DNA from: Halobacterium sp. R2-5
Lineage (GTDB): Archaea; Halobacteriota; Halobacteria; Halobacteriales; Halobacteriaceae
Length of the DNA stretch: 64,000 nucleotides
Direction of reading: 5' to 3'
Assembly: GCF_011734195.1 (NCBI RefSeq)
Contig: NZ_JAANTH010000001.1
Coordinates: 868,001 to 932,000, forward strand
Below are positions 1-64,000 of the stretch, in pieces (position 1 is the stretch's first letter; the number at the start of each line of letters is the position of its first letter). The translations under genes were made by a program, and so were the position numbers. The notes beneath the pieces were generated by a model that saw only the letters and a program-made list of their open reading frames with translations, ran no database searches and was not told where the DNA came from.

Positions 1-949
1 CCCGCATCCCGTACATGAAGATGGCGGTGAAGTCGCCGTAGAGGTCCAGCGCGAACGTCGCGGTGGCGAGCAGGTGGCAGGCGATGCGGCAGAGCTCCGA
101 GCCCATCGTCCGGAGCACCTGCGCGTACTCGGGCACCTCGATGTCCGCGAGGTCCTCGGCGGCGCGCGCGTACGCCCACTCGTTGATGATGCCGCCCGGG
201 CCGTAGTCCCAGCGGTCCGGATACGGCATGATCTGGTAGCGGTACGTGCCGTTCTGGGCCATCTGCTCCTCGCAGCGGTGGAGGTAGCCGATGTCGGGGT
301 TGACGTCCGCGACCGTCTCGCCGTCCAGCACCGTCTCGACGTGGAGGACGCCGTGCGTGGCGGGGTGGTGGGGGCCGATGTTGAGGAACATCGTGTCCGA
401 GTCCTCGCCGCCGCGGTAGTCCTCCTCTAGGGGATTCTTGTTCTCGTCGAACGTGACGATCTGGGGCTTGTTCTGGTTGTAGTCCTGCCCGAGCGGGTGG
501 CCCTGCCACGTCTCCGGGAGCAGGATGCGTTCGAGGTTCGGGTGGTCCTCGTACTGGACGCCGACGAGGTCGTAGGCCTCCCGCTCGTGCCAGTCGGCCG
601 TGCGGAACACCGGTTCGGCGCTCTCGCTGACCGGGTTCTCGCGGGGCGTCGGCACGACGACGCTGACCTCGTTGGTCGGGTCGTCGTACTGTTTGAGGTG
701 GTAGATGCTCTCGAAGCGGTCCTCGTGCTCTTCGGCGGTGAGACACGAGAGGTGGTCGAACCCGGCGTCGTCCTTCAGCGTCTGGAGGACGTCCTGGACG
801 GCGTCCGCGCGGACGACGTACGCGGGCGCGTTCAGGTGGTCCTCGCGGTCGAGGACGTGGTCGCCGAGCAGGTCCGCGATGGCGTCGCCGTCGACGTCGC
901 CGGCCTCCGTCGTCGGCGGCTGGACGTTGCGTTTGTCGTACGTGCTCAT
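1..949 (-). CDS. nuoCD: NADH-quinone oxidoreductase subunit C/D fusion, partial
   Basis: The C-terminal part lies outside the window; about 316 codons are visible. The N-terminal 150 residues match the 30 kDa NuoC subunit and then run without a stop into the 49 kDa NuoD subunit (MFLNIGPHHPATHGVLHVE, then a CEEQMAQNGTYRYQ stretch), the fused arrangement usual in haloarchaea. These are the peripheral-arm subunits that carry the quinone site of complex I. The ATG start overlaps the nuoB stop as ATGA, so the two are translationally coupled. The operon runs leftward as nuoA-nuoB-nuoCD. Haloarchaeal complex I generally lacks the NADH-binding subunits, so the true electron donor is uncertain (family knowledge, not visible here). 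Confidence 0.93.
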   Translation of the reverse strand, partial: MSTYDKRNVQPPTTEAGDVDGDAIADLLGDHVLDREDHLNAPAYVVRADAVQDVLQTLKDDAGFDHLSCLTAEEHEDRFESIYHLKQYDDPTNEVSVVVPTPRENPVSESAEPVFRTADWHEREAYDLVGVQYEDHPNLERILLPETWQGHPLGQDYNQNKPQIVTFDENKNPLEEDYRGGEDSDTMFLNIGPHHPATHGVLHVETVLDGETVADVNPDIGYLHRCEEQMAQNGTYRYQIMPYPDRWDYGPGGIINEWAYARAAEDLADIEVPEYAQVLRTMGSELCRIACHLLATATFALDLYGDFTAIFMYGMR

Positions 950-1653
950 GGTGAATCAGCCCAGTTGTAGCGCATGACGAGGGTCTCCTCGTCGATCTCG
1001 TCGGCGAGCTCCTGGACGAACTCGTCGCGGTCGAGGTCGCCGAACTCCTCGAGCTCGTAGGGTTTCACCGTCACCGGCGCCGCTTCGCCGTTGGCGATGC
1101 GCTCCTGGAGCTTCGCGACGCCGTAGACGAGCGCCTCCGGCCGCGGCGGGCAGCCCGGAATCTGGATGTCGACCGGGATGACCTCCTCGGCGCCCTTCAC
1201 GACGTTGTACCCCTCCTGGAACGGGCCGCCGGAGGCCGTGCAGTTGCCCATGCCGACGACGAACTTCGGCTCGGGCATCTGGTCGTAGACGCGCTTCATG
1301 CGCGGGGCGAACTTCGAGACGATGGTCCCCGGCACGATGATGACGTCGGCCTGCCGCGGCGACGCGCGGGGGACGCCCGCGTGGAAGCGGTCGAGGTCGT
1401 GCTTGACCGAGTACGTGTGCATCATCTCGATGCTGCAGCACGCGATACCGAACTGCAGCATGAACATGCTCGACCCCCGGACCCAGTTCATGAACTTGTC
1501 GAACTTCGTGAGGATGAACGGCGTCGAGCCGAACGCCTCCCGGAGCTTCGAGTTGAACCGGCTGTCGACGCCCTCCCCCATTCGGGCGTCGCGGGTCTCG
1601 GTTAGCGGCTCGCTGGCTCCCGTAATGCTGTCGCGTGGTTGGTCACTACTCAT
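946..1653 (-). CDS. nuoB: NADH-quinone oxidoreductase subunit B
   Basis: 235 residues. This subunit holds iron-sulfur cluster N2, the last electron carrier before quinone in complex I. The cluster ligands are all visible: adjacent cysteines in FGIACCSIEMMH, a third in GMGNCTASGG and a fourth in IPGCPPRPEAL. An N-terminal tail of about 40 residues rich in charged and polar residues precedes the conserved core, as in other haloarchaeal NuoB proteins. It overlaps nuoA by 8 bases and nuoCD by 4, so all three are read from one message. The function is clear from the complete ligand set. Confidence 0.96.
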   Translation of the reverse strand: MSSDQPRDSITGASEPLTETRDARMGEGVDSRFNSKLREAFGSTPFILTKFDKFMNWVRGSSMFMLQFGIACCSIEMMHTYSVKHDLDRFHAGVPRASPRQADVIIVPGTIVSKFAPRMKRVYDQMPEPKFVVGMGNCTASGGPFQEGYNVVKGAEEVIPVDIQIPGCPPRPEALVYGVAKLQERIANGEAAPVTVKPYELEEFGDLDRDEFVQELADEIDEETLVMRYNWADSP

Positions 1654-2047
1654 GTGTTTTTGCTTGGTACCGCGGTGCCCGCACCCACTGGACGACGCCC
1701 TTCCGCCACGCCCACGCGAGCCCGACGACGAGCACGCCGATGAAGACGAGCATCGGCAGCAGCGCGCGAGTCAGGCCGGCGGACTGGACGGCGTCCTGGT
1801 AGATAACGGTCCACGGGAAGATGAGAACGGTTTCGATGTCGAACACGAGGAACAGCAGCGCGACCATGTAGTACTGGATGTTGAACTGGACGCGCGCGTT
1901 CTTCGTGGGAACTTCGCCACTCTCGTAGGTGGCTCGCTTCCCTTGTTCGGGTACGGTCGGGCGCAGTAGCGAGGACACCATCATCATCGAGACCGGGATG
2001 AGGATGCCCACGAGCGCCAACATACCGATGGCGATCCATGGATTCAT
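1646..2047 (-). CDS. nuoA: NADH-quinone oxidoreductase subunit A
   Basis: 133 residues with three predicted membrane helices (about residues 3-24, 60-80 and 88-110). It is a proton-channel-side membrane subunit of complex I located next to the quinone cavity. The conserved loop between helices 1 and 2 (YESGEVPTKNARVQFNIQYY) and FDIETVLIFPW in helix 2 are family signatures. It is the first gene of the leftward nuo operon, overlapping nuoB by 8 bases. A TATA-like stretch lies about 40-45 bases upstream of the start. Confidence 0.95.
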   Translation of the reverse strand: MNPWIAIGMLALVGILIPVSMMMVSSLLRPTVPEQGKRATYESGEVPTKNARVQFNIQYYMVALLFLVFDIETVLIFPWTVIYQDAVQSAGLTRALLPMLVFIGVLVVGLAWAWRKGVVQWVRAPRYQAKTHE

Positions 2048-2084
2048 AGGAGTGTCTCCGTGACGAGCGAGAGTTTGGACCGCA

Positions 2085-2097
2085 CGCCCATAAACGT
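2085..2097 (-). promoter_or_regulatory. Likely nuo operon promoter
   Basis: Read on the minus strand, an AT-rich run (CATAAATCAACG) stands in otherwise GC-rich intergenic DNA 40-50 bases before nuoA. Its position fits a TATA element for the complex I operon. No further operator is evident. Confidence 0.4.
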
Positions 2098-2180
2098 TGA
2101 TTTATGCTCGCACGCCCGCACGCGCTGAAATTCCCGAGTTTCAGCCCGACTACGGCAATCGCGGTCGCGGAGGTGAGCGC

Positions 2181-2792
2181 CTACTCTCGGGTAGCGCGGA
2201 ACCCCGGCGTCCCGCGTTCGTGGAGTTCGCGAGAGACGCCGGCGACGCCGTCGCTCTGCTCGGCGTGGAGGTCCCGGAGCCGCTGGGCGAGGTCGTCGTC
2301 GCTGGTCGCGAGGAACTGCGCGGCCGAGAGGCCGGCGTTGTAGGACTTCCCGGCGTCGACGGCCGTGATCGGCGCACCGGTGGGCATCCCGATGACGGAG
2401 TCGACGGACTTCTCCTGGACGGGGACGCCGACGACCGGAATCGGGTACGCCAACGAGGCGGTCATGTTCGGGAGGTCCGCGGACTTCCCGCCGGCGCCGG
2501 CGACGATGACGTCGAGGCCGCGGTCGGCGGCGGTCTGCGCGTACGCGTACATGAGGTCCGGCGTCCGGTGGGCGGAGACGACCCACGACTCGAAGGAGTA
2601 CCCCGACGGCGGGTCGTCGTAGTCGGTGACTTCTTCGAAGCCGAGGTCGGTGAGCGCGTCGTGAGCGCCCGCCATCACGTCGAGGTCGCTGTCGCTGCCC
2701 ATGACGATGCCCACGTCCGGGGTCTCCTCGCTGGGGCGGTCGCGGTCGGCTTCCGATTCGAACAGGTCGACGAGGTCTTGGACTGTGGTCAT
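2181..2792 (-). CDS. purE: N5-carboxyaminoimidazole ribonucleotide mutase
   Basis: 203 residues, class I PurE, which moves the carboxylate of N5-CAIR to give CAIR in purine synthesis. The core motif GIVMGSDSDLDVM (about residues 27-39) and SAHRTPD followed by AGAGGKSADLPNM are the substrate-binding loops. The first 25 residues and the last 30 are acidic extensions outside the core. The reading frame stays open far upstream over purK, but the ATG at 2792 that overlaps the purK stop by 4 bases gives the normal family length, so I chose it. Co-transcribed with purK. Confidence 0.95.
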   Translation of the reverse strand: MTTVQDLVDLFESEADRDRPSEETPDVGIVMGSDSDLDVMAGAHDALTDLGFEEVTDYDDPPSGYSFESWVVSAHRTPDLMYAYAQTAADRGLDVIVAGAGGKSADLPNMTASLAYPIPVVGVPVQEKSVDSVIGMPTGAPITAVDAGKSYNAGLSAAQFLATSDDDLAQRLRDLHAEQSDGVAGVSRELHERGTPGFRATRE

Positions 2793-3940
2793 TGGTCTGG
2801 AGTGAAGGAGAGCGCGTCGCGGGCGGCACGCGCACGCATCAGGAGTTCGCCGCGGTCGTCGCCGCCGACGGTGACGTGCCCCATCTTCCGGAGCGGCCGC
2901 ACGTCGCGCTTGCCGTACCAGTGGAGCGCGACGCGGTCGTCGCGGAGCGCGCTCGGCACGCCGTCCAGCTCGGCGGGGCGCTCCTCGGCGTCCGGGTCGC
3001 CGAGCACGTTCGCCATCACGGTCGGCTGGCGGAGCCCTGTGTCCCCGAGCGGGAGCCCGCAGAGCGCGCGGGCGAACTGCTCGAACTGCGAGGTGTGACA
3101 GCCCTCGATGGTGTAGTGCCCGGAGTTGTGCGGCCGTGGCGCCACCTCGTTGACGAGAATTCGGCCGTCGGCCTCGAACAGCTCGACGCCGAAGACGCCG
3201 CGGCCGTCGAGTGCGTCGAGGACGTCCCGGGCCACTTCGGTCGCCTCCTCGCGGACGCTCTCGCCGGTGCGCGCGGGCACCACGGACTCGCGGAGAATCT
3301 CGGCCTCGTGGACGTTCTCCGCGACGGGGAACGTCGCCGTCTCGCCGTCGCCGCTGGCGGCGATGACCGACAGCTCCCGGTCGAAGTCGACGAGCTCCTC
3401 GGCGACCATGTCCCCGATGCCGTCGAACGTCTCCCGGGCCTCCGCGACCGATTCGACGGGCGCGTTCCCGCGGCCGTCGTAGCCGCCGGTGCGCATCTTC
3501 AACATCAGCGGCCGACCGAGGTCGTCGAACGCGGCTTCGAGGCCGTCGGCGTCGTCGACCGCGCGGAACGCCGGCACCGGGATGTCGGCGTCGGCGTACG
3601 CGCGGTCCTGCACGAGCTTGTCCTGGATCGTCTCCAGCGTCCTCGGGGAGGGGTGGACGGGCACGCCGGTCTCCTCGCTGACGTCGGCGAGCGCCGCGGG
3701 GTCCGCGAGCTCGATCTCGTACGTGAGTACGTCCGCGCGTTCGGCGAGCTCGCGGACGGCCTCGTCGTCGTCGAACTCGGCGACGATCTGGTCGGCGGCC
3801 GGCGGGCACGCCGGGCAGTCCGGCGTGGGGTCGAGGACGACGACCTCGACGCCCAGCGGGCTCGCGGCCTCGGCGAGCATCCGGCCGAGCTGGCCGCCGC
3901 CGACGACCCCGACTGTCGCTCCGGGAACGGGTACCGTCAT
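2789..3940 (-). CDS. purK: N5-carboxyaminoimidazole ribonucleotide synthase
   Basis: 383 residues, an ATP-grasp enzyme that carboxylates AIR with bicarbonate and ATP to give N5-CAIR, the PurE substrate. The N-terminus shows the dinucleotide-like loop VGVVGGGQLGRMLAEAA, the middle shows the ATP-grasp lysine region (RPLMLKMRTGGYDGRGN), and VNEVAPRPHNSGHYTIEGC is the metal-binding end. An in-frame GTG one codon earlier is possible, but ATG at 3940 is preferred. purE follows with a 4-base overlap, so the two steps are made together. Confidence 0.95.
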   Translation of the reverse strand: MTVPVPGATVGVVGGGQLGRMLAEAASPLGVEVVVLDPTPDCPACPPAADQIVAEFDDDEAVRELAERADVLTYEIELADPAALADVSEETGVPVHPSPRTLETIQDKLVQDRAYADADIPVPAFRAVDDADGLEAAFDDLGRPLMLKMRTGGYDGRGNAPVESVAEARETFDGIGDMVAEELVDFDRELSVIAASGDGETATFPVAENVHEAEILRESVVPARTGESVREEATEVARDVLDALDGRGVFGVELFEADGRILVNEVAPRPHNSGHYTIEGCHTSQFEQFARALCGLPLGDTGLRQPTVMANVLGDPDAEERPAELDGVPSALRDDRVALHWYGKRDVRPLRKMGHVTVGGDDRGELLMRARAARDALSFTPDQ

Positions 3941-4009
3941 CACCCGCGACTTCCGCCTACACCTGCATAAGAATTGCCGAACTCGACCGCCTCGTATCCA
4001 CGTTCGTGG

Positions 4010-5722
4010 TCAATCCGTGGCGGGTTCGGCGAACCCCTCGGCCTCGGTGTCCACGAACACGACGACGACCGTGTTCCGCGCGGTGAGCTCGTACGTCCAC
4101 CCCTCGTACTCGTCGCCGAGCTGCTCCCGGACGTCCTCGTAGTGTTCCGCTCGCGTTATCACGACCGGCGCGTCCGTCGTCGCGACGCTGACCGTGTCGT
4201 TCTCGGCGGCCGTTTCGGGCGCGGTGAGCCGCGTCGTCGAGTCTGTCACCGCGCCCGCGCGCTCGGTGTACCACGGCAGCGGCAGCCGATTGAACCAGTC
4301 CGTCCCCGAGACGCTCGCCGGGTCGGTGGGGTCGTAGTCGGTCGCGACGTGGAAGTGGCTCCCGTAGTAGAGCACGTCGGTGCCGTCGTTCGCGGGCGCG
4401 ATTCGCTCGACGCGGTCGAGCGTCGCCCGCATGTCGCTGCCCGGCTGGCCGAACTGTACGAGCTCGTTGTCCTGGTCCTGGGGCATCAGGTACGACGTCT
4501 CCGCCGTGACCGCGCCCATCTGCGCGACCGCCGCGAGCAGCACGAGCGCGGCGAGCGCGACGCCCACGCGGTCGTCGCTCCGGTAGGCCGAGCGGCCGCG
4601 GTCCGCGACGACGCGCACGCCGACCGCTGCGGGAACCGCCATCGGGACGACCGCGTGCACGACCGACCAGTGCCCGGAGATGTCCGTCACGGCGGGGTAG
4701 ACGATGACGGATGCGATCGCCCAGTAGGCCGCGAACAGCACGAAGTCACGGGGCTCGTCGGCGACGTAGCGCTCCGCGAGGAAGCCGACGACGGCGGCCG
4801 CGACGAGCATCAGCGACGCCGCGCCGAGCGTCCGCACCGCGTCCACGAGGAACGCGACGTAGCTGTGCTCGCGGGAGACGCTGCCGCTCGTGCCCCACGT
4901 CCCCCAGAACTCCCCCCACGCGCCGGCCGTGCCCGCCGCAATCACTTCGGGGAGCCGCGTCGGATCTCCGAACGCAGCGTAAAACTCCGGTCGCGGCGCG
5001 TAGAAGACGACGGTGACGACGAGGAACGCGAGCGCGCCGCCCGCGACGGCGCGCCGCCACGCGAGCAGGCCGCTGCCCACGCTACGGATGCTGTCGTGGA
5101 GTTCGCTCTCCCACGACGCGCTGCGCTCGCGGGCCGTGAACAGCCGCTCGTCGAGGAGGAGCGCGCTCGCACCGGCGAACATCCCGACGTAGACGAGCGC
5201 GTTCTCCTTCGTGGTGAACGCCAGCCCGAGCACCGCGCCCGCGGCGACGAGGTAGCCGCCGCGGCGGGTGTCGAGCGCGCGCACCGCGAGCCCGAGCGCC
5301 GCGAGGCTGAACGCCGCGACGAGCACGTCGTTGCGCATGAACCGCGAGTAGTAGACGAGCACGGGGTTGAGCGCGAGCAGGGCGGCCAGCGCGGCGACTT
5401 CCACGTCGTCGAGGCGCGTGCGGAACAGCCACGCCGTCGCGGGCAGCAGGCCGCCGACGAGCGCGACCGGCGCGCGGGCCACGGCGTCACTGGCGCCGAA
5501 GACGCCGAACAGCCACTCGTCGACGTGGAAGAGGAACGGGCCGTGGACGATGGCGCGGTACGACCACTCGCCGGACGCGGCGTACTGGAGCACCCAGTAG
5601 CCGACGCGCGCCTCGTCCCAGTGGAAGATTCGGTCGCCGAGCGCGACGAACCGCAGCGCGAGCGCGAGCAACACCGCGGCGGCGACGGCTGCGGCGACCC
5701 GGCGGCGTCCGTGGGAGGGCAT
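4010..5722 (-). CDS. Agl23-type membrane glycosyltransferase (GT39/PMT-like)
   Basis: About 570 residues with roughly 11-12 membrane helices and an extracytoplasmic C-terminal domain. The first loop contains HWDEARVGYW, where the Asp-Glu pair matches the catalytic acid position of GT-C lipid-linked sugar transferases. The overall pattern (IFHWDEARV, HGPFLFHV, RFMRNDVLVA, FTTKENALV) fits the archaeal flippase-activity-associated Agl23 family. Its proposed role is in surface glycan assembly from dolichyl-phosphate sugars; the exact substrate is not readable. An upstream in-frame extension exists, but the ATG at 5722 begins directly before the first membrane helix. Confidence 0.75.
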   Translation of the reverse strand: MPSHGRRRVAAAVAAAVLLALALRFVALGDRIFHWDEARVGYWVLQYAASGEWSYRAIVHGPFLFHVDEWLFGVFGASDAVARAPVALVGGLLPATAWLFRTRLDDVEVAALAALLALNPVLVYYSRFMRNDVLVAAFSLAALGLAVRALDTRRGGYLVAAGAVLGLAFTTKENALVYVGMFAGASALLLDERLFTARERSASWESELHDSIRSVGSGLLAWRRAVAGGALAFLVVTVVFYAPRPEFYAAFGDPTRLPEVIAAGTAGAWGEFWGTWGTSGSVSREHSYVAFLVDAVRTLGAASLMLVAAAVVGFLAERYVADEPRDFVLFAAYWAIASVIVYPAVTDISGHWSVVHAVVPMAVPAAVGVRVVADRGRSAYRSDDRVGVALAALVLLAAVAQMGAVTAETSYLMPQDQDNELVQFGQPGSDMRATLDRVERIAPANDGTDVLYYGSHFHVATDYDPTDPASVSGTDWFNRLPLPWYTERAGAVTDSTTRLTAPETAAENDTVSVATTDAPVVITRAEHYEDVREQLGDEYEGWTYELTARNTVVVVFVDTEAEGFAEPATD

Positions 5723-5792
5723 CTCGTTCGCCAAACGGAACGGGGTGCATACAAACCTGTGGGTTCGCGGGAACAGCCCGGAACGGTAGGCC

Positions 5793-5799
5793 TTTATCC
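5793..5799 (+). promoter_or_regulatory. TATA box of ribH
   Basis: CTTTATC lies 22-28 bases before the ATG at 5821, the spacing of a leaderless archaeal promoter. This placement also argues against the in-frame start 12 bases earlier. Confidence 0.55.
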
Positions 5800-5820
5800 G
5801 CCCCGGGAGTGCCAACGAAC

Positions 5821-6222
5821 ATGGTAGCGCTCGGGCTCGTCGTTGCGGAGTTCAACCGCAGCGTCACCGAACAGATGGAGTCGGCCGCCCGCGAGACGGC
5901 CGCCGACGCGGGCGCCGACGTCGTCGACGTGGTGTCCGTGCCAGGGGCGTACGACGCCCCGCTGGCCGCCGACCGGCTCGCGCGCCGCGACGACGTCGAC
6001 GCCGTCGCGGTCGTCGGCGCCATCGTCACGGGCGACACCGACCACGACCAGGTCATCGCGCACGCGACCGCCCAGAAGCTCACCGACGTCAGCCTCGACC
6101 GCGACACGCCGGTCGCGTTCGGCGTGGCGGGGCCGGGGATGTCGGGGGCGGAGGCGCGCGAACGCGTCGAGAAGGGAGCGGAAGCGGTAGACAGTGCGAT
6201 TCACCTCGCGGAGGAACTCTAA
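5821..6222 (+). CDS. ribH: 6,7-dimethyl-8-ribityllumazine synthase
   Basis: 133 residues, condensing 5-amino-6-ribitylaminouracil with dihydroxybutanone phosphate in riboflavin synthesis. Visible motifs: AEFNRSVTEQM near the N-terminus (substrate aromatic position), VPGAYDAP in the middle, and GAIVTGDTDHDQVIAHA with the catalytic His region. The length is that of the archaeal family. Two bases separate it from the following aminotransferase, so the pair is probably one transcript although the two pathways are not obviously related. Confidence 0.93.
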   Translation: MVALGLVVAEFNRSVTEQMESAARETAADAGADVVDVVSVPGAYDAPLAADRLARRDDVDAVAVVGAIVTGDTDHDQVIAHATAQKLTDVSLDRDTPVAFGVAGPGMSGAEARERVEKGAEAVDSAIHLAEEL

Positions 6223-6224
6223 AC

Positions 6225-7367
6225 ATGGACTTCACCGACAGGGTACGACGAGTGGAACCGAGCGCGACGCTCGCGGTCAGCAACCTCGCGAACGAACTCG
6301 AAGCCGAGGGCGCGGACGTCATCGACCTCTCGGTCGGCGAACCCGACTTCGACACGCCGCAGAACGTCAAGGACGCCGCCGAGGAGGCGCTGGAAGCCGG
6401 CGAGACGGGGTACACGTCCTCGAACGGCATCCCGGCGCTCCGGGAGGCCGTCGCGGCGAAGCTCCGGGACGACGGCATCGACTACGAGGCCGGCAACGTC
6501 ATCGTGACGCCGGGCGCGAAGCAGGCGCTGTTCGAGACGTTCCAGGCGCTCGCCGACGACGGCGACGAGGTCGTGCTGCTGGACCCGGCGTGGGTGTCCT
6601 ACGAGGCGATGGCGAAGATCGCCGGCGCGGAGCTCTCCCGCGTGGACCTCGCGCCCCACGACTTCCAGCTGGAGCCGGCGCTCGACGACCTCGAAGCCAC
6701 CGTCTCCGACGACACGGAGCTGCTGGTCGTGAACTCGCCGAGCAACCCCTCGGGGTCGGTGTACTCCCGGGAGGCGATGGAGGCCGTCCGCGACCTCGCC
6801 GTCGAGCACGACGTGACGGTCATCTCGGACGAGATCTACCAGCACATCAACTACGGCCGCGAGCACGTCAGCCTCGCCGCCCTCGACGGGATGTTCGAGC
6901 GCACCGTCACCATCAACGGCTTCTCGAAGGCGTACGCGATGACGGGCTGGCGGCTGGGCTATCTCGCGGGGCCCGAGGAGCTGATCGACCAGGCGGGGAA
7001 GGTCCACTCCCACTCCGTCTCGTCGGCGACGAACTTCGTCCAGCACGCGGGCGTCGAAGCCCTCCAGAACACCGACGAGTCCGTCGAGGAGATGGTCGAG
7101 GCGTTCGAATCCCGTAAAGAGCGCCTGCTCGAACTGTTCGCCGAGCACGGCACGGACGTCCCCGAGCCGGACGGCGCGTTCTACGTGATGGTGCCCGTCG
7201 ACGAGGACGACGAGCAGTGGTGCAAGGACGCGCTCCGCGACGCCAACGTCGCGACCGTCCCGGGGAGCGCGTTCGGCACGCCGGGCTACGCGCGCATCTC
7301 GTACGCGGCGAGCACCGAGCGGCTCGAAGAAGCCGTCGAGCGCCTCGCCGACGAAGGCTACCTGTAG
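6225..7367 (+). CDS. PLP-dependent aminotransferase, aspartate family
   Basis: 380 residues, fold-type I class I/II aminotransferase. The PLP lysine sits in NGFSKAYAMTGWRLGYLAG (about residue 230), NSPSNPSG is the cofactor-binding Asn loop, and the C-terminal arginine that binds the substrate carboxylate is in GYARISYA. This matches archaeal AspC-like enzymes that use aspartate or other amino acids with 2-oxoglutarate. Substrate range cannot be fixed from sequence. It directly follows ribH and precedes the convergent glutamate dehydrogenase gene, both being nitrogen-handling enzymes. Confidence 0.88.
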   Translation: MDFTDRVRRVEPSATLAVSNLANELEAEGADVIDLSVGEPDFDTPQNVKDAAEEALEAGETGYTSSNGIPALREAVAAKLRDDGIDYEAGNVIVTPGAKQALFETFQALADDGDEVVLLDPAWVSYEAMAKIAGAELSRVDLAPHDFQLEPALDDLEATVSDDTELLVVNSPSNPSGSVYSREAMEAVRDLAVEHDVTVISDEIYQHINYGREHVSLAALDGMFERTVTINGFSKAYAMTGWRLGYLAGPEELIDQAGKVHSHSVSSATNFVQHAGVEALQNTDESVEEMVEAFESRKERLLELFAEHGTDVPEPDGAFYVMVPVDEDDEQWCKDALRDANVATVPGSAFGTPGYARISYAASTERLEEAVERLADEGYL

Positions 7368-7493
7368 CCCGCTCTGGTTCTCAGTTCTCGTCGACGCTGC
7401 CCTCGCGGGCAGCCGCGTCCCCGTCGACGACGGTCGAAGTGTACGTCTGCAGAGGAGAACGGAGGATGTCGGGTCGTGGCGTTCGTCAGTCCG

Positions 7494-8747
7494 TTACGGC
7501 CACGTGCCGCTGCCCTCGTAGGCGTCGACGACGCGCCGGACGGCGACGACGTACGCGGCGGTGCGGAGGTTCGGGACGTCGCTGTCCTCGTAAGCGTCGA
7601 TCATCGCGTCGAAGGCGTCCGTGATGACCGCCTCCAGCTCCTCGTTGACGCGCTGTTCGGTCCACTGGAAGCGCTGGCGGTTCTGCACCCACTCGAAGTA
7701 CGAGACGGTGACGCCGCCCGCGTTCGCGAGGATGTCCGGGACGACGTGGACGTTCTTCTCGGTGAGCACGTCGTCGGCGTCCGGCGTGAGCGGACCGTTC
7801 GCGGCCTCGACGACGACGTCGGCCTGGACGTCCTCGGCGAGGTCGGCGTCGATCGCGTTCTCCAGGGCGGCGGGTACGAGCAGGTCGACGTCGAGCGTGA
7901 GCAGGTCGTCGTTGCCGAACTCCTCGGCGGCGCCGTCGTAGCCGGCGACGCTGCCGGTGTCGCGCTTGAAGTCCTTGACGTGGCGCGTGTCGAACCCCTC
8001 GGGGTCGTAGATGGCGCCCGAGGAGTCCGAGACGGCGACGACGTCCGCGCCGAGGTCCTCGATGAGGTTGGCCGCCACGGAGCCCGCGTTCCCGTACCCC
8101 TGCACGGCGACAGTCGCGTCCGCCAGGTCCTTGCCGAGGTAGTCGAACACCTCGCGCGCGGCGAACATCGTCGAGCGCCCGGTCGCCTCGACGCGGCCCT
8201 TGCTGCCGCCGTTCTCCAGCGCCTTCCCCGTGATGACGCCCGGCGCAGTGGTGTTCTCGAGGGTCTCGTAGGTGTCTTTGATCCAGTTCATCTCCCGCTG
8301 GCCCGTGTTCACGTCGGGCGCGGGCACGTCCTTGTCCTCGCCGATGAGCGGGCGGATCTCCGCCGCGAACGACCGCGTGATGCGTTCGAGCTCGCTCTCG
8401 GAGTAGTCGCTGGGGTCCAGTTCGATGCCGCCCTTCCCGCCGCCGTACGGGATGTCGACGACGGCGGTCTTGTACACCATCCAGCCCGAGAGCGCCTTCA
8501 CCTCGGCGCGGTCGACGCCCGGGTGGTAGCGGATGCCGCCCTTGTACGGCCCGCGGTCGCCGTTGAACTGCGACCGGTAGGCGTTGAACGTCTCGACGGA
8601 GCCGTCGTCCATCTCCACGGAGAGGGTCATTTCCAGCACTCGCTCGGGTTGTTTGAGGCGTTCGAGGACGTCGTCCCGGACGTCGAGGTGCTCGCTCGCG
8701 TCGTCGAGCTGCTCCTGTAGGCTCTCGAACGGGTTGGTTTCGGCCAT
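7494..8747 (-). CDS. gdhB: Glutamate dehydrogenase
   Basis: 417 residues, reversible oxidative deamination of glutamate to 2-oxoglutarate and ammonia in the cytoplasm. Visible: substrate-binding region [11 protein letters not shown], catalytic lysine stretch [21 protein letters not shown], and the dinucleotide fold [22 protein letters not shown] followed by an acidic end of strand. [12 protein letters not shown] near the C-terminus is a family signature. Haloarchaea often carry several paralogues with different cofactor use; which one this is cannot be told here. The adjacent lyase gene is in the same direction but separated by 70 bases with its own upstream sequence. Confidence 0.93.
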
Positions 8748-8817
8748 TAGTGGAGTCGTCTCCGTCGCTCAGCAAAAGCGTGGCGGAACCCTTATCATGA
8801 TATGCCCGTCGGCGCCG

Positions 8818-9675
8818 TCAATCGTTACTGTCCGCGGCGCGCGCTCGCGCCAGTATCCGCTCGGCCTGCGCGACCAGCGGCGCGTCCACCATCTCGCCGT
8901 CCACGCGGAACACGCCGCGACCCTCCTCGTCGGCTTCTTCTCTCGCTGTCAGCACGCGCTCGGCCCACTCGACGTCCTCGGCGGCGGGCGTGAACGCGTC
9001 GTTGACGACTGGGACCTGCCCCGGGTGTATCGCCATCTTCCCGTCGTAGCCGAGCTGCGCGGCGAACGCGGTCTCCTCGGCGAGCCCCTCGGTGTCCTCG
9101 ATGTCCGTGTACACCGTGTCTATCGCGTCCACGCCCGCTGCTGCCGCGGCGAGCACGACCTCCTCGCGCGCGTGGAGAACCTCTAACCCCTCGTCGGTCC
9201 GCGTCGCACCGACGTCCGCGGAGAGGTCCTCCGCGCCGAACAGGAGCGCGTCCGTCGGCCCGGCGTCCGCGATCTCCTCGGCGTGCAGGACGCCGCGCGC
9301 GGACTCCACGAGCGCCAGCACCGGTACGTCGTAGCCGCGCTCGTCGAGCAGTCGGCCGAGCGTGTCCACGTTCTCCGCGGAGCGCGCCTTCGGGAGCATC
9401 ACCGCGTCCAGCCGCGGGTTCTCGCCCGCGATCACGGTCTCTACGTCGGCGCCTGCGCCCGCTCCAACCGGGTTCACGCGCACGCAGACCTCGCAGCCCG
9501 GGTCGAACTCTGGGCCCGAGAGCACCGACTGGACCGCCGTCCGCGCCTCCGTCTTCTGCGCCGGCGCCACCGCGTCCTCGAGGTCGAAGACGACGACGTC
9601 GGCGCCCGTCCCCGGCGCCTTCCTGAGTAACTCCGGCCGGTCGCCCGGTGAGAACAGCACGCTGCGTCGAGCCAT
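8818..9675 (-). CDS. HpcH/HpaI-CitE family lyase (malyl-CoA lyase-like)
   Basis: 285 residues, a TIM-barrel C-C lyase of the CitE/malyl-CoA lyase type acting on 3-hydroxyacyl-CoA thioesters. Visible: RSVLFSPGDRPELLRKA at the N-terminus, VVFDLEDAVAP with the metal-binding acids, VRVNP, ALVESARGVLHAEEIA, LFGAEDLSADVG, and GYDGKMAIHPGQV near the end. In other haloarchaea, members of this family cleave beta-methylmalyl-CoA or malyl-CoA. The exact acyl-CoA is not determined by the motifs. Glutamate dehydrogenase, a MaoC hydratase and an acyl-CoA carboxylase subunit lie within 5 kb. Confidence 0.85.
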   Translation of the reverse strand: MARRSVLFSPGDRPELLRKAPGTGADVVVFDLEDAVAPAQKTEARTAVQSVLSGPEFDPGCEVCVRVNPVGAGAGADVETVIAGENPRLDAVMLPKARSAENVDTLGRLLDERGYDVPVLALVESARGVLHAEEIADAGPTDALLFGAEDLSADVGATRTDEGLEVLHAREEVVLAAAAAGVDAIDTVYTDIEDTEGLAEETAFAAQLGYDGKMAIHPGQVPVVNDAFTPAAEDVEWAERVLTAREEADEEGRGVFRVDGEMVDAPLVAQAERILARARAADSND

Positions 9676-9705
9676 GCCGGGGGGTCGCCCCGGCCGCTTG
9701 TATGT

Positions 9706-11007
9706 CTATCGGCGCACGAGCAGCGCGGCCGCGGCGGCGAGCGCGACGACAGCCGCAACCGTGCCGAATCCGGGCGACTCCGACGGCGTCGAGTTCGCCG
9801 TGGTCGCCGGCGCGTCGGTCTGCGTCTGCGTCGGCGTCGGTTCCGCCGTCTCCGTCGCTGTCGGCTCCGCCGTCGCGGTGGCGGTCGTCGTGGTCTCCTC
9901 GGTCACGTCCAGCGACGCGGTCACCGCCCCGCCGTCGGTCTGCGGGTTGACGTCGATGCCGACCGAGTAGTCGCCCGCGTCGGGGTTCTGGACGCCCTCG
10001 TAGACGACCACGACCTGGTCGCCCTCCTGGAGTTCGTAGTCCCCGTCGAACCCGAACGTCAGCGTCTCGCCGTCGTCGCTCCCGCTGACCTCGCCGAGCG
10101 ACGCCGCGTACGTCTGGTCGACCGTAGTGTTCGCCGCGTCGTCACCGCGGTCGATGCCGACCGTGACGACGTCGCCCTGGTCGACGTTGCTCACGTCGGT
10201 TCCGGTCCCGCTGTAGTTGACTTCGAGCCCGGTCCACGAGGAGTCGCCCAGCTCGGCGTCGACGACGGCTATCGCCGCGTGCGTCGCCGTCTCGTTCGCG
10301 GTGTCGGGGCTCGCGCCCACGTACGGCTGGCCGCCTCGCACGAGGCTCACGCCCGAGTCCGAGCCAAACGTCGCGTCGTCAGCGTCGTCCTGCGTGGTTG
10401 CGGTCGTGGTCGCCGTGGTCTGCGTAGTGGTCTGGGCCGCAGTCGTCGTGGTCGGCGTCTGCGTGGTGGTCGCTGTCGTGGTCGTCGTGGTGTCCGACTC
10501 GATGGACAGCGTCGCGGTGTCGGTCTCGTCGGCGCTCTGGTAGTTCGCGTGTAGCGTCACGTCGTAGTCACCTGCACTCGGGTTCTGGGCGTTCCCGTAG
10601 ACGACGACGAGTTCGTCGTTCTGCTGGAGGTTGTAGTTGCCGCCGAGGCCGACGTCCAGCGTGTGGCCGTTGTTGTCGGCGCTGACGCTGCTGAGGTCGT
10701 CGGAGACGTTGACGTCGATTGTGTCGCCGGGCGAATCGTCACCACGGTCGATGCCAATCTTCGTGACGTCGTTCTGCCCGACGTTGCTCACGTCGGTCGC
10801 CTGGTACTCGACCTGGAAGCTCGACCACGACCCACCGACGGCGTTCCCGTCGACGACCACGCTCGCGGTGTGCTCCGCGGTCTCTCCGGGGCTGTTCGGT
10901 GAGGCCGTTATCGAGCCAGCCGATGCTGCTGTCGTCACGCCCGCGAAAACCGCGGCCGTGACGACGACGGCTGCCAGTGCCCCTGCACGCAGGTACTGTC
11001 CTGACAT
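9706..11007 (-). CDS. Secreted surface protein with two tandem domains and PGF-CTERM anchor
   Basis: 433 residues. A Sec signal (about residues 1-30) is followed by two similar beta-rich domains of about 125 residues (roughly 31-160 and 210-345). Each carries an AEHTASVVV/ATHAAIAVV start, a DVSNV(G/D)Q(N/G)DV motif, IDRGDD, and ELVVVYG/QVVVVYEGVQNP with a DAGDYS-type end. Threonine-rich linkers follow both domains, suitable for O-glycosylation. The tail SPGFGTVAAVVAL, a hydrophobic run and a final RR pair is a PGF-CTERM sorting signal, cut and lipid-anchored by archaeosortase ArtA in characterised species. Function unknown; it is a cell-surface protein by architecture. Confidence 0.8.
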   Translation of the reverse strand: MSGQYLRAGALAAVVVTAAVFAGVTTAASAGSITASPNSPGETAEHTASVVVDGNAVGGSWSSFQVEYQATDVSNVGQNDVTKIGIDRGDDSPGDTIDVNVSDDLSSVSADNNGHTLDVGLGGNYNLQQNDELVVVYGNAQNPSAGDYDVTLHANYQSADETDTATLSIESDTTTTTTATTTQTPTTTTAAQTTTQTTATTTATTQDDADDATFGSDSGVSLVRGGQPYVGASPDTANETATHAAIAVVDAELGDSSWTGLEVNYSGTGTDVSNVDQGDVVTVGIDRGDDAANTTVDQTYAASLGEVSGSDDGETLTFGFDGDYELQEGDQVVVVYEGVQNPDAGDYSVGIDVNPQTDGGAVTASLDVTEETTTTATATAEPTATETAEPTPTQTQTDAPATTANSTPSESPGFGTVAAVVALAAAAALLVRR

Positions 11008-11087
11008 GTCCGGGTCGACTCACGGAGACGGAAAAACGGTGGTGGCCGAACACCGTCCTAAAAGCCTGACGGCCGCGATTTCGGCGG

Positions 11088-11096
11088 ATTTAAGGA
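11088..11096 (+). promoter_or_regulatory. TATA box of the MaoC-like gene
   Basis: GATTTAAGG stands 23-31 bases before the ATG at 11119 in a GC-rich divergent intergenic region, matching a leaderless transcript. Confidence 0.5.
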
Positions 11097-11118
11097 TGAC
11101 GGCCGCGGGCTCTCGTCC

Positions 11119-11583
11119 ATGGCGGGACGCTACTACGAGGAACTCGAGGTCGGCGAGACCATCGAGCACGACAAGCGCCGCACCGTCTCCGAGGCGGACA
11201 ACCAGCAGTTCTGCGACATGACGATGAACCAGCAGCCGCTGCACCTCGACGCCGAGTTCGCCGCCGACACCCAGTTCGGCGAGCGAATCGTCAACGGCCT
11301 CTACACGCTCAGCCTCGCGGTCGGCCTCACCATCCCGGACACCACCGACGGCACCATCGTCGCGAACCTCTCGTACGACGACGTCGAGCACCCGTCGCCC
11401 GTGTTCCACGGCGACACTATCCGCGCGCAGTCGACGGTCGCGGACAAGCGCGAGACCAGCGACGGCGAGCGCGGCGTCGTCACGTTCCACGTCGAGGCGT
11501 TCGCGGTCAACCGCGACGACGAACTCGTCTGCGAGTTCGACCGCACCGCGCTCCACCACAAGCGCGAGTACGCCGAAGACTGA
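11119..11583 (+). CDS. MaoC-family hot-dog dehydratase
   Basis: 154 residues, single hot-dog domain. The N-terminal YYEELEVGETIEHDKRRTVSEAD and PLHLDAEFAADTQFGERIVNG stretch hold the (R)-specific enoyl-CoA hydratase signature: Asp/His near LHLDAEF and the following Gly-rich turn. These enzymes hydrate enoyl-CoA thioesters; a short single-domain form may be a dimer. The neighbours downstream (DoxX, CBS proteins) give no clear pathway, but a CitE-like lyase and a carboxylase subunit are close. The substrate is not assigned. Confidence 0.82.
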   Translation: MAGRYYEELEVGETIEHDKRRTVSEADNQQFCDMTMNQQPLHLDAEFAADTQFGERIVNGLYTLSLAVGLTIPDTTDGTIVANLSYDDVEHPSPVFHGDTIRAQSTVADKRETSDGERGVVTFHVEAFAVNRDDELVCEFDRTALHHKREYAED

Positions 11584-11585
11584 CC

Positions 11586-11996
11586 GTGCCCGCCAGCGAC
11601 CGCGCGCGGCGACTCGCCGCTCGCTCGCCGGACCCGGGGACGCTCGCGCGCTGGGGGCTCGGCGCCATGTTGCTCGCGGCGGGCGTCCACAAGCTCCTCG
11701 ACCCCGGCGCGTGGGCGGTGTACGTCACCGACTGGCTGGCGCCGTGGCTCGTCGTCTCCCCGGTCGCGTTCATGCTCGCGAACGGCGTGCTCGAAGTCTG
11801 GTTCGCCGCGCTGCTGCTCGCGGACCGCTACACCGCGTTCGCGGCGCTGGTCGCCGCCGTCTCGCTGCTGGCGACTATCGGCTACCTCGCCGTCGTCTGG
11901 GCGACGACGGGACGGTTTGGAGACGTCCTCGCGCGCGACATCGGGCTCGCGGGGCTCGCGCTGGCCGTGCTCGTCGACGCGCTGCGGCGCGAGTGA
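11586..11996 (+). CDS. DoxX-like integral membrane protein
   Basis: 136 residues with a GTG start two bases after the MaoC-like stop. Four predicted helices (about residues 22-40, 50-75, 78-103 and 113-131) follow a basic N-terminus. The pattern LGAMLLAAGVHKLLDP at the first helix resembles the DoxX/DoxD superfamily, membrane proteins often paired with redox functions. No cofactor-binding motif is visible. Probably co-transcribed with the upstream hydratase; function unknown. Confidence 0.65.
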   Translation: MPASDRARRLAARSPDPGTLARWGLGAMLLAAGVHKLLDPGAWAVYVTDWLAPWLVVSPVAFMLANGVLEVWFAALLLADRYTAFAALVAAVSLLATIGYLAVVWATTGRFGDVLARDIGLAGLALAVLVDALRRE

Positions 11997-12078
11997 GCAG
12001 GCGCGCGCCGACCGCGGGCCGCGCGCAGGGGGGCTCGGAGGGGGAACTATCTTGGTCGCGGGGTTCGTGGCGTGTGAT

Positions 12079-12453
12079 ATGTCTTCTTCCGACAGGCTGA
12101 CAGTCGAGGACGTGATGTCCACGCCGCTGGAGACGATTAGCGCCGACGCGACGGTGATGGAGGCGGCCCAGCGCATGCGCGCGGAGGACATCAGCGCGCT
12201 CGTCGTGACGACGACGCCGCGCGCGATCGTCAGCAGCACGGACGTCCTCGACGCCGTCGCGGAGGGCGAGGACGTCGCCGAACTGCGAGTACGGGACGTG
12301 ATGACGACCGACGTCGAGACCGCGGCGCCGGACCTCTACATGGAGGAGGTCGCCGCGATGATGACCACGTACGGCATCAAACACCTCCCGGTCGTCGACG
12401 ACGACTACGTCGGGATGATTTCCTCGACGGACGTCACCGCGCACCTGTCGTAG
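12079..12453 (+). CDS. CBS-domain-pair protein
   Basis: 124 residues made up almost entirely of two CBS motifs (about residues 8-60 and 70-124): VEDVMSTPLETISADATVMEAAQRM with ISALVV, and VRDVMTTDVETAAPDLYMEEVAAMM with IKHLPVVDDD-YVGMISSTDV. Stand-alone CBS pairs bind adenosine nucleotides and act as energy or ion-strength sensors for partner proteins. No partner domain is fused. The ATG at 12079 is chosen because the reading frame upstream lacks CBS sequence. Confidence 0.85.
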   Translation: MSSSDRLTVEDVMSTPLETISADATVMEAAQRMRAEDISALVVTTTPRAIVSSTDVLDAVAEGEDVAELRVRDVMTTDVETAAPDLYMEEVAAMMTTYGIKHLPVVDDDYVGMISSTDVTAHLS

Positions 12454-12471
12454 CCGGTGGACTGCGGGCGG

Positions 12472-14250
12472 TCAGAGAATCGTGCCGTGTTTCTTCGACG
12501 GCCGGTCCTTCTCGACGTCCTCGTAGAAGTCGAAGCGCGCCGCGAGCTCCGCGCGCAGGTCGGACGGCGGGACGATTTCGTCGATGACCGTCTCGCTCGC
12601 CATCCGGTGGACGTCGATGTCGCGGCGGTACTCCTCGCGGAGTTCCTGTTCGCGCTGCGCGCGTTCCTCGGGGTCGTCGATGGCGTCGAGCTTGTTCGCG
12701 TAGACGGCGTTGATGGCTGCTTCCGGCCCCATGATGCCGATCTCGCCGGAGGGGAGCGCGATGGTGGACTCGGGGTCGTAGGCCGGCCCGGACATGGCGT
12801 AGATGCCGGCGCCGTAGGCCTTCCGCACGACCACGGACTGCTTCGGGACGGTGGCCTCGCTGGTGGCGTAGATCATCTTCTTGCCCTTCTCCAGGATGGC
12901 GTCTTTCTCCACTTGCGAGCCCGCCATGAAGCCGGGCGTGTCACAGAGGTACAGCAGGGGGATGTTGTACGCGTCGGACTTCCAGACGAACTCCGCGGCC
13001 TTCTCGGCGGCGTCCGGGAAGATTGCGCCCGCGCGCTCGGTCGGCTGGTTCGCGACGATACCCACAGTGCGGCCGTCGATGCGCGCGTACCCCGTGAGAA
13101 TCTCCGGGCCGAACTCCGGCTTCAGTTCGAAGAACGAGCCCGCGTCCACGACGCGCTCGATGAGGTCGCGCATGTCGTACGCGCGGTTCGGCGACTCCGG
13201 AATCAGACCGTCGATGCCCTCGGTCGGTTTCGCGGGCGGCTTCGCGGGCTGGTTCGGCGGTTTCTCGTCGCTGTTGTCCGGGAGGTACTGAACCAGGTTC
13301 GCGACGAGTTCGCGGGCGTGCTCCTCGTCGCGCGCGACGAGGTCCGCGCTCCCGGACTCGCGGGCGTGGACGTCCGGGCCGCCGAGGTCCTGCATCTCGA
13401 TCTCCTCGCCGGTGACCATCTTCACCATCCGGGGGCTCGCGATGGCCATCGCGGACATCCCCTCGACCATCACGGTGAAGTCCGCGAATACGGGCGTGTA
13501 CGCGGCGCCCGCGATGCAGGGTCCGTACAGCACGCAAATCTGGGGGACGCGCCCGGAGAGCCGCGAGTGGTTGAAGTAGTACTTCCCGATGCCCTCGCGG
13601 TTCGCGAAGAACCCGGACTGCTGGTCGATGCGGCCCCCGGAGGAGTCCATCAGGTACAGCACCGGCTTGCCGGTCTTGAGCGCGCGCTCCTGCATCCGGA
13701 GGAACTTCTCGACGCCGCGCTCGGCCATCGACCCGGCCTTCACGGTGAAGTCGTTCGCCATGAAGTGGACGTCCCGTCCCTCGAAGTCCGCCGCGCCCGT
13801 GATGAGGCCGTCTGCGGGCAGGCGGTTGTCCGGGTCGGCCTCGTCGACGTCCGGGCTGTCGGGGTGCCAGGAGTCGAAGTTCGCGAACTTCCCGTCCTCG
13901 AACAGGAGGTCGCCGGCGCCGTCCCCGCCATCCTCCCCGAACCAGAGGTCGAGGCGGTCGCGGACGAACAGCTTGTCCTGCTCGCTCAACCGCTCCTTGT
14001 ACTTCTCGGGGCCGCCTTCGAGGATGTCCGCGATCTCCTCGCGGAGCTTCTCCTCGCGCTCGGTCGGACCGAGGTCGCGGTCGGACTCACGGTCCTCGTC
14101 CGTGGAGGGCTCGGGCGCTTCGTGGACGGCTGCGGGCTCGTCGTCGTCACCGAGGTACACTTCCACCTCGTCGGCGACGTGCTCGGCGAGCGCGGCGGCG
14201 ACCGCCTGCGCCTCCTCGTCGGTCGCGCCGGCACCGATTCGTACCTTCAT
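12472..14250 (-). CDS. Acyl-CoA carboxylase carboxyltransferase subunit with N-terminal extension
   Basis: 592 residues. Residues from about 95 onward form a crotonase-fold carboxyltransferase (PccB/MmdA type): oxyanion and acyl-CoA loops in DSSGGRIDQQSGFFAN and GPCIAGAAYTPVF, then the biotin-side half with GYARIDGRTVGIVANQP, PLLYLCDTPGFMAGSQVE and GAGIYAMSGPAYDP. It moves carboxyl from carboxybiotin to propionyl- or acetyl-CoA. The first ~90 residues (MKVRIGAGATDEEAQAVAAA and an acidic linker) are not part of typical PccB, which is near 515 residues. The biotin carboxylase partner is not in the window. An upstream in-frame extension exists, but ATG at 14250 begins the conserved sequence. Confidence 0.88.
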   Translation of the reverse strand: MKVRIGAGATDEEAQAVAAALAEHVADEVEVYLGDDDEPAAVHEAPEPSTDEDRESDRDLGPTEREEKLREEIADILEGGPEKYKERLSEQDKLFVRDRLDLWFGEDGGDGAGDLLFEDGKFANFDSWHPDSPDVDEADPDNRLPADGLITGAADFEGRDVHFMANDFTVKAGSMAERGVEKFLRMQERALKTGKPVLYLMDSSGGRIDQQSGFFANREGIGKYYFNHSRLSGRVPQICVLYGPCIAGAAYTPVFADFTVMVEGMSAMAIASPRMVKMVTGEEIEMQDLGGPDVHARESGSADLVARDEEHARELVANLVQYLPDNSDEKPPNQPAKPPAKPTEGIDGLIPESPNRAYDMRDLIERVVDAGSFFELKPEFGPEILTGYARIDGRTVGIVANQPTERAGAIFPDAAEKAAEFVWKSDAYNIPLLYLCDTPGFMAGSQVEKDAILEKGKKMIYATSEATVPKQSVVVRKAYGAGIYAMSGPAYDPESTIALPSGEIGIMGPEAAINAVYANKLDAIDDPEERAQREQELREEYRRDIDVHRMASETVIDEIVPPSDLRAELAARFDFYEDVEKDRPSKKHGTIL

Positions 14251-14343
14251 GGTCTTTCGTGAGTCGCAGTGCGACAAACCGTTTTCCGTTGCGAGCCGCG
14301 ACGGCCACAAGAATTACGCCGCCTCTCCGCGGACAGATGTCAC

Positions 14344-14442
14344 ATGGGCCCCGTGGAACTCCTGCTCGCGCTGCTACTCGCGGTCGTGTTCGCGGCGTTC
14401 GCGTACCTCCTCCCGGGCATCGTCGACACGCTGCACTCGTAG
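14344..14442 (+). CDS. 32-residue single-pass membrane peptide
   Basis: ATG to TAG encodes 32 residues: a short MGPVELLLALL start, one continuous hydrophobic helix of about 22 residues, then PGIVDTLHS. GC-ending codon choice fits neighbouring genes. An AT-richer segment (CAAGAATTACG) lies about 27-37 bases upstream and fits a leaderless promoter. It sits alone between a divergent carboxylase gene and an AhpD-like gene in the same direction 66 bases on. No family recognised; it may be a small stress or complex-assembly peptide, or chance. Confidence 0.45.
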   Translation: MGPVELLLALLLAVVFAAFAYLLPGIVDTLHS

Positions 14443-14508
14443 CGTCTCCGACGAGGAGGGTGCGAGCGACCCCGCACACCTATTGTTCCGGCCGTCGCGT
14501 GCGTACGC

Positions 14509-15081
14509 ATGAGCGAGGACGCGATGCGACGGTTCCCCGTCCCGGACGCCGACGACCTCCCCGAGGACCTCCGCGAGCGAATCGCCGAGGAGACCGAGCG
14601 CGCCGGCTTCACGCCGAACGTCTTCGAGGCGTACGCGTACAAGCCCAGCCACTTCCGGGCGTTCTTCGCGTTCCACGACGCGCTCGTCGAGGACACGGCG
14701 CTCGCCCGCGAGGAGGTCGAGATGATCACGGTCGCCGTCAGCGGCGCCAACGACTGCCTCTACTGCGTGGTCGCGCACGGCGCGCTCTGCCGCGTCTACG
14801 CGGAGGCGCCGAAGCTCGCCGACCAGCTCGCCACCAACCACCGCAGCGCGGACGTCTCCGAGGAGCACCGCGCGATGCTGGACTTCGCCGTGAAGCTCAC
14901 CGAATCCCCCGAAGCAGTCGGCGACGAGGACGTCCAGGCGCTCCGGGACGCCGGCTTCTCACAGGAGGAGATCTGGGACGTCGCCTCGGTCGCGGCGTTC
15001 TTCAACCTCTCGAACCGGATGGCGGTCGTCGCGGACATGCGCCCGAACGACGAGTTCTACGGGATGGGGCGCGGGGAGTGA
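14509..15081 (+). CDS. AhpD/carboxymuconolactone-decarboxylase family peroxidase-like protein
   Basis: 190 residues, all-helical AhpD-like fold. The catalytic signature is complete: a Glu in EEVEMITVAVSGANDC, then the CxxC pair CLYC followed by VVAHGA (Cys-X2-Cys-X3-His). This arrangement is found in the peroxidase-related subfamily that reduces peroxides through the cysteine pair. The N-terminus FPVPDADDLPEDLRERIAEE and FTPNVFEAYAYKPSHFRAF match the family. Stand-alone gene; physiological reductant unknown. Confidence 0.87.
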   Translation: MSEDAMRRFPVPDADDLPEDLRERIAEETERAGFTPNVFEAYAYKPSHFRAFFAFHDALVEDTALAREEVEMITVAVSGANDCLYCVVAHGALCRVYAEAPKLADQLATNHRSADVSEEHRAMLDFAVKLTESPEAVGDEDVQALRDAGFSQEEIWDVASVAAFFNLSNRMAVVADMRPNDEFYGMGRGE

Positions 15082-15160
15082 CCTCGGAGCCGGCGGTTGG
15101 TAGGATACGCCTACCGCGCGTACCCGTATCTTCAAGTGCGTTACCGCGCGAGAGAGGGAC

Positions 15161-16336
15161 GTGTCTCGGTTATCGACAGCGCTGGCCGTCGCGGTCGCCC
15201 TCGTCGCCGTCGCCGCGGCGGCGAGCCCGGTGACCGCGTTCGCGGCCGGCGGCGCCGACGCCGCGACCGTCGAGTCCGGCGTCCTCTCCGTCGACGTGAC
15301 GGGCGCGGGCGCCGCGACCGAGGTCGACGGCGTCTACTACGTCTGGGCGGACGAGACGGCGACGGTCCGCGTGACCGTCGGCGACTACCTGGACGACTCC
15401 GACACCTACTACGCGGACTACGACGTGCGACTGACCCGGAACCGCGACGCCGACTACAGCCAGCCCCGCGAGAACTCGATGGACGTGACGACCGTGACGC
15501 TCGGCGAACTGGAGACCACGGACGCCGAGCTCACGCTCGACCCCGACGAGCACGACCTCGACAGGCGGGGATACACGCTGTACGCGAGCATGTACAGCCA
15601 GCAGGCCGGCGACGACCCTCGCCGCGACGACCAGGCAATCCCCATCAGGGTCATCGCCAAGGGCGGCGACCTCGACGCGGACGGGCTCTCGAACGCCAAC
15701 GAGCTCTCGCTGGGCACCGACTTCCGGGACGCGGACACGGACGGCGACGAACTCGAGGACGGCTACGAGGTCCACCAGTTCGGCACGGACCCCCTCGACC
15801 CCGACACCGACGACGACGGCGTCCGGGACGACGAGGAGGTCCGCGCGGGCACGAACTACGCGGACCGCGACACGGACGCCGACAGCCTCGACGACCTGTC
15901 GGAGATCGCCGGGAACACGTCCGCGACCAAGGCGGACGCCGACCTCGACGGCCTGCCGGACGCGCTCGAACTCGAACTCGGGACCGACCCGAACGACCGC
16001 GACACTGACGGCGACGGGCTCACCGACCTGACCGAGTACCGCGACACGGGGACCGACCCGCTCGACGCGGACACCGACGGCGACGGCCTCGAAGACGGCA
16101 TCGAGCTGCGGCGGTACGGCACCGACCCGACCGCGAGAGACACCGACGCCGACGGCGTCCCGGACGGCGAGGAAGTGCTGCGCGGCACCGACCCGACGTC
16201 GCCGAACACTGACGACGCCACCGAGCGCGTCGACGGCGCCGGCGGCCTCGGTGACGCCGCGCTCGCGGACGGCACCGGCGCGCTCGACTGGACGCTGCAC
16301 TACCCGACCGCGCACCTCCTGCGCGCGCTCACATGA
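15161..16336 (+). CDS. Secreted protein with thrombospondin type 3-like calcium-binding repeats
   Basis: 391 residues from a GTG start. A Sec signal (about residues 1-29), then a beta-rich domain to about residue 165. From there seven or so repeats of the form (D/N)xDxDGLxDxxE(L)xxGTDPxxxDTD, where aspartates at alternating positions bind calcium. It ends with a short hydrophobic segment. Such repeats make rigid rods on haloarchaeal surface proteins. The next gene overlaps it as ATGA, so the two surface proteins are probably made together and may interact. Confidence 0.82.
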
Positions 16337-18780
16337 CGCTCCGACAGCTGTTCGTCGGCGCGCTCGTCGTACTCGCGGCCGTCGCCGTCGTCGGCGCGGT
16401 CGGACCGACGGCCGCGGACTCGCCGACGTACGTCGAGAGCGACGTGACCGAGGACACGACGTGGACGGCCGACGACGGCCCGTACTTCGTCGGCGACGAC
16501 CTGACGGTGGCCGCGGACGCGACGCTCACCGTCGAGCCCGGCACCCGAGTCAACGTCGGCGAAGAAGTCACGATTACCGTCGAGGGGAGCCTGCTCGCAG
16601 CCGGCACGGCGTCCGACCCGATTCAGTTCACGACCGCCGACCCCGCCTCCGACGCGGGCACGTGGGAGACTATCGAGTACGCTGGCGACGGCGACTCCAC
16701 GCTCCGCCTGGCGCACGCGCTCGTCGAACACGGCGCGACTGCTGTCACGGTGACCTCGAGCGAGGGGTCCGTCGAACTGCGCGACACGACTGTCCGCGAG
16801 CACGTTCGGGACGGCGTCTCCGTCCGCACGCGCGAGGGGGCACCGTCGATTCGCATCACGGACTCGCGGTTCACCGACGTCGGGCGCGCGGGCCTCGCGT
16901 TCGCCGTCCCCGAGACGGACCCGTACGTCGACGCGGTCCGGCGCGTGCGCGTCGCGAGAACGACGTTCTCGAACACCGGCGCGAACGGCGTGCTCGTGCG
17001 CGCCCGCGAGATCTCGGACGTCACCCTGACCGACGTCACGGTCGCGGGGGCTTCCGGTACCGGCGTCGAGTTCGCGACGGAGGCGACGGACGCCCGCCCG
17101 AGGTCGACGAGCGGCCACGTCGCCGAGGACGTGACGCTCCGCGGCGTCGCCGTCGAGAACCCGGGCGGCGACGGCGTCGCGTTCCGCGGCGGCGCCCTCG
17201 ACGACGTGGAAGTCCTCGGCGGCGAAGTCCGGAGCGCTGGCGGACACGGCGTCCACGTCGACGGCGCGACCGACGCCGACCGCGTTCGCTTCGCGGGGAA
17301 CACCGTCGTCGACTCACAATCCGGGCTCGCCCTCTCGCTCCGGCGGACGACCGGCGGCATCCAGCACGTCGCGCTCGCCGTCGAGAACAACGAGTTCGCG
17401 CGCAACGACGGCCACGGCGTCGACGCGTCCGCGGAGTACGTCTTCGTGGACGCCTTCGACGTCCGGAACAACACGCTCGCCGGCAACGGCGACGGCGGCT
17501 TCGCGTTCTCCACCCAGCAGGTCGACAACACGGTGCTCGCGGACAACGTCGTCCGCACGAACGGCGGCCCCGGCGTCGAGGTCTCGGCGGTCCGCGTGCG
17601 CGGCGTGACTGCGCTCCGGAACCGCCTCGTCGGGAACGCCGAGGACGGGGTCTCCGTCCGCGCGAGCGACCTCCTCGGCGGCGTGAACGTCGGCCGCAAC
17701 GACGTCTTCGACAACGACGGTTTCGGCATCGCTGTCGAGGGGAGCCGCGCGGCGAGCAAGTCGACGCTCCACAACAACACAATCGCGGGGAACGGCGACG
17801 GCGTGCGCGTCGCGGGTCCGACGCCGACGCGGCTGACGAACAACTCCGTCGTGTTGAACACCGCCGACCGCGAGCGTACCGGCGGCGGCGCGGCGACCGC
17901 GACCGCGGTCCTCGTCGAGAACGCGCCGAACGTCGAACTCGCGTACAACGACGTCTACGGCCACCTCGTCGGCCTGCGGAGCGACATCGGCAGCGACGCG
18001 ACGGTCCTCGCCGAGAACAACTACTGGGGCGCGGAGTCCGGGCCGTACCACGAGACGCTCAACCCCGACGGCGGGGGCGACGCCGTTCTCACAGACAGCG
18101 GGAAAGCCGACCCCGTCCCGTTCGCCAGTGAGCCGTTCGGTCCACGCTACGAGCGCCCGACCGCGGTGCTCGACGCGAACGAGACGGCCGTCCGGCCCGG
18201 CGAGCCGGTCCGTTTCTCCGGCCAGCAGTCCACGGACGACGGTGGAATTGCGAGCTACTCCTTCACCGTCGCCGGCGAAGAGCACAGAACGGGAGCGACT
18301 CACGTCGCGGCCTTCGAGGAACCCGGGACGTACGAAGTCACGCTCGCTGTCGAAGACGAGATGGGCGTCCGGAGCCTCAACGACGCGGCCGTGAACGTCA
18401 CCGTGCAGGAGACAGAGCAGACGACGGCAGCCACGACGACCGCCGACGGAGCGGAGCCGACGACGGTCGCGACGACCGAGCCCGCGGGTCAGAGCGGGGA
18501 CAGCTCGCTGCTCGAGAGCCTGTTCTCGCTCTGGGGCGGCCTCGGCGGCCTGTTCTACGCGCTCGCGCTCGCGCTCGGCGGCTACGGCACGTGGCTCTCC
18601 GTCGGCGGCCGCGAGCCGCCCATGAGCGGGCTGACGATTCACGCGCTGGCGGGGATCGGCGTGGCGACGTGGGCCGTCGCGGGTTTCCTCGGTGACGGCG
18701 CGCTGCTCACGTTCGCCGGCGGCGGCGCCGTCGCGTGGGGGAGCGCGACCGCAGCTATCGCCGCCGTCGCCGCGAGGTAG
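16333..18780 (+). CDS. Surface protein: parallel beta-helix, PKD domain, C-terminal membrane anchor
   Basis: 815 residues. Sec signal (1-29), then about 560 residues of right-handed beta-helix with repeated NNxFxxNxGxGVxxS-like turns (NosD/PbH1 type; [40 protein letters not shown]). A PKD/Ig-like domain follows at about 610-690 ([34 protein letters not shown]), then a Thr-rich linker and three hydrophobic helices to the end. Beta-helices of this kind bind or cut polysaccharides, but no catalytic residues can be named. Coupled to the calcium-repeat protein upstream. Confidence 0.8.
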
Positions 18781-18792
18781 GGCTCGTCGGCG

Positions 18793-19188
18793 CTACCACT
18801 CGGTCCGCACAGAGGCACCGAGGTAGCCGCCGAGCGCACCCAGCCCGAGCGTGTACAGGGCGACGAAGAACACCACGACGAGTCCGAGCACGCCGATGGC
18901 TGCCGGTGTGCCGCCGAACCCGAGGAGGAACAGCAGGAAGAACAGCACCAGCGTCACCGGAATGAACATGACGAATCCCGCGATGGCGCCGGCCCGGGCT
19001 CCCTCTCTGGGAGTTCCGTTCGTGAGATAGCCGGCGACGCCGCCGCCGAGTACGGTCGCGAACGGGACGAACGAGAGGAACGCGCCGACGAGCCCGCCGA
19101 GGACGCCGCTGACTACCGCGCTGAACTCCCGGTCTGTCGCCGACGCGTCGGTCGGCGTGGAGGGGTCGGGGACCACGTCCAGACACAC
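18793..19188 (-). CDS. DUF5518-type four-helix membrane protein
   Basis: 131 residues with a GTG start; an internal GTG could be used instead. After a polar tail of about 22 residues come four glycine-rich helices with a central GYLTNGTPREGARAGAIAGF loop, the hallmark of the haloarchaeal DUF5518 family. These are small integral membrane proteins of unknown role. Convergent with the beta-helix gene, 12 bases apart. Confidence 0.75.
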   Translation of the reverse strand: MCLDVVPDPSTPTDASATDREFSAVVSGVLGGLVGAFLSFVPFATVLGGGVAGYLTNGTPREGARAGAIAGFVMFIPVTLVLFFLLFLLGFGGTPAAIGVLGLVVVFFVALYTLGLGALGGYLGASVRTEW

Positions 19189-19268
19189 CGAGCGTCGACC
19201 GAAGAGCGTTTTGGTCAGCCGGGTAGCCGGAGCCGGTGGTGGTCCCGCGCTGGAGTCGGTGTTTGCGG

Positions 19269-19586
19269 TTACGACACGTCGGCCTGGATGTCGACGACCG
19301 TCCGCGCGGTCTCGAAGATGTCGTCGGCCGCGAGGAACTCCTCGACCGTGTCGAACTCCGCGGGCTCGGTCGGAATCTGGAGTTCGAGCGTCTCGTCGTC
19401 GAGTCCGCCCGTGACGCGCGCCAGCGACTGCGTTCCGCCAGCCTGTACGTGGACCACGGCGTTCACCGTGTCGTCGTCGACCTGTACGTGACGGAGTTCT
19501 AGCGGGCCGTCCATCCCGCCCTCCTCGTAGTGTAACACCGCGGGCACCGCGTCCATCTGCACCAGCTTCGTTCCGAGCGTGACCAT
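19269..19586 (-). CDS. Conserved haloarchaeal protein of unknown function
   Basis: 105 residues starting MVTLGTKLVQMDAVPAVLHY, acidic, with no signal peptide or membrane helix and a predicted mix of beta strands and one terminal helix (PAEFDTVEEFLAADDIFE). A T-rich element about 25 bases upstream on this strand fits a leaderless start at 19586, so I prefer it to a longer in-frame extension. No domain recognised. Not in an evident operon. Confidence 0.6.
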   Translation of the reverse strand: MVTLGTKLVQMDAVPAVLHYEEGGMDGPLELRHVQVDDDTVNAVVHVQAGGTQSLARVTGGLDDETLELQIPTEPAEFDTVEEFLAADDIFETARTVVDIQADVS

Positions 19587-19987
19587 ACTGGACGGCGGTC
19601 GTACGCCCGGAAAAGCGGTGCGGCTCCCACCCACGCTCCGGTGCACGCCCGGCAGCTTCCCGGCCAGCTTCGCGTGCGGCCGATTCTCACTCCCGGGATT
19701 CGGGTAGGCTCGTCCTACTGTTTCGAGGAAACGCCGGGCGTGAGACCGAGCGAACACTTTCCGAGTGGGCGCCGAGAGCCACTCGGTCCGGCGAAACTCC
19801 GGGGTAGAACTCGATGCTCCGGCGTCGGTTTTCTTCACGGGTCGCGACTGACGCCGCGGCCGCCTTCACACATCGAACACCCGATAGAAGCCTGTAACGT
19901 ACGTAACAGCATGCCACAGAGTGTTTATTACAACCGGTCCCCATTTGTTGGTAAGCGCAGCCTACCGAGGCGAGCGCGTGAGCATTC
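19587..19987. other. Intergenic region upstream of the first pilin gene
   Basis: About 400 bases without a gene. The left 240 bases hold the promoter of the minus-strand gene and nothing else I recognise. From about 19829 the sequence resembles that upstream of the second pilin gene (a TTCTTCACGGG stretch, then the promoter block at 19914-19958), showing that the pilin duplication includes its upstream DNA. Confidence 0.5.
19914..19958 (+). promoter_or_regulatory. Conserved pilin promoter block, copy 1
   Basis: A 45-base block beginning CCACAGAG with a TTTATTACA TATA element (19923-19931) and ending TAAGCGC. It aligns without gaps to 29904-29948 before the second pilin, with about 34 of 45 bases identical by my count. 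The TATA lies about 60 bases before the ATG, so the message has a leader of roughly 30 bases. Confidence 0.6.
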
Positions 19988-20410
19988 ATGAAGGAAATCA
20001 GTTTCGAGATCCCCGACCGCGACGAGCGCGGGGTGTCGCCGGTCATCGGCGTCATCCTGATGGTAGCGATCACAGTCATCCTGGCCGCCGTCATCGCGAG
20101 CTTCGTGCTCGGGTTCGGTGACAGCGTCAGCGAGAACGTCCAGGCCGGCGCGGACATCAGCCAGACCAACGACGGCAACGCCAGCGTCACCTGGATCAGT
20201 GAGGGGAACGCAGAGAGTCTGAACGTCTCTGTTAGCGACGACTCTGTCACGCTCGACCCATCCCCTGGAAACTTGAGTAACGTCGGCGACTCCGTTAGAG
20301 TCCAGAACGCGACCGAGACCGACGTGACGGTCACGGTAACCGCAATCGGCAGCGGCGGTTCCCGTACGGTCGTCGCGCAGGAAGAAGTCACCGTCGGCAC
20401 GGGCAGCTAA
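19988..20410 (+). CDS. Archaeal type IV pilin, copy 1
   Basis: 140 residues. The class III signal [19 protein letters not shown] is the archaeal pilin N-terminal domain: the prepilin peptidase PibD would cut after RG, leaving a hydrophobic helix (about residues 15-45) for filament assembly. The C-terminal domain is short, beta-rich and Ser/Thr/Asn-rich with several N-X-S/T sites (NASVTW, NVSVS, NATET). No assembly ATPase or membrane-platform gene is nearby, so it must use a machinery encoded elsewhere. It is paralogous to the pilin at 29983, with an almost identical N-terminal half and a divergent C-terminal half. Confidence 0.9.
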   Translation: MKEISFEIPDRDERGVSPVIGVILMVAITVILAAVIASFVLGFGDSVSENVQAGADISQTNDGNASVTWISEGNAESLNVSVSDDSVTLDPSPGNLSNVGDSVRVQNATETDVTVTVTAIGSGGSRTVVAQEEVTVGTGS

Positions 20411-20635
20411 ACCCCGACGCTCTCTTTCGCGACTTCGCTACGCCGATCAGCGCCGAGTGGAGCGACCGCCCCCAGCGCACCGCGGATCGCTGCTGGCGTG
20501 GGAACCTACTGACCTCTCCGGAGCCGTGCCCCCACGGCTGCACCCCGTTACTCGACGCCGAACGACGGACCTGCTGGACGTTGCCGTGGCCCTAACCCGG
20601 GAATCTATGAGCGATTCGACAAGCGGGGACTAACA

Positions 20636-21022
20636 ATGCGGGTACCGCCGGAACCGTTCGGTATGGCACTCGTCGACTCGATCGTCGTCTTCGTCGTCAG
20701 CCTGCTCGTCGGCGCGCTCGGGATATACGTCGGCGCGCGCGTCATCACCGGATACGACGACTACACGTACGCTATCGTGACCGCGCTTCTGGGGGCGATA
20801 ATCTGGGGGGTGTTCGGGTTCCTCTTCGGGTGGATTCCGCTCGTCGGTCCGATACTGGTGTTGGTCGCGTACATCGCGCTCATCAACTACCGGTACCCCG
20901 GTGGCTGGATGCGCGCCATCCTCATCGCGCTGGTGGCGTGGGTGGCGACGTTCGCCGTCCTGTACGTGCTCGCCGTCGCCGGCATCAGCAACTTCGAGGC
21001 CGTCGGCGTCCCCGGAATGTGA
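20636..21022 (+). CDS. Four-helix membrane protein of unknown function
   Basis: 128 residues with four hydrophobic helices (about 14-33, 44-62, 66-84 and 93-113) and a YRYPGGWMRA loop. An ATCTATGA element about 25-30 bases upstream of 20636 fits a leaderless start there; an internal ATG at 20663 (119 residues) is the alternative. It resembles haloarchaeal membrane proteins of unknown role. No motif for transport or catalysis visible. Confidence 0.6.
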   Translation: MRVPPEPFGMALVDSIVVFVVSLLVGALGIYVGARVITGYDDYTYAIVTALLGAIIWGVFGFLFGWIPLVGPILVLVAYIALINYRYPGGWMRAILIALVAWVATFAVLYVLAVAGISNFEAVGVPGM

Positions 21023-21086
21023 CGCTGGCACCGACTTCGCCGCGCAGGCGACGAGTTACAGTACTCGGGCGAGGAGGGAGGCCTGT

Positions 21087-21908
21087 ATGAACGACACCGT
21101 CCGTCCGGTCCGCGAGCTCCGACGGTGGCGGACCGTCGCCCGGGAAGAGTACACGCGCATGCTGAAAGACCGCGTCAGGGACACGTCCGCCTCCGGCTTC
21201 CCGTTCGCGGAGCTCCGGGCGATTCTGGACGACTACGTGGAGAGCGAGATCTTCGTCCACGTCGGCCTGAGCGACGTGAACGCCGCCTTCGGCGGGCGGT
21301 CGTACGGGCGGCTGTACGACGAGCTCACGGACCAGTTCGAGAGCGTGCTGGTCCCTGGGTTCACGCCGAGCTTCCGGAATTCGGGCGTCTACCACAAGCA
21401 GTTCTCCCGGCCGCAGGTCGGGATGTTCCCCGTCCTGTTCATGGACGACGCCGACTACCGCACGGACGACGCTCTCCACTCGATTCAGGTCGCGGGGGAC
21501 TACCGCTTCGAGGACTGCAACCACCACGACTCGTTCGGCCCCGACGGCTGTTACGCCAAGATCGACGAGGACAACGTCCTCATCGCGAACATCGGCACGG
21601 ACCGCCTCGTCTCCACGCAGTACCACTACGTCTCCCTGCAGGCCGACACGCCGTATCACACCGACGAAACCCACTCCGGAGCGATCTACTACGACGAGAC
21701 CGACCACCGCCGGATCGCCCAGAAGAACGACGCGTTCAGGGGCGTCTACAAGTGGAACCGGTGGAAGATGGAGGACTACCTCGAAGAACAGGGGGTCCTC
21801 GAACGGCGCGACCGGAACGGCCTGAAGCTGTCCTTCTTCAGGGCCGGCGACATGCGGGACGCGCTGGAACCGAAAATCGAGCGCGACCCGTACTACATGG
21901 TCACCTGA
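21087..21908 (+). CDS. AAC(3)-like acetyltransferase
   Basis: 273 residues, the normal length of the aminoglycoside 3-N-acetyltransferase family. Family features: ESEIFVHVGLSDVNAAFGG (strand-loop binding acetyl-CoA), LVPGFTPSFRNSGVYHKQF, a short MFPVLFMDDADYRTDDALHS segment, and DSFGPDGCYAKIDEDNVLIANIGTD. The canonical drug-binding residues cannot be verified by eye. Archaeal ribosomes are largely insensitive to classical aminoglycosides, so the native substrate is probably another amino sugar or metabolite (inference). It lies alone in the accessory region with a short gap after a membrane protein gene. Confidence 0.65.
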   Translation: MNDTVRPVRELRRWRTVAREEYTRMLKDRVRDTSASGFPFAELRAILDDYVESEIFVHVGLSDVNAAFGGRSYGRLYDELTDQFESVLVPGFTPSFRNSGVYHKQFSRPQVGMFPVLFMDDADYRTDDALHSIQVAGDYRFEDCNHHDSFGPDGCYAKIDEDNVLIANIGTDRLVSTQYHYVSLQADTPYHTDETHSGAIYYDETDHRRIAQKNDAFRGVYKWNRWKMEDYLEEQGVLERRDRNGLKLSFFRAGDMRDALEPKIERDPYYMVT

Positions 21909-21934
21909 ACGCGGGGCGACCGTCGCGAGCAGAC

Positions 21935-22294
21935 TCACTCGGGACTCGGCGTCGATTCGAAGGAGGAGAGTCGGTCGGGCGCGTCGGCGGCCTCGTCGAG
22001 CGCGACGACGTTCCGGTCCCGGTCGTAGGCGACGACGTCCGCCTCGGCGAGCCTGGGCACGTGGACGTTCGACAGCGCCAGGAACACGCAGAGCTCGTCG
22101 GTTTGGCGAGCCTGGGCGAGCGTCCCGTCGTGCTCGCGGCGAGCGACTTCGGTCGCGAGGTCGGACAGCGGCAGCGAGCCGTGCTCCCGCAGGCAGGCGA
22201 GGACGCGCCGGCGGCGCTCGTGGGCGAGGAGGTCCCGGAGGGAGTCGTGGACCCGCGAGCCCGCGGCTTCGCAGTCTGTCTCTCGGTTACTCAC
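21935..22294 (-). CDS. DUF7344-type winged-helix regulator
   Basis: 119 residues from a GTG start; a TTG 48 bases earlier is open but a TATA-like TATTTAACG at about 22348-22356 would place transcription start after it. The core HDSLRDLLAHERRRRVLACL, LPLSDLATEVARRE and LALSNVHVPRLAEADVVAYDRDRNVV is the helix-turn-helix arrangement of the haloarchaeal DUF7344 regulators, with the recognition helix around SNVHVPRLAE. It is likely a local transcription factor; its target is unknown. Convergent with the acetyltransferase gene. Confidence 0.65.
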   Translation of the reverse strand: MSNRETDCEAAGSRVHDSLRDLLAHERRRRVLACLREHGSLPLSDLATEVARREHDGTLAQARQTDELCVFLALSNVHVPRLAEADVVAYDRDRNVVALDEAADAPDRLSSFESTPSPE

Positions 22295-22513
22295 ACCTCC
22301 TCTTCGAGCGACCGCGGGAAACGGGACCTGCCTTCCCAGCAAAGCTCGTTAAATAGGGTGGCGGGCAGGAGGTGTCGCTCGACCTCGTCGTCGGTTTCGG
22401 TCACGTCGCGGTCGACGACGGCCTCGCAGCCCGCGAACGTGACCGCTGACGTCCGCGACGGGGGTCACGATTCGGTGCCGAGTCGAAGTCCGGCGAGTTC
22501 ACCGTGTACGCCC

Positions 22514-23278
22514 TCACCGAGATGCGTCTTCTCTCTCAGTCTCCAGCCGTTCACGACGCTTCTGGAACTCTTCTTCGTCGAGCTCGCCTCGTGCGTACCG
22601 GCGTCGGAGGGTTTCCATCGCGGAATCGTCACGCCGGGACGGCGTGTCACCTCGGCCCAGTGCCCAGTAGAGGAGTCCGCCGGCCAGCCCAAGCATTCCG
22701 AGCGCCCCGCCGACGAACGGCAGCCCACCGAACCATCCACCGTTCCGGCCGTTCATCATCCCCGGGCCAGACCCCATCCCCGGACCCATCATTCCGTCGT
22801 CGGAGTACCCGTCACCGTCGGTGCTAGATCCATACGCTATCGCGCCCTGTTCGACGATCGCGTCGCTCTCGGGCACGTCACCGTCCGGAATCGGGCTCTC
22901 TTCGGCTGGGCCGCCAGGGCTACCGACGACGATGCGGCCGACCATCCCGACTGACTCGTGCGGGATGCAGTAGTAGTCGTACGTGCCCGGTTCTTCGAAC
23001 GTGTACTCGAAGGTTCCCGACGAGATGGTCCCACTGTCGAACGCGCTGGCGTCGGACGGGATCCGGTTCTCGTAGGCCGTTGCCGAGTGTGCACCGGCCG
23101 CTATCTCGAAGCGGACGGTCGTGCCGGGTTCGACGCGGAGGCCGATCGGGTCGAAGTAGTTGTTGCCCATCTTCACGACGGGAGTCTCCTGTGCGCTCGC
23201 TGGCTGAGAGAGACCCGTGCTGGCGACTGCGCCGGCACCGAGCACTCCCAGGTACTGACGTCGGCTGTAGTTCGTCAT
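22514..23278 (-). CDS. Halocyanin-like blue copper protein with Met-rich linker and SHOCT tail
   Basis: 254 residues. Tat signal RRQYLGVLGAG, then a plastocyanin domain (about 33-125). Type 1 copper ligands are visible: His in AAGAHSATAY, then Cys-X2-His-X4-Met in YYCIPHESVGMVG. A Met/Gly-rich linker (DDGMMGPGMGSGPGMMNG) leads to one membrane helix and a C-terminal SHOCT motif (METLRRRYARGELDEEEFQK). It should carry electrons or copper outside the cell while anchored in the membrane. The multicopper oxidase gene 630 bases upstream is a natural redox partner. Confidence 0.85.
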   Translation of the reverse strand: MTNYSRRQYLGVLGAGAVASTGLSQPASAQETPVVKMGNNYFDPIGLRVEPGTTVRFEIAAGAHSATAYENRIPSDASAFDSGTISSGTFEYTFEEPGTYDYYCIPHESVGMVGRIVVGSPGGPAEESPIPDGDVPESDAIVEQGAIAYGSSTDGDGYSDDGMMGPGMGSGPGMMNGRNGGWFGGLPFVGGALGMLGLAGGLLYWALGRGDTPSRRDDSAMETLRRRYARGELDEEEFQKRRERLETEREDASR

Positions 23279-23302
23279 GTGAGTTGCATCGGTCGCTGGT
23301 TC

Positions 23303-23611
23303 TTATCCACGCACGACGTCGACGAGGCGCTGGGCGAATCCAGCCGACTGCCGGGTCGCGCTCTCGATAGCCGACTCCAAGTCGTCCCGGTCGACGATGC
23401 CGATGAATTCGGCGGTCTGTTCACCGTTCGCGTAGACGAGTGTCGTCGGCGTCTTCCGGACGCCGTACTCCTCGGCCGTTTCCACGTCTCTCTGGATGTC
23501 GACCTCTCGAAACTCGACGTCGGGGTACTCGTCCTCGATGCCGTCGTTTTTCTCCCGCTGCGTCGCGCACGCTCCGCACGTCTCTTGGGTGAAGAGGATG
23601 ACTTCGGTCAC
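23303..23611 (-). CDS. Thioredoxin-fold protein
   Basis: 102 residues from a GTG at 23611; upstream in-frame residues are less conserved and AT-rich. The active site is TCGACATQR, a CGAC pair, unlike the usual CGPC. The cis-proline is present in VRKTPTTLVYANGE. It lacks a signal peptide, so it acts in the cytoplasm as a disulfide reductase or redox carrier. It lies between the halocyanin and multicopper oxidase genes, all in the same direction, which suggests a role in sulfur or copper redox. Confidence 0.82.
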   Translation of the reverse strand: MTEVILFTQETCGACATQREKNDGIEDEYPDVEFREVDIQRDVETAEEYGVRKTPTTLVYANGEQTAEFIGIVDRDDLESAIESATRQSAGFAQRLVDVVRG

Positions 23612-23744
23612 GTAGTACACTACGGTATTGGGACTTAACCACATTACCGTTCAGAATCGTAAGCTGAGAGGGACCCATTCCTTCGATTCGAAGCCACGCT
23701 CACACAGGCGGGGGGAGTACGCACCCTGGTGCGTACTCGTTGCT

Positions 23745-23905
23745 CTACTCCGACCGTTCGAGTCGCTCGCGGCTGGACTCGAACTCTTCGTCAGTGAGAT
23801 TACCACGAGCGTATGCCGTGCGGAATTCCTCCATCGCGGGGCCCGGGACATCTGCGTTTCGCCCATGCGCCGGAAGACGAGGTAGCCACCGCCGAGGCGG
23901 CCAAC
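23745..23905 (-). pseudogene. Remnant of a membrane-SHOCT protein, frameshifted
   Basis: On the minus strand, one frame reads GRLGGGYLVFRRMGE, the end of a membrane segment, and then the frame shifted by one base reads MEEFRTAYARGNLTDEEF and on to RERLERSE before a TAG at 23745. That second part is a SHOCT motif very similar to the tail of the nearby halocyanin. Neither frame has a usable start upstream, so this looks like a 5'-truncated, frameshifted gene lodged directly after the multicopper oxidase stop. Confidence 0.6.
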
Positions 23906-23909
23906 CTGC

Positions 23910-25322
23910 TCACTCGACGTATTCCACGACGCGCGCCATCCCCGCGTCGAGATGGTACAGATTGTGACAGTGGAACAACCACCGACCGGGGTTGTCCGCG
24001 TGGAAGTCGATCGTCACCTGCCCTCGATGTCCGGGGACGATGACCGTGTCCTTGATCGCGTCGCCGACCTGGAAGAAGTGGCCGTGAAGGTGCATCGGGT
24101 GGACGACCGGGCTCTGATTGGTCATCCGAATTCGGACGTGTTCGTCGGGCCGAATCTGGAGCGGGTCGGCGTCCGGGTAGGCCTGCCCGTCTATCGTCCA
24201 CGTGTACGACCGGCTCCTGCCGCGTGAGAGCGTCAGGTCGAACGTGCGATCCGGCTCTCCACTCACTCCGTCGAGCGAGGAGACCGCCTGCAAGTCCCCG
24301 TACTGCAGCCGGTTACTGGCCGACGACGGGCGCTGTGGGCTCCCCCCGCTAGCTGACTCGTACTCGACGATGGCCGTAGCTGGTGGTTCGCTTCCATCGA
24401 GCGCATCCGCTCGAACGGCCCACGTGCCCGGGTTCGTCGCCTCGATCACTGCGTCGTAGCGCTCGCCGGACCCGAAGACGAACGAGTCCACGTCGACGGG
24501 TTCGACAGGCCGGCCATCGGCGTGAGTCACCGTCATTTCGTGGCCTGCGATTCGTACACCGAAGACTGTCGCGCTGCCGGCGTTCACGAACCGGAGGCGC
24601 ACCCGCTCTCCCTCTGTCACTTCGAACCTCGGTGGGTCCTCTGGAAGCCGACCGTTGATCAGGAGCCCCTCGTACGGCGGGCGAGTGTCTCCCATCATCC
24701 CGCCGCCCCCGCCCATTCCGCCGTCCGAAGGAAGCTCCGGCTCTTCGGGGAGGTAGTCGTCGACGACGACGACGTACTCGCGGTCGTACTCGACGTGTGG
24801 GTCGGGCTCTTCGACGATCAGCGGGCCGAGCAACCCCCGGTCGAGCTGGAGCCCAACGTGACTGTGGTAGAAGTACGTCCCCGCGGGTTCGGCACGGAAC
24901 GTGTACGTGAACGTATCGCCAGGCGCGACCGGGTCCTGCGTCACGTTCGGCACCCCGTCGACCGGGTTCGCGACGGGGACACCGTGCCAGTGAATCGTCG
25001 TCCCCGCCTGGAGGCCGTTGGTCAGTTCGACGCTGAGCACGTCACCCTCCTGGACGCGTAGCTCCGGCCCGGGGAATTCGCCCTCGTACAGCCAGTTGGT
25101 CGTCGACGTCTCGGGGGCTGGCCGAACGGTTCCGGGCGACGAAGTGAGGCTGACGGACGTATCTGGCTCGGCCGTCACTGTCGAGCGCGGCGGCACCGCC
25201 TCTCCCTCACTATCGTCGGTGCCCGGTAGCTGACCGGCACAGCCCGCGAGCGCGCCGAGAGCGGTCGCTCCCGTCAACTGGAGGAGGCCGCGACGGGAGA
25301 GCGCGTGTTCTCTACGCGGCAC
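23910..25322 (-). CDS. Multicopper oxidase (CueO/laccase-type), Tat lipoprotein
   Basis: 470 residues with a GTG start. Tat signal SRRGLLQLTGAT runs into a lipobox LAGC. Three cupredoxin domains follow. All copper motifs are present: HWHG (about 113), HSH (about 155), HPMHLHGHFF and HCHNLYHLDAGM, which together bind the type 1 and trinuclear copper centres. A Gly/Met insert (GGMGGGGGMMGD) sits near residue 207. It oxidises Cu(I) or phenol-type substrates with oxygen at the outer membrane face. Its start overlaps the upstream rhodanese-MBL gene by 11 bases. Confidence 0.92.
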   Translation of the reverse strand: MPRREHALSRRGLLQLTGATALGALAGCAGQLPGTDDSEGEAVPPRSTVTAEPDTSVSLTSSPGTVRPAPETSTTNWLYEGEFPGPELRVQEGDVLSVELTNGLQAGTTIHWHGVPVANPVDGVPNVTQDPVAPGDTFTYTFRAEPAGTYFYHSHVGLQLDRGLLGPLIVEEPDPHVEYDREYVVVVDDYLPEEPELPSDGGMGGGGGMMGDTRPPYEGLLINGRLPEDPPRFEVTEGERVRLRFVNAGSATVFGVRIAGHEMTVTHADGRPVEPVDVDSFVFGSGERYDAVIEATNPGTWAVRADALDGSEPPATAIVEYESASGGSPQRPSSASNRLQYGDLQAVSSLDGVSGEPDRTFDLTLSRGRSRSYTWTIDGQAYPDADPLQIRPDEHVRIRMTNQSPVVHPMHLHGHFFQVGDAIKDTVIVPGHRGQVTIDFHADNPGRWLFHCHNLYHLDAGMARVVEYVE

Positions 25323-26460
25323 AGTTGTTCGGTCCCAGTTCGAGTTCAGTCGCCTCGTTCTCGTCGTCGACGGTGTCTCTGCCGGTGTTGATGGCGATGA
25401 CTGACTCGTAGTTCGGGGGTTTCTCCGGGACGTCCTCGGTCAATCGCTCGACGAACGCGCCGCGGTCCAGCCCGAGGAAGCCGAGGTCTTCGCGGAGGTC
25501 CCCGAGTCGGGCCTCGAGGGGGTCGCCCGGCGTGCCGTTCTCGTAGCGGCCGTCGCTCGTGACGGTGAGGTGGCCCGGCAGAATCGTCGTGTCGTCTGGG
25601 AGGTCGAGGATGGTGTCGTGCAGCGAGTCGTACAGCAGTTCCGCGCCACGGGAGGCGTCGTCTTCGCCGAACTGGAGCTCCGTCCGTCCGACGGAGTCGA
25701 CGAACAGCGTATCGCCCGTCAACAGGACCTCTCCGTCGACGAGGTAGTTCATCATCTCCGAGGTGTGTCCGGGCGCGTGCATCGCTTCGATCTCGACGTC
25801 GCCGACTTCGACGACGTCTCCATCCGATAGCGGGTCGTATTCGTACTCGACGCCGCGCTCGCTGGCCGCGTCGCCGAGGTGGTAGGGTACGCCGACCTCG
25901 TCGGCGAGCGCCGGGCTGCCTGAGATGTGGTCGGCGTGGACGTGCGTATCGAGCACACGCGAAATGGAGAGTCCAGCGTTCTGGGCGGCGACTTTGAACT
26001 GGTCGGTCTGTCGGGTCGCATCGACCACGACGGCCTCTTCTGCTCGTTCCGAGCCGACGACGTAGCCGAGACAGCCCTTCGCTCGGCGCTGGACCTGCCG
26101 GACGACGAGGTCCTCGCTGGCCGTCTCGATGGGGACGACCTCGTAGAGTTTGCTCCACTCCTCCATGCCGCCAGTGACGACCGAGACGTCGTCGTAGCCG
26201 TGGTCGTCGAGGTCGAACGCGAACGGCGTCGACGTCAACCCCTTCCCGCAGATAGCGACGACCGGCTGGCCGTCGATCAGTGCGTTCACCTCGTTCAGCC
26301 GATCTTCGCTCAGCCCCTCGTCAGGGTCGTACGGAACGTTCTCCGCATCGCGTACGTGCCAGGCCTCGAAGCTGTCTTCGGGGCGTACGTCGATGAGCGT
26401 GAACTGTTCGTCGGCGTCGATTCTCTCCGCGAGTTGTTCCGCAGTGATGTTCGTGACCAT
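25312..26460 (-). CDS. Rhodanese-MBL fusion, persulfide dioxygenase-like
   Basis: 382 residues. An N-terminal rhodanese domain (about 1-110) has its catalytic Cys in AICGKGLTS. A metallo-beta-lactamase domain follows, with DTHVHADHISG (HxHxDH), MHAPGHTSEMM, LTGDTLFVDSVGR and TILPGH as iron ligands. This is the ETHE1/persulfide-dioxygenase subgroup, which oxidises glutathione- or other persulfides to sulfite; the rhodanese would supply or accept sulfane sulfur. Known bacterial fusions mostly place rhodanese at the C-terminus, so the order here is reversed. Followed with overlap by the multicopper oxidase. Confidence 0.85.
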   Translation of the reverse strand: MVTNITAEQLAERIDADEQFTLIDVRPEDSFEAWHVRDAENVPYDPDEGLSEDRLNEVNALIDGQPVVAICGKGLTSTPFAFDLDDHGYDDVSVVTGGMEEWSKLYEVVPIETASEDLVVRQVQRRAKGCLGYVVGSERAEEAVVVDATRQTDQFKVAAQNAGLSISRVLDTHVHADHISGSPALADEVGVPYHLGDAASERGVEYEYDPLSDGDVVEVGDVEIEAMHAPGHTSEMMNYLVDGEVLLTGDTLFVDSVGRTELQFGEDDASRGAELLYDSLHDTILDLPDDTTILPGHLTVTSDGRYENGTPGDPLEARLGDLREDLGFLGLDRGAFVERLTEDVPEKPPNYESVIAINTGRDTVDDENEATELELGPNNCAA

Positions 26461-26521
26461 CGTATCTCTCTTGTATCGTGTCGGGTGTGCCGTCAGTCGG
26501 ACTTATCGCGTGCGTCGCCGC

Positions 26522-28303
26522 CTAGCGCGTTCGATTACGCCCCTCTTCGGGGAAAACGTTCCCGCGCGGAACCATGGCTGTCTCGCAGTACGCCTCGCCG
26601 TCAGCGTAGTCGACGCCGGGCTGGACGAACGGGTACGGCCCGTCTGCGGGCGTGTTCTGGGCTCGGCCGCCGTCGTCTGCGGTCTCGACCAGCCCCATCA
26701 CCTCGTAGTCGACGGGCGAGTGGTCCGCGAGGTACTCGGCGATGACGTCGACCGGTATCGTCCCGTCGTCGACCTCGACGTCCTGGAACGGGAACCCGCA
26801 GTTGCCGAGGTCGCGTTCGGGGTCGCCGGGCCGGCGGAACGTCGCCACCGAGTACGTCTCTTCCGGGTCGACCGGCTCGCCGTCGACCTGCATCTCGACG
26901 AGGCGGCGGCCGCGCTGGGCCGTCGGGTCGACAGTCACCTCGACGTTCGAGGAGAAGTTCCGGACGCGACCGTCCTCCTGGTCGTAGGGGTACGGCGAGA
27001 AGTTGTCCTGAAGGAACGCCTCCATGTGGTTCGTGAGTTGCTGGCCGAAGGCGACACCGCGGGCGACGGGCGTCGTCATCGGGAAGAACGTGTACAGCTC
27101 GCCGAGTGTGATGTCACCCGGCGGGATGGCAGTCCCGTACCGGAACCCGTGCGAGACGGCGAGGTCGGTGTCGAAGTGAGCGCGGAGCGCGTCGTTGAAC
27201 AGCGTGTTCCACGCGCTCTCGAGGAAGGACTGCCGGTAGAGCGGGTGCTCCGTCTGGCCGACGACCGTATCCAGCGGACGGTCGACCGTGCCCGCCCCTC
27301 GCTCGAACCCCGGGTCGTCCTCGAAGAAGGGCGCACGCACCGATTCGACTGTCTCCGCCGCGTCGGCGTCCGGTTCCGGCGTGTGTTCGCCGCCCTCGGT
27401 CAGACAGTAGAGGTGGTGTCGGAACTGTAGCTCGCCGTCCCGAACGCGCAGGTCCACGCGGCCGAGCGCCTCGCCCATGCCGGACTCGACGACGACCGTC
27501 TCGGTCTCCTCGACGACGATCGGGTCGTAGGTGTACTCGTGGGTGTGCGCGCTGAACACCACGTCCACGCTCGCAGAGTCCTTGGCCGCCTGGACCATCC
27601 ACGGGAGGCCGATCTCGGTGACCGCGACCACGACGTCCGCGCCGTCCTCGCGAGCGGCCCGTGCGGACTCCTCGAGGAGTGCGGGGTGCTTGCCGAAGCG
27701 GTACTTCCCTTCGGAGAACGCGGGCGCCATCCGGTCGACGTAGACGTTCGTCATGCCGACGACGCCCACGGAGAGGCCACCGACGTCGAGGAGCCGGTAG
27801 GCGTCGTACAACCGCTCCTCGGTCTCCCAGTCGTAGAGGTTGTTCGCGAGGACGGGCGCGTCGAGCGCGTCCATCAGTGCCACGAAGTTACCGTCCTCGG
27901 CGGCTTCGTTCGAGTAGTCCCAGTTCCCGGGGACGTAGACGTCGGGCGCGAGGTGTTCGTTGATGGGGTCGAGCATCGCTCGCCCGTCGGTGTAGGTGGT
28001 CACGGCGGAGCCGTGGAACGTGTCGCCGCTCATGAGCGTACAGACGTCGTGGTGCTCGCGGAGTTCGCCGAGTTTGGCTGCGAGCAGGGGTATCCCGCCG
28101 CCGCGCTCGACGACGCGGTCGTCGTCTCCGAAGTCGAAGTCGGGCTTCGACGTCGGATTGTCGTAGTAGACCTGGGAGCGCGGCGTCAGCTGTCCGTGGA
28201 GGTCACTGACGTGGGCGAAGACCGCGTCGGGGGGACCCGTACCGTCACTGGCAGGGTCGCCACCGAGGGACGTCCACTCGCCGAGTGCCTTGGTATCGTT
28301 CAT
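26522..28303 (-). CDS. 5'-nucleotidase/SoxB-like metallophosphoesterase
   Basis: 593 residues: metallophosphoesterase domain (about 25-300) and a 5'-nucleotidase C-terminal domain (about 340-560). Metal motifs: HVSDLHGQ, LMSGDTFHGS, VPGNWDYS in the position of the usual GNHE/GNHD, VVAVTEIG, and FSAHTHEY. The Asn-Trp pair replacing Asn-His resembles SoxB thiosulfohydrolases, which have HWE there. No signal peptide is visible, unlike exported SoxB. Neighbours handling persulfide and possibly sulfite make a sulfur role plausible, but a nucleotidase is not excluded. Same direction as the rhodanese-MBL gene, 61 bases apart. Confidence 0.7.
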   Translation of the reverse strand: MNDTKALGEWTSLGGDPASDGTGPPDAVFAHVSDLHGQLTPRSQVYYDNPTSKPDFDFGDDDRVVERGGGIPLLAAKLGELREHHDVCTLMSGDTFHGSAVTTYTDGRAMLDPINEHLAPDVYVPGNWDYSNEAAEDGNFVALMDALDAPVLANNLYDWETEERLYDAYRLLDVGGLSVGVVGMTNVYVDRMAPAFSEGKYRFGKHPALLEESARAAREDGADVVVAVTEIGLPWMVQAAKDSASVDVVFSAHTHEYTYDPIVVEETETVVVESGMGEALGRVDLRVRDGELQFRHHLYCLTEGGEHTPEPDADAAETVESVRAPFFEDDPGFERGAGTVDRPLDTVVGQTEHPLYRQSFLESAWNTLFNDALRAHFDTDLAVSHGFRYGTAIPPGDITLGELYTFFPMTTPVARGVAFGQQLTNHMEAFLQDNFSPYPYDQEDGRVRNFSSNVEVTVDPTAQRGRRLVEMQVDGEPVDPEETYSVATFRRPGDPERDLGNCGFPFQDVEVDDGTIPVDVIAEYLADHSPVDYEVMGLVETADDGGRAQNTPADGPYPFVQPGVDYADGEAYCETAMVPRGNVFPEEGRNRTR

Positions 28304-28586
28304 CGTGGCGGGAGTGTAGATACGCGCTCCTCCTGTTCATGGGTTGTGGCTAGTGTCGGGAATACCGCAAAAGACCGTCTACGTGCCCCGTCTCGCAGAA
28401 AACCGGGCGCCACGGCCGAGACACACGCTCCCGGTGGCACACAGACACGCGCTCGGCCCGAGCGAGACCGTGGTATCTGGCCGAGGACGCTCCCTGTCGG
28501 TTCCCGGCTGCAAGTACGCTTAGGTGGGAAGCCGTGGTACTCGCTAGCGAGATGCACCGACTGACTCGTTCGCGGAGGCGGTCTCG
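28304..28586. promoter_or_regulatory. Divergent intergenic region
   Basis: 283 bases between the metallophosphoesterase (leftward) and the TauE/SafE permease (rightward). It must hold promoters for both; CTTAGGTGGG at about 28520 and AT-richer ACCGCAAAAG at about 28367 are the only candidates I see. No operator palindrome stands out. Confidence 0.35.
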
Positions 28587-29372
28587 ATGACGGGCGACTG
28601 GGTGACGACGGGGTTGTCTGCGGTCGTCATCCTCGTCGCGGCCGCCGTTCACGGCATCGCCGGGTTCGGCTTCGCGCAGGTGTCGATGGGCATAATGCCG
28701 CTGTTCCGGTCGCCCTCGAGCGCGTCGATCATCTTCACGGTGACGGCGGTGGTGGCCAACGGCCGCGTCTGGTGGAGCGTCCGCGACGCCTTCGACTGGG
28801 AGAAGTGGATCGTCCCCGTCGCCGGCCTCGTCGTCGGGATGCCGCTCGGCATCGTCGTGTTCAGTCGGTTCGACGAGACGCAGATGCGTGTCGCCATCGG
28901 GGGCGTCCTCGTGTTGGCCGTCATCATCGTCGGCGCGACCCAGCAACTCGATACCGTCACGGACTGGATCAAGGAGAAGGACTACCGGCCGGGGAAAGTA
29001 ATCGGCGCGACGGCCGGGCTTTTCGCGGGGATCTTCGGCGGTGCCGTCGCTGTTCCCGGTCCGCCGATGATCGTCTACGGCGCGTTCATGTCGGCCAGCG
29101 GGTTCTGGACCGACGAGGAGATGAAGGCCACGTTCACCGCCTTCTTCGGGACGCTCATGCTCTACCGCCTCGGGAGTCTCACCTACACGGGAGACGTGAC
29201 GACGCCACTGATGATCGAGTCTGTCGTCGCCGTTCCGATGGTGTTCGTCGGCTCCTGGATCGGCGTGTACATCTTCGACAACATCCCCAAGCGCATCTTC
29301 CAGTGGCTCGTGCTGGCGCTACTGTCCGTGAACGCGTTCGTCCTCCTGTACACGGCGGTGCCGGAACTCTAA
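28587..29372 (+). CDS. TauE/SafE family anion permease
   Basis: 261 residues with eight predicted helices arranged as two similar halves, each starting with a glycine-rich helix (GIAGFGFAQVSMGIMPLF and AGLFAGIFGGAVAVPGPPM). This family exports sulfite, sulfoacetate or related organic anions. Divergently transcribed from the SoxB-like gene, so export of sulfite made by the rhodanese-MBL enzyme is a reasonable hypothesis. The substrate is not readable from sequence. Confidence 0.8.
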   Translation: MTGDWVTTGLSAVVILVAAAVHGIAGFGFAQVSMGIMPLFRSPSSASIIFTVTAVVANGRVWWSVRDAFDWEKWIVPVAGLVVGMPLGIVVFSRFDETQMRVAIGGVLVLAVIIVGATQQLDTVTDWIKEKDYRPGKVIGATAGLFAGIFGGAVAVPGPPMIVYGAFMSASGFWTDEEMKATFTAFFGTLMLYRLGSLTYTGDVTTPLMIESVVAVPMVFVGSWIGVYIFDNIPKRIFQWLVLALLSVNAFVLLYTAVPEL

Positions 29373-29382
29373 CCGCGTTCAG

Positions 29383-29578
29383 CTACCGCTGGACGAGGGT
29401 TCCAGTCTCTCTCTCCCGCGACGCTGATCGTAGCTGAAGAGGCATCGCAACGGTGCTGATACACGAATGTCGCTCGGATAGAGACGTCCGCCCCTGGCGC
29501 TCCCGGTACAGGCGGCCACGCTTCTCGAGACCGCTCACCGTCTGACTGACCTCGGTCTTCGAGACGTCCGAGCTATCG
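29383..29578 (-). pseudogene. Possible remnant of a small winged-helix regulator (minus strand)
   Basis: The minus-strand frame reads ASIHVLARVVDSSDVSKT followed by EVSQTVSGLEKRGRLYRERQ and GRTSL, which resembles haloarchaeal helix-turn-helix proteins. The N-terminal part of this frame is antisense to a second regulator remnant, so it cannot be an intact gene. It may also be a chance similarity. Confidence 0.3.
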
Positions 29579-29688
29579 ACTACTCGCGCCAGTACGTGAA
29601 TCGACGCGTCCGGGCACTCGCGGACCACGACCTCGTCGAGACCACTGACGACGGCCTCTACCAAATCACAGGACGCGGCCGCGACTAG
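29482..29688 (+). pseudogene. Remnant of a PhiH1-repressor-like regulator
   Basis: The plus-strand frame ends with IDYSRQYVNRRVRALADHD then LVETTDDGLYQITGRGRD and TAG. The YSRQYVNRR...LADHDLVE...GLYQITGRG pattern is the winged helix of phage PhiH1 repressor-like proteins of haloarchaea. There is a stop at 29479-29481 and no start codon before the recognition helix, so only the C-terminal half remains. Such genes are common in proviruses and integrated elements. Confidence 0.5.
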
Positions 29689-29831
29689 CTCTCTGGCGAA
29701 CTCGGCGAAGGCGACACGTCTCGCTGAGTCTGCGACCGACCGGAAAGCTTTCCCAGTCTGGTCGTGGAGTTGAATTTACCTCGGTGAGAGTCCGAGGTGA
29801 GTCAGCATCTCGAAGCTGATTTCCTTCACGG

Positions 29832-29855
29832 GCCGCGGTGCCCCCCGCGGCTTTT
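29832..29855 (+). terminator. GC hairpin followed by T run
   Basis: GCCGCGG, a short loop, CCGCGGC and then TTTT, upstream of the second pilin. It could end transcription from the left. The same place before the first pilin has a related but weaker sequence. Confidence 0.35.
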
Positions 29856-29903
29856 CGAAGCGTCAGACGAACGGCTTGCTCCTGTTAGAAGTTCTATTAG
29901 ACG

Positions 29904-29948
29904 CCACAGAGGTTTTATTACACCCCAATCTCATTCGTGGATAAGCGC
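29904..29948 (+). promoter_or_regulatory. Conserved pilin promoter block, copy 2
   Basis: Aligns without gaps to 19914-19958 (same CCACAGAG start, TTTATTACA TATA element, and TAAGCGC end). The TATA begins about 70 bases before the ATG at 29983. Conservation beyond the TATA itself suggests a shared regulator or leader. Confidence 0.6.
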
Positions 29949-29982
29949 TGGCACATAGTGTCATGCGTGTGTGACGAGAACA

Positions 29983-30429
29983 ATGGAAATCAGCTTCGAC
30001 ATCCCTGACCGAGACGAGCGTGGGGTCTCGCCGGTTATCGGCGTTATCCTGATGGTAGCGATTACAGTCATCCTGGCGGCCGTCATCGCGAGCTTCGTGC
30101 TCGGATTCGGTGACAGCGTCAGCGAGAACGTCCAGGCCGGCGCAGATATTAGCGAGAAGGATGATGGTACAGTGGGTGTGACTTGGATTAGTGAGGGGAA
30201 CGCCGATCACCTGAATGTGTCTGTATCGGATACTACGGACGTTGAATTCTCGAATGGTGATGATGCTTCTGACCCCGACGTTGAACTTCAAAATGTTGGT
30301 GACACAGCATCCGTTATCGACAGTTCTGACAGCGATGGCGACCACACAGTGACGGTGACTGTAACGGCCGTTGGTAGCCAGGGTTCACGGACTGTCGTTA
30401 CACAGGAAGAAGTGACTGTGCGGGACTAG
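29983..30429 (+). CDS. Archaeal type IV pilin, copy 2
   Basis: 148 residues from the ATG at 29983, chosen because it gives [17 protein letters not shown] in register with copy 1; a GTG 12 bases upstream is in frame. The prepilin peptidase site, hydrophobic helix and the following [15 protein letters not shown] are the same as in copy 1, including a 38-base DNA stretch that is identical. The C-terminal domain differs and its DNA is clearly less GC-rich (many A/T third positions). This is the pattern of pilins that share an assembly core and vary the exposed surface. Confidence 0.9.
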
Positions 30430-30498
30430 TTAACGCTAATTCCCTTCCTGCTTTCTTCCTTGGGCTAAGTAACGGATGCGCGTCGTCCGACGCACAGC

Positions 30499-30942
30499 AT
30501 GGCAGACCCAGACGCATTCAGCCTCCACACGAAGGGAGGCCTCGACCTGCAAGACCTCATCGTCGCACCGCTTTTCAGCCTCGCCGCTGTCGTCGTCACC
30601 GGCATTGGCACGTTCACGCTCTTCGGCCACAGCCTCGACCAGACGCTTTGGTCGGGTTTTGGCGTCACGATCAGCGTGGCGTTCATTATTGCCCTCCTCG
30701 TGGGGTCGTGGTCGAGCCGGGGACCCGTCACAGTCGAATTCGTACCTGCAGAAGGGGCAGTGCGTGAGTGTGTCGAAGCGCTCGCTCCGCGAGTAAGTCC
30801 GGACGCGGAGCTTCACGCCGACCACACAGAAGTTTGGCGCAGAGAATCGCGTGACGGCGCGGGTCGGCAACGGGTTTCCCGTTTGTATCAAGATTCGAGC
30901 CCCGAATCCGAATTTGCGATCACAGCGTTTCCGGCAAGGTAA
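30499..30942 (+). CDS. Two-helix membrane protein of unknown function
   Basis: 147 residues. Two hydrophobic helices at about 21-43 and 50-69 precede a cytoplasmic or external polar domain (VTVEFVPAEGAVRECVEALA and on). Nothing recognisable as a family motif. It follows the second pilin by 70 bases in the same direction, so a link with the pilin is possible but unproven. The reading frame runs to just before the tRNA-Arg remnant. Confidence 0.5.
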   Translation: MADPDAFSLHTKGGLDLQDLIVAPLFSLAAVVVTGIGTFTLFGHSLDQTLWSGFGVTISVAFIIALLVGSWSSRGPVTVEFVPAEGAVRECVEALAPRVSPDAELHADHTEVWRRESRDGAGRQRVSRLYQDSSPESEFAITAFPAR

Positions 30943-30992
30943 GCGCCGCTAAGGGGTGTTTTGGTGTGTCACCGAATCAAGGGGTTAGGAAG

Positions 30993-31015
30993 TGGGCGCT
31001 GCAGGATCGTGAACC
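30993..31015 (-). repeat. Partial copy of the tRNA-Arg 3' end (att-like)
   Basis: TGGGCGCTGCAGGAT at 30993-31007 is identical to 31116-31130 in the tRNA gene, and GAACC follows in both. The copy therefore covers the acceptor 3' strand and the T-arm, the usual target core of tRNA-specific integrases. Confidence 0.6.
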
Positions 31016-31060
31016 TCCGAAAGACGGTCGCCTCGCTCCGCTCGGCGCTGCGACTCTCGT

Positions 31061-31072
31061 GGTTCAAATCCT
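31061..31072 (+). repeat. Inverted copy of the tRNA T-arm core
   Basis: GGTTCAAATCCT here equals the T-arm of the tRNA-Arg but on the opposite strand (tRNA copy at 31126-31137). It may be a remnant of a second, inverted att event or of another tRNA. Confidence 0.4.
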
Positions 31073-31115
31073 TCGGCCCAGATTTAGCTCGTCACCACAA
31101 CTCCTCGCAAAATCA

Positions 31116-31190
31116 TGGGCGCTGCAGGATTTGAACCCGCGGCATCTTGGTCCGAAGCCAAGTGCTCTGTCCAAGCTGAGCTAAGCGCCC
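31116..31190 (-). tRNA. tRNA-Arg (anticodon TCG)
   Basis: 75 bases fold as a cloverleaf: acceptor GGGCGCT/AGCGCCC with discriminator A, D-arm GCTC/GAGC, anticodon stem CTTGG/CCAAG around loop CTTCGGA giving anticodon TCG (codon CGA), and T-arm GCGGG/CCTGC with loop TTCAAAT. CCA is not encoded. No intron. A TTTAAA box 28 bases upstream on this strand is its promoter. Its 3' end is duplicated to the left, which marks it as an integration target. Confidence 0.93.
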
Positions 31191-31217
31191 GGCACGCAAA
31201 CGTAGACGGAGGCCGGT

Positions 31218-31223
31218 TTTAAA
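31218..31223 (-). promoter_or_regulatory. TATA box of tRNA-Arg
   Basis: TTTAAA, a self-complementary element 28 bases before the tRNA 5' end on the minus strand. Confidence 0.55.
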
Positions 31224-31297
31224 CCCCGTGATTCGGGGCGGGCGCGGGTTCGGCGGTATCGCCTCCTTTATCGGGAGTGGTCCGCGTAAGCGAGGGC

Positions 31298-32137
31298 ATG
31301 GGCGTGGCGGCTACAGTACGAGGGTTAGTGGAGCTCACGCGGCCGGTGAACACGGTCGCGGCGGGCGCGTTGACGTTCATCGGGGCGTTCGTCGCGGGCG
31401 GGGCGTTCGCGCAGCCGGCGGCGACGGCGGCCGCGGTGGGGGCGACGTGGTTCGCGACGGCGGCGGGGATGGCGATCAACGACTACTTCGACCGGGACAT
31501 CGACCGCATCAACAACCCGGAGCGCGCGATTCCGCGCGGCGCGGTGTCCGAGCGGGGAGCGCTGGCGTTCAGTGTCGCGCTGTTCGCGGGTGCAGTCGTG
31601 CTGGCGGTGCTGTTGCCGCCGCTGGCGCTCGGCATCGCGACGGTGAACCTCCTCGGGCTGGTGACGTACACGAAGTACTTCAAGGGGCTGCCGGGCGCGG
31701 GGAACGCGCTTGTGGCCTACCTCGTCGGGAGCACGTTCCTGTTCGGCGCGGCGGCCGTGGGCGACCCGCTGGCTGGCGGCGTGCTCGCCGTGCTGGCGGC
31801 GCTGTCGACGTTCACGCGTGAAATCATCAAGGACGTCGAGGACGTCGCAGGCGACCGCGAGGAGGGCTTGCGGACGCTCCCCATCGTCATCGGGGAGCGC
31901 CGCGCGCTCGTCCTCGGGACGGTCCTCCTCGTAATCGCGGTCGTCGCGAGCCCGGTGCCGTACCTCGCGGGGACGTTCGGCGTCTGGTACCTCGTGGTGG
32001 TGGTGCCCGCAGACGCCATCATGCTGGCGGCGGCGTACCGGAGCTTCGACGACCCGGAGGCGGGTCAACAACTACTCAAGACGGGGACGTTCGTCGCGGC
32101 AGCCGCGTTCGTTGTCGGACGGCTCGCGGGGGCGTGA
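31298..32137 (+). CDS. Digeranylgeranylglyceryl phosphate synthase
   Basis: 279 residues, UbiA-superfamily membrane prenyltransferase that attaches the second geranylgeranyl chain to make archaeol lipids. Both Asp-rich motifs are present: NDYFDRDIDRINNPERAIPRG and KDVEDVAGDREEGLRTLP. Eight or nine helices. A TTTATC box at 31267-31272 fits a leaderless ATG at 31298, so I prefer it to the GTG 21 bases earlier. An essential core enzyme; it marks the return to conserved chromosome after the tRNA. Confidence 0.93.
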   Translation: MGVAATVRGLVELTRPVNTVAAGALTFIGAFVAGGAFAQPAATAAAVGATWFATAAGMAINDYFDRDIDRINNPERAIPRGAVSERGALAFSVALFAGAVVLAVLLPPLALGIATVNLLGLVTYTKYFKGLPGAGNALVAYLVGSTFLFGAAAVGDPLAGGVLAVLAALSTFTREIIKDVEDVAGDREEGLRTLPIVIGERRALVLGTVLLVIAVVASPVPYLAGTFGVWYLVVVVPADAIMLAAAYRSFDDPEAGQQLLKTGTFVAAAAFVVGRLAGA

Positions 32138-32257
32138 CACCGATAATCAAAAGGAATATAAGCGAATCAGCATATCTTTCGGGCAGATGAGAACGGGGGA
32201 GCACGACTCGTCGGCACGCCACCCCCCGGTTGCTGTTGGAACGCGAGGGGGGGCGTG

Positions 32258-32905
32258 ATGTACGAGCTTGGCGCGGCCTTCTCGGACGTAGACGTCGACC
32301 CGGGGACGAACATCCTCGTGGAGGGACCGCCGATGAGCGGCAAGCGGGACCTCGCGATCGACATCCTAGCCGCGGGTGCGCGCGAGGGAGAGGGGTCCAT
32401 CGTCGTCTCGACGAAGGACAGCGCGGAGCGGGTCGCGGAGGACTTCTCCGAGCACGTGGGGGACACGGAGCCGCTGCTGGGGATCGTGGACTGCGTCACG
32501 AAACAGCAGGGGATGGGGACGGCGACGGAGTCCGAACTCGTCCGGTACGCGTCCTCGCCCGTGGACCTGACCGGTATCGGTATCGAGCTCTCGGAGCTGT
32601 TGCGCGCGCTCTACCAGCAGCGCGGCGTCACCCGCAACCGCATCCTCCTGCACTCGCTGTCGACGCTTTTGATGTACTCGGACCTCCAGACGGTGTTCCG
32701 GTTCCTGCACGTGTTCACGGGGCGCGTGCAGAGCGCGGACGCGCTCGGCGTGTTCGTCGCCGACTCCAGCGCGCACGACGAGCAGACGGTGAGCACCCTC
32801 AAGCAGCTGTTCGACGGTATCGTCACGATTCGCGAGCGCGAGGACGGCGGGTTCGAGGCGCGGCTCGTCGGCCTCGGCGACGGCACCGACTGGCGGGACC
32901 TGTAG
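32258..32905 (+). CDS. RecA/KaiC-like ATPase-fold protein, haloarchaeal
   Basis: 215 residues. P-loop region LVEGPPMSGKRDLAIDILA (Gly-X4-Gly-Lys, but Arg in place of the usual Ser/Thr), and a Walker B-like strand ALGVFVADSS. GRVQSADALGVF and SSAHDEQTVSTLKQLF are shared with the paralogue at 36992-37642. These single-domain RecA-like proteins resemble KaiC/RadA-type haloarchaeal regulators but their function is unknown. An ATATAAG TATA-like element is about 100 bases upstream. GTG one codon earlier is possible. Confidence 0.75.
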   Translation: MYELGAAFSDVDVDPGTNILVEGPPMSGKRDLAIDILAAGAREGEGSIVVSTKDSAERVAEDFSEHVGDTEPLLGIVDCVTKQQGMGTATESELVRYASSPVDLTGIGIELSELLRALYQQRGVTRNRILLHSLSTLLMYSDLQTVFRFLHVFTGRVQSADALGVFVADSSAHDEQTVSTLKQLFDGIVTIREREDGGFEARLVGLGDGTDWRDL

Positions 32906-32936
32906 CTTTTTCGCCGTGGCAGCCGAAACCACGGGT

Positions 32937-33347
32937 ATGCCCGTCGAATCCGACGAGGAACTCGCGGAGATTCTGGACTACGAGCGCGTCGCGGTCGTCG
33001 GCTGCTCGTCGACGCAGGGGAAGGCCGCCCACGACATCCCCCAGTACTTGCTCGACCACGGCTACGACGTGATCCCCGTGAACCCGTACGCCGACGAGAT
33101 ATTCGGCCGCGAGGTCTACGACTCCTTATCCGACGTCGAGGAGGACGTCGAGCTCGTGGACGTGTTCCGGCCGAGCGAGGAGGTCGCGGGAATCGTCGAC
33201 GAGGCGATCGAGCGCGACGACGTCCGGGCAGTGTGGATGCAGCTCGGCATCGAGAACGACGACGCCGCTGCGCGCGCCGAGGAGGCGGGGCTGCGCGTCG
33301 TTCAGGACAAGTGCATGAAGGTCGAACACGGCCGACTGAAGGCCTGA
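32937..33347 (+). CDS. CoA-binding domain protein (YccU family)
   Basis: 136 residues forming one Rossmann-type CoA-binding domain: VAVVGCSSTQGKAAHDIPQYL, DVIPVNPYADEIFGREVYDSL, VDVFRPSEEV, AVWMQLGIENDDAAARAEEAGLRVVQDKCMKVEH. This matches YccU/CoA-binding proteins related to the N-terminal part of succinyl-CoA synthetase. The biological role is not established. It starts shortly after the RecA-like gene, with a T-rich promoter-like CTTTTT in between. Confidence 0.88.
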   Translation: MPVESDEELAEILDYERVAVVGCSSTQGKAAHDIPQYLLDHGYDVIPVNPYADEIFGREVYDSLSDVEEDVELVDVFRPSEEVAGIVDEAIERDDVRAVWMQLGIENDDAAARAEEAGLRVVQDKCMKVEHGRLKA

Positions 33348-33353
33348 ACGGCG

Positions 33354-34013
33354 TTACGTCTGACCGCCTTCCTCGTGGGGCTGGAGGACGACGAACCCCT
33401 CGTCGGCGGTGAACTCCATCTGGACGGACTCGCCGGACGTCTGGCCGATCTCGAACGCCTTGTTCACGGAGAACGACGGCGAGAGGCCGTCGCTCCACGC
33501 GACCGTCGCGTCCGGGTCGGTCGTCACGGGCGGCGACACGACCAGCGGGTCGCCGTGGGTCGTGACGGCGACTTCTCCGGGGCCGGTGAGGTAGACGTTC
33601 GTCAGGCCGCCCGCGGCGGCGCCGGAGAGGCTGCCGATGGTGCTGATCTCGTAGTCGACGTTCGAGTCGAACGCCAGCACGTCGCTGCCGTTGACGGAGA
33701 TGGACTCGCCGTCGTCGAGTTCGAGCACCTGGACTTTCTTGCTGCGGTCGGCGACGTAGAGGTAGCCGGTCCCTTCGGCGGCCATGACCGGCGTCCCCTC
33801 GCTGGTGACGGCCTCTTTCACGAAGCCGGTGAGCCCGCCTTCCGCGGTGGACTTCCCGGTGAACGTCAGTTCGCCGGTGTAGGCGATCATCGAGCCGGCG
33901 CGCACCATCACGGTGCCGTCGACCGGGATGCCGAGCAGGCGGTTGTTCTCCTTCTGGAAACCGTCGCTGTCGGGGGCCGATTCGGCGGCCTGGGGGAGCG
34001 TCGAGAGGTCCAT
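33354..34013 (-). CDS. AIM24 family protein
   Basis: 219 residues of beta-sandwich sequence. Characteristic AIM24 features: VRAGSMIAYTGELTFTGKS, a GLTGFVKEAVTSEGTPVM segment, GYLYVADRSKKVQVLEL, VLAFDSNVDYEISTI and LTGPGEVAVTTHG. Archaeal members are cytoplasmic and of unknown biochemical role; the yeast namesake affects mitochondrial inner membrane organisation. Convergent with the CoA-binding gene, separated by only six bases. Confidence 0.85.
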   Translation of the reverse strand: MDLSTLPQAAESAPDSDGFQKENNRLLGIPVDGTVMVRAGSMIAYTGELTFTGKSTAEGGLTGFVKEAVTSEGTPVMAAEGTGYLYVADRSKKVQVLELDDGESISVNGSDVLAFDSNVDYEISTIGSLSGAAAGGLTNVYLTGPGEVAVTTHGDPLVVSPPVTTDPDATVAWSDGLSPSFSVNKAFEIGQTSGESVQMEFTADEGFVVLQPHEEGGQT

Positions 34014-34097
34014 GAGGGCGTCCGCCGGGTTCTCGGCCGCCCGAGTTATACGCTTCGCCGACTCACGCCCCCTGCGAACGCCGGCCGGCCTCGCCGC

Positions 34098-35078
34098 TCA
34101 GCCCTCCCACTCCTCGTAGCTGCCGTAGACGCCCTTCGAGAGGTATCGCTCGCTGGAGTCCGGGAACACGGTCACGACGCAGTCGTACGGCAACTCGAGT
34201 TCGCCGGCCGCGGCGCGCTCCGCGACGTCGAGGGCCGCCAGCGAGTTCGCGGCGGAGCTGGACGCGACGAGGTGGCCTTCCTCGCTGGCGAGGCGCTGCA
34301 TCTCGGCGTGGGTGTCCTCGTCGGGAATCTGGACGACGTCGTCGACGAACTCGGGGTCGAACAGCTCGTTCGTCGACGGGTCGTGCGTGCCGATGCCCTC
34401 GGTCTTGTACTCGGCCTCCTCGGCGTCCTCGCCCTGCGTGGTCGCGTACAGCGACCCCTCGGGTTCGACGGCCGTCACGTGCAACTCGGAGACGTGTTCA
34501 CGGAGATACCGGCCCGTGCCCATGAGCGTGCCGGCGGTGCCACAGCCCGCGACGAGCGCGCCGACCTCGCCGTCGAGGGCCTCGTGAATCTCGGGGCCCG
34601 TGGTCTCGTAGTGGGCTTCTGCGTTCAGTGGGTTCGAGAACTGCTGGGGGACGACCGCGTCGTCCAGTTCCTCGGCGAGCTCGTGCGCGCGGTCGATGGC
34701 GCCGCCCATCCCGTCCTCGGTGGGCGTGTTGATGACGTCCGCACCGAGCGCGCGCATCAACTGCTGTTTCTCGACGCTGAAGCGCTCGGGGACGACGAAC
34801 ACCGCGTCCACGCCGAGCTGGCCGGCGGCGACCGCGAACCCGATGCCGGTGTTGCCCGCCGTCGGCTCCACGACGGTGCCGCCCTCCGGGAGCTCACCGG
34901 AGTCGAGCATCGCTTCGAGCATGTGCTTCCCGATGCGGTCTTTCACGCTCGCGCCCGGGTTGAACGACTCCAGTTTCGCGTACACCGGGACGTCCTCGGG
35001 GGACGCGTGGACGCGCACGAGCGGGGTCTCGCCGACAGTCTCCAGCACGGAGTCCAGCGGCCGCCGGTGGGTGGTCAT
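34098..35078 (-). CDS. PLP-dependent cysteine synthase family protein
   Basis: 326 residues, fold-type II. The PLP lysine is in NPGASVKDRIGKHMLEAM, EPTAGNTGIGFAVAA binds the substrate carboxylate (the TSGNTG motif with Ala for Ser), and GCGTAGTLMGTGRYL binds the phosphate. These enzymes replace the side chain of O-acetylserine or O-phosphoserine with sulfide to make cysteine, or act as cystathionine beta-synthase. The precise substrate is not settled. About 27 bases before the coiled-coil gene on the same strand. Confidence 0.88.
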   Translation of the reverse strand: MTTHRRPLDSVLETVGETPLVRVHASPEDVPVYAKLESFNPGASVKDRIGKHMLEAMLDSGELPEGGTVVEPTAGNTGIGFAVAAGQLGVDAVFVVPERFSVEKQQLMRALGADVINTPTEDGMGGAIDRAHELAEELDDAVVPQQFSNPLNAEAHYETTGPEIHEALDGEVGALVAGCGTAGTLMGTGRYLREHVSELHVTAVEPEGSLYATTQGEDAEEAEYKTEGIGTHDPSTNELFDPEFVDDVVQIPDEDTHAEMQRLASEEGHLVASSSAANSLAALDVAERAAAGELELPYDCVVTVFPDSSERYLSKGVYGSYEEWEG

Positions 35079-35105
35079 CTGGCCGGAAATTCTTGCCGGC
35101 GTTCT

Positions 35106-35381
35106 TTAGTCGTTGTCATCCGCACCGTCGCTGCCGGCGTCTCCGACGCGCGCGTCCTCGACGACGGCGTCGACGTCGACGCCGTCCTGTTCGGCGAGCG
35201 CTTCGAGGACCGCGCGCTGGGCGGCCACCTCGCGTTCGAGGTCGGCGACGCGTTCGTTGGTCTCCTCGACGGTGTCCGCGAGGTCGTTGACCTGTTCGCG
35301 GAGGCGCTCGAAGCGCTCGTAGAGCTTGTCCGCGACCTCCGCGACCTTCTGGAGCTTCTTCGCGGTCGAACCGAATCCCAT
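35106..35381 (-). CDS. DUF5798 coiled-coil protein
   Basis: 91 residues: MGFGSTAKKLQKVAEVADKL then a long amphipathic helix (about residues 5-65) with regular heptads, and an acidic disordered tail. This is the haloarchaeal DUF5798 family. No known function. It precedes the cysteine synthase gene on the same strand, with 27 bases between them. Confidence 0.75.
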   Translation of the reverse strand: MGFGSTAKKLQKVAEVADKLYERFERLREQVNDLADTVEETNERVADLEREVAAQRAVLEALAEQDGVDVDAVVEDARVGDAGSDGADDND

Positions 35382-35426
35382 GGGTGAGCGTACACGTCCG
35401 CCCGGGATGACCGTTTCCCTCGGTCG

Positions 35427-36446
35427 TCAGGCCGGCCACGCGTCCGCGAGTTCCGCGAGGAATTCAGCGTACGCCTCGACCGCCGCGTCCCACTCCTCGC
35501 CGCCGCTCCGGCAGGCGTCGGCCAGTTCGTCGAGCCGGTTGCCGTCGTGCTCGGAGGCCAGACACAGCATCTGGAAGGCGGTCGACTCCGCGGGCACCGC
35601 GCTGTCGTCGGCCTGACGGACGAGCCGCCGGACTTCCCCGGGGGCCATGTCCATCGTGATTCCCGACCCCGGAATCGTCTTCGACATCTTCGGGTAGCCG
35701 TCGAGACCGGGGACCATCCGCGTGAACAGCCCCTCGAAGGCGGGCTCGAACGGCGTCTTCGCGGCGTAGCGCTCGTTCGCGAGCACGAGCGCGTGCTCGT
35801 CGACGCCCAGCACGAACACCGTCTGGTCGTAGCCGCCCGCGACGGTCGGGTGGAGGAAGTCGGCGAGACAGAGCAGCTCCGCCGTTCGGCTCCCGAAGTC
35901 GGTGCTGTCGGTCGCGTCGTCGTTGGCCTCCCGGTCGCGCTCGTAGGCGTCCCGCAGGGACTGTCTCCACGCCGTCGGCTCCGCGTCGAACTCGGGGCCG
36001 TCCCCGGCCTCGAAGTGCGGCGCCAGCCGGAGCGCCGTCTGCATCACGTCGCTGTCGTCGTACTGCGTGCGGACGCCGCCCTCGTAGCCGAGCGAATCGA
36101 GGAACGTCCGGTAGTCGTCGGCGAGGTCCCGGACGACGTCGAGGTCGCGGCCGTCCGCGGCGTACTTCTCGTAGTCCGCGAGCAGGAACTGGGTGTCGAA
36201 CCCGGCCTCGTGGAAGCGCTCGACGGCGTACATCTGCGCGACCGTTCCGACGTGGGGTGTCCCGCTCAGGCCGGCGCTCGCGACGAACAGGGTGTCGTCG
36301 CCGGCCTCGCGGAGCGCGTCGGCGTCCGTGGTCGCGGCGAACGCGCGGTCCACGAGTGCCGCCGACACCGAGCCCACGTCGACGTCCGGGCGGTCGTAGT
36401 CGAACTCCTCGCGAACGGCGTCGTAGTGCTCACGTAGGGGGGACAC
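35427..36446 (-). CDS. Class I aminoacyl-tRNA synthetase-like protein (Trp/Tyr type)
   Basis: 339 residues from a GTG at 36446 (a TTG nine codons earlier is open). The class I signatures are GTPHVGTVAQM in place of HIGH and YPKMSKTIPGSGI in place of KMSKS, within a TrpRS/TyrRS-like catalytic fold. Archaeal TrpRS proteins are usually 400 or more residues, so this one is short at its ends and may lack a normal anticodon-binding part. It may be a second TrpRS or a diverged paralogue. Divergent from the 7S RNA gene. Confidence 0.6.
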   Translation of the reverse strand: MSPLREHYDAVREEFDYDRPDVDVGSVSAALVDRAFAATTDADALREAGDDTLFVASAGLSGTPHVGTVAQMYAVERFHEAGFDTQFLLADYEKYAADGRDLDVVRDLADDYRTFLDSLGYEGGVRTQYDDSDVMQTALRLAPHFEAGDGPEFDAEPTAWRQSLRDAYERDREANDDATDSTDFGSRTAELLCLADFLHPTVAGGYDQTVFVLGVDEHALVLANERYAAKTPFEPAFEGLFTRMVPGLDGYPKMSKTIPGSGITMDMAPGEVRRLVRQADDSAVPAESTAFQMLCLASEHDGNRLDELADACRSGGEEWDAAVEAYAEFLAELADAWPA

Positions 36447-36524
36447 GTCCGGCGACTCTACCGCCCGCTCCAAAGTGGTAACGAGCTACGCGGTACCAAG
36501 TGGCAAACAACGCGTCCCGAAAGG

Positions 36525-36532
36525 CCCTTAAG
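36525..36532 (+). promoter_or_regulatory. Promoter element of the 7S RNA
   Basis: CCCTTAAG stands about 27-34 bases before the apparent 5' end of the 7S RNA, the position of an archaeal TATA box. Confidence 0.45.
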
Positions 36533-36558
36533 AGGGAGCCGTCTACGTGAAAGTGGAC

Positions 36559-36860
36559 TAGGCCGGGCGGTTTGGCCCCGCCCTCTCCCGCGAGACAGCC
36601 ATCAGCGGGGGCCGAAATCCGGGGGAGTCCGGTCGACCTGTCCGGGCCCCGGAAGCCAACGTGGAAGCCTCGTCCTTCGGGGACGGCGGTCCGCGGCGCG
36701 CACCTGCAGGGGTGTCGTCGTCGCGGTTCGACGGTGCCACTCCGTCAGGCACGGAAGTGAGCAGCGGAGCACCGAACGCTCGTCGCTCGAAGGGTCGCGG
36801 GGTGGAGAAGGCGACCGGGACTACCCGGGCTGGAACGCCGGGCCACCTCGGCCCGTCCAA
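36559..36860 (+). ncRNA. Signal recognition particle 7S RNA
   Basis: About 302 bases, the size of haloarchaeal 7S RNA. The 5' TAGGCCGGGCGG pairs with the 3' CCTCGGCCCG to close helix 1. The helix 8 signature that binds SRP54 is intact: GTCAGG, then CACGGAAG, then TGAGCAGC (about 36746-36768). Dense GC-rich self-complementarity across the length and no sensible protein in any frame. It targets nascent membrane proteins to the translocon with SRP19 and SRP54. Ends are estimated within a few bases. Confidence 0.9.
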
Positions 36861-36875
36861 CCATTCATACGTACC

Positions 36876-36912
36876 TTTTTCAGCCGCGAGCCGTCGGCTC
36901 GCGGCTGAAAAA
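36876..36912. terminator. Perfect 17-base inverted repeat after the 7S RNA
   Basis: TTTTTCAGCCGCGAGCC, loop GTC, then its exact complement ending in AAAAA. Symmetric, so it can act as a hairpin terminator on both strands: for the 7S RNA from the left and for the RecA-like operon from the right. Confidence 0.65.
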
Positions 36913-36991
36913 TCTACGCTAAAAACCGCACAGCGACAGCGAACCGCAGTAACCTTTCGTCGTCGAGCGCCCCACGCGTGCTGTGAGTGTG

Positions 36992-37642
36992 CTACTCCAT
37001 CTCCACGTCGAAGCTCACCCAGTCGCGGGACTGGCCGGGGATGCCGCGGGCGCGCAGCTCCTGGCCGGCCTCGGTCTCGCGGACGTCAACGCGCGCCGAG
37101 CAGAACTGCGTGAGCGTGCTCACCGTCTGCTCGTCGTGCATCCCGGGGTCGATGCAGAACACGCCGATGCCGTCGACGGCGTCGATGCGGCCGACGAGCG
37201 TGTGGACGAACCGCGAGACGGTCTTCAGGTCGCCGAACGACAGCAGCGTCGACACCGAGAACAGGCCCGTGCGAACGCGCTCGACGCCGGACTCCTTGAA
37301 CGTCCGGTAGACGTCCGAGTACCGCATCCCGATACCGGTCAGGTCCGAGGGGCCGGACACGGGCAGCACCTGCGCGGGCACGCCCTGGTCGTCGTCGCCG
37401 ACGCAGTCCAGAATCGCCGCGCGGTCCTCGACGAGCTCGAAGCCGCTGCGCGCCCAGTCGTCGGCGATGCGGCCCGCGCGCTGGTTCGTGCTGATGAGGA
37501 TGGCGCCCTCCTCGCGCGGCCCGGAGAGCATCCGGAAGCCGAGGTGCCGAGCGCCGGCGTGCGGCGGCCCGGCGACGAGCACGGTCGTCCCCGGCCGGAG
37601 CGACGTCAGCGGCAGGTCATCGAACGTGTAGTCGTCAGTCAT
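36992..37642 (-). CDS. RecA-like protein with degenerate P-loop
   Basis: 216 residues, paralogous to the protein at 32258. The P-loop position reads VAGPPHAGARHLGFR: the invariant lysine is replaced by Ala and the Ser/Thr by Arg, so ATP hydrolysis is unlikely. Shared elements: DLTGIGM, GDLKTVSRFVHTLVGRI, GIGVFCIDPGMHDEQTVSTL. It overlaps the upstream receiver-GAF gene by 8 bases. This suggests a signalling partner that has lost catalysis, perhaps reading a conformational state. Confidence 0.75.
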   Translation of the reverse strand: MTDDYTFDDLPLTSLRPGTTVLVAGPPHAGARHLGFRMLSGPREEGAILISTNQRAGRIADDWARSGFELVEDRAAILDCVGDDDQGVPAQVLPVSGPSDLTGIGMRYSDVYRTFKESGVERVRTGLFSVSTLLSFGDLKTVSRFVHTLVGRIDAVDGIGVFCIDPGMHDEQTVSTLTQFCSARVDVRETEAGQELRARGIPGQSRDWVSFDVEME

Positions 37643-38516
37643 CGCGACCGCCTCGCTGTGCGTCGCGGATTCGCCGGCGCAGCGTCAGCTGGTCCATCGC
37701 CTCGCCGCCGAGCATCGACAGCAGCTCGCGGTCGCGCTCGTCGAACGCACGGGGTTCGTCGTCGTAGACGCAGAACGTCCCGATGGCCTGTCCGTCCGGG
37801 GTGACGAGGGGCGCACTCGCGTAGAATCGGATGTTCGCGGCGGCCAGTCCCTCGTTGTCCTCGAATCGGGGGTCCTCGGCCACGTCCTCGATGACTGTCA
37901 CGCTGTCGTCGAGAATCGCGTACGTACAGACGGTGTCCTCGCGGTCCATCGCGTCGAAGGTGATGCCGTGGCAGGCGAGGAACTCCTCGGTGTGGGCGTC
38001 GATGAGGCCGACGGCGGCCGCGTCCGCGCCGAACAGCTCGGTCGCGAGCTCCGTCAGGCGGTCCAGGGAACCCCCGAGTTCCGCGGGATCGACGGCGTAC
38101 TGTTCGAGCGCGGCGACGCGCGCGTCCTCGTCGTCCGGGAGCGGGTACGCGGTGTGGCTGCGGAACGCGAGCGCGTGCTCGACGAGGCCGACGAGCTCCC
38201 CGCAGTCGTCGCCGGTCTTCCGGACGTACTCCGCGACGACCGACCCGAACGCGTCGGTGTCGACCTCGTCCAGCGGCGCCGACGTGAACAGCACGCAGGC
38301 CGCGTCGGGCGAGCGCTCGCGGACGTCTTCGGCGAGTTCGAGACCGGTGCCGTCGCCGAGGTCGTACTCCGTGACGAGACAGTCTACCGCCGCCCCGTCG
38401 AGGCTGTCGCGTGCGGCGCAGAGCGAGCCCGCGTGCTTGACGTCGAAGCCGGCGTCGGTGAGCGCGTCCGCCGTCCGCTCGCGGGCCGCCGCGTCGGGGT
38501 CCGCACAGAGAATCAT
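37635..38516 (-). CDS. Receiver-like plus GAF domain signalling protein
   Basis: 293 residues from ATG at 38516. A CheY-like receiver (about 1-110) has acids at ILCADPDAA, the phospho-accepting Asp position in LVTEYDLGDGTG, and the Lys in EYVRKTGDD. A GAF domain (about 140-275) follows, with LIDAHTEEFLACHGI, DTVCTYAILDDSVTVIEDVAEDPRF, FYASAPLVTPDGQAIGTFCVYD. No histidine kinase or DNA-binding output domain. It overlaps the RecA-like gene, so the output may go through that protein. Confidence 0.8.
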   Translation of the reverse strand: MILCADPDAAARERTADALTDAGFDVKHAGSLCAARDSLDGAAVDCLVTEYDLGDGTGLELAEDVRERSPDAACVLFTSAPLDEVDTDAFGSVVAEYVRKTGDDCGELVGLVEHALAFRSHTAYPLPDDEDARVAALEQYAVDPAELGGSLDRLTELATELFGADAAAVGLIDAHTEEFLACHGITFDAMDREDTVCTYAILDDSVTVIEDVAEDPRFEDNEGLAAANIRFYASAPLVTPDGQAIGTFCVYDDEPRAFDERDRELLSMLGGEAMDQLTLRRRIRDAQRGGRDD

Positions 38517-38652
38517 ACGCGCACTTGCAAACCCGACCCCGTAAAATTTCGTGCTCGCTGGGCCGGTCAGTGCGCGTCCCGCTCGACTTCGCCCAATCAC
38601 GTCAACTATCTATATGGTTCGTGCCTGCGCCGCCCCGACCCGAACCATTATA

Positions 38653-38682
38653 TTAGTGTAACCTAATATTAGAGTACACTAA
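38653..38682 (+). promoter_or_regulatory. 30-base palindromic operator of arsR
   Basis: Arms TTAGTGTA (38653-38660) and TACACTAA (38675-38682) flank a central self-complementary TAATATTA. It ends one base before the arsR ATG, covering the TATA and start site region, which is where an autorepressor would bind. Confidence 0.7.
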
Positions 38683-38683
38683 G

Positions 38684-39055
38684 ATGGCGAGCCAAGAACC
38701 CACTCCCGCCCCGGCGGACGACACCGAGCGGGCGGCGCCGGGCTGTCGCTCGGTCGCCCACGACCTCTCGGAGGACGCCGTCGCCGCGGACGTCGACGTG
38801 CTCGCGGCGCTGGGAAACGACACGCGCTACGAGGCGCTGCGGCTCATCGCGGACGCCGACGACGCGGTCTGCGTCTGCGAGCTCGAACCCGCGCTCGGCG
38901 TGAGTCAGGGCGCGGTCAGTCAGGCGCTCTCGCGGCTGTTCAGCGCCGGGCTCGTCGACCGCCGGAAGGACGGCCGGTGGCGGTACTACACCGCGACGCC
39001 GCGCGCCGAGCGCCTCCTCGACGTGCTCGACGAGACGAGGGACGTCGATGAGTGA
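38684..39055 (+). CDS. arsR: ArsR-family arsenic-responsive repressor
   Basis: 123 residues. Winged helix: DVLAALGNDTRYEALRLIADAD, then CVCELEPALGVSQGAVSQALSRLFSAGLVDRRKDGRWRYYTAT. The Cys-Val-Cys at the start of helix 3 matches the ELCVCDL metal site of ArsR, with one more Cys at about residue 21 (PGCRSVAHDL). It should bind arsenite and leave the 30-base palindrome just before its start. First gene of an operon with arsM, overlapping it by 8 bases. Confidence 0.88.
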   Translation: MASQEPTPAPADDTERAAPGCRSVAHDLSEDAVAADVDVLAALGNDTRYEALRLIADADDAVCVCELEPALGVSQGAVSQALSRLFSAGLVDRRKDGRWRYYTATPRAERLLDVLDETRDVDE

Positions 39056-39845
39056 CGACGCCCGCTGCGCCGGGAACGACGGGGTCGACGCCACAGAGCA
39101 GCGCGCGGCCGTCCGCGAGCGGTACGCCGGCGAGGCGACGGACGCGGGCGGCTGCTGCGGGAGCGACGCCGACGAAGCCGCGCTCGAACGCGGGTACTCT
39201 CGGGAGGACGTCGACGCCGTCGAGGCCGGCGCGAACCTCGGGCTGAGCTGCGGGAACCCGACTGCAATCGCGGGCCTCCGGGAGGGCGAGACGGTCCTCG
39301 ACCTCGGCTCCGGCGGCGGGTTCGACTGCTTCCTCGCGGCCCGCGAGGTCGGCCCCGAGGGCCGGGTAATCGGCGTCGACATGACCCCGGAGATGGTCGA
39401 GCGCGCCCGCGAGAACGCCGCCGACAGCGACGCCGACAACGTCGAGTTCCGCCTCGGCGAGATCGAACACCTGCCCGTCGCGGACGCCGCCGTGGACGTC
39501 GTCGTCTCGAACTGCGTCGTCAACCTCTCGCCGGACAAACCGCGGGTGTTCCGGGAGGCGTTCCGCGCGCTCCGGCCGGGCGGTCGGCTCGCAATCTCCG
39601 ACGTGGTGCTGACCGCCGACCTCCCCGATGCCTACCGCGGCGACCCGGACGCCGTCGCCGCCTGCGTCGCCGGCGCGTCCACCATCGACGCGCTCGAAGC
39701 GATGCTCGCCGACGCCGGCTTCGAGGCCGTCGACGTCGAGCCGGAGGAGGACAGCGAGACGTTCGTCCGCGAGTGGGACGACGAGCGCGACCCCAGCGAG
39801 TACGTCGTCGCCGCCACCATCGAAGCCGAGAAGCCGCCCGCGTAG
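39048..39845 (+). CDS. arsM: Arsenite S-adenosylmethionine methyltransferase
   Basis: 265 residues. SAM-binding fold VLDLGSGGGFDCFLAAREVG and VIGVDMTPEMVERAR. The four ArsM cysteine positions are present: a CC pair in AGGCCGSD, then LSCGNPTAIAG, SNCVVNLS, and ACVAGAST. It adds methyl groups to As(III), giving methylated or volatile arsenic. Directly coupled to arsR, so it is induced by arsenic. Confidence 0.93.
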   Translation: MSDDARCAGNDGVDATEQRAAVRERYAGEATDAGGCCGSDADEAALERGYSREDVDAVEAGANLGLSCGNPTAIAGLREGETVLDLGSGGGFDCFLAAREVGPEGRVIGVDMTPEMVERARENAADSDADNVEFRLGEIEHLPVADAAVDVVVSNCVVNLSPDKPRVFREAFRALRPGGRLAISDVVLTADLPDAYRGDPDAVAACVAGASTIDALEAMLADAGFEAVDVEPEEDSETFVREWDDERDPSEYVVAATIEAEKPPA

Positions 39846-39876
39846 CGCCACCGGACGCAAAATCGACCTCACGACG

Positions 39877-40167
39877 ATGCCACGCTCACCACGCGACTCT
39901 CACGACCGACCGCCGTACCGTCGAATCAGCTGGCGCGACGTCCTCGCGGCGTACGTGCTCGCCGCCGCGATTCCCCTCGCGCTCTGGGCCGCGAGCGCGC
40001 CGCTCGCTGCCGGTGCCGGGCTCGCCGTCTCCGGCGTCGGCGTTCTCGGCGCGCGGCGCGCCCGCCGGCTGGCTCGCTGCGTCCGCGACTGCCGCGGGCT
40101 CGAACTGGACCTGCCCGGGACGGTCAGCGTGACCGTCACCTGGCGGCAGGACTGCTGTCCCGCCTGA
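39877..40167 (+). CDS. Small membrane protein with C-terminal cysteine pair, arsenic operon
   Basis: 96 residues starting MPRSPRDSHDRPPYRRISWR. Two helices (about 21-41 and 42-59) form a hairpin, followed by a polar tail with Cys residues at about 68 and 72 (RLARCVRDCRG) and adjacent cysteines at the end (RQDCCPA). No family recognised. It lies between arsM (31 bases before) and the ArsN2-like gene (1 base after), so it is almost certainly co-transcribed. Four cysteines suggest metalloid binding at the membrane (inference). Confidence 0.65.
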   Translation: MPRSPRDSHDRPPYRRISWRDVLAAYVLAAAIPLALWAASAPLAAGAGLAVSGVGVLGARRARRLARCVRDCRGLELDLPGTVSVTVTWRQDCCPA

Positions 40168-40168
40168 G

Positions 40169-40612
40169 ATGACTGACTCGCTGACCGTCCGGGAGGCCGA
40201 CGCCGGGGCGATAGAGCGCATCGCCGCGCTGCTCGACGCGAACGACCTCCCGCACCGCGGCCTCGACGAGAGCCCCGGCCGGTTCTTCGCGGGCTACGTC
40301 GACGGCGGCCTCGTCGCCGCAGGCGGCGTCGAACTGTGCGGTACCGCCGGCATCCTGCGGTCCGTCGTCGTCGCGGAGTCGCACCGCGGCGAGGGGTTCG
40401 GGACGGCGCTCTGCGAGGAAGTCGAGCGAGTCGCGGCCGACGAGGGCGCCGACTCGCTGTACCTGCTGACGACGACCGCGCCCGCGTTCTTCCGCGAGCG
40501 CGGCTTCCGGGAGACGCCCCGCGAGAACGCGCCGGACGCAGTCCGCGAGTCGGCGCTGTTCGCCGAGCGCTGCCCGGACTCCGCGACCTGCATGCAGAAG
40601 GCGATAGCGTGA
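40169..40612 (+). CDS. arsN2: ArsN2-type arsenic-resistance N-acetyltransferase
   Basis: 147 residues, GNAT fold. The acetyl-CoA loop is VVVAESHRGEGFGTAL (R/Q-x-x-G-x-G/A variant). The C-terminal LLTTTAPAFFRERGFRETPR and FAERCPDSATCMQK are distinctive of ArsN2 proteins from arsenic islands. Its substrate is not proven; the related ArsN1 acetylates arsinothricin, an organoarsenical antibiotic. Position in an ars operon supports the call. Confidence 0.8.
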   Translation: MTDSLTVREADAGAIERIAALLDANDLPHRGLDESPGRFFAGYVDGGLVAAGGVELCGTAGILRSVVVAESHRGEGFGTALCEEVERVAADEGADSLYLLTTTAPAFFRERGFRETPRENAPDAVRESALFAERCPDSATCMQKAIA

Positions 40613-40630
40613 ACCGGTCCGGCGACCGGG

Positions 40631-41533
40631 TTAGTCCTGGGCCTGTTCCGCCGACTGCGACCCGTTCTCGAGGTGCTCGGTCGACGCCGCCCCCGAGATG
40701 TCGATCTCGCCGTCGAGCGTGCGGATCTGGTAAGGGATGTCGATGCCCGCCTCGTCGAAGCGCTGCTTGACGTTCTGGACGTACTCGCTCTGGGTCTTCA
40801 CGAAGTCCGACCGGGAGGGATTCCCGATCCAGAACCGCGACTTGAGACCGACGTAGGAGTCCCCGAGCTCCGTCAGGCGCACCGTCACGCCGGGGTCGTC
40901 GAGGATGTTCTCGTGGTTCTCGGCCTCCTCGACGATGATCTCGGTGGCCTCGTCGATGTCGTCGTCGTAGCCGATGCCGAACAGGAACTGCTGGCGGAGC
41001 TTGTCCTTCGCGACCGGGTTCTTGATGACGTCGTCCGTGAGAATCGAGTTCGGCACCGTCAGCAGCTCGTTGTCGAACGTTCGCACGCGCGTGACGCGGA
41101 GGCTGATGTCCTCGACGACGCCCGACTGGTCGTCCCACTCGATCCAGTCGCCGACGCGGAACGGCTCGTCCGTGTAGATGAACACGCCCGCGACGAAGTT
41201 CGCGATGACGTCCTGCATCGCGAACCCGATGGCGAGCGTGGCGGCCGCCGCGATGGTCGCCAGGCTCGTCACGAAGCTCCCGTAGCCCGCGAACCCGAAC
41301 GCCACGGCGACGGCGACGAACAGGATGCCGAAGTTCACGATCTTCTGGAGGGGCTTGCGGGCGTGCTCGTCGAGGCTGCGCCGCCGGAGCACGCGGTCGA
41401 ACAGCGGCCGCACGACGAGCTTCCCGACCGCGTAGATGGCGACGAACGCCGCGACGAAGTAGAGGAACTGCGTGAGCGCCCCCGCGTACTGCGGCACGAG
41501 GTCTTCGAGGAACGGCAGCGGCGCCACTGACAT
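40631..41533 (-). CDS. MscS-family mechanosensitive channel
   Basis: 300 residues. Three N-terminal helices (about 15-40, 62-85, 92-115); the pore helix AAAATLAIGFAMQDVIANFVAG is the TM3 family signature. Then the beta domain, FRVGDWIEWDDQSGVVEDISLRVTRVRTFDNELLTVPNS, and a mixed alpha-beta C-terminal domain. It opens on hypo-osmotic stress to release solutes. Its start overlaps the stop of the CRM-domain gene by one base, so they share a message. Confidence 0.92.
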   Translation of the reverse strand: MSVAPLPFLEDLVPQYAGALTQFLYFVAAFVAIYAVGKLVVRPLFDRVLRRRSLDEHARKPLQKIVNFGILFVAVAVAFGFAGYGSFVTSLATIAAAATLAIGFAMQDVIANFVAGVFIYTDEPFRVGDWIEWDDQSGVVEDISLRVTRVRTFDNELLTVPNSILTDDVIKNPVAKDKLRQQFLFGIGYDDDIDEATEIIVEEAENHENILDDPGVTVRLTELGDSYVGLKSRFWIGNPSRSDFVKTQSEYVQNVKQRFDEAGIDIPYQIRTLDGEIDISGAASTEHLENGSQSAEQAQD

Positions 41534-41775
41534 TACTGGTACACCGCCGTGTTGCCCCGCGTCTCCACGACGTCCGCGCCGGTCCGGTCGGCGAGCTCGT
41601 CGGCGAGCTCCTCCGTCGAGGTGCCGCCGCGGGCCGCGCGCAGGAATTTCACTTTCACCACGTCGCGGTCGTCGAGCTGGTCCGAGAGCTCGTCGGTGAC
41701 CGCGTCCACGCCTGCCTTCCCCACCCAGACGGTGACGTCCGCCTCGTGGGCTTTCTTCGCTAGGTCGTCGGACAT
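41533..41775 (-). CDS. YhbY/CRM-domain RNA-binding protein
   Basis: 80 residues, a single CRM domain without accessory parts. VTVWVGKAGVDAVTDELSDQL, VVKVKFLRAARGG and ADELADRTGADVVETRGNTAVYQ match the YhbY fold with its GxxG-type RNA loop. Bacterial YhbY associates with the large ribosomal subunit precursor; the archaeal role is presumably similar. A TATAAA element lies just upstream, and MscS follows with a one-base overlap. Confidence 0.88.
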   Translation of the reverse strand: MSDDLAKKAHEADVTVWVGKAGVDAVTDELSDQLDDRDVVKVKFLRAARGGTSTEELADELADRTGADVVETRGNTAVYQ

Positions 41776-41860
41776 TCTATCGAGTTTATATGCCGAGGCG
41801 CTTTGAAAGTTGTTGCATTGGCGGGCGCGGCCGTTTTCCCGCGAACCGCCGGACGGAGCG

Positions 41861-42136
41861 CTACTCGTAGGGGTACCGGGCGTGGCTGCCGCAGTCGCAG
41901 GTGACGACGACGTGGCCGTCCCGCGTGCGGACGCGGGCGTTCCGGCCGGGAATCAGGTAGGCGTCGCAGGCGTCGCAGGTGAACCGCCGGAACGCCCGGG
42001 GGAGCGTGAGGCGGTTGCGTTCGGCGAGCCGACGGGCGAGGCGGACGTACTCGCGGGCGCGGTCGTCGTCGCCCTCGCGGGCAGCGTTCTGCGCGAGAGC
42101 GTGAAGTCGCTCGATTCGTTCCGCCGCGAGTTGCAT
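41861..42136 (-). CDS. rnp4: Ribonuclease P protein component 4
   Basis: 91 residues, archaeal homologue of Rpp21/Rpr2. N-terminal helices (AERIERLHALAQNAA and YVRLARRLAERNRLTLP) precede a zinc ribbon with CDAC (FTCDACDAYLIPG) and CDCG (VTCDCGSHARYP). The protein binds the specificity side of RNase P RNA during tRNA 5' maturation. It is read leftward and divergent from the glycosyltransferase genes. Confidence 0.92.
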   Translation of the reverse strand: MQLAAERIERLHALAQNAAREGDDDRAREYVRLARRLAERNRLTLPRAFRRFTCDACDAYLIPGRNARVRTRDGHVVVTCDCGSHARYPYE

Positions 42137-42209
42137 ACGTACGCGGGCGAGTGGCCGACGGAAGACAGTTCCGGTAGGGTTATCGGCCGCGGCGGGCTTG
42201 CGTCGGGTA

Positions 42210-43259
42210 ATGCGGGCGCTGAACTACCTCGAGTTCGAGGACCGGGTCCGCGGGGGGATGGTGACCGCGACCCGGCAGCAGCGGAAAGCCCTCGCGACGA
42301 CGGACGTCGAGGTGGTGGAGTCGCCGTGGCGCGCGGGCGACCCGGTGCAGTCGCTGGGCGCCTTGTTCGCCGGCGAGGGGTACTTCGCGGAGTACGACCT
42401 CGCGCACTGCAACCTCGTCGGCCCGGGCAGCGTCGCCGTCGCCCGACACGCCGAGCGCAACGACATCCCCCTGATTCTCCACGCCCACGTCACGAAGGAG
42501 GACTTCGCGGAGTCCTTCCGCGGGTCGACGAAGGTCGCGCCGGCGCTGGAGCCGTACCTGCGGTGGTTCTACTCGCAGGCCGACCTCGTGCTCTGCCCGA
42601 GCGAGTACACGAAGGGCGTCCTCGAATCCTACCCCGTGGACGCGCCCATCCGGCAGATATCGAACGGCGTGGACGTCGAGAGCCTGGCGGGCTACGAGCA
42701 GTTCCGCGACGAGACTCGCGAGCGCTTCGACCTCGACGGCATGGTCGTCTACGCGGTCGGCGAAGTGTTCGAGCGGAAGGGGCTCACGACGTTCTGCGAG
42801 CTCGCGAAAGCCACCGAGTACGACTTCGCGTGGTTCGGCCCCTACGACGAGGGGCCCCAGGCCGGCAAGGCCACGCGGAAGTGGGTGAACAATCCGCCCG
42901 AGAACGTCACGTTCACGGGCTACATGGAGGACAAGCGCGCGGCGTTCGGCGCGGGCGACGTCTACCTCTTCCCGGCGAAGGTCGAGAACCAGGGCATCGC
43001 CGTCCTGGAGGCGATGGCCTGCGGGAAGCCCGTGGTCCTCCGGGACATCGACGTGTTCCGGGAGTTCTTCGAGGACGGCGAGGACTGTCTCATGTGTTCG
43101 ACGTTCGCGGAGTTCCGCGACGCGCTCGAACGGCTCGCCGACGACCCCGAACTCCGCGAGCGGCTCGGCGAGAACGCCCGGGAGACCGCCGAGTCGCACA
43201 GCCTCGACCGGGTCGGCGACGAGCTCGAAGCGACCTACCGCGGGCTCGTGGAGGGCTGA
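42210..43259 (+). CDS. GT4-family glycosyltransferase 1
   Basis: 349 residues, GT-B fold. ALNYLEFEDRVRGGM at the N-terminus, LCPSEYTKGVLESYP and ISNGVDVESL at the hinge, then FPAKVENQGIAVLEAMACGKPVVLRD, the nucleotide-sugar Glu-X7-Glu motif (E-N-Q-G-I-A-V-L-E). It transfers a sugar from a nucleotide donor, probably on the inner membrane face. A second GT4 gene follows two bases on. In haloarchaea such pairs often make glycolipids, but the acceptor cannot be read. Confidence 0.85.
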   Translation: MRALNYLEFEDRVRGGMVTATRQQRKALATTDVEVVESPWRAGDPVQSLGALFAGEGYFAEYDLAHCNLVGPGSVAVARHAERNDIPLILHAHVTKEDFAESFRGSTKVAPALEPYLRWFYSQADLVLCPSEYTKGVLESYPVDAPIRQISNGVDVESLAGYEQFRDETRERFDLDGMVVYAVGEVFERKGLTTFCELAKATEYDFAWFGPYDEGPQAGKATRKWVNNPPENVTFTGYMEDKRAAFGAGDVYLFPAKVENQGIAVLEAMACGKPVVLRDIDVFREFFEDGEDCLMCSTFAEFRDALERLADDPELRERLGENARETAESHSLDRVGDELEATYRGLVEG

Positions 43260-43260
43260 C

Positions 43261-44373
43261 GTGAGCGAGCCCCTCCCGACCGTCGCGGCGTTCACGGACT
43301 CCTACCTCCCGACGGTCAACGGCGTCACGTACACCGTCTCGACGTGGCACGACCGCTGGCAGTCCCGCGGCGGCGAGATGCCCATCGTCTACCCGCGCGC
43401 GGACTACGACTCGGGGCCGTCGGAGTACGCCGCACGCAGCCTGCCGTTCCCGTTCTACGACGGCTACCGGATGGCGCTCCCGACGACGCCCGACGAGGTG
43501 CTGAACGGCGACGTCGACGTCGTGCACGCGCACACGCCGTTCGGGCTCGGGCTCGCGGGGCTGCGGTTCGCGAGCAAACACGACCACCCGTTCGTCGCCT
43601 CGTACCACACGCCGACCGCGGAGTACGCCAGCTACGTCGTCCCGGACGCCGCCACGGGGCTCGTCCGGAGCGCGAGCGAGCGCTGGGAGCGGTGGTTCCT
43701 CGACCACGCCGACCTCGTGTTGACGCCGAGCGAGCGCACCCGCGACCACGTCTGGGACCTCGGCGTCGACGCGCCCGTCGAACCGCTGCCGAACGGCGTC
43801 GACGTCGAGCAGTTCCGACCGACCGACCCTACAGAGTTCCTCGCGCGGCACGACCTCGACGGCGACCGGCCGCTCGTCGGGTACACGGGCCGCCACGGGT
43901 ACGAGAAGTGCCTCCCGGACCTGCTCGCGGCCGCGGATGGCCTCGACGCCACCGTGGTGTTCGGCGGGGACGGGCCCGCGCGGGAGGAGCTCGAAGCCGA
44001 GGCCCGCGAGCGCGACGTCGACGTCCGCTTCCTCGGGTTCCTCGACCGCGAGGAGCTGGCGGCGTTCTACTCCGCGCTCGACGCGTTCGCGTTCCCGAGC
44101 CCCGTCGAGACGGAGGGCCTGGTCGCGCTGGAGGCCAACGCCTGCGGGACGCCAGTCGCGGGCGTGAACGCGGGCGCGCTCGCGGAGACCATCGACGACG
44201 GCGAGACCGGCTACCACTACGAGCGCGGCGACGTCGACGGCTTCCGCGACGCCATCGAGCGCACGCTCGACGAGCGCGACCGGCTCACGGAGAACTGCCT
44301 CGCGCGCCGCGACGCCATCAGCGTCGAGCGCGCCATCGACCAGCTAGAAGAGCTCTACCGCGGACTACTCTAG
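43261..44373 (+). CDS. GT4-family glycosyltransferase 2
   Basis: 370 residues from a GTG start. N-terminal acceptor domain: AAFTDSYLPTVNGVTYTVST, HAHTPFGLGLAGLRFAS; C-terminal donor domain: VGYTGRHGYEKCLPDLLAAA and FPSPVETEGLVALEANACGTPV (Glu-X7-Glu motif). It is close to diacylglycerol or archaeol mannosyl/glucosyltransferases. It forms a tight pair with the preceding gene, suggesting successive sugar additions to one lipid. Its stop overlaps the convergent next gene by 4 bases. Confidence 0.85.
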   Translation: MSEPLPTVAAFTDSYLPTVNGVTYTVSTWHDRWQSRGGEMPIVYPRADYDSGPSEYAARSLPFPFYDGYRMALPTTPDEVLNGDVDVVHAHTPFGLGLAGLRFASKHDHPFVASYHTPTAEYASYVVPDAATGLVRSASERWERWFLDHADLVLTPSERTRDHVWDLGVDAPVEPLPNGVDVEQFRPTDPTEFLARHDLDGDRPLVGYTGRHGYEKCLPDLLAAADGLDATVVFGGDGPAREELEAEARERDVDVRFLGFLDREELAAFYSALDAFAFPSPVETEGLVALEANACGTPVAGVNAGALAETIDDGETGYHYERGDVDGFRDAIERTLDERDRLTENCLARRDAISVERAIDQLEELYRGLL

Positions 44374-44777
44374 TCCTCGAGCGCGTTCGCGATGCGGTCG
44401 AGCTTGTTGTTCGTGCGCTCGACTTCCTTGCGGAGCTGTTCGAGCTCTCGCTCGACCTTCTCGCTGGTGCCGCTGCCGCCGGACTCCTCGCGGGGGTCGC
44501 CGCCCATGCCCGGCGGGCCGCCACCGCCGCCCATCATGCCACCCATCATCTGTGCGAACGGGTTGCCGCCGCCACCGCCGCCGCCCATGCCCGGCGGACC
44601 GCCTCCGCCGCCGCCCATGGCCTCTTTCATGCGCTCGCGGGGGTCCTCGCCCTCTTCGCCCTCGTCTCGCTCCTCGGCGCGTTCCTGTCGGATCTCCTCG
44701 ACGCGCTCGCGGAAGGACTTCTCCTCCCCGTCGTCGCCGTTCTCTGCTTCGTTCGTTTCGGGTTCGTCGTCTGCCAT
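44370..44777 (-). CDS. Low-complexity Gly/Met-rich coiled-coil protein
   Basis: 135 residues. A charged helical N-terminus (RERVEEIRQERAEERDEGEE), then GGGGGGPPGMGGGG and MMGGMMGGGGGPPGMGG repeats at about 55-95, then a C-terminal coiled coil (KVERELEQLRKEVERTNNKL). No recognised family. The gene may encode a small oligomeric scaffold, the glycine/methionine section being flexible. Transcribed opposite to the glycosyltransferases. ATG at 44777 chosen over a GTG two codons earlier. Confidence 0.6.
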   Translation of the reverse strand: MADDEPETNEAENGDDGEEKSFRERVEEIRQERAEERDEGEEGEDPRERMKEAMGGGGGGPPGMGGGGGGGNPFAQMMGGMMGGGGGPPGMGGDPREESGGSGTSEKVERELEQLRKEVERTNNKLDRIANALED

Positions 44778-44837
44778 ACCCACTGGTTCGCCGTCCGCAC
44801 TGAAAAAAGCCGCTTTCCACTGCGGCCCTCGCCGCTG

Positions 44838-45653
44838 CTAGAACGCGCCGAGACTCGACTGGCGGTCCCGGCTGCTCGCGCCCTCGGTGACGTCGTACCC
44901 GACGAGGTCGCGCATGTCCACGGCGTACGTCGTCCCGCCGCGCTCCAGGGCGAGCACCCGCCCCTTCGTCCCGAGTACCGTCCCAGTGAGCATCGTCTCC
45001 GCGACGGGTCGGGCGTCGAAGGGGACGCCGTAGTCGAAGTCGAAGCGCTCGATGGGGTCGTACTCCGCGACGAGCGCGTCCCACGCCGCCTCGTCGACGT
45101 CCTCGGCGAACCCTCGGATCTTCGTCGGGACGCGCACGCGGTCGGGAACCGTCTCGGCGATGCCGTACTCGATCTGGCGAGCGCGCTTGCCGTTCTCGAC
45201 GGTCCGGATGTGGGCCGCGCGGTCCGCGCCCTGCTCGCGCAGCCGCGTGTCCAGCCGCCACGAGCGCGTCACGCCCACCTTGAACGTGTCCGGTGCGAAC
45301 GCCGCGAGGTAGACGGCGTGCTCCTCGTGGCACGACTCCAGGGGCATCGCGCAGTTCCCGATACAGCGCGCGCACGGCCACGTCGACGTGTGCTCGTCGC
45401 AGTACGGCGCGTCCTCGCGCCCGCACGCCTCGTGGACGTCCTCAGAACACTTCGTGTTCTGATGGGCTGGGGAAGACGACTCGGTCGTCTTCCCAACGCC
45501 GTCTCTCGTGGCGCCCGCGCAGTGGCGCTCGCCGAGCGTGTACGCCAGCGACTCCCCGGCGACCAGCGGCACGCGCTCGACTTCGCCCCCGCTGGCGACG
45601 CGGAGCGCGGCAGCCCCCTCGCCGGGCGTCGTCTCGTACCCCACTACCTGCAC
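44838..45653 (-). CDS. DUF2797 protein
   Basis: 271 residues from a GTG at 45653; a CTTTATTC box about 27 bases upstream supports it over a longer start. Core: VQVVGYETTPGEGAAAL, a cysteine-rich part with HCAG, CDEHTSTWPCARCIGNC (zinc-knuckle-like), then EEHAVYLAAFAPDTFKVGVTRSWRLDTRLREQGAD. Family function unknown. An unusual segment of about 20 residues (GVGKTTESSSPAHQNTKCSED) falls between the HCAG and the cysteine cluster; its DNA is two adjacent perfect hairpins. Confidence 0.78.
   Translation of the reverse strand: MQVVGYETTPGEGAAALRVASGGEVERVPLVAGESLAYTLGERHCAGATRDGVGKTTESSSPAHQNTKCSEDVHEACGREDAPYCDEHTSTWPCARCIGNCAMPLESCHEEHAVYLAAFAPDTFKVGVTRSWRLDTRLREQGADRAAHIRTVENGKRARQIEYGIAETVPDRVRVPTKIRGFAEDVDEAAWDALVAEYDPIERFDFDYGVPFDARPVAETMLTGTVLGTKGRVLALERGGTTYAVDMRDLVGYDVTEGASSRDRQSSLGAF
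45442..45494. repeat. Two adjacent perfect hairpins inside the DUF2797 gene
   Basis: First hairpin: TCAGAACAC, loop TTC, GTGTTCTGA (45442-45462). Second: GGGAAGACGA, loop CTCGG, TCGTCTTCCC (45470-45494). Both stems are perfect and lie in frame in an open coding sequence. They look like a small inserted element. Confidence 0.6.
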
Positions 45654-45776
45654 GGCCGCCGGTACGCCGGGTCCGAATAAAGCCGTGGCGCTTGCCGTTC
45701 GCCCGATAACGCTCGTGCCACCGGGTGACGCCGCCATCCGCGAGCGCTTATCCCGGCGGCCCGTCTAGGTGCGGCC

Positions 45777-46391
45777 ATGGCAGACGAATCCATCCCGGTC
45801 TCCGCGGAGGCGCCCGACAGCCCCTTCCGGACCACGGGCACCGACCACATCACCATCTGGGGGAGCAACGCCGAGGACACCATCGCGTTCTACCGCGACC
45901 TGCTCGGCATGCCGCTCGTCCTCCGGCAGCCGAACCTCGACGACCCCTCCCAGACGCACCTGTTCTTCGACACCGGCGACGGCCGCATCCTCACCGTCTT
46001 CGTCAGCGACGACCGCGCGTCGAACCGCGGCCGCATCCGCACGCAGACAGGCAGCGTCCACCACCTCTCATTCTCCATCGCGGCGGAGGACTTCGAGGAC
46101 GTGATGCAGGCCCTCGACGAAGCCGGGCACGGCTACAACGTCTTCGACCGCGGCATCTTCTTCTCGCTGTACACCCAGGACAACAACGGCCTCATCATCG
46201 AGCTCTCTGCCGACAAGTACGACATCCCGGACGACCGCCGCGGCGAGGTGCTCGCGACCGCCCAGCGCCTCCGCGAGGAGGACGGCGCGGACTTCGCCGA
46301 GGACCGCCACATGAAGCAGGCCCTCGAAGAGCTCGGCCTCGACGCCGAGCCCGCGGACCTCCCGGACGCCTCCACCGGCGTCGGCTACTGA
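45777..46391 (+). CDS. VOC-fold metalloenzyme (glyoxalase/dioxygenase-like)
   Basis: 204 residues with one VOC module pair (about 20-140): the metal-binding His in TGTDHITIWGSN, His in VHHLSFSIA, and Glu in NGLIIELSADK. A helical C-terminal tail (about 150-204) is an add-on. It may be a ring-cleaving dioxygenase or a lyase. It stands 25 bases before the MhqO-like dioxygenase gene, so it is part of that operon. Confidence 0.78.
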   Translation: MADESIPVSAEAPDSPFRTTGTDHITIWGSNAEDTIAFYRDLLGMPLVLRQPNLDDPSQTHLFFDTGDGRILTVFVSDDRASNRGRIRTQTGSVHHLSFSIAAEDFEDVMQALDEAGHGYNVFDRGIFFSLYTQDNNGLIIELSADKYDIPDDRRGEVLATAQRLREEDGADFAEDRHMKQALEELGLDAEPADLPDASTGVGY

Positions 46392-46416
46392 CCGCCCGAC
46401 TCGCCGCCCCGCTCTA

Positions 46417-47370
46417 ATGCTCACTGACACGCCCGGCATCCACCACGTCACCGGCATCGTCGAGTCCGCCCAGCGCAACGCCGACTTCTACGTCGGCGTG
46501 CTCGGCCTGCGGCTCGTCAAGCGCACCGTCAACCAGGAGGACATGCTGCGCTACCACCTCTTCTACGGGAACGAGACGGGCGAGCCCGGGACCGTGATGA
46601 CGTGCTTCCCGTTCGCCGACGAGGTGGCGGGCCGCGTCGGCAAACCACAGATTGCGGCGGTGGCGTTCGTCGTGCCGCCGGGGTCGCTGCCGTACTGGCG
46701 CGGCCGCCTCGCCGAGCACGGCGTCGACGTCACCGGGACCGACCGCCGATTCGGCGACAGCGTCCTGCGGTTCACGGACCCTGACGGCACGAACGTCGAA
46801 CTCGTCGAGGGCGAGGCGCCCGTCGAGCCGTGGACCGGCGGCCCCGTCCCCGAGGAGTACGCGATTCGGTGCGTCCACAGCGTCACCGCGCTCCCCACGA
46901 ACCCGTACACGACCGGCGCGCTGCTGGACACGCTCGGCTTCGCGCTCGTCGGCGAGGAAGCGGGCCGCGGCGAGACCCGGATTCGCTACGAGGCAGGCGG
47001 CGAGTACGCCACCGTCGTCGACCTGCTCGACCGGCCGACGACGGAGTTCGGCCGCGAGGGCACGGGCTCGATTCAGCACGTCGCCGTGCGCGCCGACGGC
47101 GTCGACGAGCTCTACGAGTGGCACGAGGTCTTCCGGGAGCGCGACCTGAACGTCTCTCGCGTGCGCGACCGCTACTTCTTCCAGTCGCTGTACGTCCGCG
47201 AGCCCGGCGGCATCCTCGTGGAGCTCGCGACCGAGGAGCCCGGGCTCGCCGCCGACGAGGCCGTCGGCGAACTCGGCGAGACGCTCGTGCTCCCCGACCA
47301 GTTCGTCGAGGACCGCGACCTCATCGAGAGTCAGCTCCCGCCGCTGTCGGTCCCGTACACGGATGACTGA
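46417..47370 (+). CDS. Ring-cleaving dioxygenase (MhqO/PcpA-like)
   Basis: 317 residues with two VOC modules. Iron ligands: His in GIHHVTGIV (about 10), His in IQHVAVRA and Glu in GGILVELATEEPG. The form LRLVKRTVNQEDMLRYHLFYG and VPEEYAIRCVHSVTAL is typical of MhqO/MhqA/PcpA enzymes that open hydroquinone rings. Its stop overlaps the hydrolase gene by 8 bases. The substrate is a hydroquinone or catechol by family knowledge. Confidence 0.85.
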   Translation: MLTDTPGIHHVTGIVESAQRNADFYVGVLGLRLVKRTVNQEDMLRYHLFYGNETGEPGTVMTCFPFADEVAGRVGKPQIAAVAFVVPPGSLPYWRGRLAEHGVDVTGTDRRFGDSVLRFTDPDGTNVELVEGEAPVEPWTGGPVPEEYAIRCVHSVTALPTNPYTTGALLDTLGFALVGEEAGRGETRIRYEAGGEYATVVDLLDRPTTEFGREGTGSIQHVAVRADGVDELYEWHEVFRERDLNVSRVRDRYFFQSLYVREPGGILVELATEEPGLAADEAVGELGETLVLPDQFVEDRDLIESQLPPLSVPYTDD

Positions 47371-48001
47371 CGACCCGCACGGCGACAGACCGGTCGTCAC
47401 CGCGGGCGCGCCGGCGTCAGCAGCGGACGCCGTCGTCGTCCTGCTGCACGGCCGCGGCGCCACCGCGCAGGGCGTCGTGAACCTCGCGGAGCCGCTGTAC
47501 CGCCACGGCGTGACGTTCGTCGCGCCCGACGCCGCGCGAAGCCGCTGGTACCCGTACTCGTCGCTCGCGCCCATCGAACGCAACGAGCCGCACGTGTCGT
47601 CCGCGCTCGCGGCCGTCGACGGCGTCCTCGACGACGTGCGCGAGTGGGGTGTTCCAATCGAGGACGTGGTCCTCTTCGGGTTCTCGCAGGGCGCGTGTGT
47701 CGTCAGCGAGTACGCCGTGCGCACCCCTCGGGAATACGGTGGTGTCGCGGCGCTGAGCGGCGGCTTGCTCGGCGACGAAGTCGGCGACTACGACGGCTCG
47801 CTCGACGGTACGCCGGTCTTCCTCGGCGTCGGTGACGAGGACTCGAACGTCCCCGTCGAGCGCGTCCGCGAGACGGCCGCGGTGTTCCGCGGCCTGAACG
47901 GGGACGTCACCGAGCGCGTCTACGAGGGCGTCGGTCACGAGGTCACCGACGACGAGTTCGACGTCGTCGGGTCGTGGCTCGACCGTATTCTCGGCGACTG
48001 A
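47363..48001 (+). CDS. Carboxylesterase/MhqD-like alpha/beta hydrolase
   Basis: 212 residues, alpha/beta hydrolase of the phospholipase/carboxylesterase type. VVLLHGRGATAQGVVNLAEPL (oxyanion loop), nucleophile Ser in LFGFSQGACVVSEYA, catalytic Asp in FLGVGDEDSNVPVERV, and His in GVGHEVTDDE. In Bacillus the MhqD hydrolase is co-regulated with ring-cleaving MhqE/MhqO in quinone resistance. Here it is translationally coupled to the dioxygenase gene, supporting the same pathway. Confidence 0.85.
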   Translation: MTDDPHGDRPVVTAGAPASAADAVVVLLHGRGATAQGVVNLAEPLYRHGVTFVAPDAARSRWYPYSSLAPIERNEPHVSSALAAVDGVLDDVREWGVPIEDVVLFGFSQGACVVSEYAVRTPREYGGVAALSGGLLGDEVGDYDGSLDGTPVFLGVGDEDSNVPVERVRETAAVFRGLNGDVTERVYEGVGHEVTDDEFDVVGSWLDRILGD

Positions 48002-48106
48002 GTGCCGTCACTTCAGACGGAACACCGGGCGGCGACGCGCGTGTCACCCGGTATCCCGGGCATCGCCGAACGCACAAGTAGGTTCCGACGCGAACCAAGT
48101 AACGTT

Positions 48107-48187
48107 GTGAAAGCTACTATCCAGAGGTCAGCCAACGGGGCTGCATCGCTCGACGACCACGGCGCCGTGACGGAGGTGTCCGTCTGA
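48107..48187 (+). CDS. Possible 26-residue coupled ORF before doxX-like gene
   Basis: A GTG at 48107 opens a frame of 26 codons (VKATIQRSANGAASLDDHG and on) whose TGA overlaps the next gene's ATG as TGATG. It could be a leader peptide, or simply the gap in the operon. CACAAGTAG about 35 bases before could be a TATA-like element. Weak evidence. Confidence 0.25.
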   Translation: MKATIQRSANGAASLDDHGAVTEVSV

Positions 48188-48594
48188 TGACGGCCGCCGA
48201 CGTCGTCCTGCTGGTGGGCCGCGTGCTGTTCGGCGGCGTCCTCGCGTTCATGGGCCTCAACCACTTCATGCAGCTCGAAGCGATGACCGGCTACGCCCAG
48301 CACAAGGGCCTGCCGGCGCCGAAGCTCTCCGTACTCGCGTCCGGACTCGTGCTCGTGCTCGGCGGGCTCTCTGTCGTGATCGGCGTCCTGCCGGTCGTCG
48401 GCGCCGCCGCGCTCGCGGCGTTCCTCGTCGTCTCCGCGCTGACGATGCACGACTTCTGGGCGGTCCCCGAGGACCAGCAGCAGGACGAGATGACCGGCTT
48501 CCTGAAGAATATCGGCCTCGCGGGCGGCGCGCTCGCCGTCGCCGCGTACGCCACCACCGGGTGGGGGTACAGCGTCGGCGTCTCGTTCTTCTGA
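48187..48594 (+). CDS. DoxX/MhqP-like membrane protein
   Basis: 135 residues with four helices. LLVGRVLFGGVLAFMGLNHFMQL at the first helix, KGLPAPKLSVLASGLVLVLGGL, and TMHDFWAVPEDQQQDEMTGFLKNIGLAGGAL are the DoxX signature, close to Bacillus MhqP and YfiD-type proteins. Bacterial mhqP is co-transcribed with mhqO. It follows the hydrolase by 185 bases and may have its own promoter. Confidence 0.82.
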   Translation: MTAADVVLLVGRVLFGGVLAFMGLNHFMQLEAMTGYAQHKGLPAPKLSVLASGLVLVLGGLSVVIGVLPVVGAAALAAFLVVSALTMHDFWAVPEDQQQDEMTGFLKNIGLAGGALAVAAYATTGWGYSVGVSFF

Positions 48595-48966
48595 GCGGCT
48601 CCAGCCGCGGCGCCTACGTCGAACTCGCGCCAGCCCACAGAATCACTCACAAATTTTGCGTTCCTTTCGCGGCGGCGACGTGTGGACTCCCCGATATTTG
48701 AGGATAATTTGATGAGCGTGCTATTTTACATCGTAATTCTTTACGACTACGTTGTATCGTCCTTATACACTCACTATACTACTACCAATTCCGCATACGA
48801 TTAGGCGTTTTATACGTTAGCCTTTTGTGTAGGAGCGTGGTGTCCAGCTACGTGACGGATTCAATGCCCGAACGTGGAGTAATTCCAGAAATTAGTGGCC
48901 GCATTACGCACGAACCGCACAGTTCGATGAACGTCGGCGCAACGGCTCGTGGGGAGGTGAGCGGAG
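48595..48966 (+). promoter_or_regulatory. AT-rich regulatory region before amt
   Basis: 372 bases, much less GC-rich than surroundings between about 48700 and 48840. Several candidate TATA elements occur: GCTATTTTACA (about 48720), CCTTATACAC (48764) and GCGTTTTATACG (about 48803-48814). The ATG is at 48967, so a leader of 100 or more bases is likely. No clear palindrome found. This is a typical place for nitrogen-dependent control of amt-glnK. Confidence 0.5.
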
Positions 48967-50358
48967 ATGCTTGAGGGGGCACTGCTCGCTCAGGCAGACG
49001 CCGGGACCCTCGTCAACGGCGTCAACACGGTCTGGACGCTCGTCGTCTGCTTCCTCATCTTCTTCATGCAGCCCGGGTTCGCGCTGCTGGAGGCGGGACA
49101 GGTCCGCGCGAAGAACGTCGCGAACGTCCTCATGAAGAACCTCATGGACTGGGGGATGGGCGTCATCGCGTTCTTCGCGCTCGGCATGGGCGTCTCCGCG
49201 CTCGCGGGCGTCCTCACCACGCCCGGCGCCGAGGTGAGCATCTCCTCGGCGTTCTCGTACGTCAACGACGACGGCTCCTGGGTCGGCTGGCTGTTCAGCG
49301 CGGTGTTCGCGATGACCGCCGCCACCATCGTCAGCGGCGCCGTCGCCGAGCGCATCAAGTTCAAGGCGTACGTGTTCTACTCCATCGGCCTCACGGCGTT
49401 CATCTACCCGGTCATCTCCGGGTTCGCGTGGGGCGGTAACGGCCTGCTGTCGAGCGCCGGCTACCTCGGCCAGGCGATCGGCGTCGGCTTCCTCGACTTC
49501 GCCGGCGCGACCGTCGTCCACATGCTCGGCGGCGTCGCCGGCCTCGTCGGCGCGTACATGGTCGGCCCGCGCCGCGGCCGCTACGACGCAGACGGCAACA
49601 GCCAGCCCATCCCCGGGCACTCCATCACGCTCGCCGTCCTGGGGACGTTCATCCTCGCGTTCGGCTGGTACGGCTTCAACGTCGGCACGCAGGCAGCGGT
49701 GCTCAGCGTCACCGAGGGCGGCGCGCTCGCGTTCAACGGCGCGGCGCTCGGCCGGGTCGCGCTGAACACCACGCTCGGCATGGGCGGCGGCGCGGTCGCC
49801 GCGGCCATCGTGACCGGCTGGTCCGACGGCAAGCCCGACCCGCTGTTCACCGCGAGCGGCCTGCTGGCCGGCCTCGTCGCCGTCACGGGCGCCGTCCCCC
49901 ACGTCACGTGGGTCGGCGGCCTCGTGCTCGGCGCAATCGGCGGCGCGCAGGCGCCCATCGTCTACCGGTGGGTCACTGACTCGCTGAAAGTCGACGACGT
50001 CGCGGCCGTCTTCCCGGTCCACGGGAGCGCCGGCGCCATCGGCACGCTGCTGATTCCGGTGTTCGCGGTCGACGGCTTCTCGGCGTCGCAGCTCGCGATG
50101 CAGGCGGCGGGCATCGCGGTCATCGTCGTCTGGACGGTCGCCACGACCGCGGTCGTGTTCAAACTCGCGGACGTCGTCGTCGGCCTGCGTCCCGACGAGG
50201 ACGACGAGGACCTCGGGCTCGACCGCAGCGAGCACGGCTACACCGCGTACCCCGAGTTCGTGGACACCGCCGGCGACGGCGGCGTCACGGTCTCCAGCGG
50301 CGGCGGGGAACCGGGTGCGATGGCTACCGACGGTAGCGGGGTGACTGACGATGACTGA
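48967..50358 (+). CDS. amt: Ammonium transporter
   Basis: 463 residues, 11 helices. [22 protein letters not shown] and [34 protein letters not shown] are Amt signatures, with the pore His in VVHMLGG and a second His in [13 protein letters not shown]. The C-terminal tail of about 65 residues is acidic and low complexity. It brings ammonium into the cell and is blocked by GlnK. The glnK start overlaps its stop by 8 bases. Confidence 0.95.
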
Positions 50359-50704
50359 GAGCGACATCGAACTCGTGATGGCGGTGATTCGGCCGGACAA
50401 GCTCTCGGAAGCGAAGCAGGCGCTCGCGGAGGTGGGCGCGCCCAGTCTGACGGTGACGGACGTCAGCGGGCGCGGCAGCCAGCCCGCGATGACCGAGCAG
50501 TGGCGCGGCGAGGAGTACACCGTCGACCTCCACCAGAAGGTCAAAATCGAGTGCGTCGTCTCGGACATCCCCGCGGAGGACGTCGCGGAGGCGCTCCGCG
50601 AGGCCGCGCATACGGGTGAGCCGGGCGACGGCAAGATATTCGTGATCCCGGTCGCGGAGGCCTACCAGATTCGCACCGGCGACGTCGGCATCGACGCGGT
50701 CTGA
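50351..50704 (+). CDS. glnK: PII nitrogen regulatory protein
   Basis: 117 residues. [23 protein letters not shown] at the start, the T-loop [31 protein letters not shown] with the exposed Tyr in EEYTV, and the ATP-binding [23 protein letters not shown]. It binds ATP/ADP and 2-oxoglutarate and gates Amt. Coupled to amt, as in nearly all archaea. Confidence 0.95.
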
Positions 50705-50782
50705 CCGCCGGCCCCGACTCGTTTCTCGCGTAGCCCCCGACAGCGGCGCCCCGATCGCAAATTCTGCCACGTCGAACGGGGG

Positions 50783-50793
50783 GTTTATTTATC
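50783..50793 (+). promoter_or_regulatory. TATA box of the liv operon
   Basis: GGTTTATTTAT lies about 36-46 bases before the ATG at 50829. It fits a short leader rather than a leaderless start. Confidence 0.5.
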
Positions 50794-50828
50794 GTTCCGT
50801 GTCTGAGCGTACCACGAGAGATACACAC

Positions 50829-52085
50829 ATGGAAGCGAATGTAACAGTCGAACGCGGCCTCCGGACCGCCCGGGAGCGCCCGGGCGTCGCCCTCGTCTGG
50901 GCGCTCGCCGCCGTCCTCTTCTTGGACCTGCTCGCGAAGCTCGCGGGCGTCTCGCTCGGACCGTTCGAGACCCCGTGGTTCGCGCTCTGGTTCGGCGGCG
51001 ACCTGCCGCTCAGTCGGCTCGCGAGCTTCGTGTGGGACGGCGTCGTCATCGGCGCCATCATCGGCCTCGCGAGCATCGGCCTGTCCCTGACGTACAGCAT
51101 CCTCAACTTCGCGAACTTCGCGCACGGCGACTACCTCACGGTCGGCGCGTTCTCCGGGTGGGCGGTGACGTACGTCATCGCCGGCATTGGCGGCCTCCTC
51201 GCGCTCGCCGAGACCGCCATCAACGCCCTCACGGGCCTCGGGCAGTCCAGGATGGGGGACGCCGACCTCGTCTCGCTCGTGCTGCTCCGGACGCCGCCGC
51301 TGGACGCCGGCGCGAACATCTGGCTGTCCCCCGCGGCCATCGTCGTCGGGCTCGTCGTCGCCGCGGGCGTCACGGTCGCCGCCGCGCTCGTCCTCGACCG
51401 GTTCGTCTACCGGCCGATGCGGGACGCCGACGGCATCTCCCTGCTCATCGCGTCTATCGGCGTGGCGTTCATGCTCCGGTACCTCGTCGCGTTCGTGTTC
51501 GGGAACAGCCGCCGCATCGTCACGTCCACGGAGCAGCTCCCGTCGCTGAACGTCGCGGAGACGGTCACCGGCGCACTGCCGTTCCTCGGGCCGGCTCGCG
51601 GGTCGCTCATTATCGACCTCCACGAGGTCACGCTCGTCGCCGTCTCGGTCGTGCTGATGCTCGGCCTCCACTTCCTCCTCCAGCGCACGAAGCTCGGGAA
51701 GGCGATGCGCGCGATGGCGGACAACCGCGCGCTCGCGCAGGTCACGGGCATCCCGACCGAGCGCGTCATCAGGTCCACGTGGGTCATCGGCGCCGGCCTC
51801 ACGGGCGCCGCGGGCTTCCTGCTCGTGCTCTCGCAGGGCGGGCTCGGCTTCCAGACCGGCTGGCTGCTCCTGTTGCTCATCTTCGCGGCGGTCATCATGG
51901 GCGGCATCGGCTCTATCTACGGCGCCATCGCGGGCGGGCTCGTCATCGGGCTCGCGAGCCGCGTGTCGCTGATCTGGCTGCAGGGCGACCTCTCGTCGTT
52001 CGCGCGCCCGACCGCGTTCGCGCTCATGATTCTCATCCTCCTCTTCCGCCCGTCGGGCATCTTCGGGGGGGTGAAGACCGCATGA
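50829..52085 (+). CDS. Branched-chain amino acid ABC transporter permease (LivH type)
   Basis: 418 residues with about ten helices. Family signatures: ASIGLSLTYSILNFANFAHGDYLTVGAFSGW, VYRPMRDADGISLLIASIGVAFMLRY, MADNRALAQVTGIPTERVI and GGIGSIYGAIAGGLVIG. One half of the membrane channel for amino acids, urea or amides; the substrate cannot be told from the permease. An upstream GTG is open but would start before the promoter element. It overlaps the LivM gene by 4 bases. Confidence 0.92.
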   Translation: MEANVTVERGLRTARERPGVALVWALAAVLFLDLLAKLAGVSLGPFETPWFALWFGGDLPLSRLASFVWDGVVIGAIIGLASIGLSLTYSILNFANFAHGDYLTVGAFSGWAVTYVIAGIGGLLALAETAINALTGLGQSRMGDADLVSLVLLRTPPLDAGANIWLSPAAIVVGLVVAAGVTVAAALVLDRFVYRPMRDADGISLLIASIGVAFMLRYLVAFVFGNSRRIVTSTEQLPSLNVAETVTGALPFLGPARGSLIIDLHEVTLVAVSVVLMLGLHFLLQRTKLGKAMRAMADNRALAQVTGIPTERVIRSTWVIGAGLTGAAGFLLVLSQGGLGFQTGWLLLLLIFAAVIMGGIGSIYGAIAGGLVIGLASRVSLIWLQGDLSSFARPTAFALMILILLFRPSGIFGGVKTA

Positions 52086-53419
52086 GCGAGACCGCCGCGC
52101 GGGACACCCTCGAGCCGCTCCGCAAGCTGTTCGCGTACGACGCCGCGAAGGTCGCCGCGATGTTCCTCGGCATCTGGGTGCTGTTCTACGTGTTCGGCAC
52201 CCAGCTCGGCTACGGGAACAACGGCCTGCTCGCGCTCGTGCGCCGCGTGACGTTCCTCGCGGGCGTCTACGGCATCGTCGTGCTCGCGCTGAACATCCAG
52301 TGGGGGTACGCGGGCCTGTTCAACATCGGCGTCGCGGGCTTCATGGCGGTCGGCGCGTACACCGCCGCGATGCTGTCCAGTTCGCCCGCGGGCGCGCCCG
52401 CGGGTCTCGGCCTTCCGCTGCCGGTCGGCATCCTCGGCGGGATGCTCGCGGCGACCGTCGTCGGGCTCGTCGCGGCGCTGCCGGCGCTCCGCCTCAAAGC
52501 CGACTACCTCGCCATCGTCACGGTCGCGCTCTCCGAGATCATCCGCATCGTCTACAACACGCCCGCGTTCGCCGACATCACGGGCGGCGCGAGCGGATTC
52601 GACAACCTCCCGACGAGCCCCGTGAACACGCTGCTGTTGAGCGACCCCTCGAGCACCATCTCGGAGCCGACAGCCGTCGGCGAGGCGGTGTTCTCGTTCT
52701 TCTCCGGGTTCGGCATCCAGCGCTTCACCGCTATCAACACCGTCTACACTGTCGGCGTGCTGGTGGCGCTGCTACTCGTCTACCTGATTCTGGAGCGCGC
52801 CGGGAAGTCCCCGTACGGCCGCGTGCTGAAGGCCATCCGGGAGGACGAGACGGCCGCGCAGTCGCTGGGCAAGGACACCCAGAACTTCAAGGTGCGCGCG
52901 TTCGCGCTCGGCTGCGGGCTGATGGGGCTGGCGGGCATCCTCTGGTTCGCGATGGGGCCGCGGGCCTCGATCACGCCCGTCACCTTCCGGCCGAACATCA
53001 CGTTCTACATCTTCATCGCGCTCATCATCGGCGGCGCCGGCTCGAACACGGGCAGCGTGCTCGGCGGCGCGCTGTTCGCGAGCCTGCTGTTCGAGGCGCC
53101 GCCGGTCGTCCGCAACCTCATCACGGACGCCTTCGACGTCTCTGCGGACCCCGCGAACCTCATCGAGGCGCTCGCGCCGGTCGCCAGCGGCGAACTCGCG
53201 CCGCTGGCCGGGTTCCTGCTGAACAACATCGACACGCTCCGGTTCATCGGGATGGGGCTGCTGCTCGTGATACTCGTCCAGCGCCGCCCGGACGGCCTGC
53301 TCGGCGCGCGCAAGGAGACCGCTGCGGGCGTCTCGCTGGGCGCGGACACGCGGCCGAGCCGCGACACCGACGCCTCGGACGTGGCCGCCGACGCCACCGG
53401 AGGTGGTGCCGATGACTGA
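52082..53419 (+). CDS. Branched-chain amino acid ABC transporter permease (LivM type)
   Basis: 445 residues. Signatures: LALNIQWGYAGLFNIGVAGFMAVGAYTAAML, LRLKADYLAIVTVALSEIIRIV, GRVLKAIREDETAAQSLGKDT and KVRAFALGCGLMGLAGIL. The second half of the channel. An acidic C-terminal tail of about 35 residues follows the last helix. Overlaps both neighbours (4 bases with LivH, 8 with LivG), so all four components are translated together. Confidence 0.92.
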   Translation: MSETAARDTLEPLRKLFAYDAAKVAAMFLGIWVLFYVFGTQLGYGNNGLLALVRRVTFLAGVYGIVVLALNIQWGYAGLFNIGVAGFMAVGAYTAAMLSSSPAGAPAGLGLPLPVGILGGMLAATVVGLVAALPALRLKADYLAIVTVALSEIIRIVYNTPAFADITGGASGFDNLPTSPVNTLLLSDPSSTISEPTAVGEAVFSFFSGFGIQRFTAINTVYTVGVLVALLLVYLILERAGKSPYGRVLKAIREDETAAQSLGKDTQNFKVRAFALGCGLMGLAGILWFAMGPRASITPVTFRPNITFYIFIALIIGGAGSNTGSVLGGALFASLLFEAPPVVRNLITDAFDVSADPANLIEALAPVASGELAPLAGFLLNNIDTLRFIGMGLLLVILVQRRPDGLLGARKETAAGVSLGADTRPSRDTDASDVAADATGGGADD

Positions 53420-54302
53420 CGGGACCGACGGCATCGCCGACGCCGAAGTCCCCGACGACGCGGACGTTCCCGAGGACATCGAGCCGGAGTCCGCGGACTC
53501 CGAGATCGAGGAGGGCGCGAAGGAAGTCCCGCGCGGCCTCCCGCTCAGAGTCGAGGGCCTGCGCAAGGAGTTCGGCGGCATCACGGCCGTCGACGGCGCG
53601 TCCTTCGAAGTCGAAGAGGGGTCGCTGACCGGCCTCATCGGGCCGAACGGCGCCGGGAAGTCGACGACGTTCAACTGCATCACGGGCGTCCACGACGCGA
53701 CCACGGGCGACGTCTACTTCCGCGGCGAGGAGATCACGGGCCTGCAGCCCCACGACATCGCCCAGCGCGGGCTCGTGCGGACGTTCCAGATCGCGCGCGA
53801 GCTCGACGAGATGACCGTCCTCGAGAACGTGATGCTCGCGCCCGGCGGCCAGGGCGGCGAGTCCATCACGCGGTCGGTCGTCCCCGGACTGCGCAGCCAG
53901 GTCGTCGAGGAGGAACGCGACCTCCGCGACGAGGCCTGGGAGACACTGGAGTTCTTCGAGCTCGACCACCTCGCGACCGAGTACGCGGGCAACCTCTCGG
54001 GCGGCCAGCGCAAGCTCCTCGAACTGGCGCGCGCGCTGATGACCGACCCCGACGTGATGTTGCTCGACGAGCCGTTCGCGGGCGTCAACCCCACCTTAGA
54101 GGAGAAGCTCCTCGACCGCATCCACGACCTCCGCGAGCAGGGACTGACCTTCCTGCTCGTCGAACACGACATGGACCTCATCATGGAGAACTGCGAGCAC
54201 GTCATCGTCATGCACCAGGGGCGGGTTCTCGACGAGGGACCGCCCGAGCGGATACAGAACAACGAGGAAGTCATCGAGGCCTACCTCGGGGGCGAGGTAT
54301 GA
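53412..54302 (+). CDS. ABC transporter ATP-binding protein (LivG type)
   Basis: 296 residues. An acidic N-terminal extension of about 40 residues, then the ABC domain: Walker A GPNGAGKSTTFNC, RTFQIARELDEMTVLENVML, signature LSGGQRKLLELARALM, Walker B VMLLDEPFAGVNP and H-loop LVEHDMD. Together with the LivF-type ATPase it drives the importer. The longer GTG start is ignored in favour of ATG at 53412. Confidence 0.93.
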   Translation: MTDGTDGIADAEVPDDADVPEDIEPESADSEIEEGAKEVPRGLPLRVEGLRKEFGGITAVDGASFEVEEGSLTGLIGPNGAGKSTTFNCITGVHDATTGDVYFRGEEITGLQPHDIAQRGLVRTFQIARELDEMTVLENVMLAPGGQGGESITRSVVPGLRSQVVEEERDLRDEAWETLEFFELDHLATEYAGNLSGGQRKLLELARALMTDPDVMLLDEPFAGVNPTLEEKLLDRIHDLREQGLTFLLVEHDMDLIMENCEHVIVMHQGRVLDEGPPERIQNNEEVIEAYLGGEV

Positions 54303-55048
54303 GCCAGCACGCCTCCCGGGAGGCCGCGCTCCCCGACGACGAGTCGGGTATCCTCGCGGTGCGGGACCTCGACGCGGGCTACGGCGACCTCCAGGTGCTC
54401 TCCGACGTCGACCTCGACGTCCGCGACGGCGAGTACGTCACCATCGTCGGGCCGAACGGCGCCGGGAAGTCCACCGTGATGAAGTCGGTCTTCGGGCTGA
54501 CGACGTACATGGGCGGCTCGATCACGTTCCAGGGCGACCCCATCCACGAGCTCCCGCCCGAGGAGATCATCCACGAGGGCATCGGCTACGTCCCCCAGAA
54601 CGAGAACGTGTTCGCGGGGCTCTCGGTGCGCGAGAACCTCGAGATGGGCGCGTACATCCTCGACGAGGTGCCCGAGGACCGCGTCCGCGACGTCTACGAC
54701 CGCTTCCCGATTCTCGAAGAGCGCTCCACGCAGAAGGCCGGGTCGCTGTCCGGCGGCCAGCAGCAGATGCTCGCGATGGGGCGCGCGCTCATGCTCGACC
54801 CCGACCTGCTCCTCCTGGACGAGCCGTCGGCTGGGCTCGCGCCGGACCTCGTCGAGGAGATGTTCGACCGCATCGACCGAATCAACGGCGACGGGACCTC
54901 GGTGCTGATGGTCGAGCAGAACGCCAAAGAAGCGTTACGGCGCTGCGACCGCGGCTACGTCCTCGTCAACGGCGAGAACAGCTACATGGACGACGGGGAC
55001 GTCCTCCTCGACGACGAGGAAGTCCGCCAGCAGTTCCTCGGCGGGTAG
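54299..55048 (+). CDS. ABC transporter ATP-binding protein (LivF type)
   Basis: 249 residues. Walker A GPNGAGKSTVMKS, IGYVPQNENVFAGLSVRENLEMGAY, signature LSGGQQQMLAMGRALM, Walker B LLLLDEPSAGLAP, H-loop position LMVEQNAKEA (Gln form usual for LivF). The second ATPase of the liv importer; coupled to LivG by a 4-base overlap. Last gene of the rightward liv operon. Confidence 0.93.
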   Translation: MSQHASREAALPDDESGILAVRDLDAGYGDLQVLSDVDLDVRDGEYVTIVGPNGAGKSTVMKSVFGLTTYMGGSITFQGDPIHELPPEEIIHEGIGYVPQNENVFAGLSVRENLEMGAYILDEVPEDRVRDVYDRFPILEERSTQKAGSLSGGQQQMLAMGRALMLDPDLLLLDEPSAGLAPDLVEEMFDRIDRINGDGTSVLMVEQNAKEALRRCDRGYVLVNGENSYMDDGDVLLDDEEVRQQFLGG

Positions 55049-55049
55049 C

Positions 55050-56078
55050 TCAGACGGTCGCGAACGTCGAGCCGTTCGTTCCGCCGGGCTGGCCGCCCGG
55101 CTGACCGGCCGCGCCGCCGTTGCTCGGCGCGCCCGCTTCTTTGTCTCCGGTCACGAGGAACGCCGCGACGTTGCTCAGCAGCGCGTCGTTGTCGCCAGCG
55201 GTCGCGACGCCGGACGTCATGAAGTCGGTGTCGCCGACCGCGAGCACGTTCCCGTTGCGCGCGGCGACCGCGTACGTCCCCGCGTCGCGCGTCGAGGACA
55301 GCGACACGTCGCTCGCGGAGAGCACGGCCTCCGCGTCCCCGCCCGTCGTCACGGGCGTGGCGTCCTGGAGGACCGCGTCTCCGACGCCCTCGGCGACGCC
55401 GCTGTCGCCGCCGCCGTAGACGGCTCGGAAGTTGTTCGCGTTCTCGGCCATGTCGTAGAGGTAGCCGTCACCGAACGACACGCCGAACGCGGACGCGAGG
55501 TTCGTCGGCTGGCCGCCCGCCGACGTCGTCCCGCCGGACGACAGCCCGGGTATCGAGACCGTCGACGTCGACGTGCCCGTCGCCGGCGGCTCCGCGGCGA
55601 GCAGCACGCGGCCGCCCGCGTCCTCGAACGCCTCGACGCCGGCGACCTCGTTGGGCGTGTACGCCGTCGCGGGGCTCGCGACGACCAGCGCGTCCGCGCC
55701 GCGCAGCGTCTCGTTGAACGCCGCGCCCGGCTTCGCGCCGATGGACGACGTCCCGCTGCCGCCGCTCACGCGGACCTCGTGGCCCGCGGCGACGAGCGCG
55801 TCGACGAGCGGCTGAATCGCGTCCTCGCTGACGCCGTTGCCGTGGCTCACGTCCACCACGACGACCTTCGAGTCGTCGCTCTCGGGCGCGGTGACGTCGC
55901 CGCCGTCCTCGACGGGTTCGGCGACGAGCGCGTTCGTGTCGTACGCCGGCGCGTCCGGCGCGTCCGAGGACTGCGACTGGGCGTCCAGCAGCGGGCCGCC
56001 CGCGAACGCCGCCGCGACGACGACCGCCGCCACCACGGCGACGACCCCAGCGGGGCGAGCCACCTCACGCACTCGCAT
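55050..56078 (-). CDS. DUF4350-like exported protein
   Basis: 342 residues. Signal or anchor helix at about 8-28. A flavodoxin-like or GATase-like fold follows: SKVVVVDVSHGNGVSEDAIQ, HEVRVSGGSG, GADALVVASPATAYT, VEAFEDAGGRVLLAAEP and VLAVGDTDFMT. These match the DUF4350 domain, of unknown function. C-terminal Gly/Pro-rich tail. It overlaps the SppA gene by 14 bases, so it belongs to the same operon. Confidence 0.7.
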   Translation of the reverse strand: MRVREVARPAGVVAVVAAVVVAAAFAGGPLLDAQSQSSDAPDAPAYDTNALVAEPVEDGGDVTAPESDDSKVVVVDVSHGNGVSEDAIQPLVDALVAAGHEVRVSGGSGTSSIGAKPGAAFNETLRGADALVVASPATAYTPNEVAGVEAFEDAGGRVLLAAEPPATGTSTSTVSIPGLSSGGTTSAGGQPTNLASAFGVSFGDGYLYDMAENANNFRAVYGGGDSGVAEGVGDAVLQDATPVTTGGDAEAVLSASDVSLSSTRDAGTYAVAARNGNVLAVGDTDFMTSGVATAGDNDALLSNVAAFLVTGDKEAGAPSNGGAAGQPGGQPGGTNGSTFATV

Positions 56079-56982
56079 TCGCGGTCACCCCCGTTCCGGC
56101 GGCCTGCGTCTCGATCGTCCCGTGCAGCATCAGGTACTGGACGGTGTCGACGCCGCGGTACTCGAACACCTGCTCGGTTGTCGCGTCCGCGGGCTCGCCG
56201 TCCGCCGACAGCCCGAGCTGTGAGAGCACGGACAGCTGGGGCGCTTCCATGCGGACGACCTCGTAGTCGTCGAGGCCGGCGTCGTCGGCCGCCGCTCCGA
56301 TGGCGGTGTCGACGCCGCCGATTTCGTCCGCCATCCCGTTCTCGACGCCGGTGGCGCCCGCGTACACCTTCGCGTGCGAGACTTCCGCCCGCGTCAGCTC
56401 GATGCGGTCGCCGCGCTCCGCGAACACGGAGCCGACGAACGCGCGTCGCAGCGTCTCCACGCGCTGGCGGACCTCCTGGGAAGTCGAGCCCGACCCCTTG
56501 TCGGGGCCGGTGACGACCTCGCCGGCAGGCACGCCCTCAGACGGCATGGTCGCGCGGACGCCGACGCTCCCGACGACCGACGCCGGCGTGACGTAGATGT
56601 CGTCGGCGGGCAGCGACGCGTAGTACGACCCCGAGGCCGCGGTGCCGGTGACGCTCGCCACCACGGGCATCTCGCCGGCGGTGCGTTTCACCGCGAGGTA
56701 GAGCTGTTCGCTCGCCGCAGCGGTGCCGCCGGGGCTGTCCACGTCCAGTACGACCGCCCGGATGGAGTCGTTCTGGCGGGCCTCCCGGAGGTCGTCGACG
56801 ACCGAGCTCGCGGTGTCGCCGGTGATGGAGCCGTGGAGCTCCACGACCGCGACGGTGCCGTCCGGCTGGGTGGCGTAGCTCCACGCCTGCGGCGCGAACG
56901 CCACGCCGACGACGACGCCGACCACGACGAGCACGATTGTCGCGCCGCCCACGCTCCCGCGCGCCGAGCCGTCCGCAGTCAC
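56065..56982 (-). CDS. Signal peptide peptidase SppA-like S49 protease
   Basis: 305 residues from a GTG that overlaps the previous gene's stop as GTGA. N-terminal membrane helix (about 12-34), then the S49 domain: VVELHGSITGDTASSV, VLDVDSPGGTAAASEQLYLAV, the nucleophile Ser in GTAASGSYYAS, and VGSVGVR; a candidate catalytic Lys is in GPDKGSGSTSQE. It degrades cleaved signal peptides or membrane proteins. The C-terminal portion (about 230-305) is an add-on. The lipoprotein and DUF4350 genes flank it. Confidence 0.82.
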   Translation of the reverse strand: MTADGSARGSVGGATIVLVVVGVVVGVAFAPQAWSYATQPDGTVAVVELHGSITGDTASSVVDDLREARQNDSIRAVVLDVDSPGGTAAASEQLYLAVKRTAGEMPVVASVTGTAASGSYYASLPADDIYVTPASVVGSVGVRATMPSEGVPAGEVVTGPDKGSGSTSQEVRQRVETLRRAFVGSVFAERGDRIELTRAEVSHAKVYAGATGVENGMADEIGGVDTAIGAAADDAGLDDYEVVRMEAPQLSVLSQLGLSADGEPADATTEQVFEYRGVDTVQYLMLHGTIETQAAGTGVTANASA

Positions 56983-57611
56983 GCGGACACCTCCGCGCTC
57001 GCGGACGCGTTCTCGTAGAGGGTCACGTCGTCGTACGTGACCGTGACGGAGGCCGGCTGGCCGCCCGCGGTCGTCCAGGACGTGACGACCTTCAACGGGA
57101 TCTCCCGGTCGAGGTCGACCCACACCGTCCGCGTCAGGTTCTGCGCGTCAGTGGCGTTCGACTCGGGGGACAGCTCGACGACGGCCGTCCGGTGGCCGTC
57201 GTAGGTCGTCACGCGCTCGACGGAGACGTCGCTCGTGCGTACGAGCGCTTCCGCGAGCGCGCCGTAGCTATCCGCCGCCGGCGCGTCGACCCCGGCCGCA
57301 CCGAAGACCGGACCGTCTGCGGAGCCGGTGGCTGTCTCGCCGGCGTACGGGCCGGCCGTGTACCTTACCTCTCGCTGTTCGCCGCGGACTGCGACGCTCG
57401 CGCGCGCCTCGCTGACGCTGTCGCCGACGGAGACCGTCCGCGTGATAGTCGCGTCGTAGCCGTTCAGGGCGGCGTACCGCTGTTCGACCGTGTCCCCGAC
57501 CGCGTCGGCGTCGACGGAGCCGTCGGCTGACAACCCCGCGGAACAGCCCGCGGTCAGGGTGATGACTGCGAGGGCGACGACAGTCGCCGCTCGCCTTCGT
57601 GTGACTTGCAT
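56979..57611 (-). CDS. LolA-like lipoprotein
   Basis: 210 residues from ATG at 57611. Signal peptide with a lipobox LTAGCS, then a region with a half-barrel pattern (VEQRYAALNGYDATITRTVSV, EREVRYTAGPYAG, TVWVDLDREIPLKVVTSW, VTVTYDDVTL) resembling LolA/LppX-type lipoprotein carriers. It is predicted to face the outside, anchored by a lipid. First gene of the leftward sppA cluster. Confidence 0.65.
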   Translation of the reverse strand: MQVTRRRAATVVALAVITLTAGCSAGLSADGSVDADAVGDTVEQRYAALNGYDATITRTVSVGDSVSEARASVAVRGEQREVRYTAGPYAGETATGSADGPVFGAAGVDAPAADSYGALAEALVRTSDVSVERVTTYDGHRTAVVELSPESNATDAQNLTRTVWVDLDREIPLKVVTSWTTAGGQPASVTVTYDDVTLYENASASAEVSA

Positions 57612-57741
57612 GTCTCTCCGGGCTGGCGTACTCCCGTGGGTGACTAAACACGGGGGCGGCGTTCGCAAGCGGCGAGAACCCCCGCATCGAGCCGGGCGGA
57701 GCTGCCGCTATCGGCCGTTGCGTCGAAAGAAGGGGTAGCGT

Positions 57742-59049
57742 TCAGTTCGCGGAGAACTCGATCTCCGAGAGGGTCTCGATGCCGCCGCCCTCCTGGAAGC
57801 CGAAGTGCTCGTAGGTCGCGGCCGCGAGGTCGCCGTTCTCGTCGAAGTCGACCGCGCTGGACGCGCCCACGTACTGGATTTCGGTCCCCTCGGCGGCCAT
57901 CTCCAGGCCCTCGGCGAGCGTGCTCGGCGTGACCTCCTCGCCGCCGGGGTTCGCGACGTTCTGCATCTCCTGGGCGATAGCGGCGCCGTCGTTCTCGCCG
58001 GCGGCGGCGTTCGCGAGCAGGCAGGTCGCGGTGGCGTCGAACGCCTGCGCGGTGAACACGCCGGGCTCCTCGCCGTACTCGTTCTGGTACTGCTCGTCGA
58101 AGAACTCCCGTCCCGGGCCGGCCGCCAGCGGCGCCGTGCCCGTGACGTTGTCGAGGGGGTTGCCGACGTCGGCCGGCAGGCTCGACGAGCGCAGGCCGTC
58201 CGTGACGAGAATCGGGACGTCCGAGTCGAAGTCCGAGTAGAAGTCACGGAACAGCTGGATGCCGCTCTCCGGGTAGCCGATGACGACGACGACGTCGGGG
58301 TTGTCGTTGAGCGCCTGCGAGATGCGCGAGGTGTACGACGACTGCCCCTTCTGGAAGGACACTTCCTGGTAGACCTGCCCGTCCTGGTCCTGGAACGCCG
58401 AGTTGAAGCTCTCGGAGAGCAGCTGCCCGTAGGAGTTGTTCACGTACATCGTCGCGGCCGTCGAGGCCTGGTGTTCCTCGGTGGCGACCTGTGCGAGCAC
58501 CTGGCCCTGGAGCGCGTCGGTCGGCGCGGTCCGGTAGATGAGGCCGTTGTCCTCCAAGTCGGTGATGTCGGGGGACGTGCTCGCGGGCGAGCAGCCGACC
58601 ATTCCCGAGGGGACGAAGACGTTCTCCGCGACGGAGATGGTGACCTCCGAGGACGCCGCACCCGTGACCGCCGGGTAGCCGCCGTTGCGTAGCGTCTGTG
58701 CCGCGGACTGGGCGGCGTTCGGGTCGGTCTGGGTGTCCTGCACGGAGAAGTCGAGCTCGAAGTCGGTCTCGCCTTCGAGGACGGTCTGGGGGAGGACGGC
58801 GCCGTCGCGGATGGGGCCGCCGAGGTCGCCGAGGTCCCCGGTCGTCGGCAGGAGGACGCCCTGCATGAGCGTCCGGCTGCTGCCGCCGCCCCCGCTGTCC
58901 CCGCTCGTGGTCGTGTCGCCGCCGCCGCCACTGGTCGTCGTGCTGTCGCCGTCGCCGTCCCCGTCGCCGCCGGCACAGCCGGCGAGCCCGGCGATCCCTG
59001 CGGCACCGAGGCCGCGAATGACGTCGCGCCGATTGACTCTTGATGGCAT
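57742..59049 (-). CDS. Branched-chain amino acid type substrate-binding lipoprotein (LivK)
   Basis: 435 residues. Tat signal NRRDVIRGLGAAGIAGLAGC gives a lipid-anchored protein; a Gly/Asp/Thr-rich linker (about 25-60) precedes the periplasmic-binding domain: GVLLPTTGDLGDLGGPIRDG, VQDTQTDPNAAQSAAQTL, AVTGAASSEVTISVAE, YRTAPTDALQGQVLAQVA, YVNNSYGQLLSESFN. It catches substrate for the liv importer. It is separated from livHMGF by the sppA cluster and is transcribed in the opposite direction, so it has its own promoter. Confidence 0.92.
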   Translation of the reverse strand: MPSRVNRRDVIRGLGAAGIAGLAGCAGGDGDGDGDSTTTSGGGGDTTTSGDSGGGGSSRTLMQGVLLPTTGDLGDLGGPIRDGAVLPQTVLEGETDFELDFSVQDTQTDPNAAQSAAQTLRNGGYPAVTGAASSEVTISVAENVFVPSGMVGCSPASTSPDITDLEDNGLIYRTAPTDALQGQVLAQVATEEHQASTAATMYVNNSYGQLLSESFNSAFQDQDGQVYQEVSFQKGQSSYTSRISQALNDNPDVVVVIGYPESGIQLFRDFYSDFDSDVPILVTDGLRSSSLPADVGNPLDNVTGTAPLAAGPGREFFDEQYQNEYGEEPGVFTAQAFDATATCLLANAAAGENDGAAIAQEMQNVANPGGEEVTPSTLAEGLEMAAEGTEIQYVGASSAVDFDENGDLAAATYEHFGFQEGGGIETLSEIEFSAN

Positions 59050-59230
59050 ACCCCGTATTAACAAAGAGCTGGTATAAATGCATTCCGACTATGACACCTT
59101 TCACCCCACATGTTCGGGATTCGCCGCGTGCGCGTCCATCAACCGCCTACGTGACTTCTGGATGGGATGAAACGTTCTGTGCCAACGGGCCGGACAGCAG
59201 CCTTTTGCGTACACCGGGAGACGGGCGGGT

Positions 59231-60571
59231 ATGGAACCGAGGAACGTCCTGTTCGTCTCTGCGGACGCCGCGCTCGTCGGTGACGTCGCCTGGCAGGTCC
59301 ACGAAGAGGGCCACGACGTCAAGTACTACATCGAGGCCGACTCCGACCAGGAGATCGCGGACGGCTTCGTCCCGAAGAGCGACGACTGGCGAGCGGACGT
59401 CGACTGGGCGGACGTCGTCGTTTTCGACGATATCTGGGTCGGGGATAGTGTCGGCACTGGAGCACTCGCGGAAGAACTGCGAGCGGACGGCCACGCGGTC
59501 GTCGGCGGCACGCCGAACACCGACCGGCTGGAGGAGGACCGCGGGTACGCGATGGAAGTGCTGGAGGAGAACGGCGTGAACACCATCGAGCACGAGGAGT
59601 TCACTGACTTCCAGGCGGGCATCCAGCACGTCCGGGAGAACCCCGGACCGTACGTCGTGAAGCCGCTCGGCGAGGTCCAGAACGTCAAGCGGCTGCTGTA
59701 CGTCGGCAACGACGCCGACGGCAGCGACGTCATCGACGTGCTGCGCGCGTACGAGAAGGCGTGGGGCCACCGCATGAAGGGGTTCCAGCTCCAGCGCAAG
59801 GTCGAGGGCGTCGAGGTCGCGGTCTGCGGGTTCTTCAACGGGAACGAGTTCGTCGAGCCCGTGAACTTCAACTTCGAGCACAAGCGGCTGTTCCCCGGGA
59901 ACATCGGCCCCTCGACGGGGGAGATGGGGACGAGCATGTTCTGGTCGCGGCGCAACGACCTCTTCGAGCGCACGCTCGGGCGACTGGAGGGGTGGCTCGC
60001 CGACGAGGGCTACGTCGGCAGCATCGACCTCAACTGCATCGTCAACGGCACCGGCGTCTACCCGCTGGAGTTCACGCCGCGCTTCGGCTACCCCACAATC
60101 ACCCTCCAGGAGGAGGCCATCGAGTCCTCCACGGGGGAGTTCTTCTACGACCTCGCGAACGGCCGCGACCCCGAGTTCGACGTCCACGACGGCTACCAGG
60201 TCGGCGTGCGCGTCGTGCTGCCGCCGTTCCCCTTCGACGACGAGGCGACATACGACGAGAACTCTCGGAACGCCGCCATCGTGTTCGCCTCCGACGAGGA
60301 CGGCGGTGCGACCACGCCGCCGCCCGGCGTGCACATCGAGGATGCTAAACGGGTGAACGGCCAGTGGCGCGTCGCCGGCGAGTCCGGGATGCCGCTGGTC
60401 GTCACCGGGAAAGGCGAGACGATGCAGGAAGCCCAACAGCAGGCCTACGAGCGCGTCGAGGACGTGCTCGTCCCGAACCTCTACTACCGCGACGACATCG
60501 GCGACCGCTGGGTGGAGGGCGACGGCGACCGGCTGCAGGCCTGGGACTACCTCGGGCCCGCCGGCGAATAA
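59231..60571 (+). CDS. PurD-like ATP-grasp protein
   Basis: 446 residues, ATP-grasp fold. The N-terminus resembles phosphoribosylamine-glycine ligase (VLFVSADAALVGDVAWQV). ATP-grasp parts: PYVVKPLGEVQNVKRLLYVG, GFQLQRKVEGVEVAVCGFFNG, HKRLFPGNIGPSTGEMGT and LEFTPRFGYPTITLQ. It could be PurD, but LEFTPRFG and a shortened N-terminal domain suggest a paralogue acting on another amine. The TATA region is not obvious. Stand-alone gene between the livK promoter and a hypothetical gene. Confidence 0.6.
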   Translation: MEPRNVLFVSADAALVGDVAWQVHEEGHDVKYYIEADSDQEIADGFVPKSDDWRADVDWADVVVFDDIWVGDSVGTGALAEELRADGHAVVGGTPNTDRLEEDRGYAMEVLEENGVNTIEHEEFTDFQAGIQHVRENPGPYVVKPLGEVQNVKRLLYVGNDADGSDVIDVLRAYEKAWGHRMKGFQLQRKVEGVEVAVCGFFNGNEFVEPVNFNFEHKRLFPGNIGPSTGEMGTSMFWSRRNDLFERTLGRLEGWLADEGYVGSIDLNCIVNGTGVYPLEFTPRFGYPTITLQEEAIESSTGEFFYDLANGRDPEFDVHDGYQVGVRVVLPPFPFDDEATYDENSRNAAIVFASDEDGGATTPPPGVHIEDAKRVNGQWRVAGESGMPLVVTGKGETMQEAQQQAYERVEDVLVPNLYYRDDIGDRWVEGDGDRLQAWDYLGPAGE

Positions 60572-60578
60572 CCGGGGG

Positions 60579-61427
60579 TCAGCCGTCCGGCCACACGGCG
60601 AGCAGGCCGTCCGGGAACTGCGCGAGCGTCGGCGCCGCGTCGCCCCCGAACGCGGTGTGGACGAACGCCTGCCAGAGCACGCGCTCGGCGTACGGCCGAG
60701 CGCCGAGTTCGACGCCGAGTGCCGCGGCGACCGCGTCCTCGCCGACGGTCGGCCCCGGCTCGACGGCCAGTTCGCGGGGCGCGTCGTCGAGGTCGAGCCC
60801 GAACGACGGGAACAGCCGGTAGGTCGCGTCGACGGCCGGGTGGTAGAACGCGCGCTCGCCGGGATACCGCACGGTCAGCACCGGCGTCGCCGCGGTGGGC
60901 TCCCCGTCGACGGGCTGGACTCGCCGCTCGCCCAGTGGGAGTTCCCGGCGCTCGCCGCGCTCGACGCGGTACGTCTCGCCGGGCGCGGAGACGACGGCTG
61001 CCGCGCCGTCGACGCGCTCGACAGACACGTCCGGAGCGACGCCGCCCGCGAGTTCGGTTTCCGTGGAGTCGCCGCCGACGGTTCCCTCGACGACGACCGT
61101 CTGGCCCCCGTCGGCCACGAGCCCCGGCGCAACCGTCTCACCCGCGGTCGCCGGCTGCACGCGGTACGGGGTCGCGCAGACGTGCGCCCACTCGCCGGCC
61201 GGCGGTGCCGCGGCGTCGAGAACGGACCGCCAGTAGAAGACGCGGTCCTCGCCGCCGCAGGCGTAGGGGACGGCCTCCGGGAAGAACGCGCCGCCGAACC
61301 GCGTCGCGTCCAGCCCCCGGAACTCCAGGACGGCTTCCAGGTAGCGGACGTCGCGTCGGACCGGCGGGGCGCGCTCGGTCGTGGACGCGCGCGTCCACTC
61401 GACTGCGTCGCGCGTGGAACTGTCCAT
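60579..61427 (-). CDS. Hypothetical protein
   Basis: 282 residues from ATG at 61427 (MDSSTRDAVEWTRASTTERA). It is a soluble protein with mixed strands. Short conserved-looking stretches are DVRYLEAVLEFRGLDATRFGGAFFPEAVPYACGGEDRVFYWRS and PYAERVLWQAFVHTAFG. No domain recognised. Convergent with the PurD-like gene and divergent from the membrane protein gene. Confidence 0.6.
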   Translation of the reverse strand: MDSSTRDAVEWTRASTTERAPPVRRDVRYLEAVLEFRGLDATRFGGAFFPEAVPYACGGEDRVFYWRSVLDAAAPPAGEWAHVCATPYRVQPATAGETVAPGLVADGGQTVVVEGTVGGDSTETELAGGVAPDVSVERVDGAAAVVSAPGETYRVERGERRELPLGERRVQPVDGEPTAATPVLTVRYPGERAFYHPAVDATYRLFPSFGLDLDDAPRELAVEPGPTVGEDAVAAALGVELGARPYAERVLWQAFVHTAFGGDAAPTLAQFPDGLLAVWPDG

Positions 61428-61512
61428 CGCGTGGACGTACGCCGCCGCCGCGCAAAGACCTGCGTCCGGAGATGTTCGGGAGACTGCGAACAACTCCCGC
61501 ACTGGACGGAAC

Positions 61513-62739
61513 ATGTTCGTCGCAGGCGTCTCTACGTCCCGGACCGTCAATTCGCGTGTGGCCGCGACTCGCTCCGGCGTCGGACGGTGGACGCGCCTGT
61601 TCACTCTGGCGGGGCTCGCGTTCCTCCTGCTCTGGCGGGTCGGCCTGCTCGTCGGTATCCCTGCGCGCAGCGCCGTCCACCTCGCCGTCCTCGGGTTCGT
61701 CCTCCACGTCGTCTTCGGGCACGCGTACCTCCTCGTCCCGGCGTACTTCGGCCGCGTCCACTCGCCGAGTCGCGCCCCCAGACTCCACCTCGCGCTCTCC
61801 GCAACGGGAGCGACCCTGCTCGCGGCCAGCTACCTTCCCGTCGTCCCGACCCGAGCGGGTCTCGCGGGCGCGCTCCTGTGGGCCGCGGGCGTGGTCGTCT
61901 TCGCCGCGTCGCTGGCGCGGGCGCTCCACGGCGTCGTCCGGGAGAGAGACGTCTTCGCGGACGCGTCGAATTCCGCCGAACGCGCCGCAGTACTCGTCGT
62001 CCCCGTCCCCTTCCTCTACCTGCTCGTCGGGACGTACGACCTGCTCGCCGCTCGAACTGCGGTGCCCGCTCTGCTCGCCGCTTCGCCGGCCGCCGTCTCG
62101 CACCTGTTCGCCGCCGGCGTCGCCGCGCTCCTCGTGTTCGTGCTCGGCGTTCGCTTACTCCCGCGGTTCCTCGGCACGGACCCGCTCGCCGCGCCGTCCG
62201 TGTTCGTGCTCGCCGCGGGCAGCGTCGGCCCCGGCCTGCTCGCGCGCTCGCTGTGGGGCGGCTGGCTGTTCCGCGCCGCCGCAGCCATCGAAGGAGTAGC
62301 CGTCGTCACGTTCTTCGCGCACGCGGCAGTCCTGTTCGCGCGCTCGGACCGGCGGCGCGTCGGCCTCTACGCCATCCTCGCGGGACTCGGCGCCGGCGCC
62401 GTCGCGGTCGGAGTCGCTGCGAGCGTCGCTGCTGGCTGGCTCTCGCCGGCGCGCATCGTCGCTCACCCGGCCGTCGCGCTCGGCGGGTTCCTCGCCGTCA
62501 CCGTCGGCGGGTTCCTCGTCCAGTTCTACCCCGCGAGCGCGGGGAACTTCCCCGGATGCAGCGACACCGCGGTCGGCGTTGCACTCGGCGCGCTCCTCTG
62601 CGGCGTGCTCGTCGAGGCGGGCGCGCTCGCGGTCGGGAACCCCGCTGCCGTTACGAGCGGTCGCGTGCTCGCTGCCGCCGGCGCCGTCGGACTCGCGTAC
62701 GTGGTCGGCGGTGTCGTGGTCGCGCTCGCAGCCCGCTGA
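61513..62739 (+). CDS. Polytopic membrane protein, NnrS-like
   Basis: 408 residues with about 11-12 helices. Motifs: FGHAYLLVPAYFGRVH at about 60-75, HLFAAGVAALLVFVLGVRLLPRFLG at about 190-215, and LVQFYPASAG. Histidines in helices resemble haem-containing NnrS-type or cytochrome-oxidase-like proteins, but I cannot confirm a family. Start at 61513 chosen because residues before it are charged and not conserved. Promoter lies between this gene and the divergent hypothetical one. Confidence 0.55.
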   Translation: MFVAGVSTSRTVNSRVAATRSGVGRWTRLFTLAGLAFLLLWRVGLLVGIPARSAVHLAVLGFVLHVVFGHAYLLVPAYFGRVHSPSRAPRLHLALSATGATLLAASYLPVVPTRAGLAGALLWAAGVVVFAASLARALHGVVRERDVFADASNSAERAAVLVVPVPFLYLLVGTYDLLAARTAVPALLAASPAAVSHLFAAGVAALLVFVLGVRLLPRFLGTDPLAAPSVFVLAAGSVGPGLLARSLWGGWLFRAAAAIEGVAVVTFFAHAAVLFARSDRRRVGLYAILAGLGAGAVAVGVAASVAAGWLSPARIVAHPAVALGGFLAVTVGGFLVQFYPASAGNFPGCSDTAVGVALGALLCGVLVEAGALAVGNPAAVTSGRVLAAAGAVGLAYVVGGVVVALAAR

Positions 62740-62774
62740 GACGTGGCCGAACATGTCCGCACACAGCGCTTAGT

Positions 62775-62788
62775 TTAGGCATGCCTAA
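62775..62788. promoter_or_regulatory. DtxR/IdeR-like palindrome
   Basis: TTAGGCATGCCTAA, a perfect 14-base palindrome 26-40 bases before the CopD-like ATG. It resembles the iron or manganese boxes of DtxR-family regulators (half-site TTAGG). Confidence 0.6.
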
Positions 62789-62814
62789 TCGCCGGGTGAG
62801 GTGTTCCAGCTGCG

Positions 62815-63765
62815 ATGGCAGACGTGACCCACGAGACGGTCGGCTCGGCCGCCGACGAGCTGTTCGACAAGTACCTGCTCCCGAAAGCCGCGCTGACCAT
62901 CATCCTCGCGGCGTCGCTCGTCGGCACCGCGCTCAGCCTCGACCTCACCGGTCAGTGGTCCGCGCTGCTCGTCGCCGCGAAGTGGGGGTACTTCGTCGCA
63001 CTGGGCGTCCTGCTCGGCGGCCTGCTGTGGAAGCACGGCTTCGTCCGGCCGGGCGACGTCGACGCCGCGGCGGACTACTGCGCGGAGATGTACCGCCGCT
63101 TCGACCGCATCGCCGCCGTCGCGCTCGCAGTCGTCGCAGCCGCCGGCATCGCGGTGCTCGCCGTCGCGTACGCCGATGCCCCGCTCGCGCTGCGCGCGGG
63201 ACTCGCCGTCACGCTGGGCGGTACCGTCGCTGCCGCCGTCGTGGACACGCTCCACGACGCGCCCGCCCCGGAGCGCTTCCGCACGCCCGCCGGCGTGCTC
63301 GCGCTCGTCGGGTCCGTGCTCGCCGTCGTGCTCTCCGCCGCCGCGGACGTCGCGCTCGCCGGGGGTGGGACGGTCCCGGCGGCCTCCCGAGCGATTCACC
63401 TGCTCGCGTTCGCGGCGTGGGTCGGCGGCGCCGTCTGGAACATCTTCGTCGCCGTGCCGACCGGCCAGCTCCGCCCCACGCCGGCCGTCGTGCAGGCAGC
63501 CGGCGAGCAGCTCGAACGCTTCCGGTGGACGGTGCGGTTCGTCATCCCGACGCTCGTGCTCACCGGCGCCTACCAGGCCGTCGACGCGCTCGGCACCAAC
63601 GTCGGCACGTACGTCGGAACGACCGCCGGCCTCGCGGTCCTCGCGAAACTCGGGTTCGTCGCCGTCCTGTTCGGCATCTTCCTCACGTGCCCGATGTGGC
63701 GCGCGTGCTCGCCCATCGACGGCGTCTGCGACCTCGCGGAGATGGACGGGGAGGTGGGCGACTGA
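62815..63765 (+). CDS. CopD-like membrane protein
   Basis: 316 residues with eight helices. The CopD/YcnJ-type region is at about 195-305: HLLAFAAWVGGAVWNIFVAVPTGQL, RFRWTVRFVIPTLVLTGAYQAVDAL and YVGTTAGLAVLAKLGFVAVLFG. CopD-family proteins help move copper or assemble cupro-proteins. Its stop overlaps the TusA-like start as TGATG. A DtxR-like box stands before it, so regulation by iron or another metal is likely. Confidence 0.75.
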   Translation: MADVTHETVGSAADELFDKYLLPKAALTIILAASLVGTALSLDLTGQWSALLVAAKWGYFVALGVLLGGLLWKHGFVRPGDVDAAADYCAEMYRRFDRIAAVALAVVAAAGIAVLAVAYADAPLALRAGLAVTLGGTVAAAVVDTLHDAPAPERFRTPAGVLALVGSVLAVVLSAAADVALAGGGTVPAASRAIHLLAFAAWVGGAVWNIFVAVPTGQLRPTPAVVQAAGEQLERFRWTVRFVIPTLVLTGAYQAVDALGTNVGTYVGTTAGLAVLAKLGFVAVLFGIFLTCPMWRACSPIDGVCDLAEMDGEVGD

Positions 63766-64000
63766 TGGCGGTCCCCGACGTCCCCGACACCGCGCCCGAC
63801 GCCGACCCCGACCACACCGTCGACAACCGCGGCCGCGGCTGCGCGAACGGCATCGTACGCGTCCAGCGCGCGCTCGAAGACCTCTCCCCGGGCTCGGTCC
63901 TCGAAATCAAGAGCACCGACCGGCGCGCGAAGACCGAGTACCCGAAGCTCGCCGCCGAGACCCCCCACGACCTCCTCGCAGTCGTCGAGGAGCGCCGCCG
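63765..64000 (+). CDS. TusA-like sulfur-carrier protein, partial
   Basis: The first 78 residues are visible; the rest is outside the window. VDNRGRGCANGIVRVQRALE..LSPGSVLEIKSTDRRAKTEYPKLAAETPH follows the TusA/SirA fold (LDxRGLxCPxPV). The cysteine is kept but the following Pro is replaced (CANG for CPEP). TusA proteins relay sulfur as a persulfide. Coupled to the CopD-like gene. Confidence 0.7.
   Translation, partial: MAVPDVPDTAPDADPDHTVDNRGRGCANGIVRVQRALEDLSPGSVLEIKSTDRRAKTEYPKLAAETPHDLLAVVEERR

Follow-up and report, generated by a model that had tools for sequence, protein, structure and literature searches.

The window analysed here, a stretch of 64,000 nucleotides from Halobacterium sp. 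R2-5, contains a DUF2797 gene whose 299-residue product matches PF10977 with an E value of 9.1e-23, confirming that two neighbouring hairpins noted in a sequence-only reading of this DNA do lie inside a gene of that family (Table 1). That reading had placed the hairpins at 45442–45494 and 7 bases apart; they are real, and the 9-bp first stem and the spacing hold, but the second stem is 11 bp rather than 10, and the true unit is larger, a 60-bp insertion spanning 45439–45498. Its minus-strand reading adds 20 codons, VGKTTESSSPAHQNTKCSED, to the DUF2797 protein, and its CGTC tag is composed of the flanking target CG plus the element's first two bases. A single-sequence AlphaFold2 prediction of the insert had a mean pLDDT of 39 and was set aside.

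Table 1 Features of the two-hairpin element and its host gene in the window
Feature	Position	Strand	Basis or detail
DUF2797 gene (PF10977) with insertion	44838–45737	−	Start codon from the list of open reading frames
CG of left flank, from target	45437–45438	+	CG there in 126/135 parsed copies
Mobile element, 60 bp, TCCTCAG...CCCAACG	45439–45498	+	Empty site, protein alignment, covariance-model match
Hairpin 1, TCAGAACAC-TTC-GTGTTCTGA	45442–45462	+	9-bp perfect arms, loop TTC
Linker TGGGCTG, conserved	45463–45469	+	Conserved columns of alignment A1
Hairpin 2, GGGAAGACGAC-TCG-GTCGTCTTCCC	45470–45494	+	11-bp perfect arms, loop TCG
Right end AACG	45495–45498	+	AACG end in 113/135 parsed copies

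Perfect hairpins with arms of at least 9 and loops of 3–7 bases were listed 16 times in the window, compared to an average of 5.5 across 30 dinucleotide shuffles, several of the 16 listings being nested at one site; two such hairpins within 20 nt of each other occurred in none of the 30 shuffles. A covariance model of the family (R1, described below) matches the element at 45433–45503 with 88.1 bits, and this is the single strong copy within the window. Separately, the strongest hairpin of the window, at 36876–36912, has 17-bp perfect arms and a 3-base loop (TTTTTCAGCCGCGAGCC-GTC-GGCTCGCGGCTGAAAAA) and looks like a bidirectional terminator.

The segment had been suspected of disturbing the usual spacing between HCAG and the cysteine cluster of DUF2797. 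PF10977 is present in 35 of 40 relatives of the genome under study (G000), with 36 matches, 30 of them with loci, and these 30 homologues were aligned by tblastn. The 20 residues are missing from 26 of them, in agreement with that suspicion, and are present in just two, G000 and G002; the remaining two are a divergent paralogue (G001a) and a fragment (G006). Universal conservation of the segment at the protein level, which the earlier reading had named as the outcome that would speak against an insertion, therefore fails. We infer that G002 is probably Halobacterium hubeiense, since a match on its fourth contig lies at nearly the coordinates of one on plasmid pSTJ003 of that species. In a DNA alignment of eight species the site is empty in G010, where GCCTCGTGGACG runs directly into CCCTCGTC, and filled in G002, where 60 bp stand between the same two flanks. 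The empty site of DUF2797 is thus exact at the DNA level (GGACG followed by CCCTCGTC, that is, GGACG^CCC) and reveals a clean gain of 60 bp, as expected of the small, frame-preserving palindromic element that had been proposed.

A second copy in G000 interrupts a methyltransferase-family gene, giving PEFD-VRKTAQPSSVARQNAERSGD-GVDALPE. The gene was found in all 13 genomes of a genus-wide search, and the site is empty in the eight readable congeners (G001, G002, G003, G004, G008, G010, G011 and G012); G005 and G007 each give two adjacent partial matches that skip the same query residues, so that the empty state is defined by eight readable congeners plus these two split matches, with G006 and G009 unread. 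Because this copy is missing from the readable congeners, the element has moved recently. In addition, an IS605-type tnpB of G010 occurs in two states, empty at L042 and filled by a 60-bp in-frame copy at L056, and the filled form of tnpB was seen at two places with identical flanks (L124 and L125). Insertions were therefore seen against two exact empty sites and, further, in one tnpB with and without the copy. Together, these results confirm that the DUF2797 segment is indeed a two-hairpin element that inserted in frame and has been mobile recently.

A DNA search of 59 relatives, G000 included, matched 22 genomes at E ≤ 0.01. Alignment A1 combines the copy in the window with 21 of 34 loci, all found by sequence alone; the rest were set aside, four as duplicates and nine as partial, divergent or doubtful. 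In A1, 97.9% of 374 cells are paired compared to 88.5% in shuffles. Compensatory change on both sides affects 29 cells, compared to 4.7 in shuffles, and occurs in 10 of 17 pairs; none of 500 shuffles reached the three covariation values of A1. Sliding the partner by 1–3 columns lowered pairing to 30–44%. The stem sequences drift, with pairing kept.

The covariance model R1, built from A1, matches 126 of 146 genomes of the host's order, in 51 of 56 genera (E ≤ 0.001), a draw in which the A1 source genomes match by construction. Of 120 genomes drawn from the phylum, 17 match R1, all in the host's order; among the 103 without a match, 20 were listed, two of these in the host's order. An exact 33-base pattern was found in 31 stretches of an 84,980-species collection, all 31 with haloarchaeal titles, and a search of plasmid DNA returned 33 records, with a haloarchaeal name in every case among the matches listed. 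A phage or virus carrier was sought by searching a phage collection, with no match at E 0.1, and viral contigs, with no match to the exact pattern. The further genomic copies that the sequence-only reading had suggested looking for do exist: R1 has 16 matches at E ≤ 0.001 in G000, the weakest doubtful, and 48 in G012, although such counts overstate copy number because weak and overlapping matches are included.

The family follows the grammar CG^TCCTCAG-hairpin 1-TGGGCTG-hairpin 2-AACG^, with two different hairpins joined by a conserved linker. We parsed 135 distinct copies from the loci, a non-random sample for which the parser demanded both hairpins and a TC start, so that the parsed copies are no evidence for those features; it also accepted mirrored readings of palindromic arrays (L054 and L073). 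The boundary counts of Table 1 come from this set. Most copies are 51–63 bp long, with lengths of 56 (38 copies), 55 (29), 60 (25), 54 (15), 58 (12), 51 (5) and 57 bp (4), and seven others. The left tag of the first 22 copies, found by sequence, is CGTCC in 21 and CATCC in one. The target, taken over 108 distinct sites, has the form G (78) N CG^Y (101) C (82). No target duplication longer than CG was seen, a 2-bp duplication of CG being indistinguishable from none.

To classify copies by their surroundings we used a codon model trained on the 29 open reading frames of this window only, scoring 150 bp on each side. Among the 135 copies, 20 were in frame, two in frame with a stop (both from L073) and two frameshifting, while 19 had one coding side only, one was opposite and 91 were noncoding. 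The 20 in-frame copies all read antisense to the plus strand of the element and share a single phase, and their length is divisible by 3 in 19 of 20 cases, compared to 18 of 91 noncoding copies (Fisher p = 2.5e-10); the exception, L225 at 67 nt, was probably parsed too long. As the DUF2797 pair accounts for two of the 20 copies, the independent in-frame sites number at most 19. Some of the one-side and opposite copies, which we left uncounted, have flanks whose best score falls on the plus strand, as at L006, L220 and L289; read from the sequence, the 60-bp copy of L006 gives GFKGGD-VRKTTKSSSAAHQNAKRSED-DIEAFL, in the usual orientation.

Ten of the 20 in-frame proteins were scanned, and all ten match Pfam families; the carriers include a ParA/MinD-type ATPase, an NAD kinase, an M20 peptidase, a metallo-beta-lactamase with rhodanese, a lipoyl ligase, a class I W/Y tRNA synthetase, an NAD-dependent DNA ligase, an NAD(P)H-hydrate dehydratase and a DUF84 protein. 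The inserts lie in frame in unrelated conserved genes, in the manner of Rickettsia palindromic elements, and the homologues read for the DUF2797 and methyltransferase sites are mostly empty. Two annotated plasmid genes also carry the element in the usual orientation, the fibrillarin-like methyltransferase of Natrinema thermotolerans (TDVQQTESAAANQNSESSEDGEW) and the P-type ATPase of Halomicrobium urmianum (LRKTESSGARQNAARSEDVD). Among further named stretches, L321 and L323 have coding sequence on both flanks in the usual orientation, with L309 and L324 likewise but less clear. The copy at L225 (G005:C1:1801163–1801227) lies within an open reading frame that we take to be an intein in a DNA polymerase-type protein; if so, this looks like mobile DNA inside mobile DNA.

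The target explains part of this regularity. In the genes of the window, 61.7% of CG dinucleotides have their C at codon position 3, and a target profile built from 88 non-gene sites, which refines simple models of CG phase, predicts for genes 40% of insertions at the observed boundary in the observed orientation and 38% in the opposite one. Given these near-equal values, the target accounts for the phase and not for the orientation. The peptides of the two orientations differ strongly: the reading used has a mean net charge of 0.05 and 8% hydrophobic residues, whereas the opposite reading at the same boundary has a net charge of +4.15 and 44% hydrophobic residues. Haloarchaeal proteins are acidic, and a filter against the basic, hydrophobic opposite peptide is therefore the simplest cause of the orientation. 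The plus strand at offset 1 also gives a hydrophilic and mostly stop-free reading (net charge +0.6, 14% hydrophobic), in a phase that the target makes rarer, and was seen in none of the 20 copies. Two copies, L174 (58 bp) and L265 (55 bp), apparently break the frame of a gene. Both nevertheless have the usual orientation, so an insertion bias instead of selection could cause it, two frame-breaking copies being too few to settle the matter.

The reading we prefer, with a probability of about 75%, is that of a non-autonomous, REP-dimer-like element that targets GNCG^YC, is usually codon-aligned within genes and is selected there for its hydrophilic orientation, with the HUH step the least certain part. 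On this reading the family would be a non-autonomous mobile element with the target GNCG^YC, and insertion would tend to add whole codons because this target mostly coincides with a codon boundary (NNC^GNN) in haloarchaeal genes. Selection would then retain the orientation giving a hydrophilic, near-neutral peptide (of RKTTxSSSAAHQNxKRSED type) and remove the opposite orientation with its basic and hydrophobic peptide. One hairpin may serve as the left end and the other as the right, in the fashion of an inverted REP pair, and, least certain of all, the element might move as single-stranded DNA, aided in trans by a hairpin-reading HUH enzyme resembling the TnpA of IS200/IS605.

Several observations make an HUH/Y1 mover plausible. 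Three copies (L145, L153 and L162) sit inside host hairpins, with CCCACGGCTTTAGCCG to the left of the element and TGGGAGGA to the right, which may represent an IS605 right end, and another lies in a hairpin adjoining a Y1 gene (L055). A tnpB relative was found within 1 kb of 15 of the 135 copies, including L090, which is the same site as L162, and a relative of either tnpA or tnpB within 1 kb of 17. The end hairpins, the CG at the left and right ends, the lack of any longer duplication and the copies in host hairpins fit single-strand transposition of the IS200/IS605 kind. To this extent the comparison with IS200/IS605-type ends made in the sequence-only reading is upheld, since hairpins lie near both ends, nothing beyond CG is duplicated and some copies lie within or beside IS605-type elements; it falls short with regard to the transposase, as no Y1 gene bounded by such ends was found and G000 has no PF01797 match. 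Specifically, PF01797 (Y1) had no match in G000 or in ten more of the 30 genomes searched, and among 30 Y1 loci none was recognised as bounded by the element's ends by the hairpin-1 pattern, which occurred in five of them at one listed place each. When TnpB zinc motifs were sought around the 34 loci, the one hit was an unrelated protein.

Movement may instead depend on something other than a Y1 enzyme, such as a different HUH protein or template switching between hairpins during replication, which we consider possible, if the less probable course. G000 has no PF01797 match, yet it holds the methyltransferase copy that is missing from readable relatives, and the number of Y1 genes does not correlate with copy number (rho 0.22, p = 0.27, n = 27 genomes). 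The stems change yet stay perfectly paired, complementary loops (TTC and GAA) occur in one genome, and bacterial CGTC-tagged REPs, as described in the parts of PMC3733652 drawn on here, are likewise without a dedicated transposase. On the other hand, a transposase may have been lost from G000 or lie outside the assembly. A more specific picture, selfish archaeal DNA fitted to proteins, in which GNCG^YC is a codon boundary, one orientation yields a bland, halophile-compatible peptide and the mover is not Y1, is in our judgement tentative at best.

We think it unlikely that the element is a PATE, that is, the end hairpins of one IS200/IS605 element fused by deletion of the core and moved by the TnpA of that same element. 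Such an origin has on its side the hairpins near both ends, the lack of duplication beyond CG, the 17 copies near tnpA or tnpB relatives and the Haloquadratum PATEs that, according to passages of PMC3119063, shrink to 52 bp by core deletion. However, no parent insertion sequence with such ends was seen, the hairpin-1 pattern in Y1 loci being confined to five of 30 and to one place in each. The copies at L056 do flank tnpA, but one lies inside tnpB, and the sister element L042 has neither. More generally, copies sit as foreign inserts in the genes or end hairpins of IS605-type elements, and hairpins 1 and 2 of a single copy differ in sequence.

Far less probable is an RNA element, such as a terminator or riboregulator, that acts in the transcript: stable paired stems with covariation are what it has to offer, whereas Rfam gave no match up to E 1 in 44800–45800, gene-borne copies lie within coding regions on the antisense side, and the copies have a fixed insertion boundary. 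Finally, a segment conserved for its value to the protein and palindromic in DNA by chance is translated in frame within a conserved gene, as is observed, but we give it next to no chance and regard it as ruled out by the alignment in which 26 of 30 homologues lack it, by the exact empty site in DNA and by the same DNA in unrelated genes and outside genes.

Compared by description, the nearest kinds to the preferred REP-dimer-like element are the CGTC-tagged REPs, with the Rickettsia palindromic elements, and SMR-A of Haloquadratum. REPs have been sorted into GTAG- and CGTC-tagged groups (Di Nocera et al. 2013, PMC3733652). According to portions of that paper, CGTC REPs occur in five bacterial phyla, include the Rickettsia palindromic elements RPE-4 and RPE-6, most commonly form HH dimers (tags outwards) with partners unlike in some families, are transposase-free and in some gene copies add 20–30 residues; the word archaea appears in the paper only in its reference list. 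The likeness, as far as those descriptions go, comprises the CGTC tag, short perfect stems, paired units, insertion in genes and no recognised transposase. CGTC REPs are described there as bacterial, with stems of 8–9 bp, loops of 4–5 bases and a CCA tail, whereas the present element is archaeal, with a first stem of 9 bp (in A1), loops mostly of 3 bases, the linker TGGGCTG and the right end AACG. Read backwards, this right end is CGTT, one letter off CGTC, and hairpin 2 differs in sequence. REPINs with their RAYT (TnpA-REP) enzymes also combine two hairpins in one small non-autonomous unit, but their tag is GTAG and that of the present element is CGTC.

SMR-A of Haloquadratum walsbyi is described in passages of Dyall-Smith et al. 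(2011, PMC3119063) as an element of about 110 bp without target duplication, which targets IS605 palindromes and whose mobilisation is enigmatic. By this description it resembles the present element in being haloarchaeal and transposase-free, in lacking a duplication and in lying inside near-terminal palindromes of IS605-type elements; it differs in its length of about 110 bp, compared to 51–63 bp here, and in its prominent terminal inverted repeats, and those passages report no in-frame insertions in genes. PATEs and IS200/IS605 ends, as partly described in the same source, share near-terminal palindromes and precise insertion without duplication, and PATEs have core-deleted forms of 52 bp, but no parent insertion sequence with the element's ends was found here. 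In the sections used of Quentin et al. (2018, PMC6006769), only IS200 subclass 1.1 of the Y1 transposases is reported in Archaea, and a 2024 review of MITEs (PMC10969869), in the part consulted, presents the Rickettsia elements as an unusually frequent in-frame case. Among the papers listed by searches of an open-access library, we recognised none that describes in-frame palindromic elements in archaea.

Rickettsia, a genus that is hard to grow, has been the main source of known in-frame palindromic elements. A haloarchaeal family with sharp rules of target, length, orientation and phase offers a tractable system in free-living, culturable hosts. Two questions could be addressed there: by what means transposase-free palindromes of the CGTC type are mobilised, and how conserved enzymes survive the addition of peptide encoded by mobile DNA. 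There is a warning for annotation too, since a stretch resembling KTTxSSSAAHQNxKRSED in a haloarchaeal protein can be mobile DNA.

Several variants of the family were observed. In G132 (L095–L110 and L113, near position 1000), a 55-bp variant, TCATCAG...CTGATTGGCTCACGAGAGC..., is present in at least 17 copies and is part of a larger repeat, as its flanks are similar on both sides; its hairpin loops occur in complementary forms (TTC/GAA and TCC/GGA), which suggests loop inversion. Similarly, the 56-bp copies at L138, L139, L111, L236, L241 and L242 have GGTGTGGCCCCG and CCATCGG as common flanks across different genomes and hence ride within another repeat. Longer relatives, in G000 (G000:C1:616398–616528; L121) and in G012 (L276–L278, L281 and L282), have other hairpins between hairpin 1 and the right part, and hairpin elements seem to nest within one another. 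At L018, L025 and L031, outside clear genes, short hairpins of several kinds, with three-base loops that resemble one another, stand in rows.
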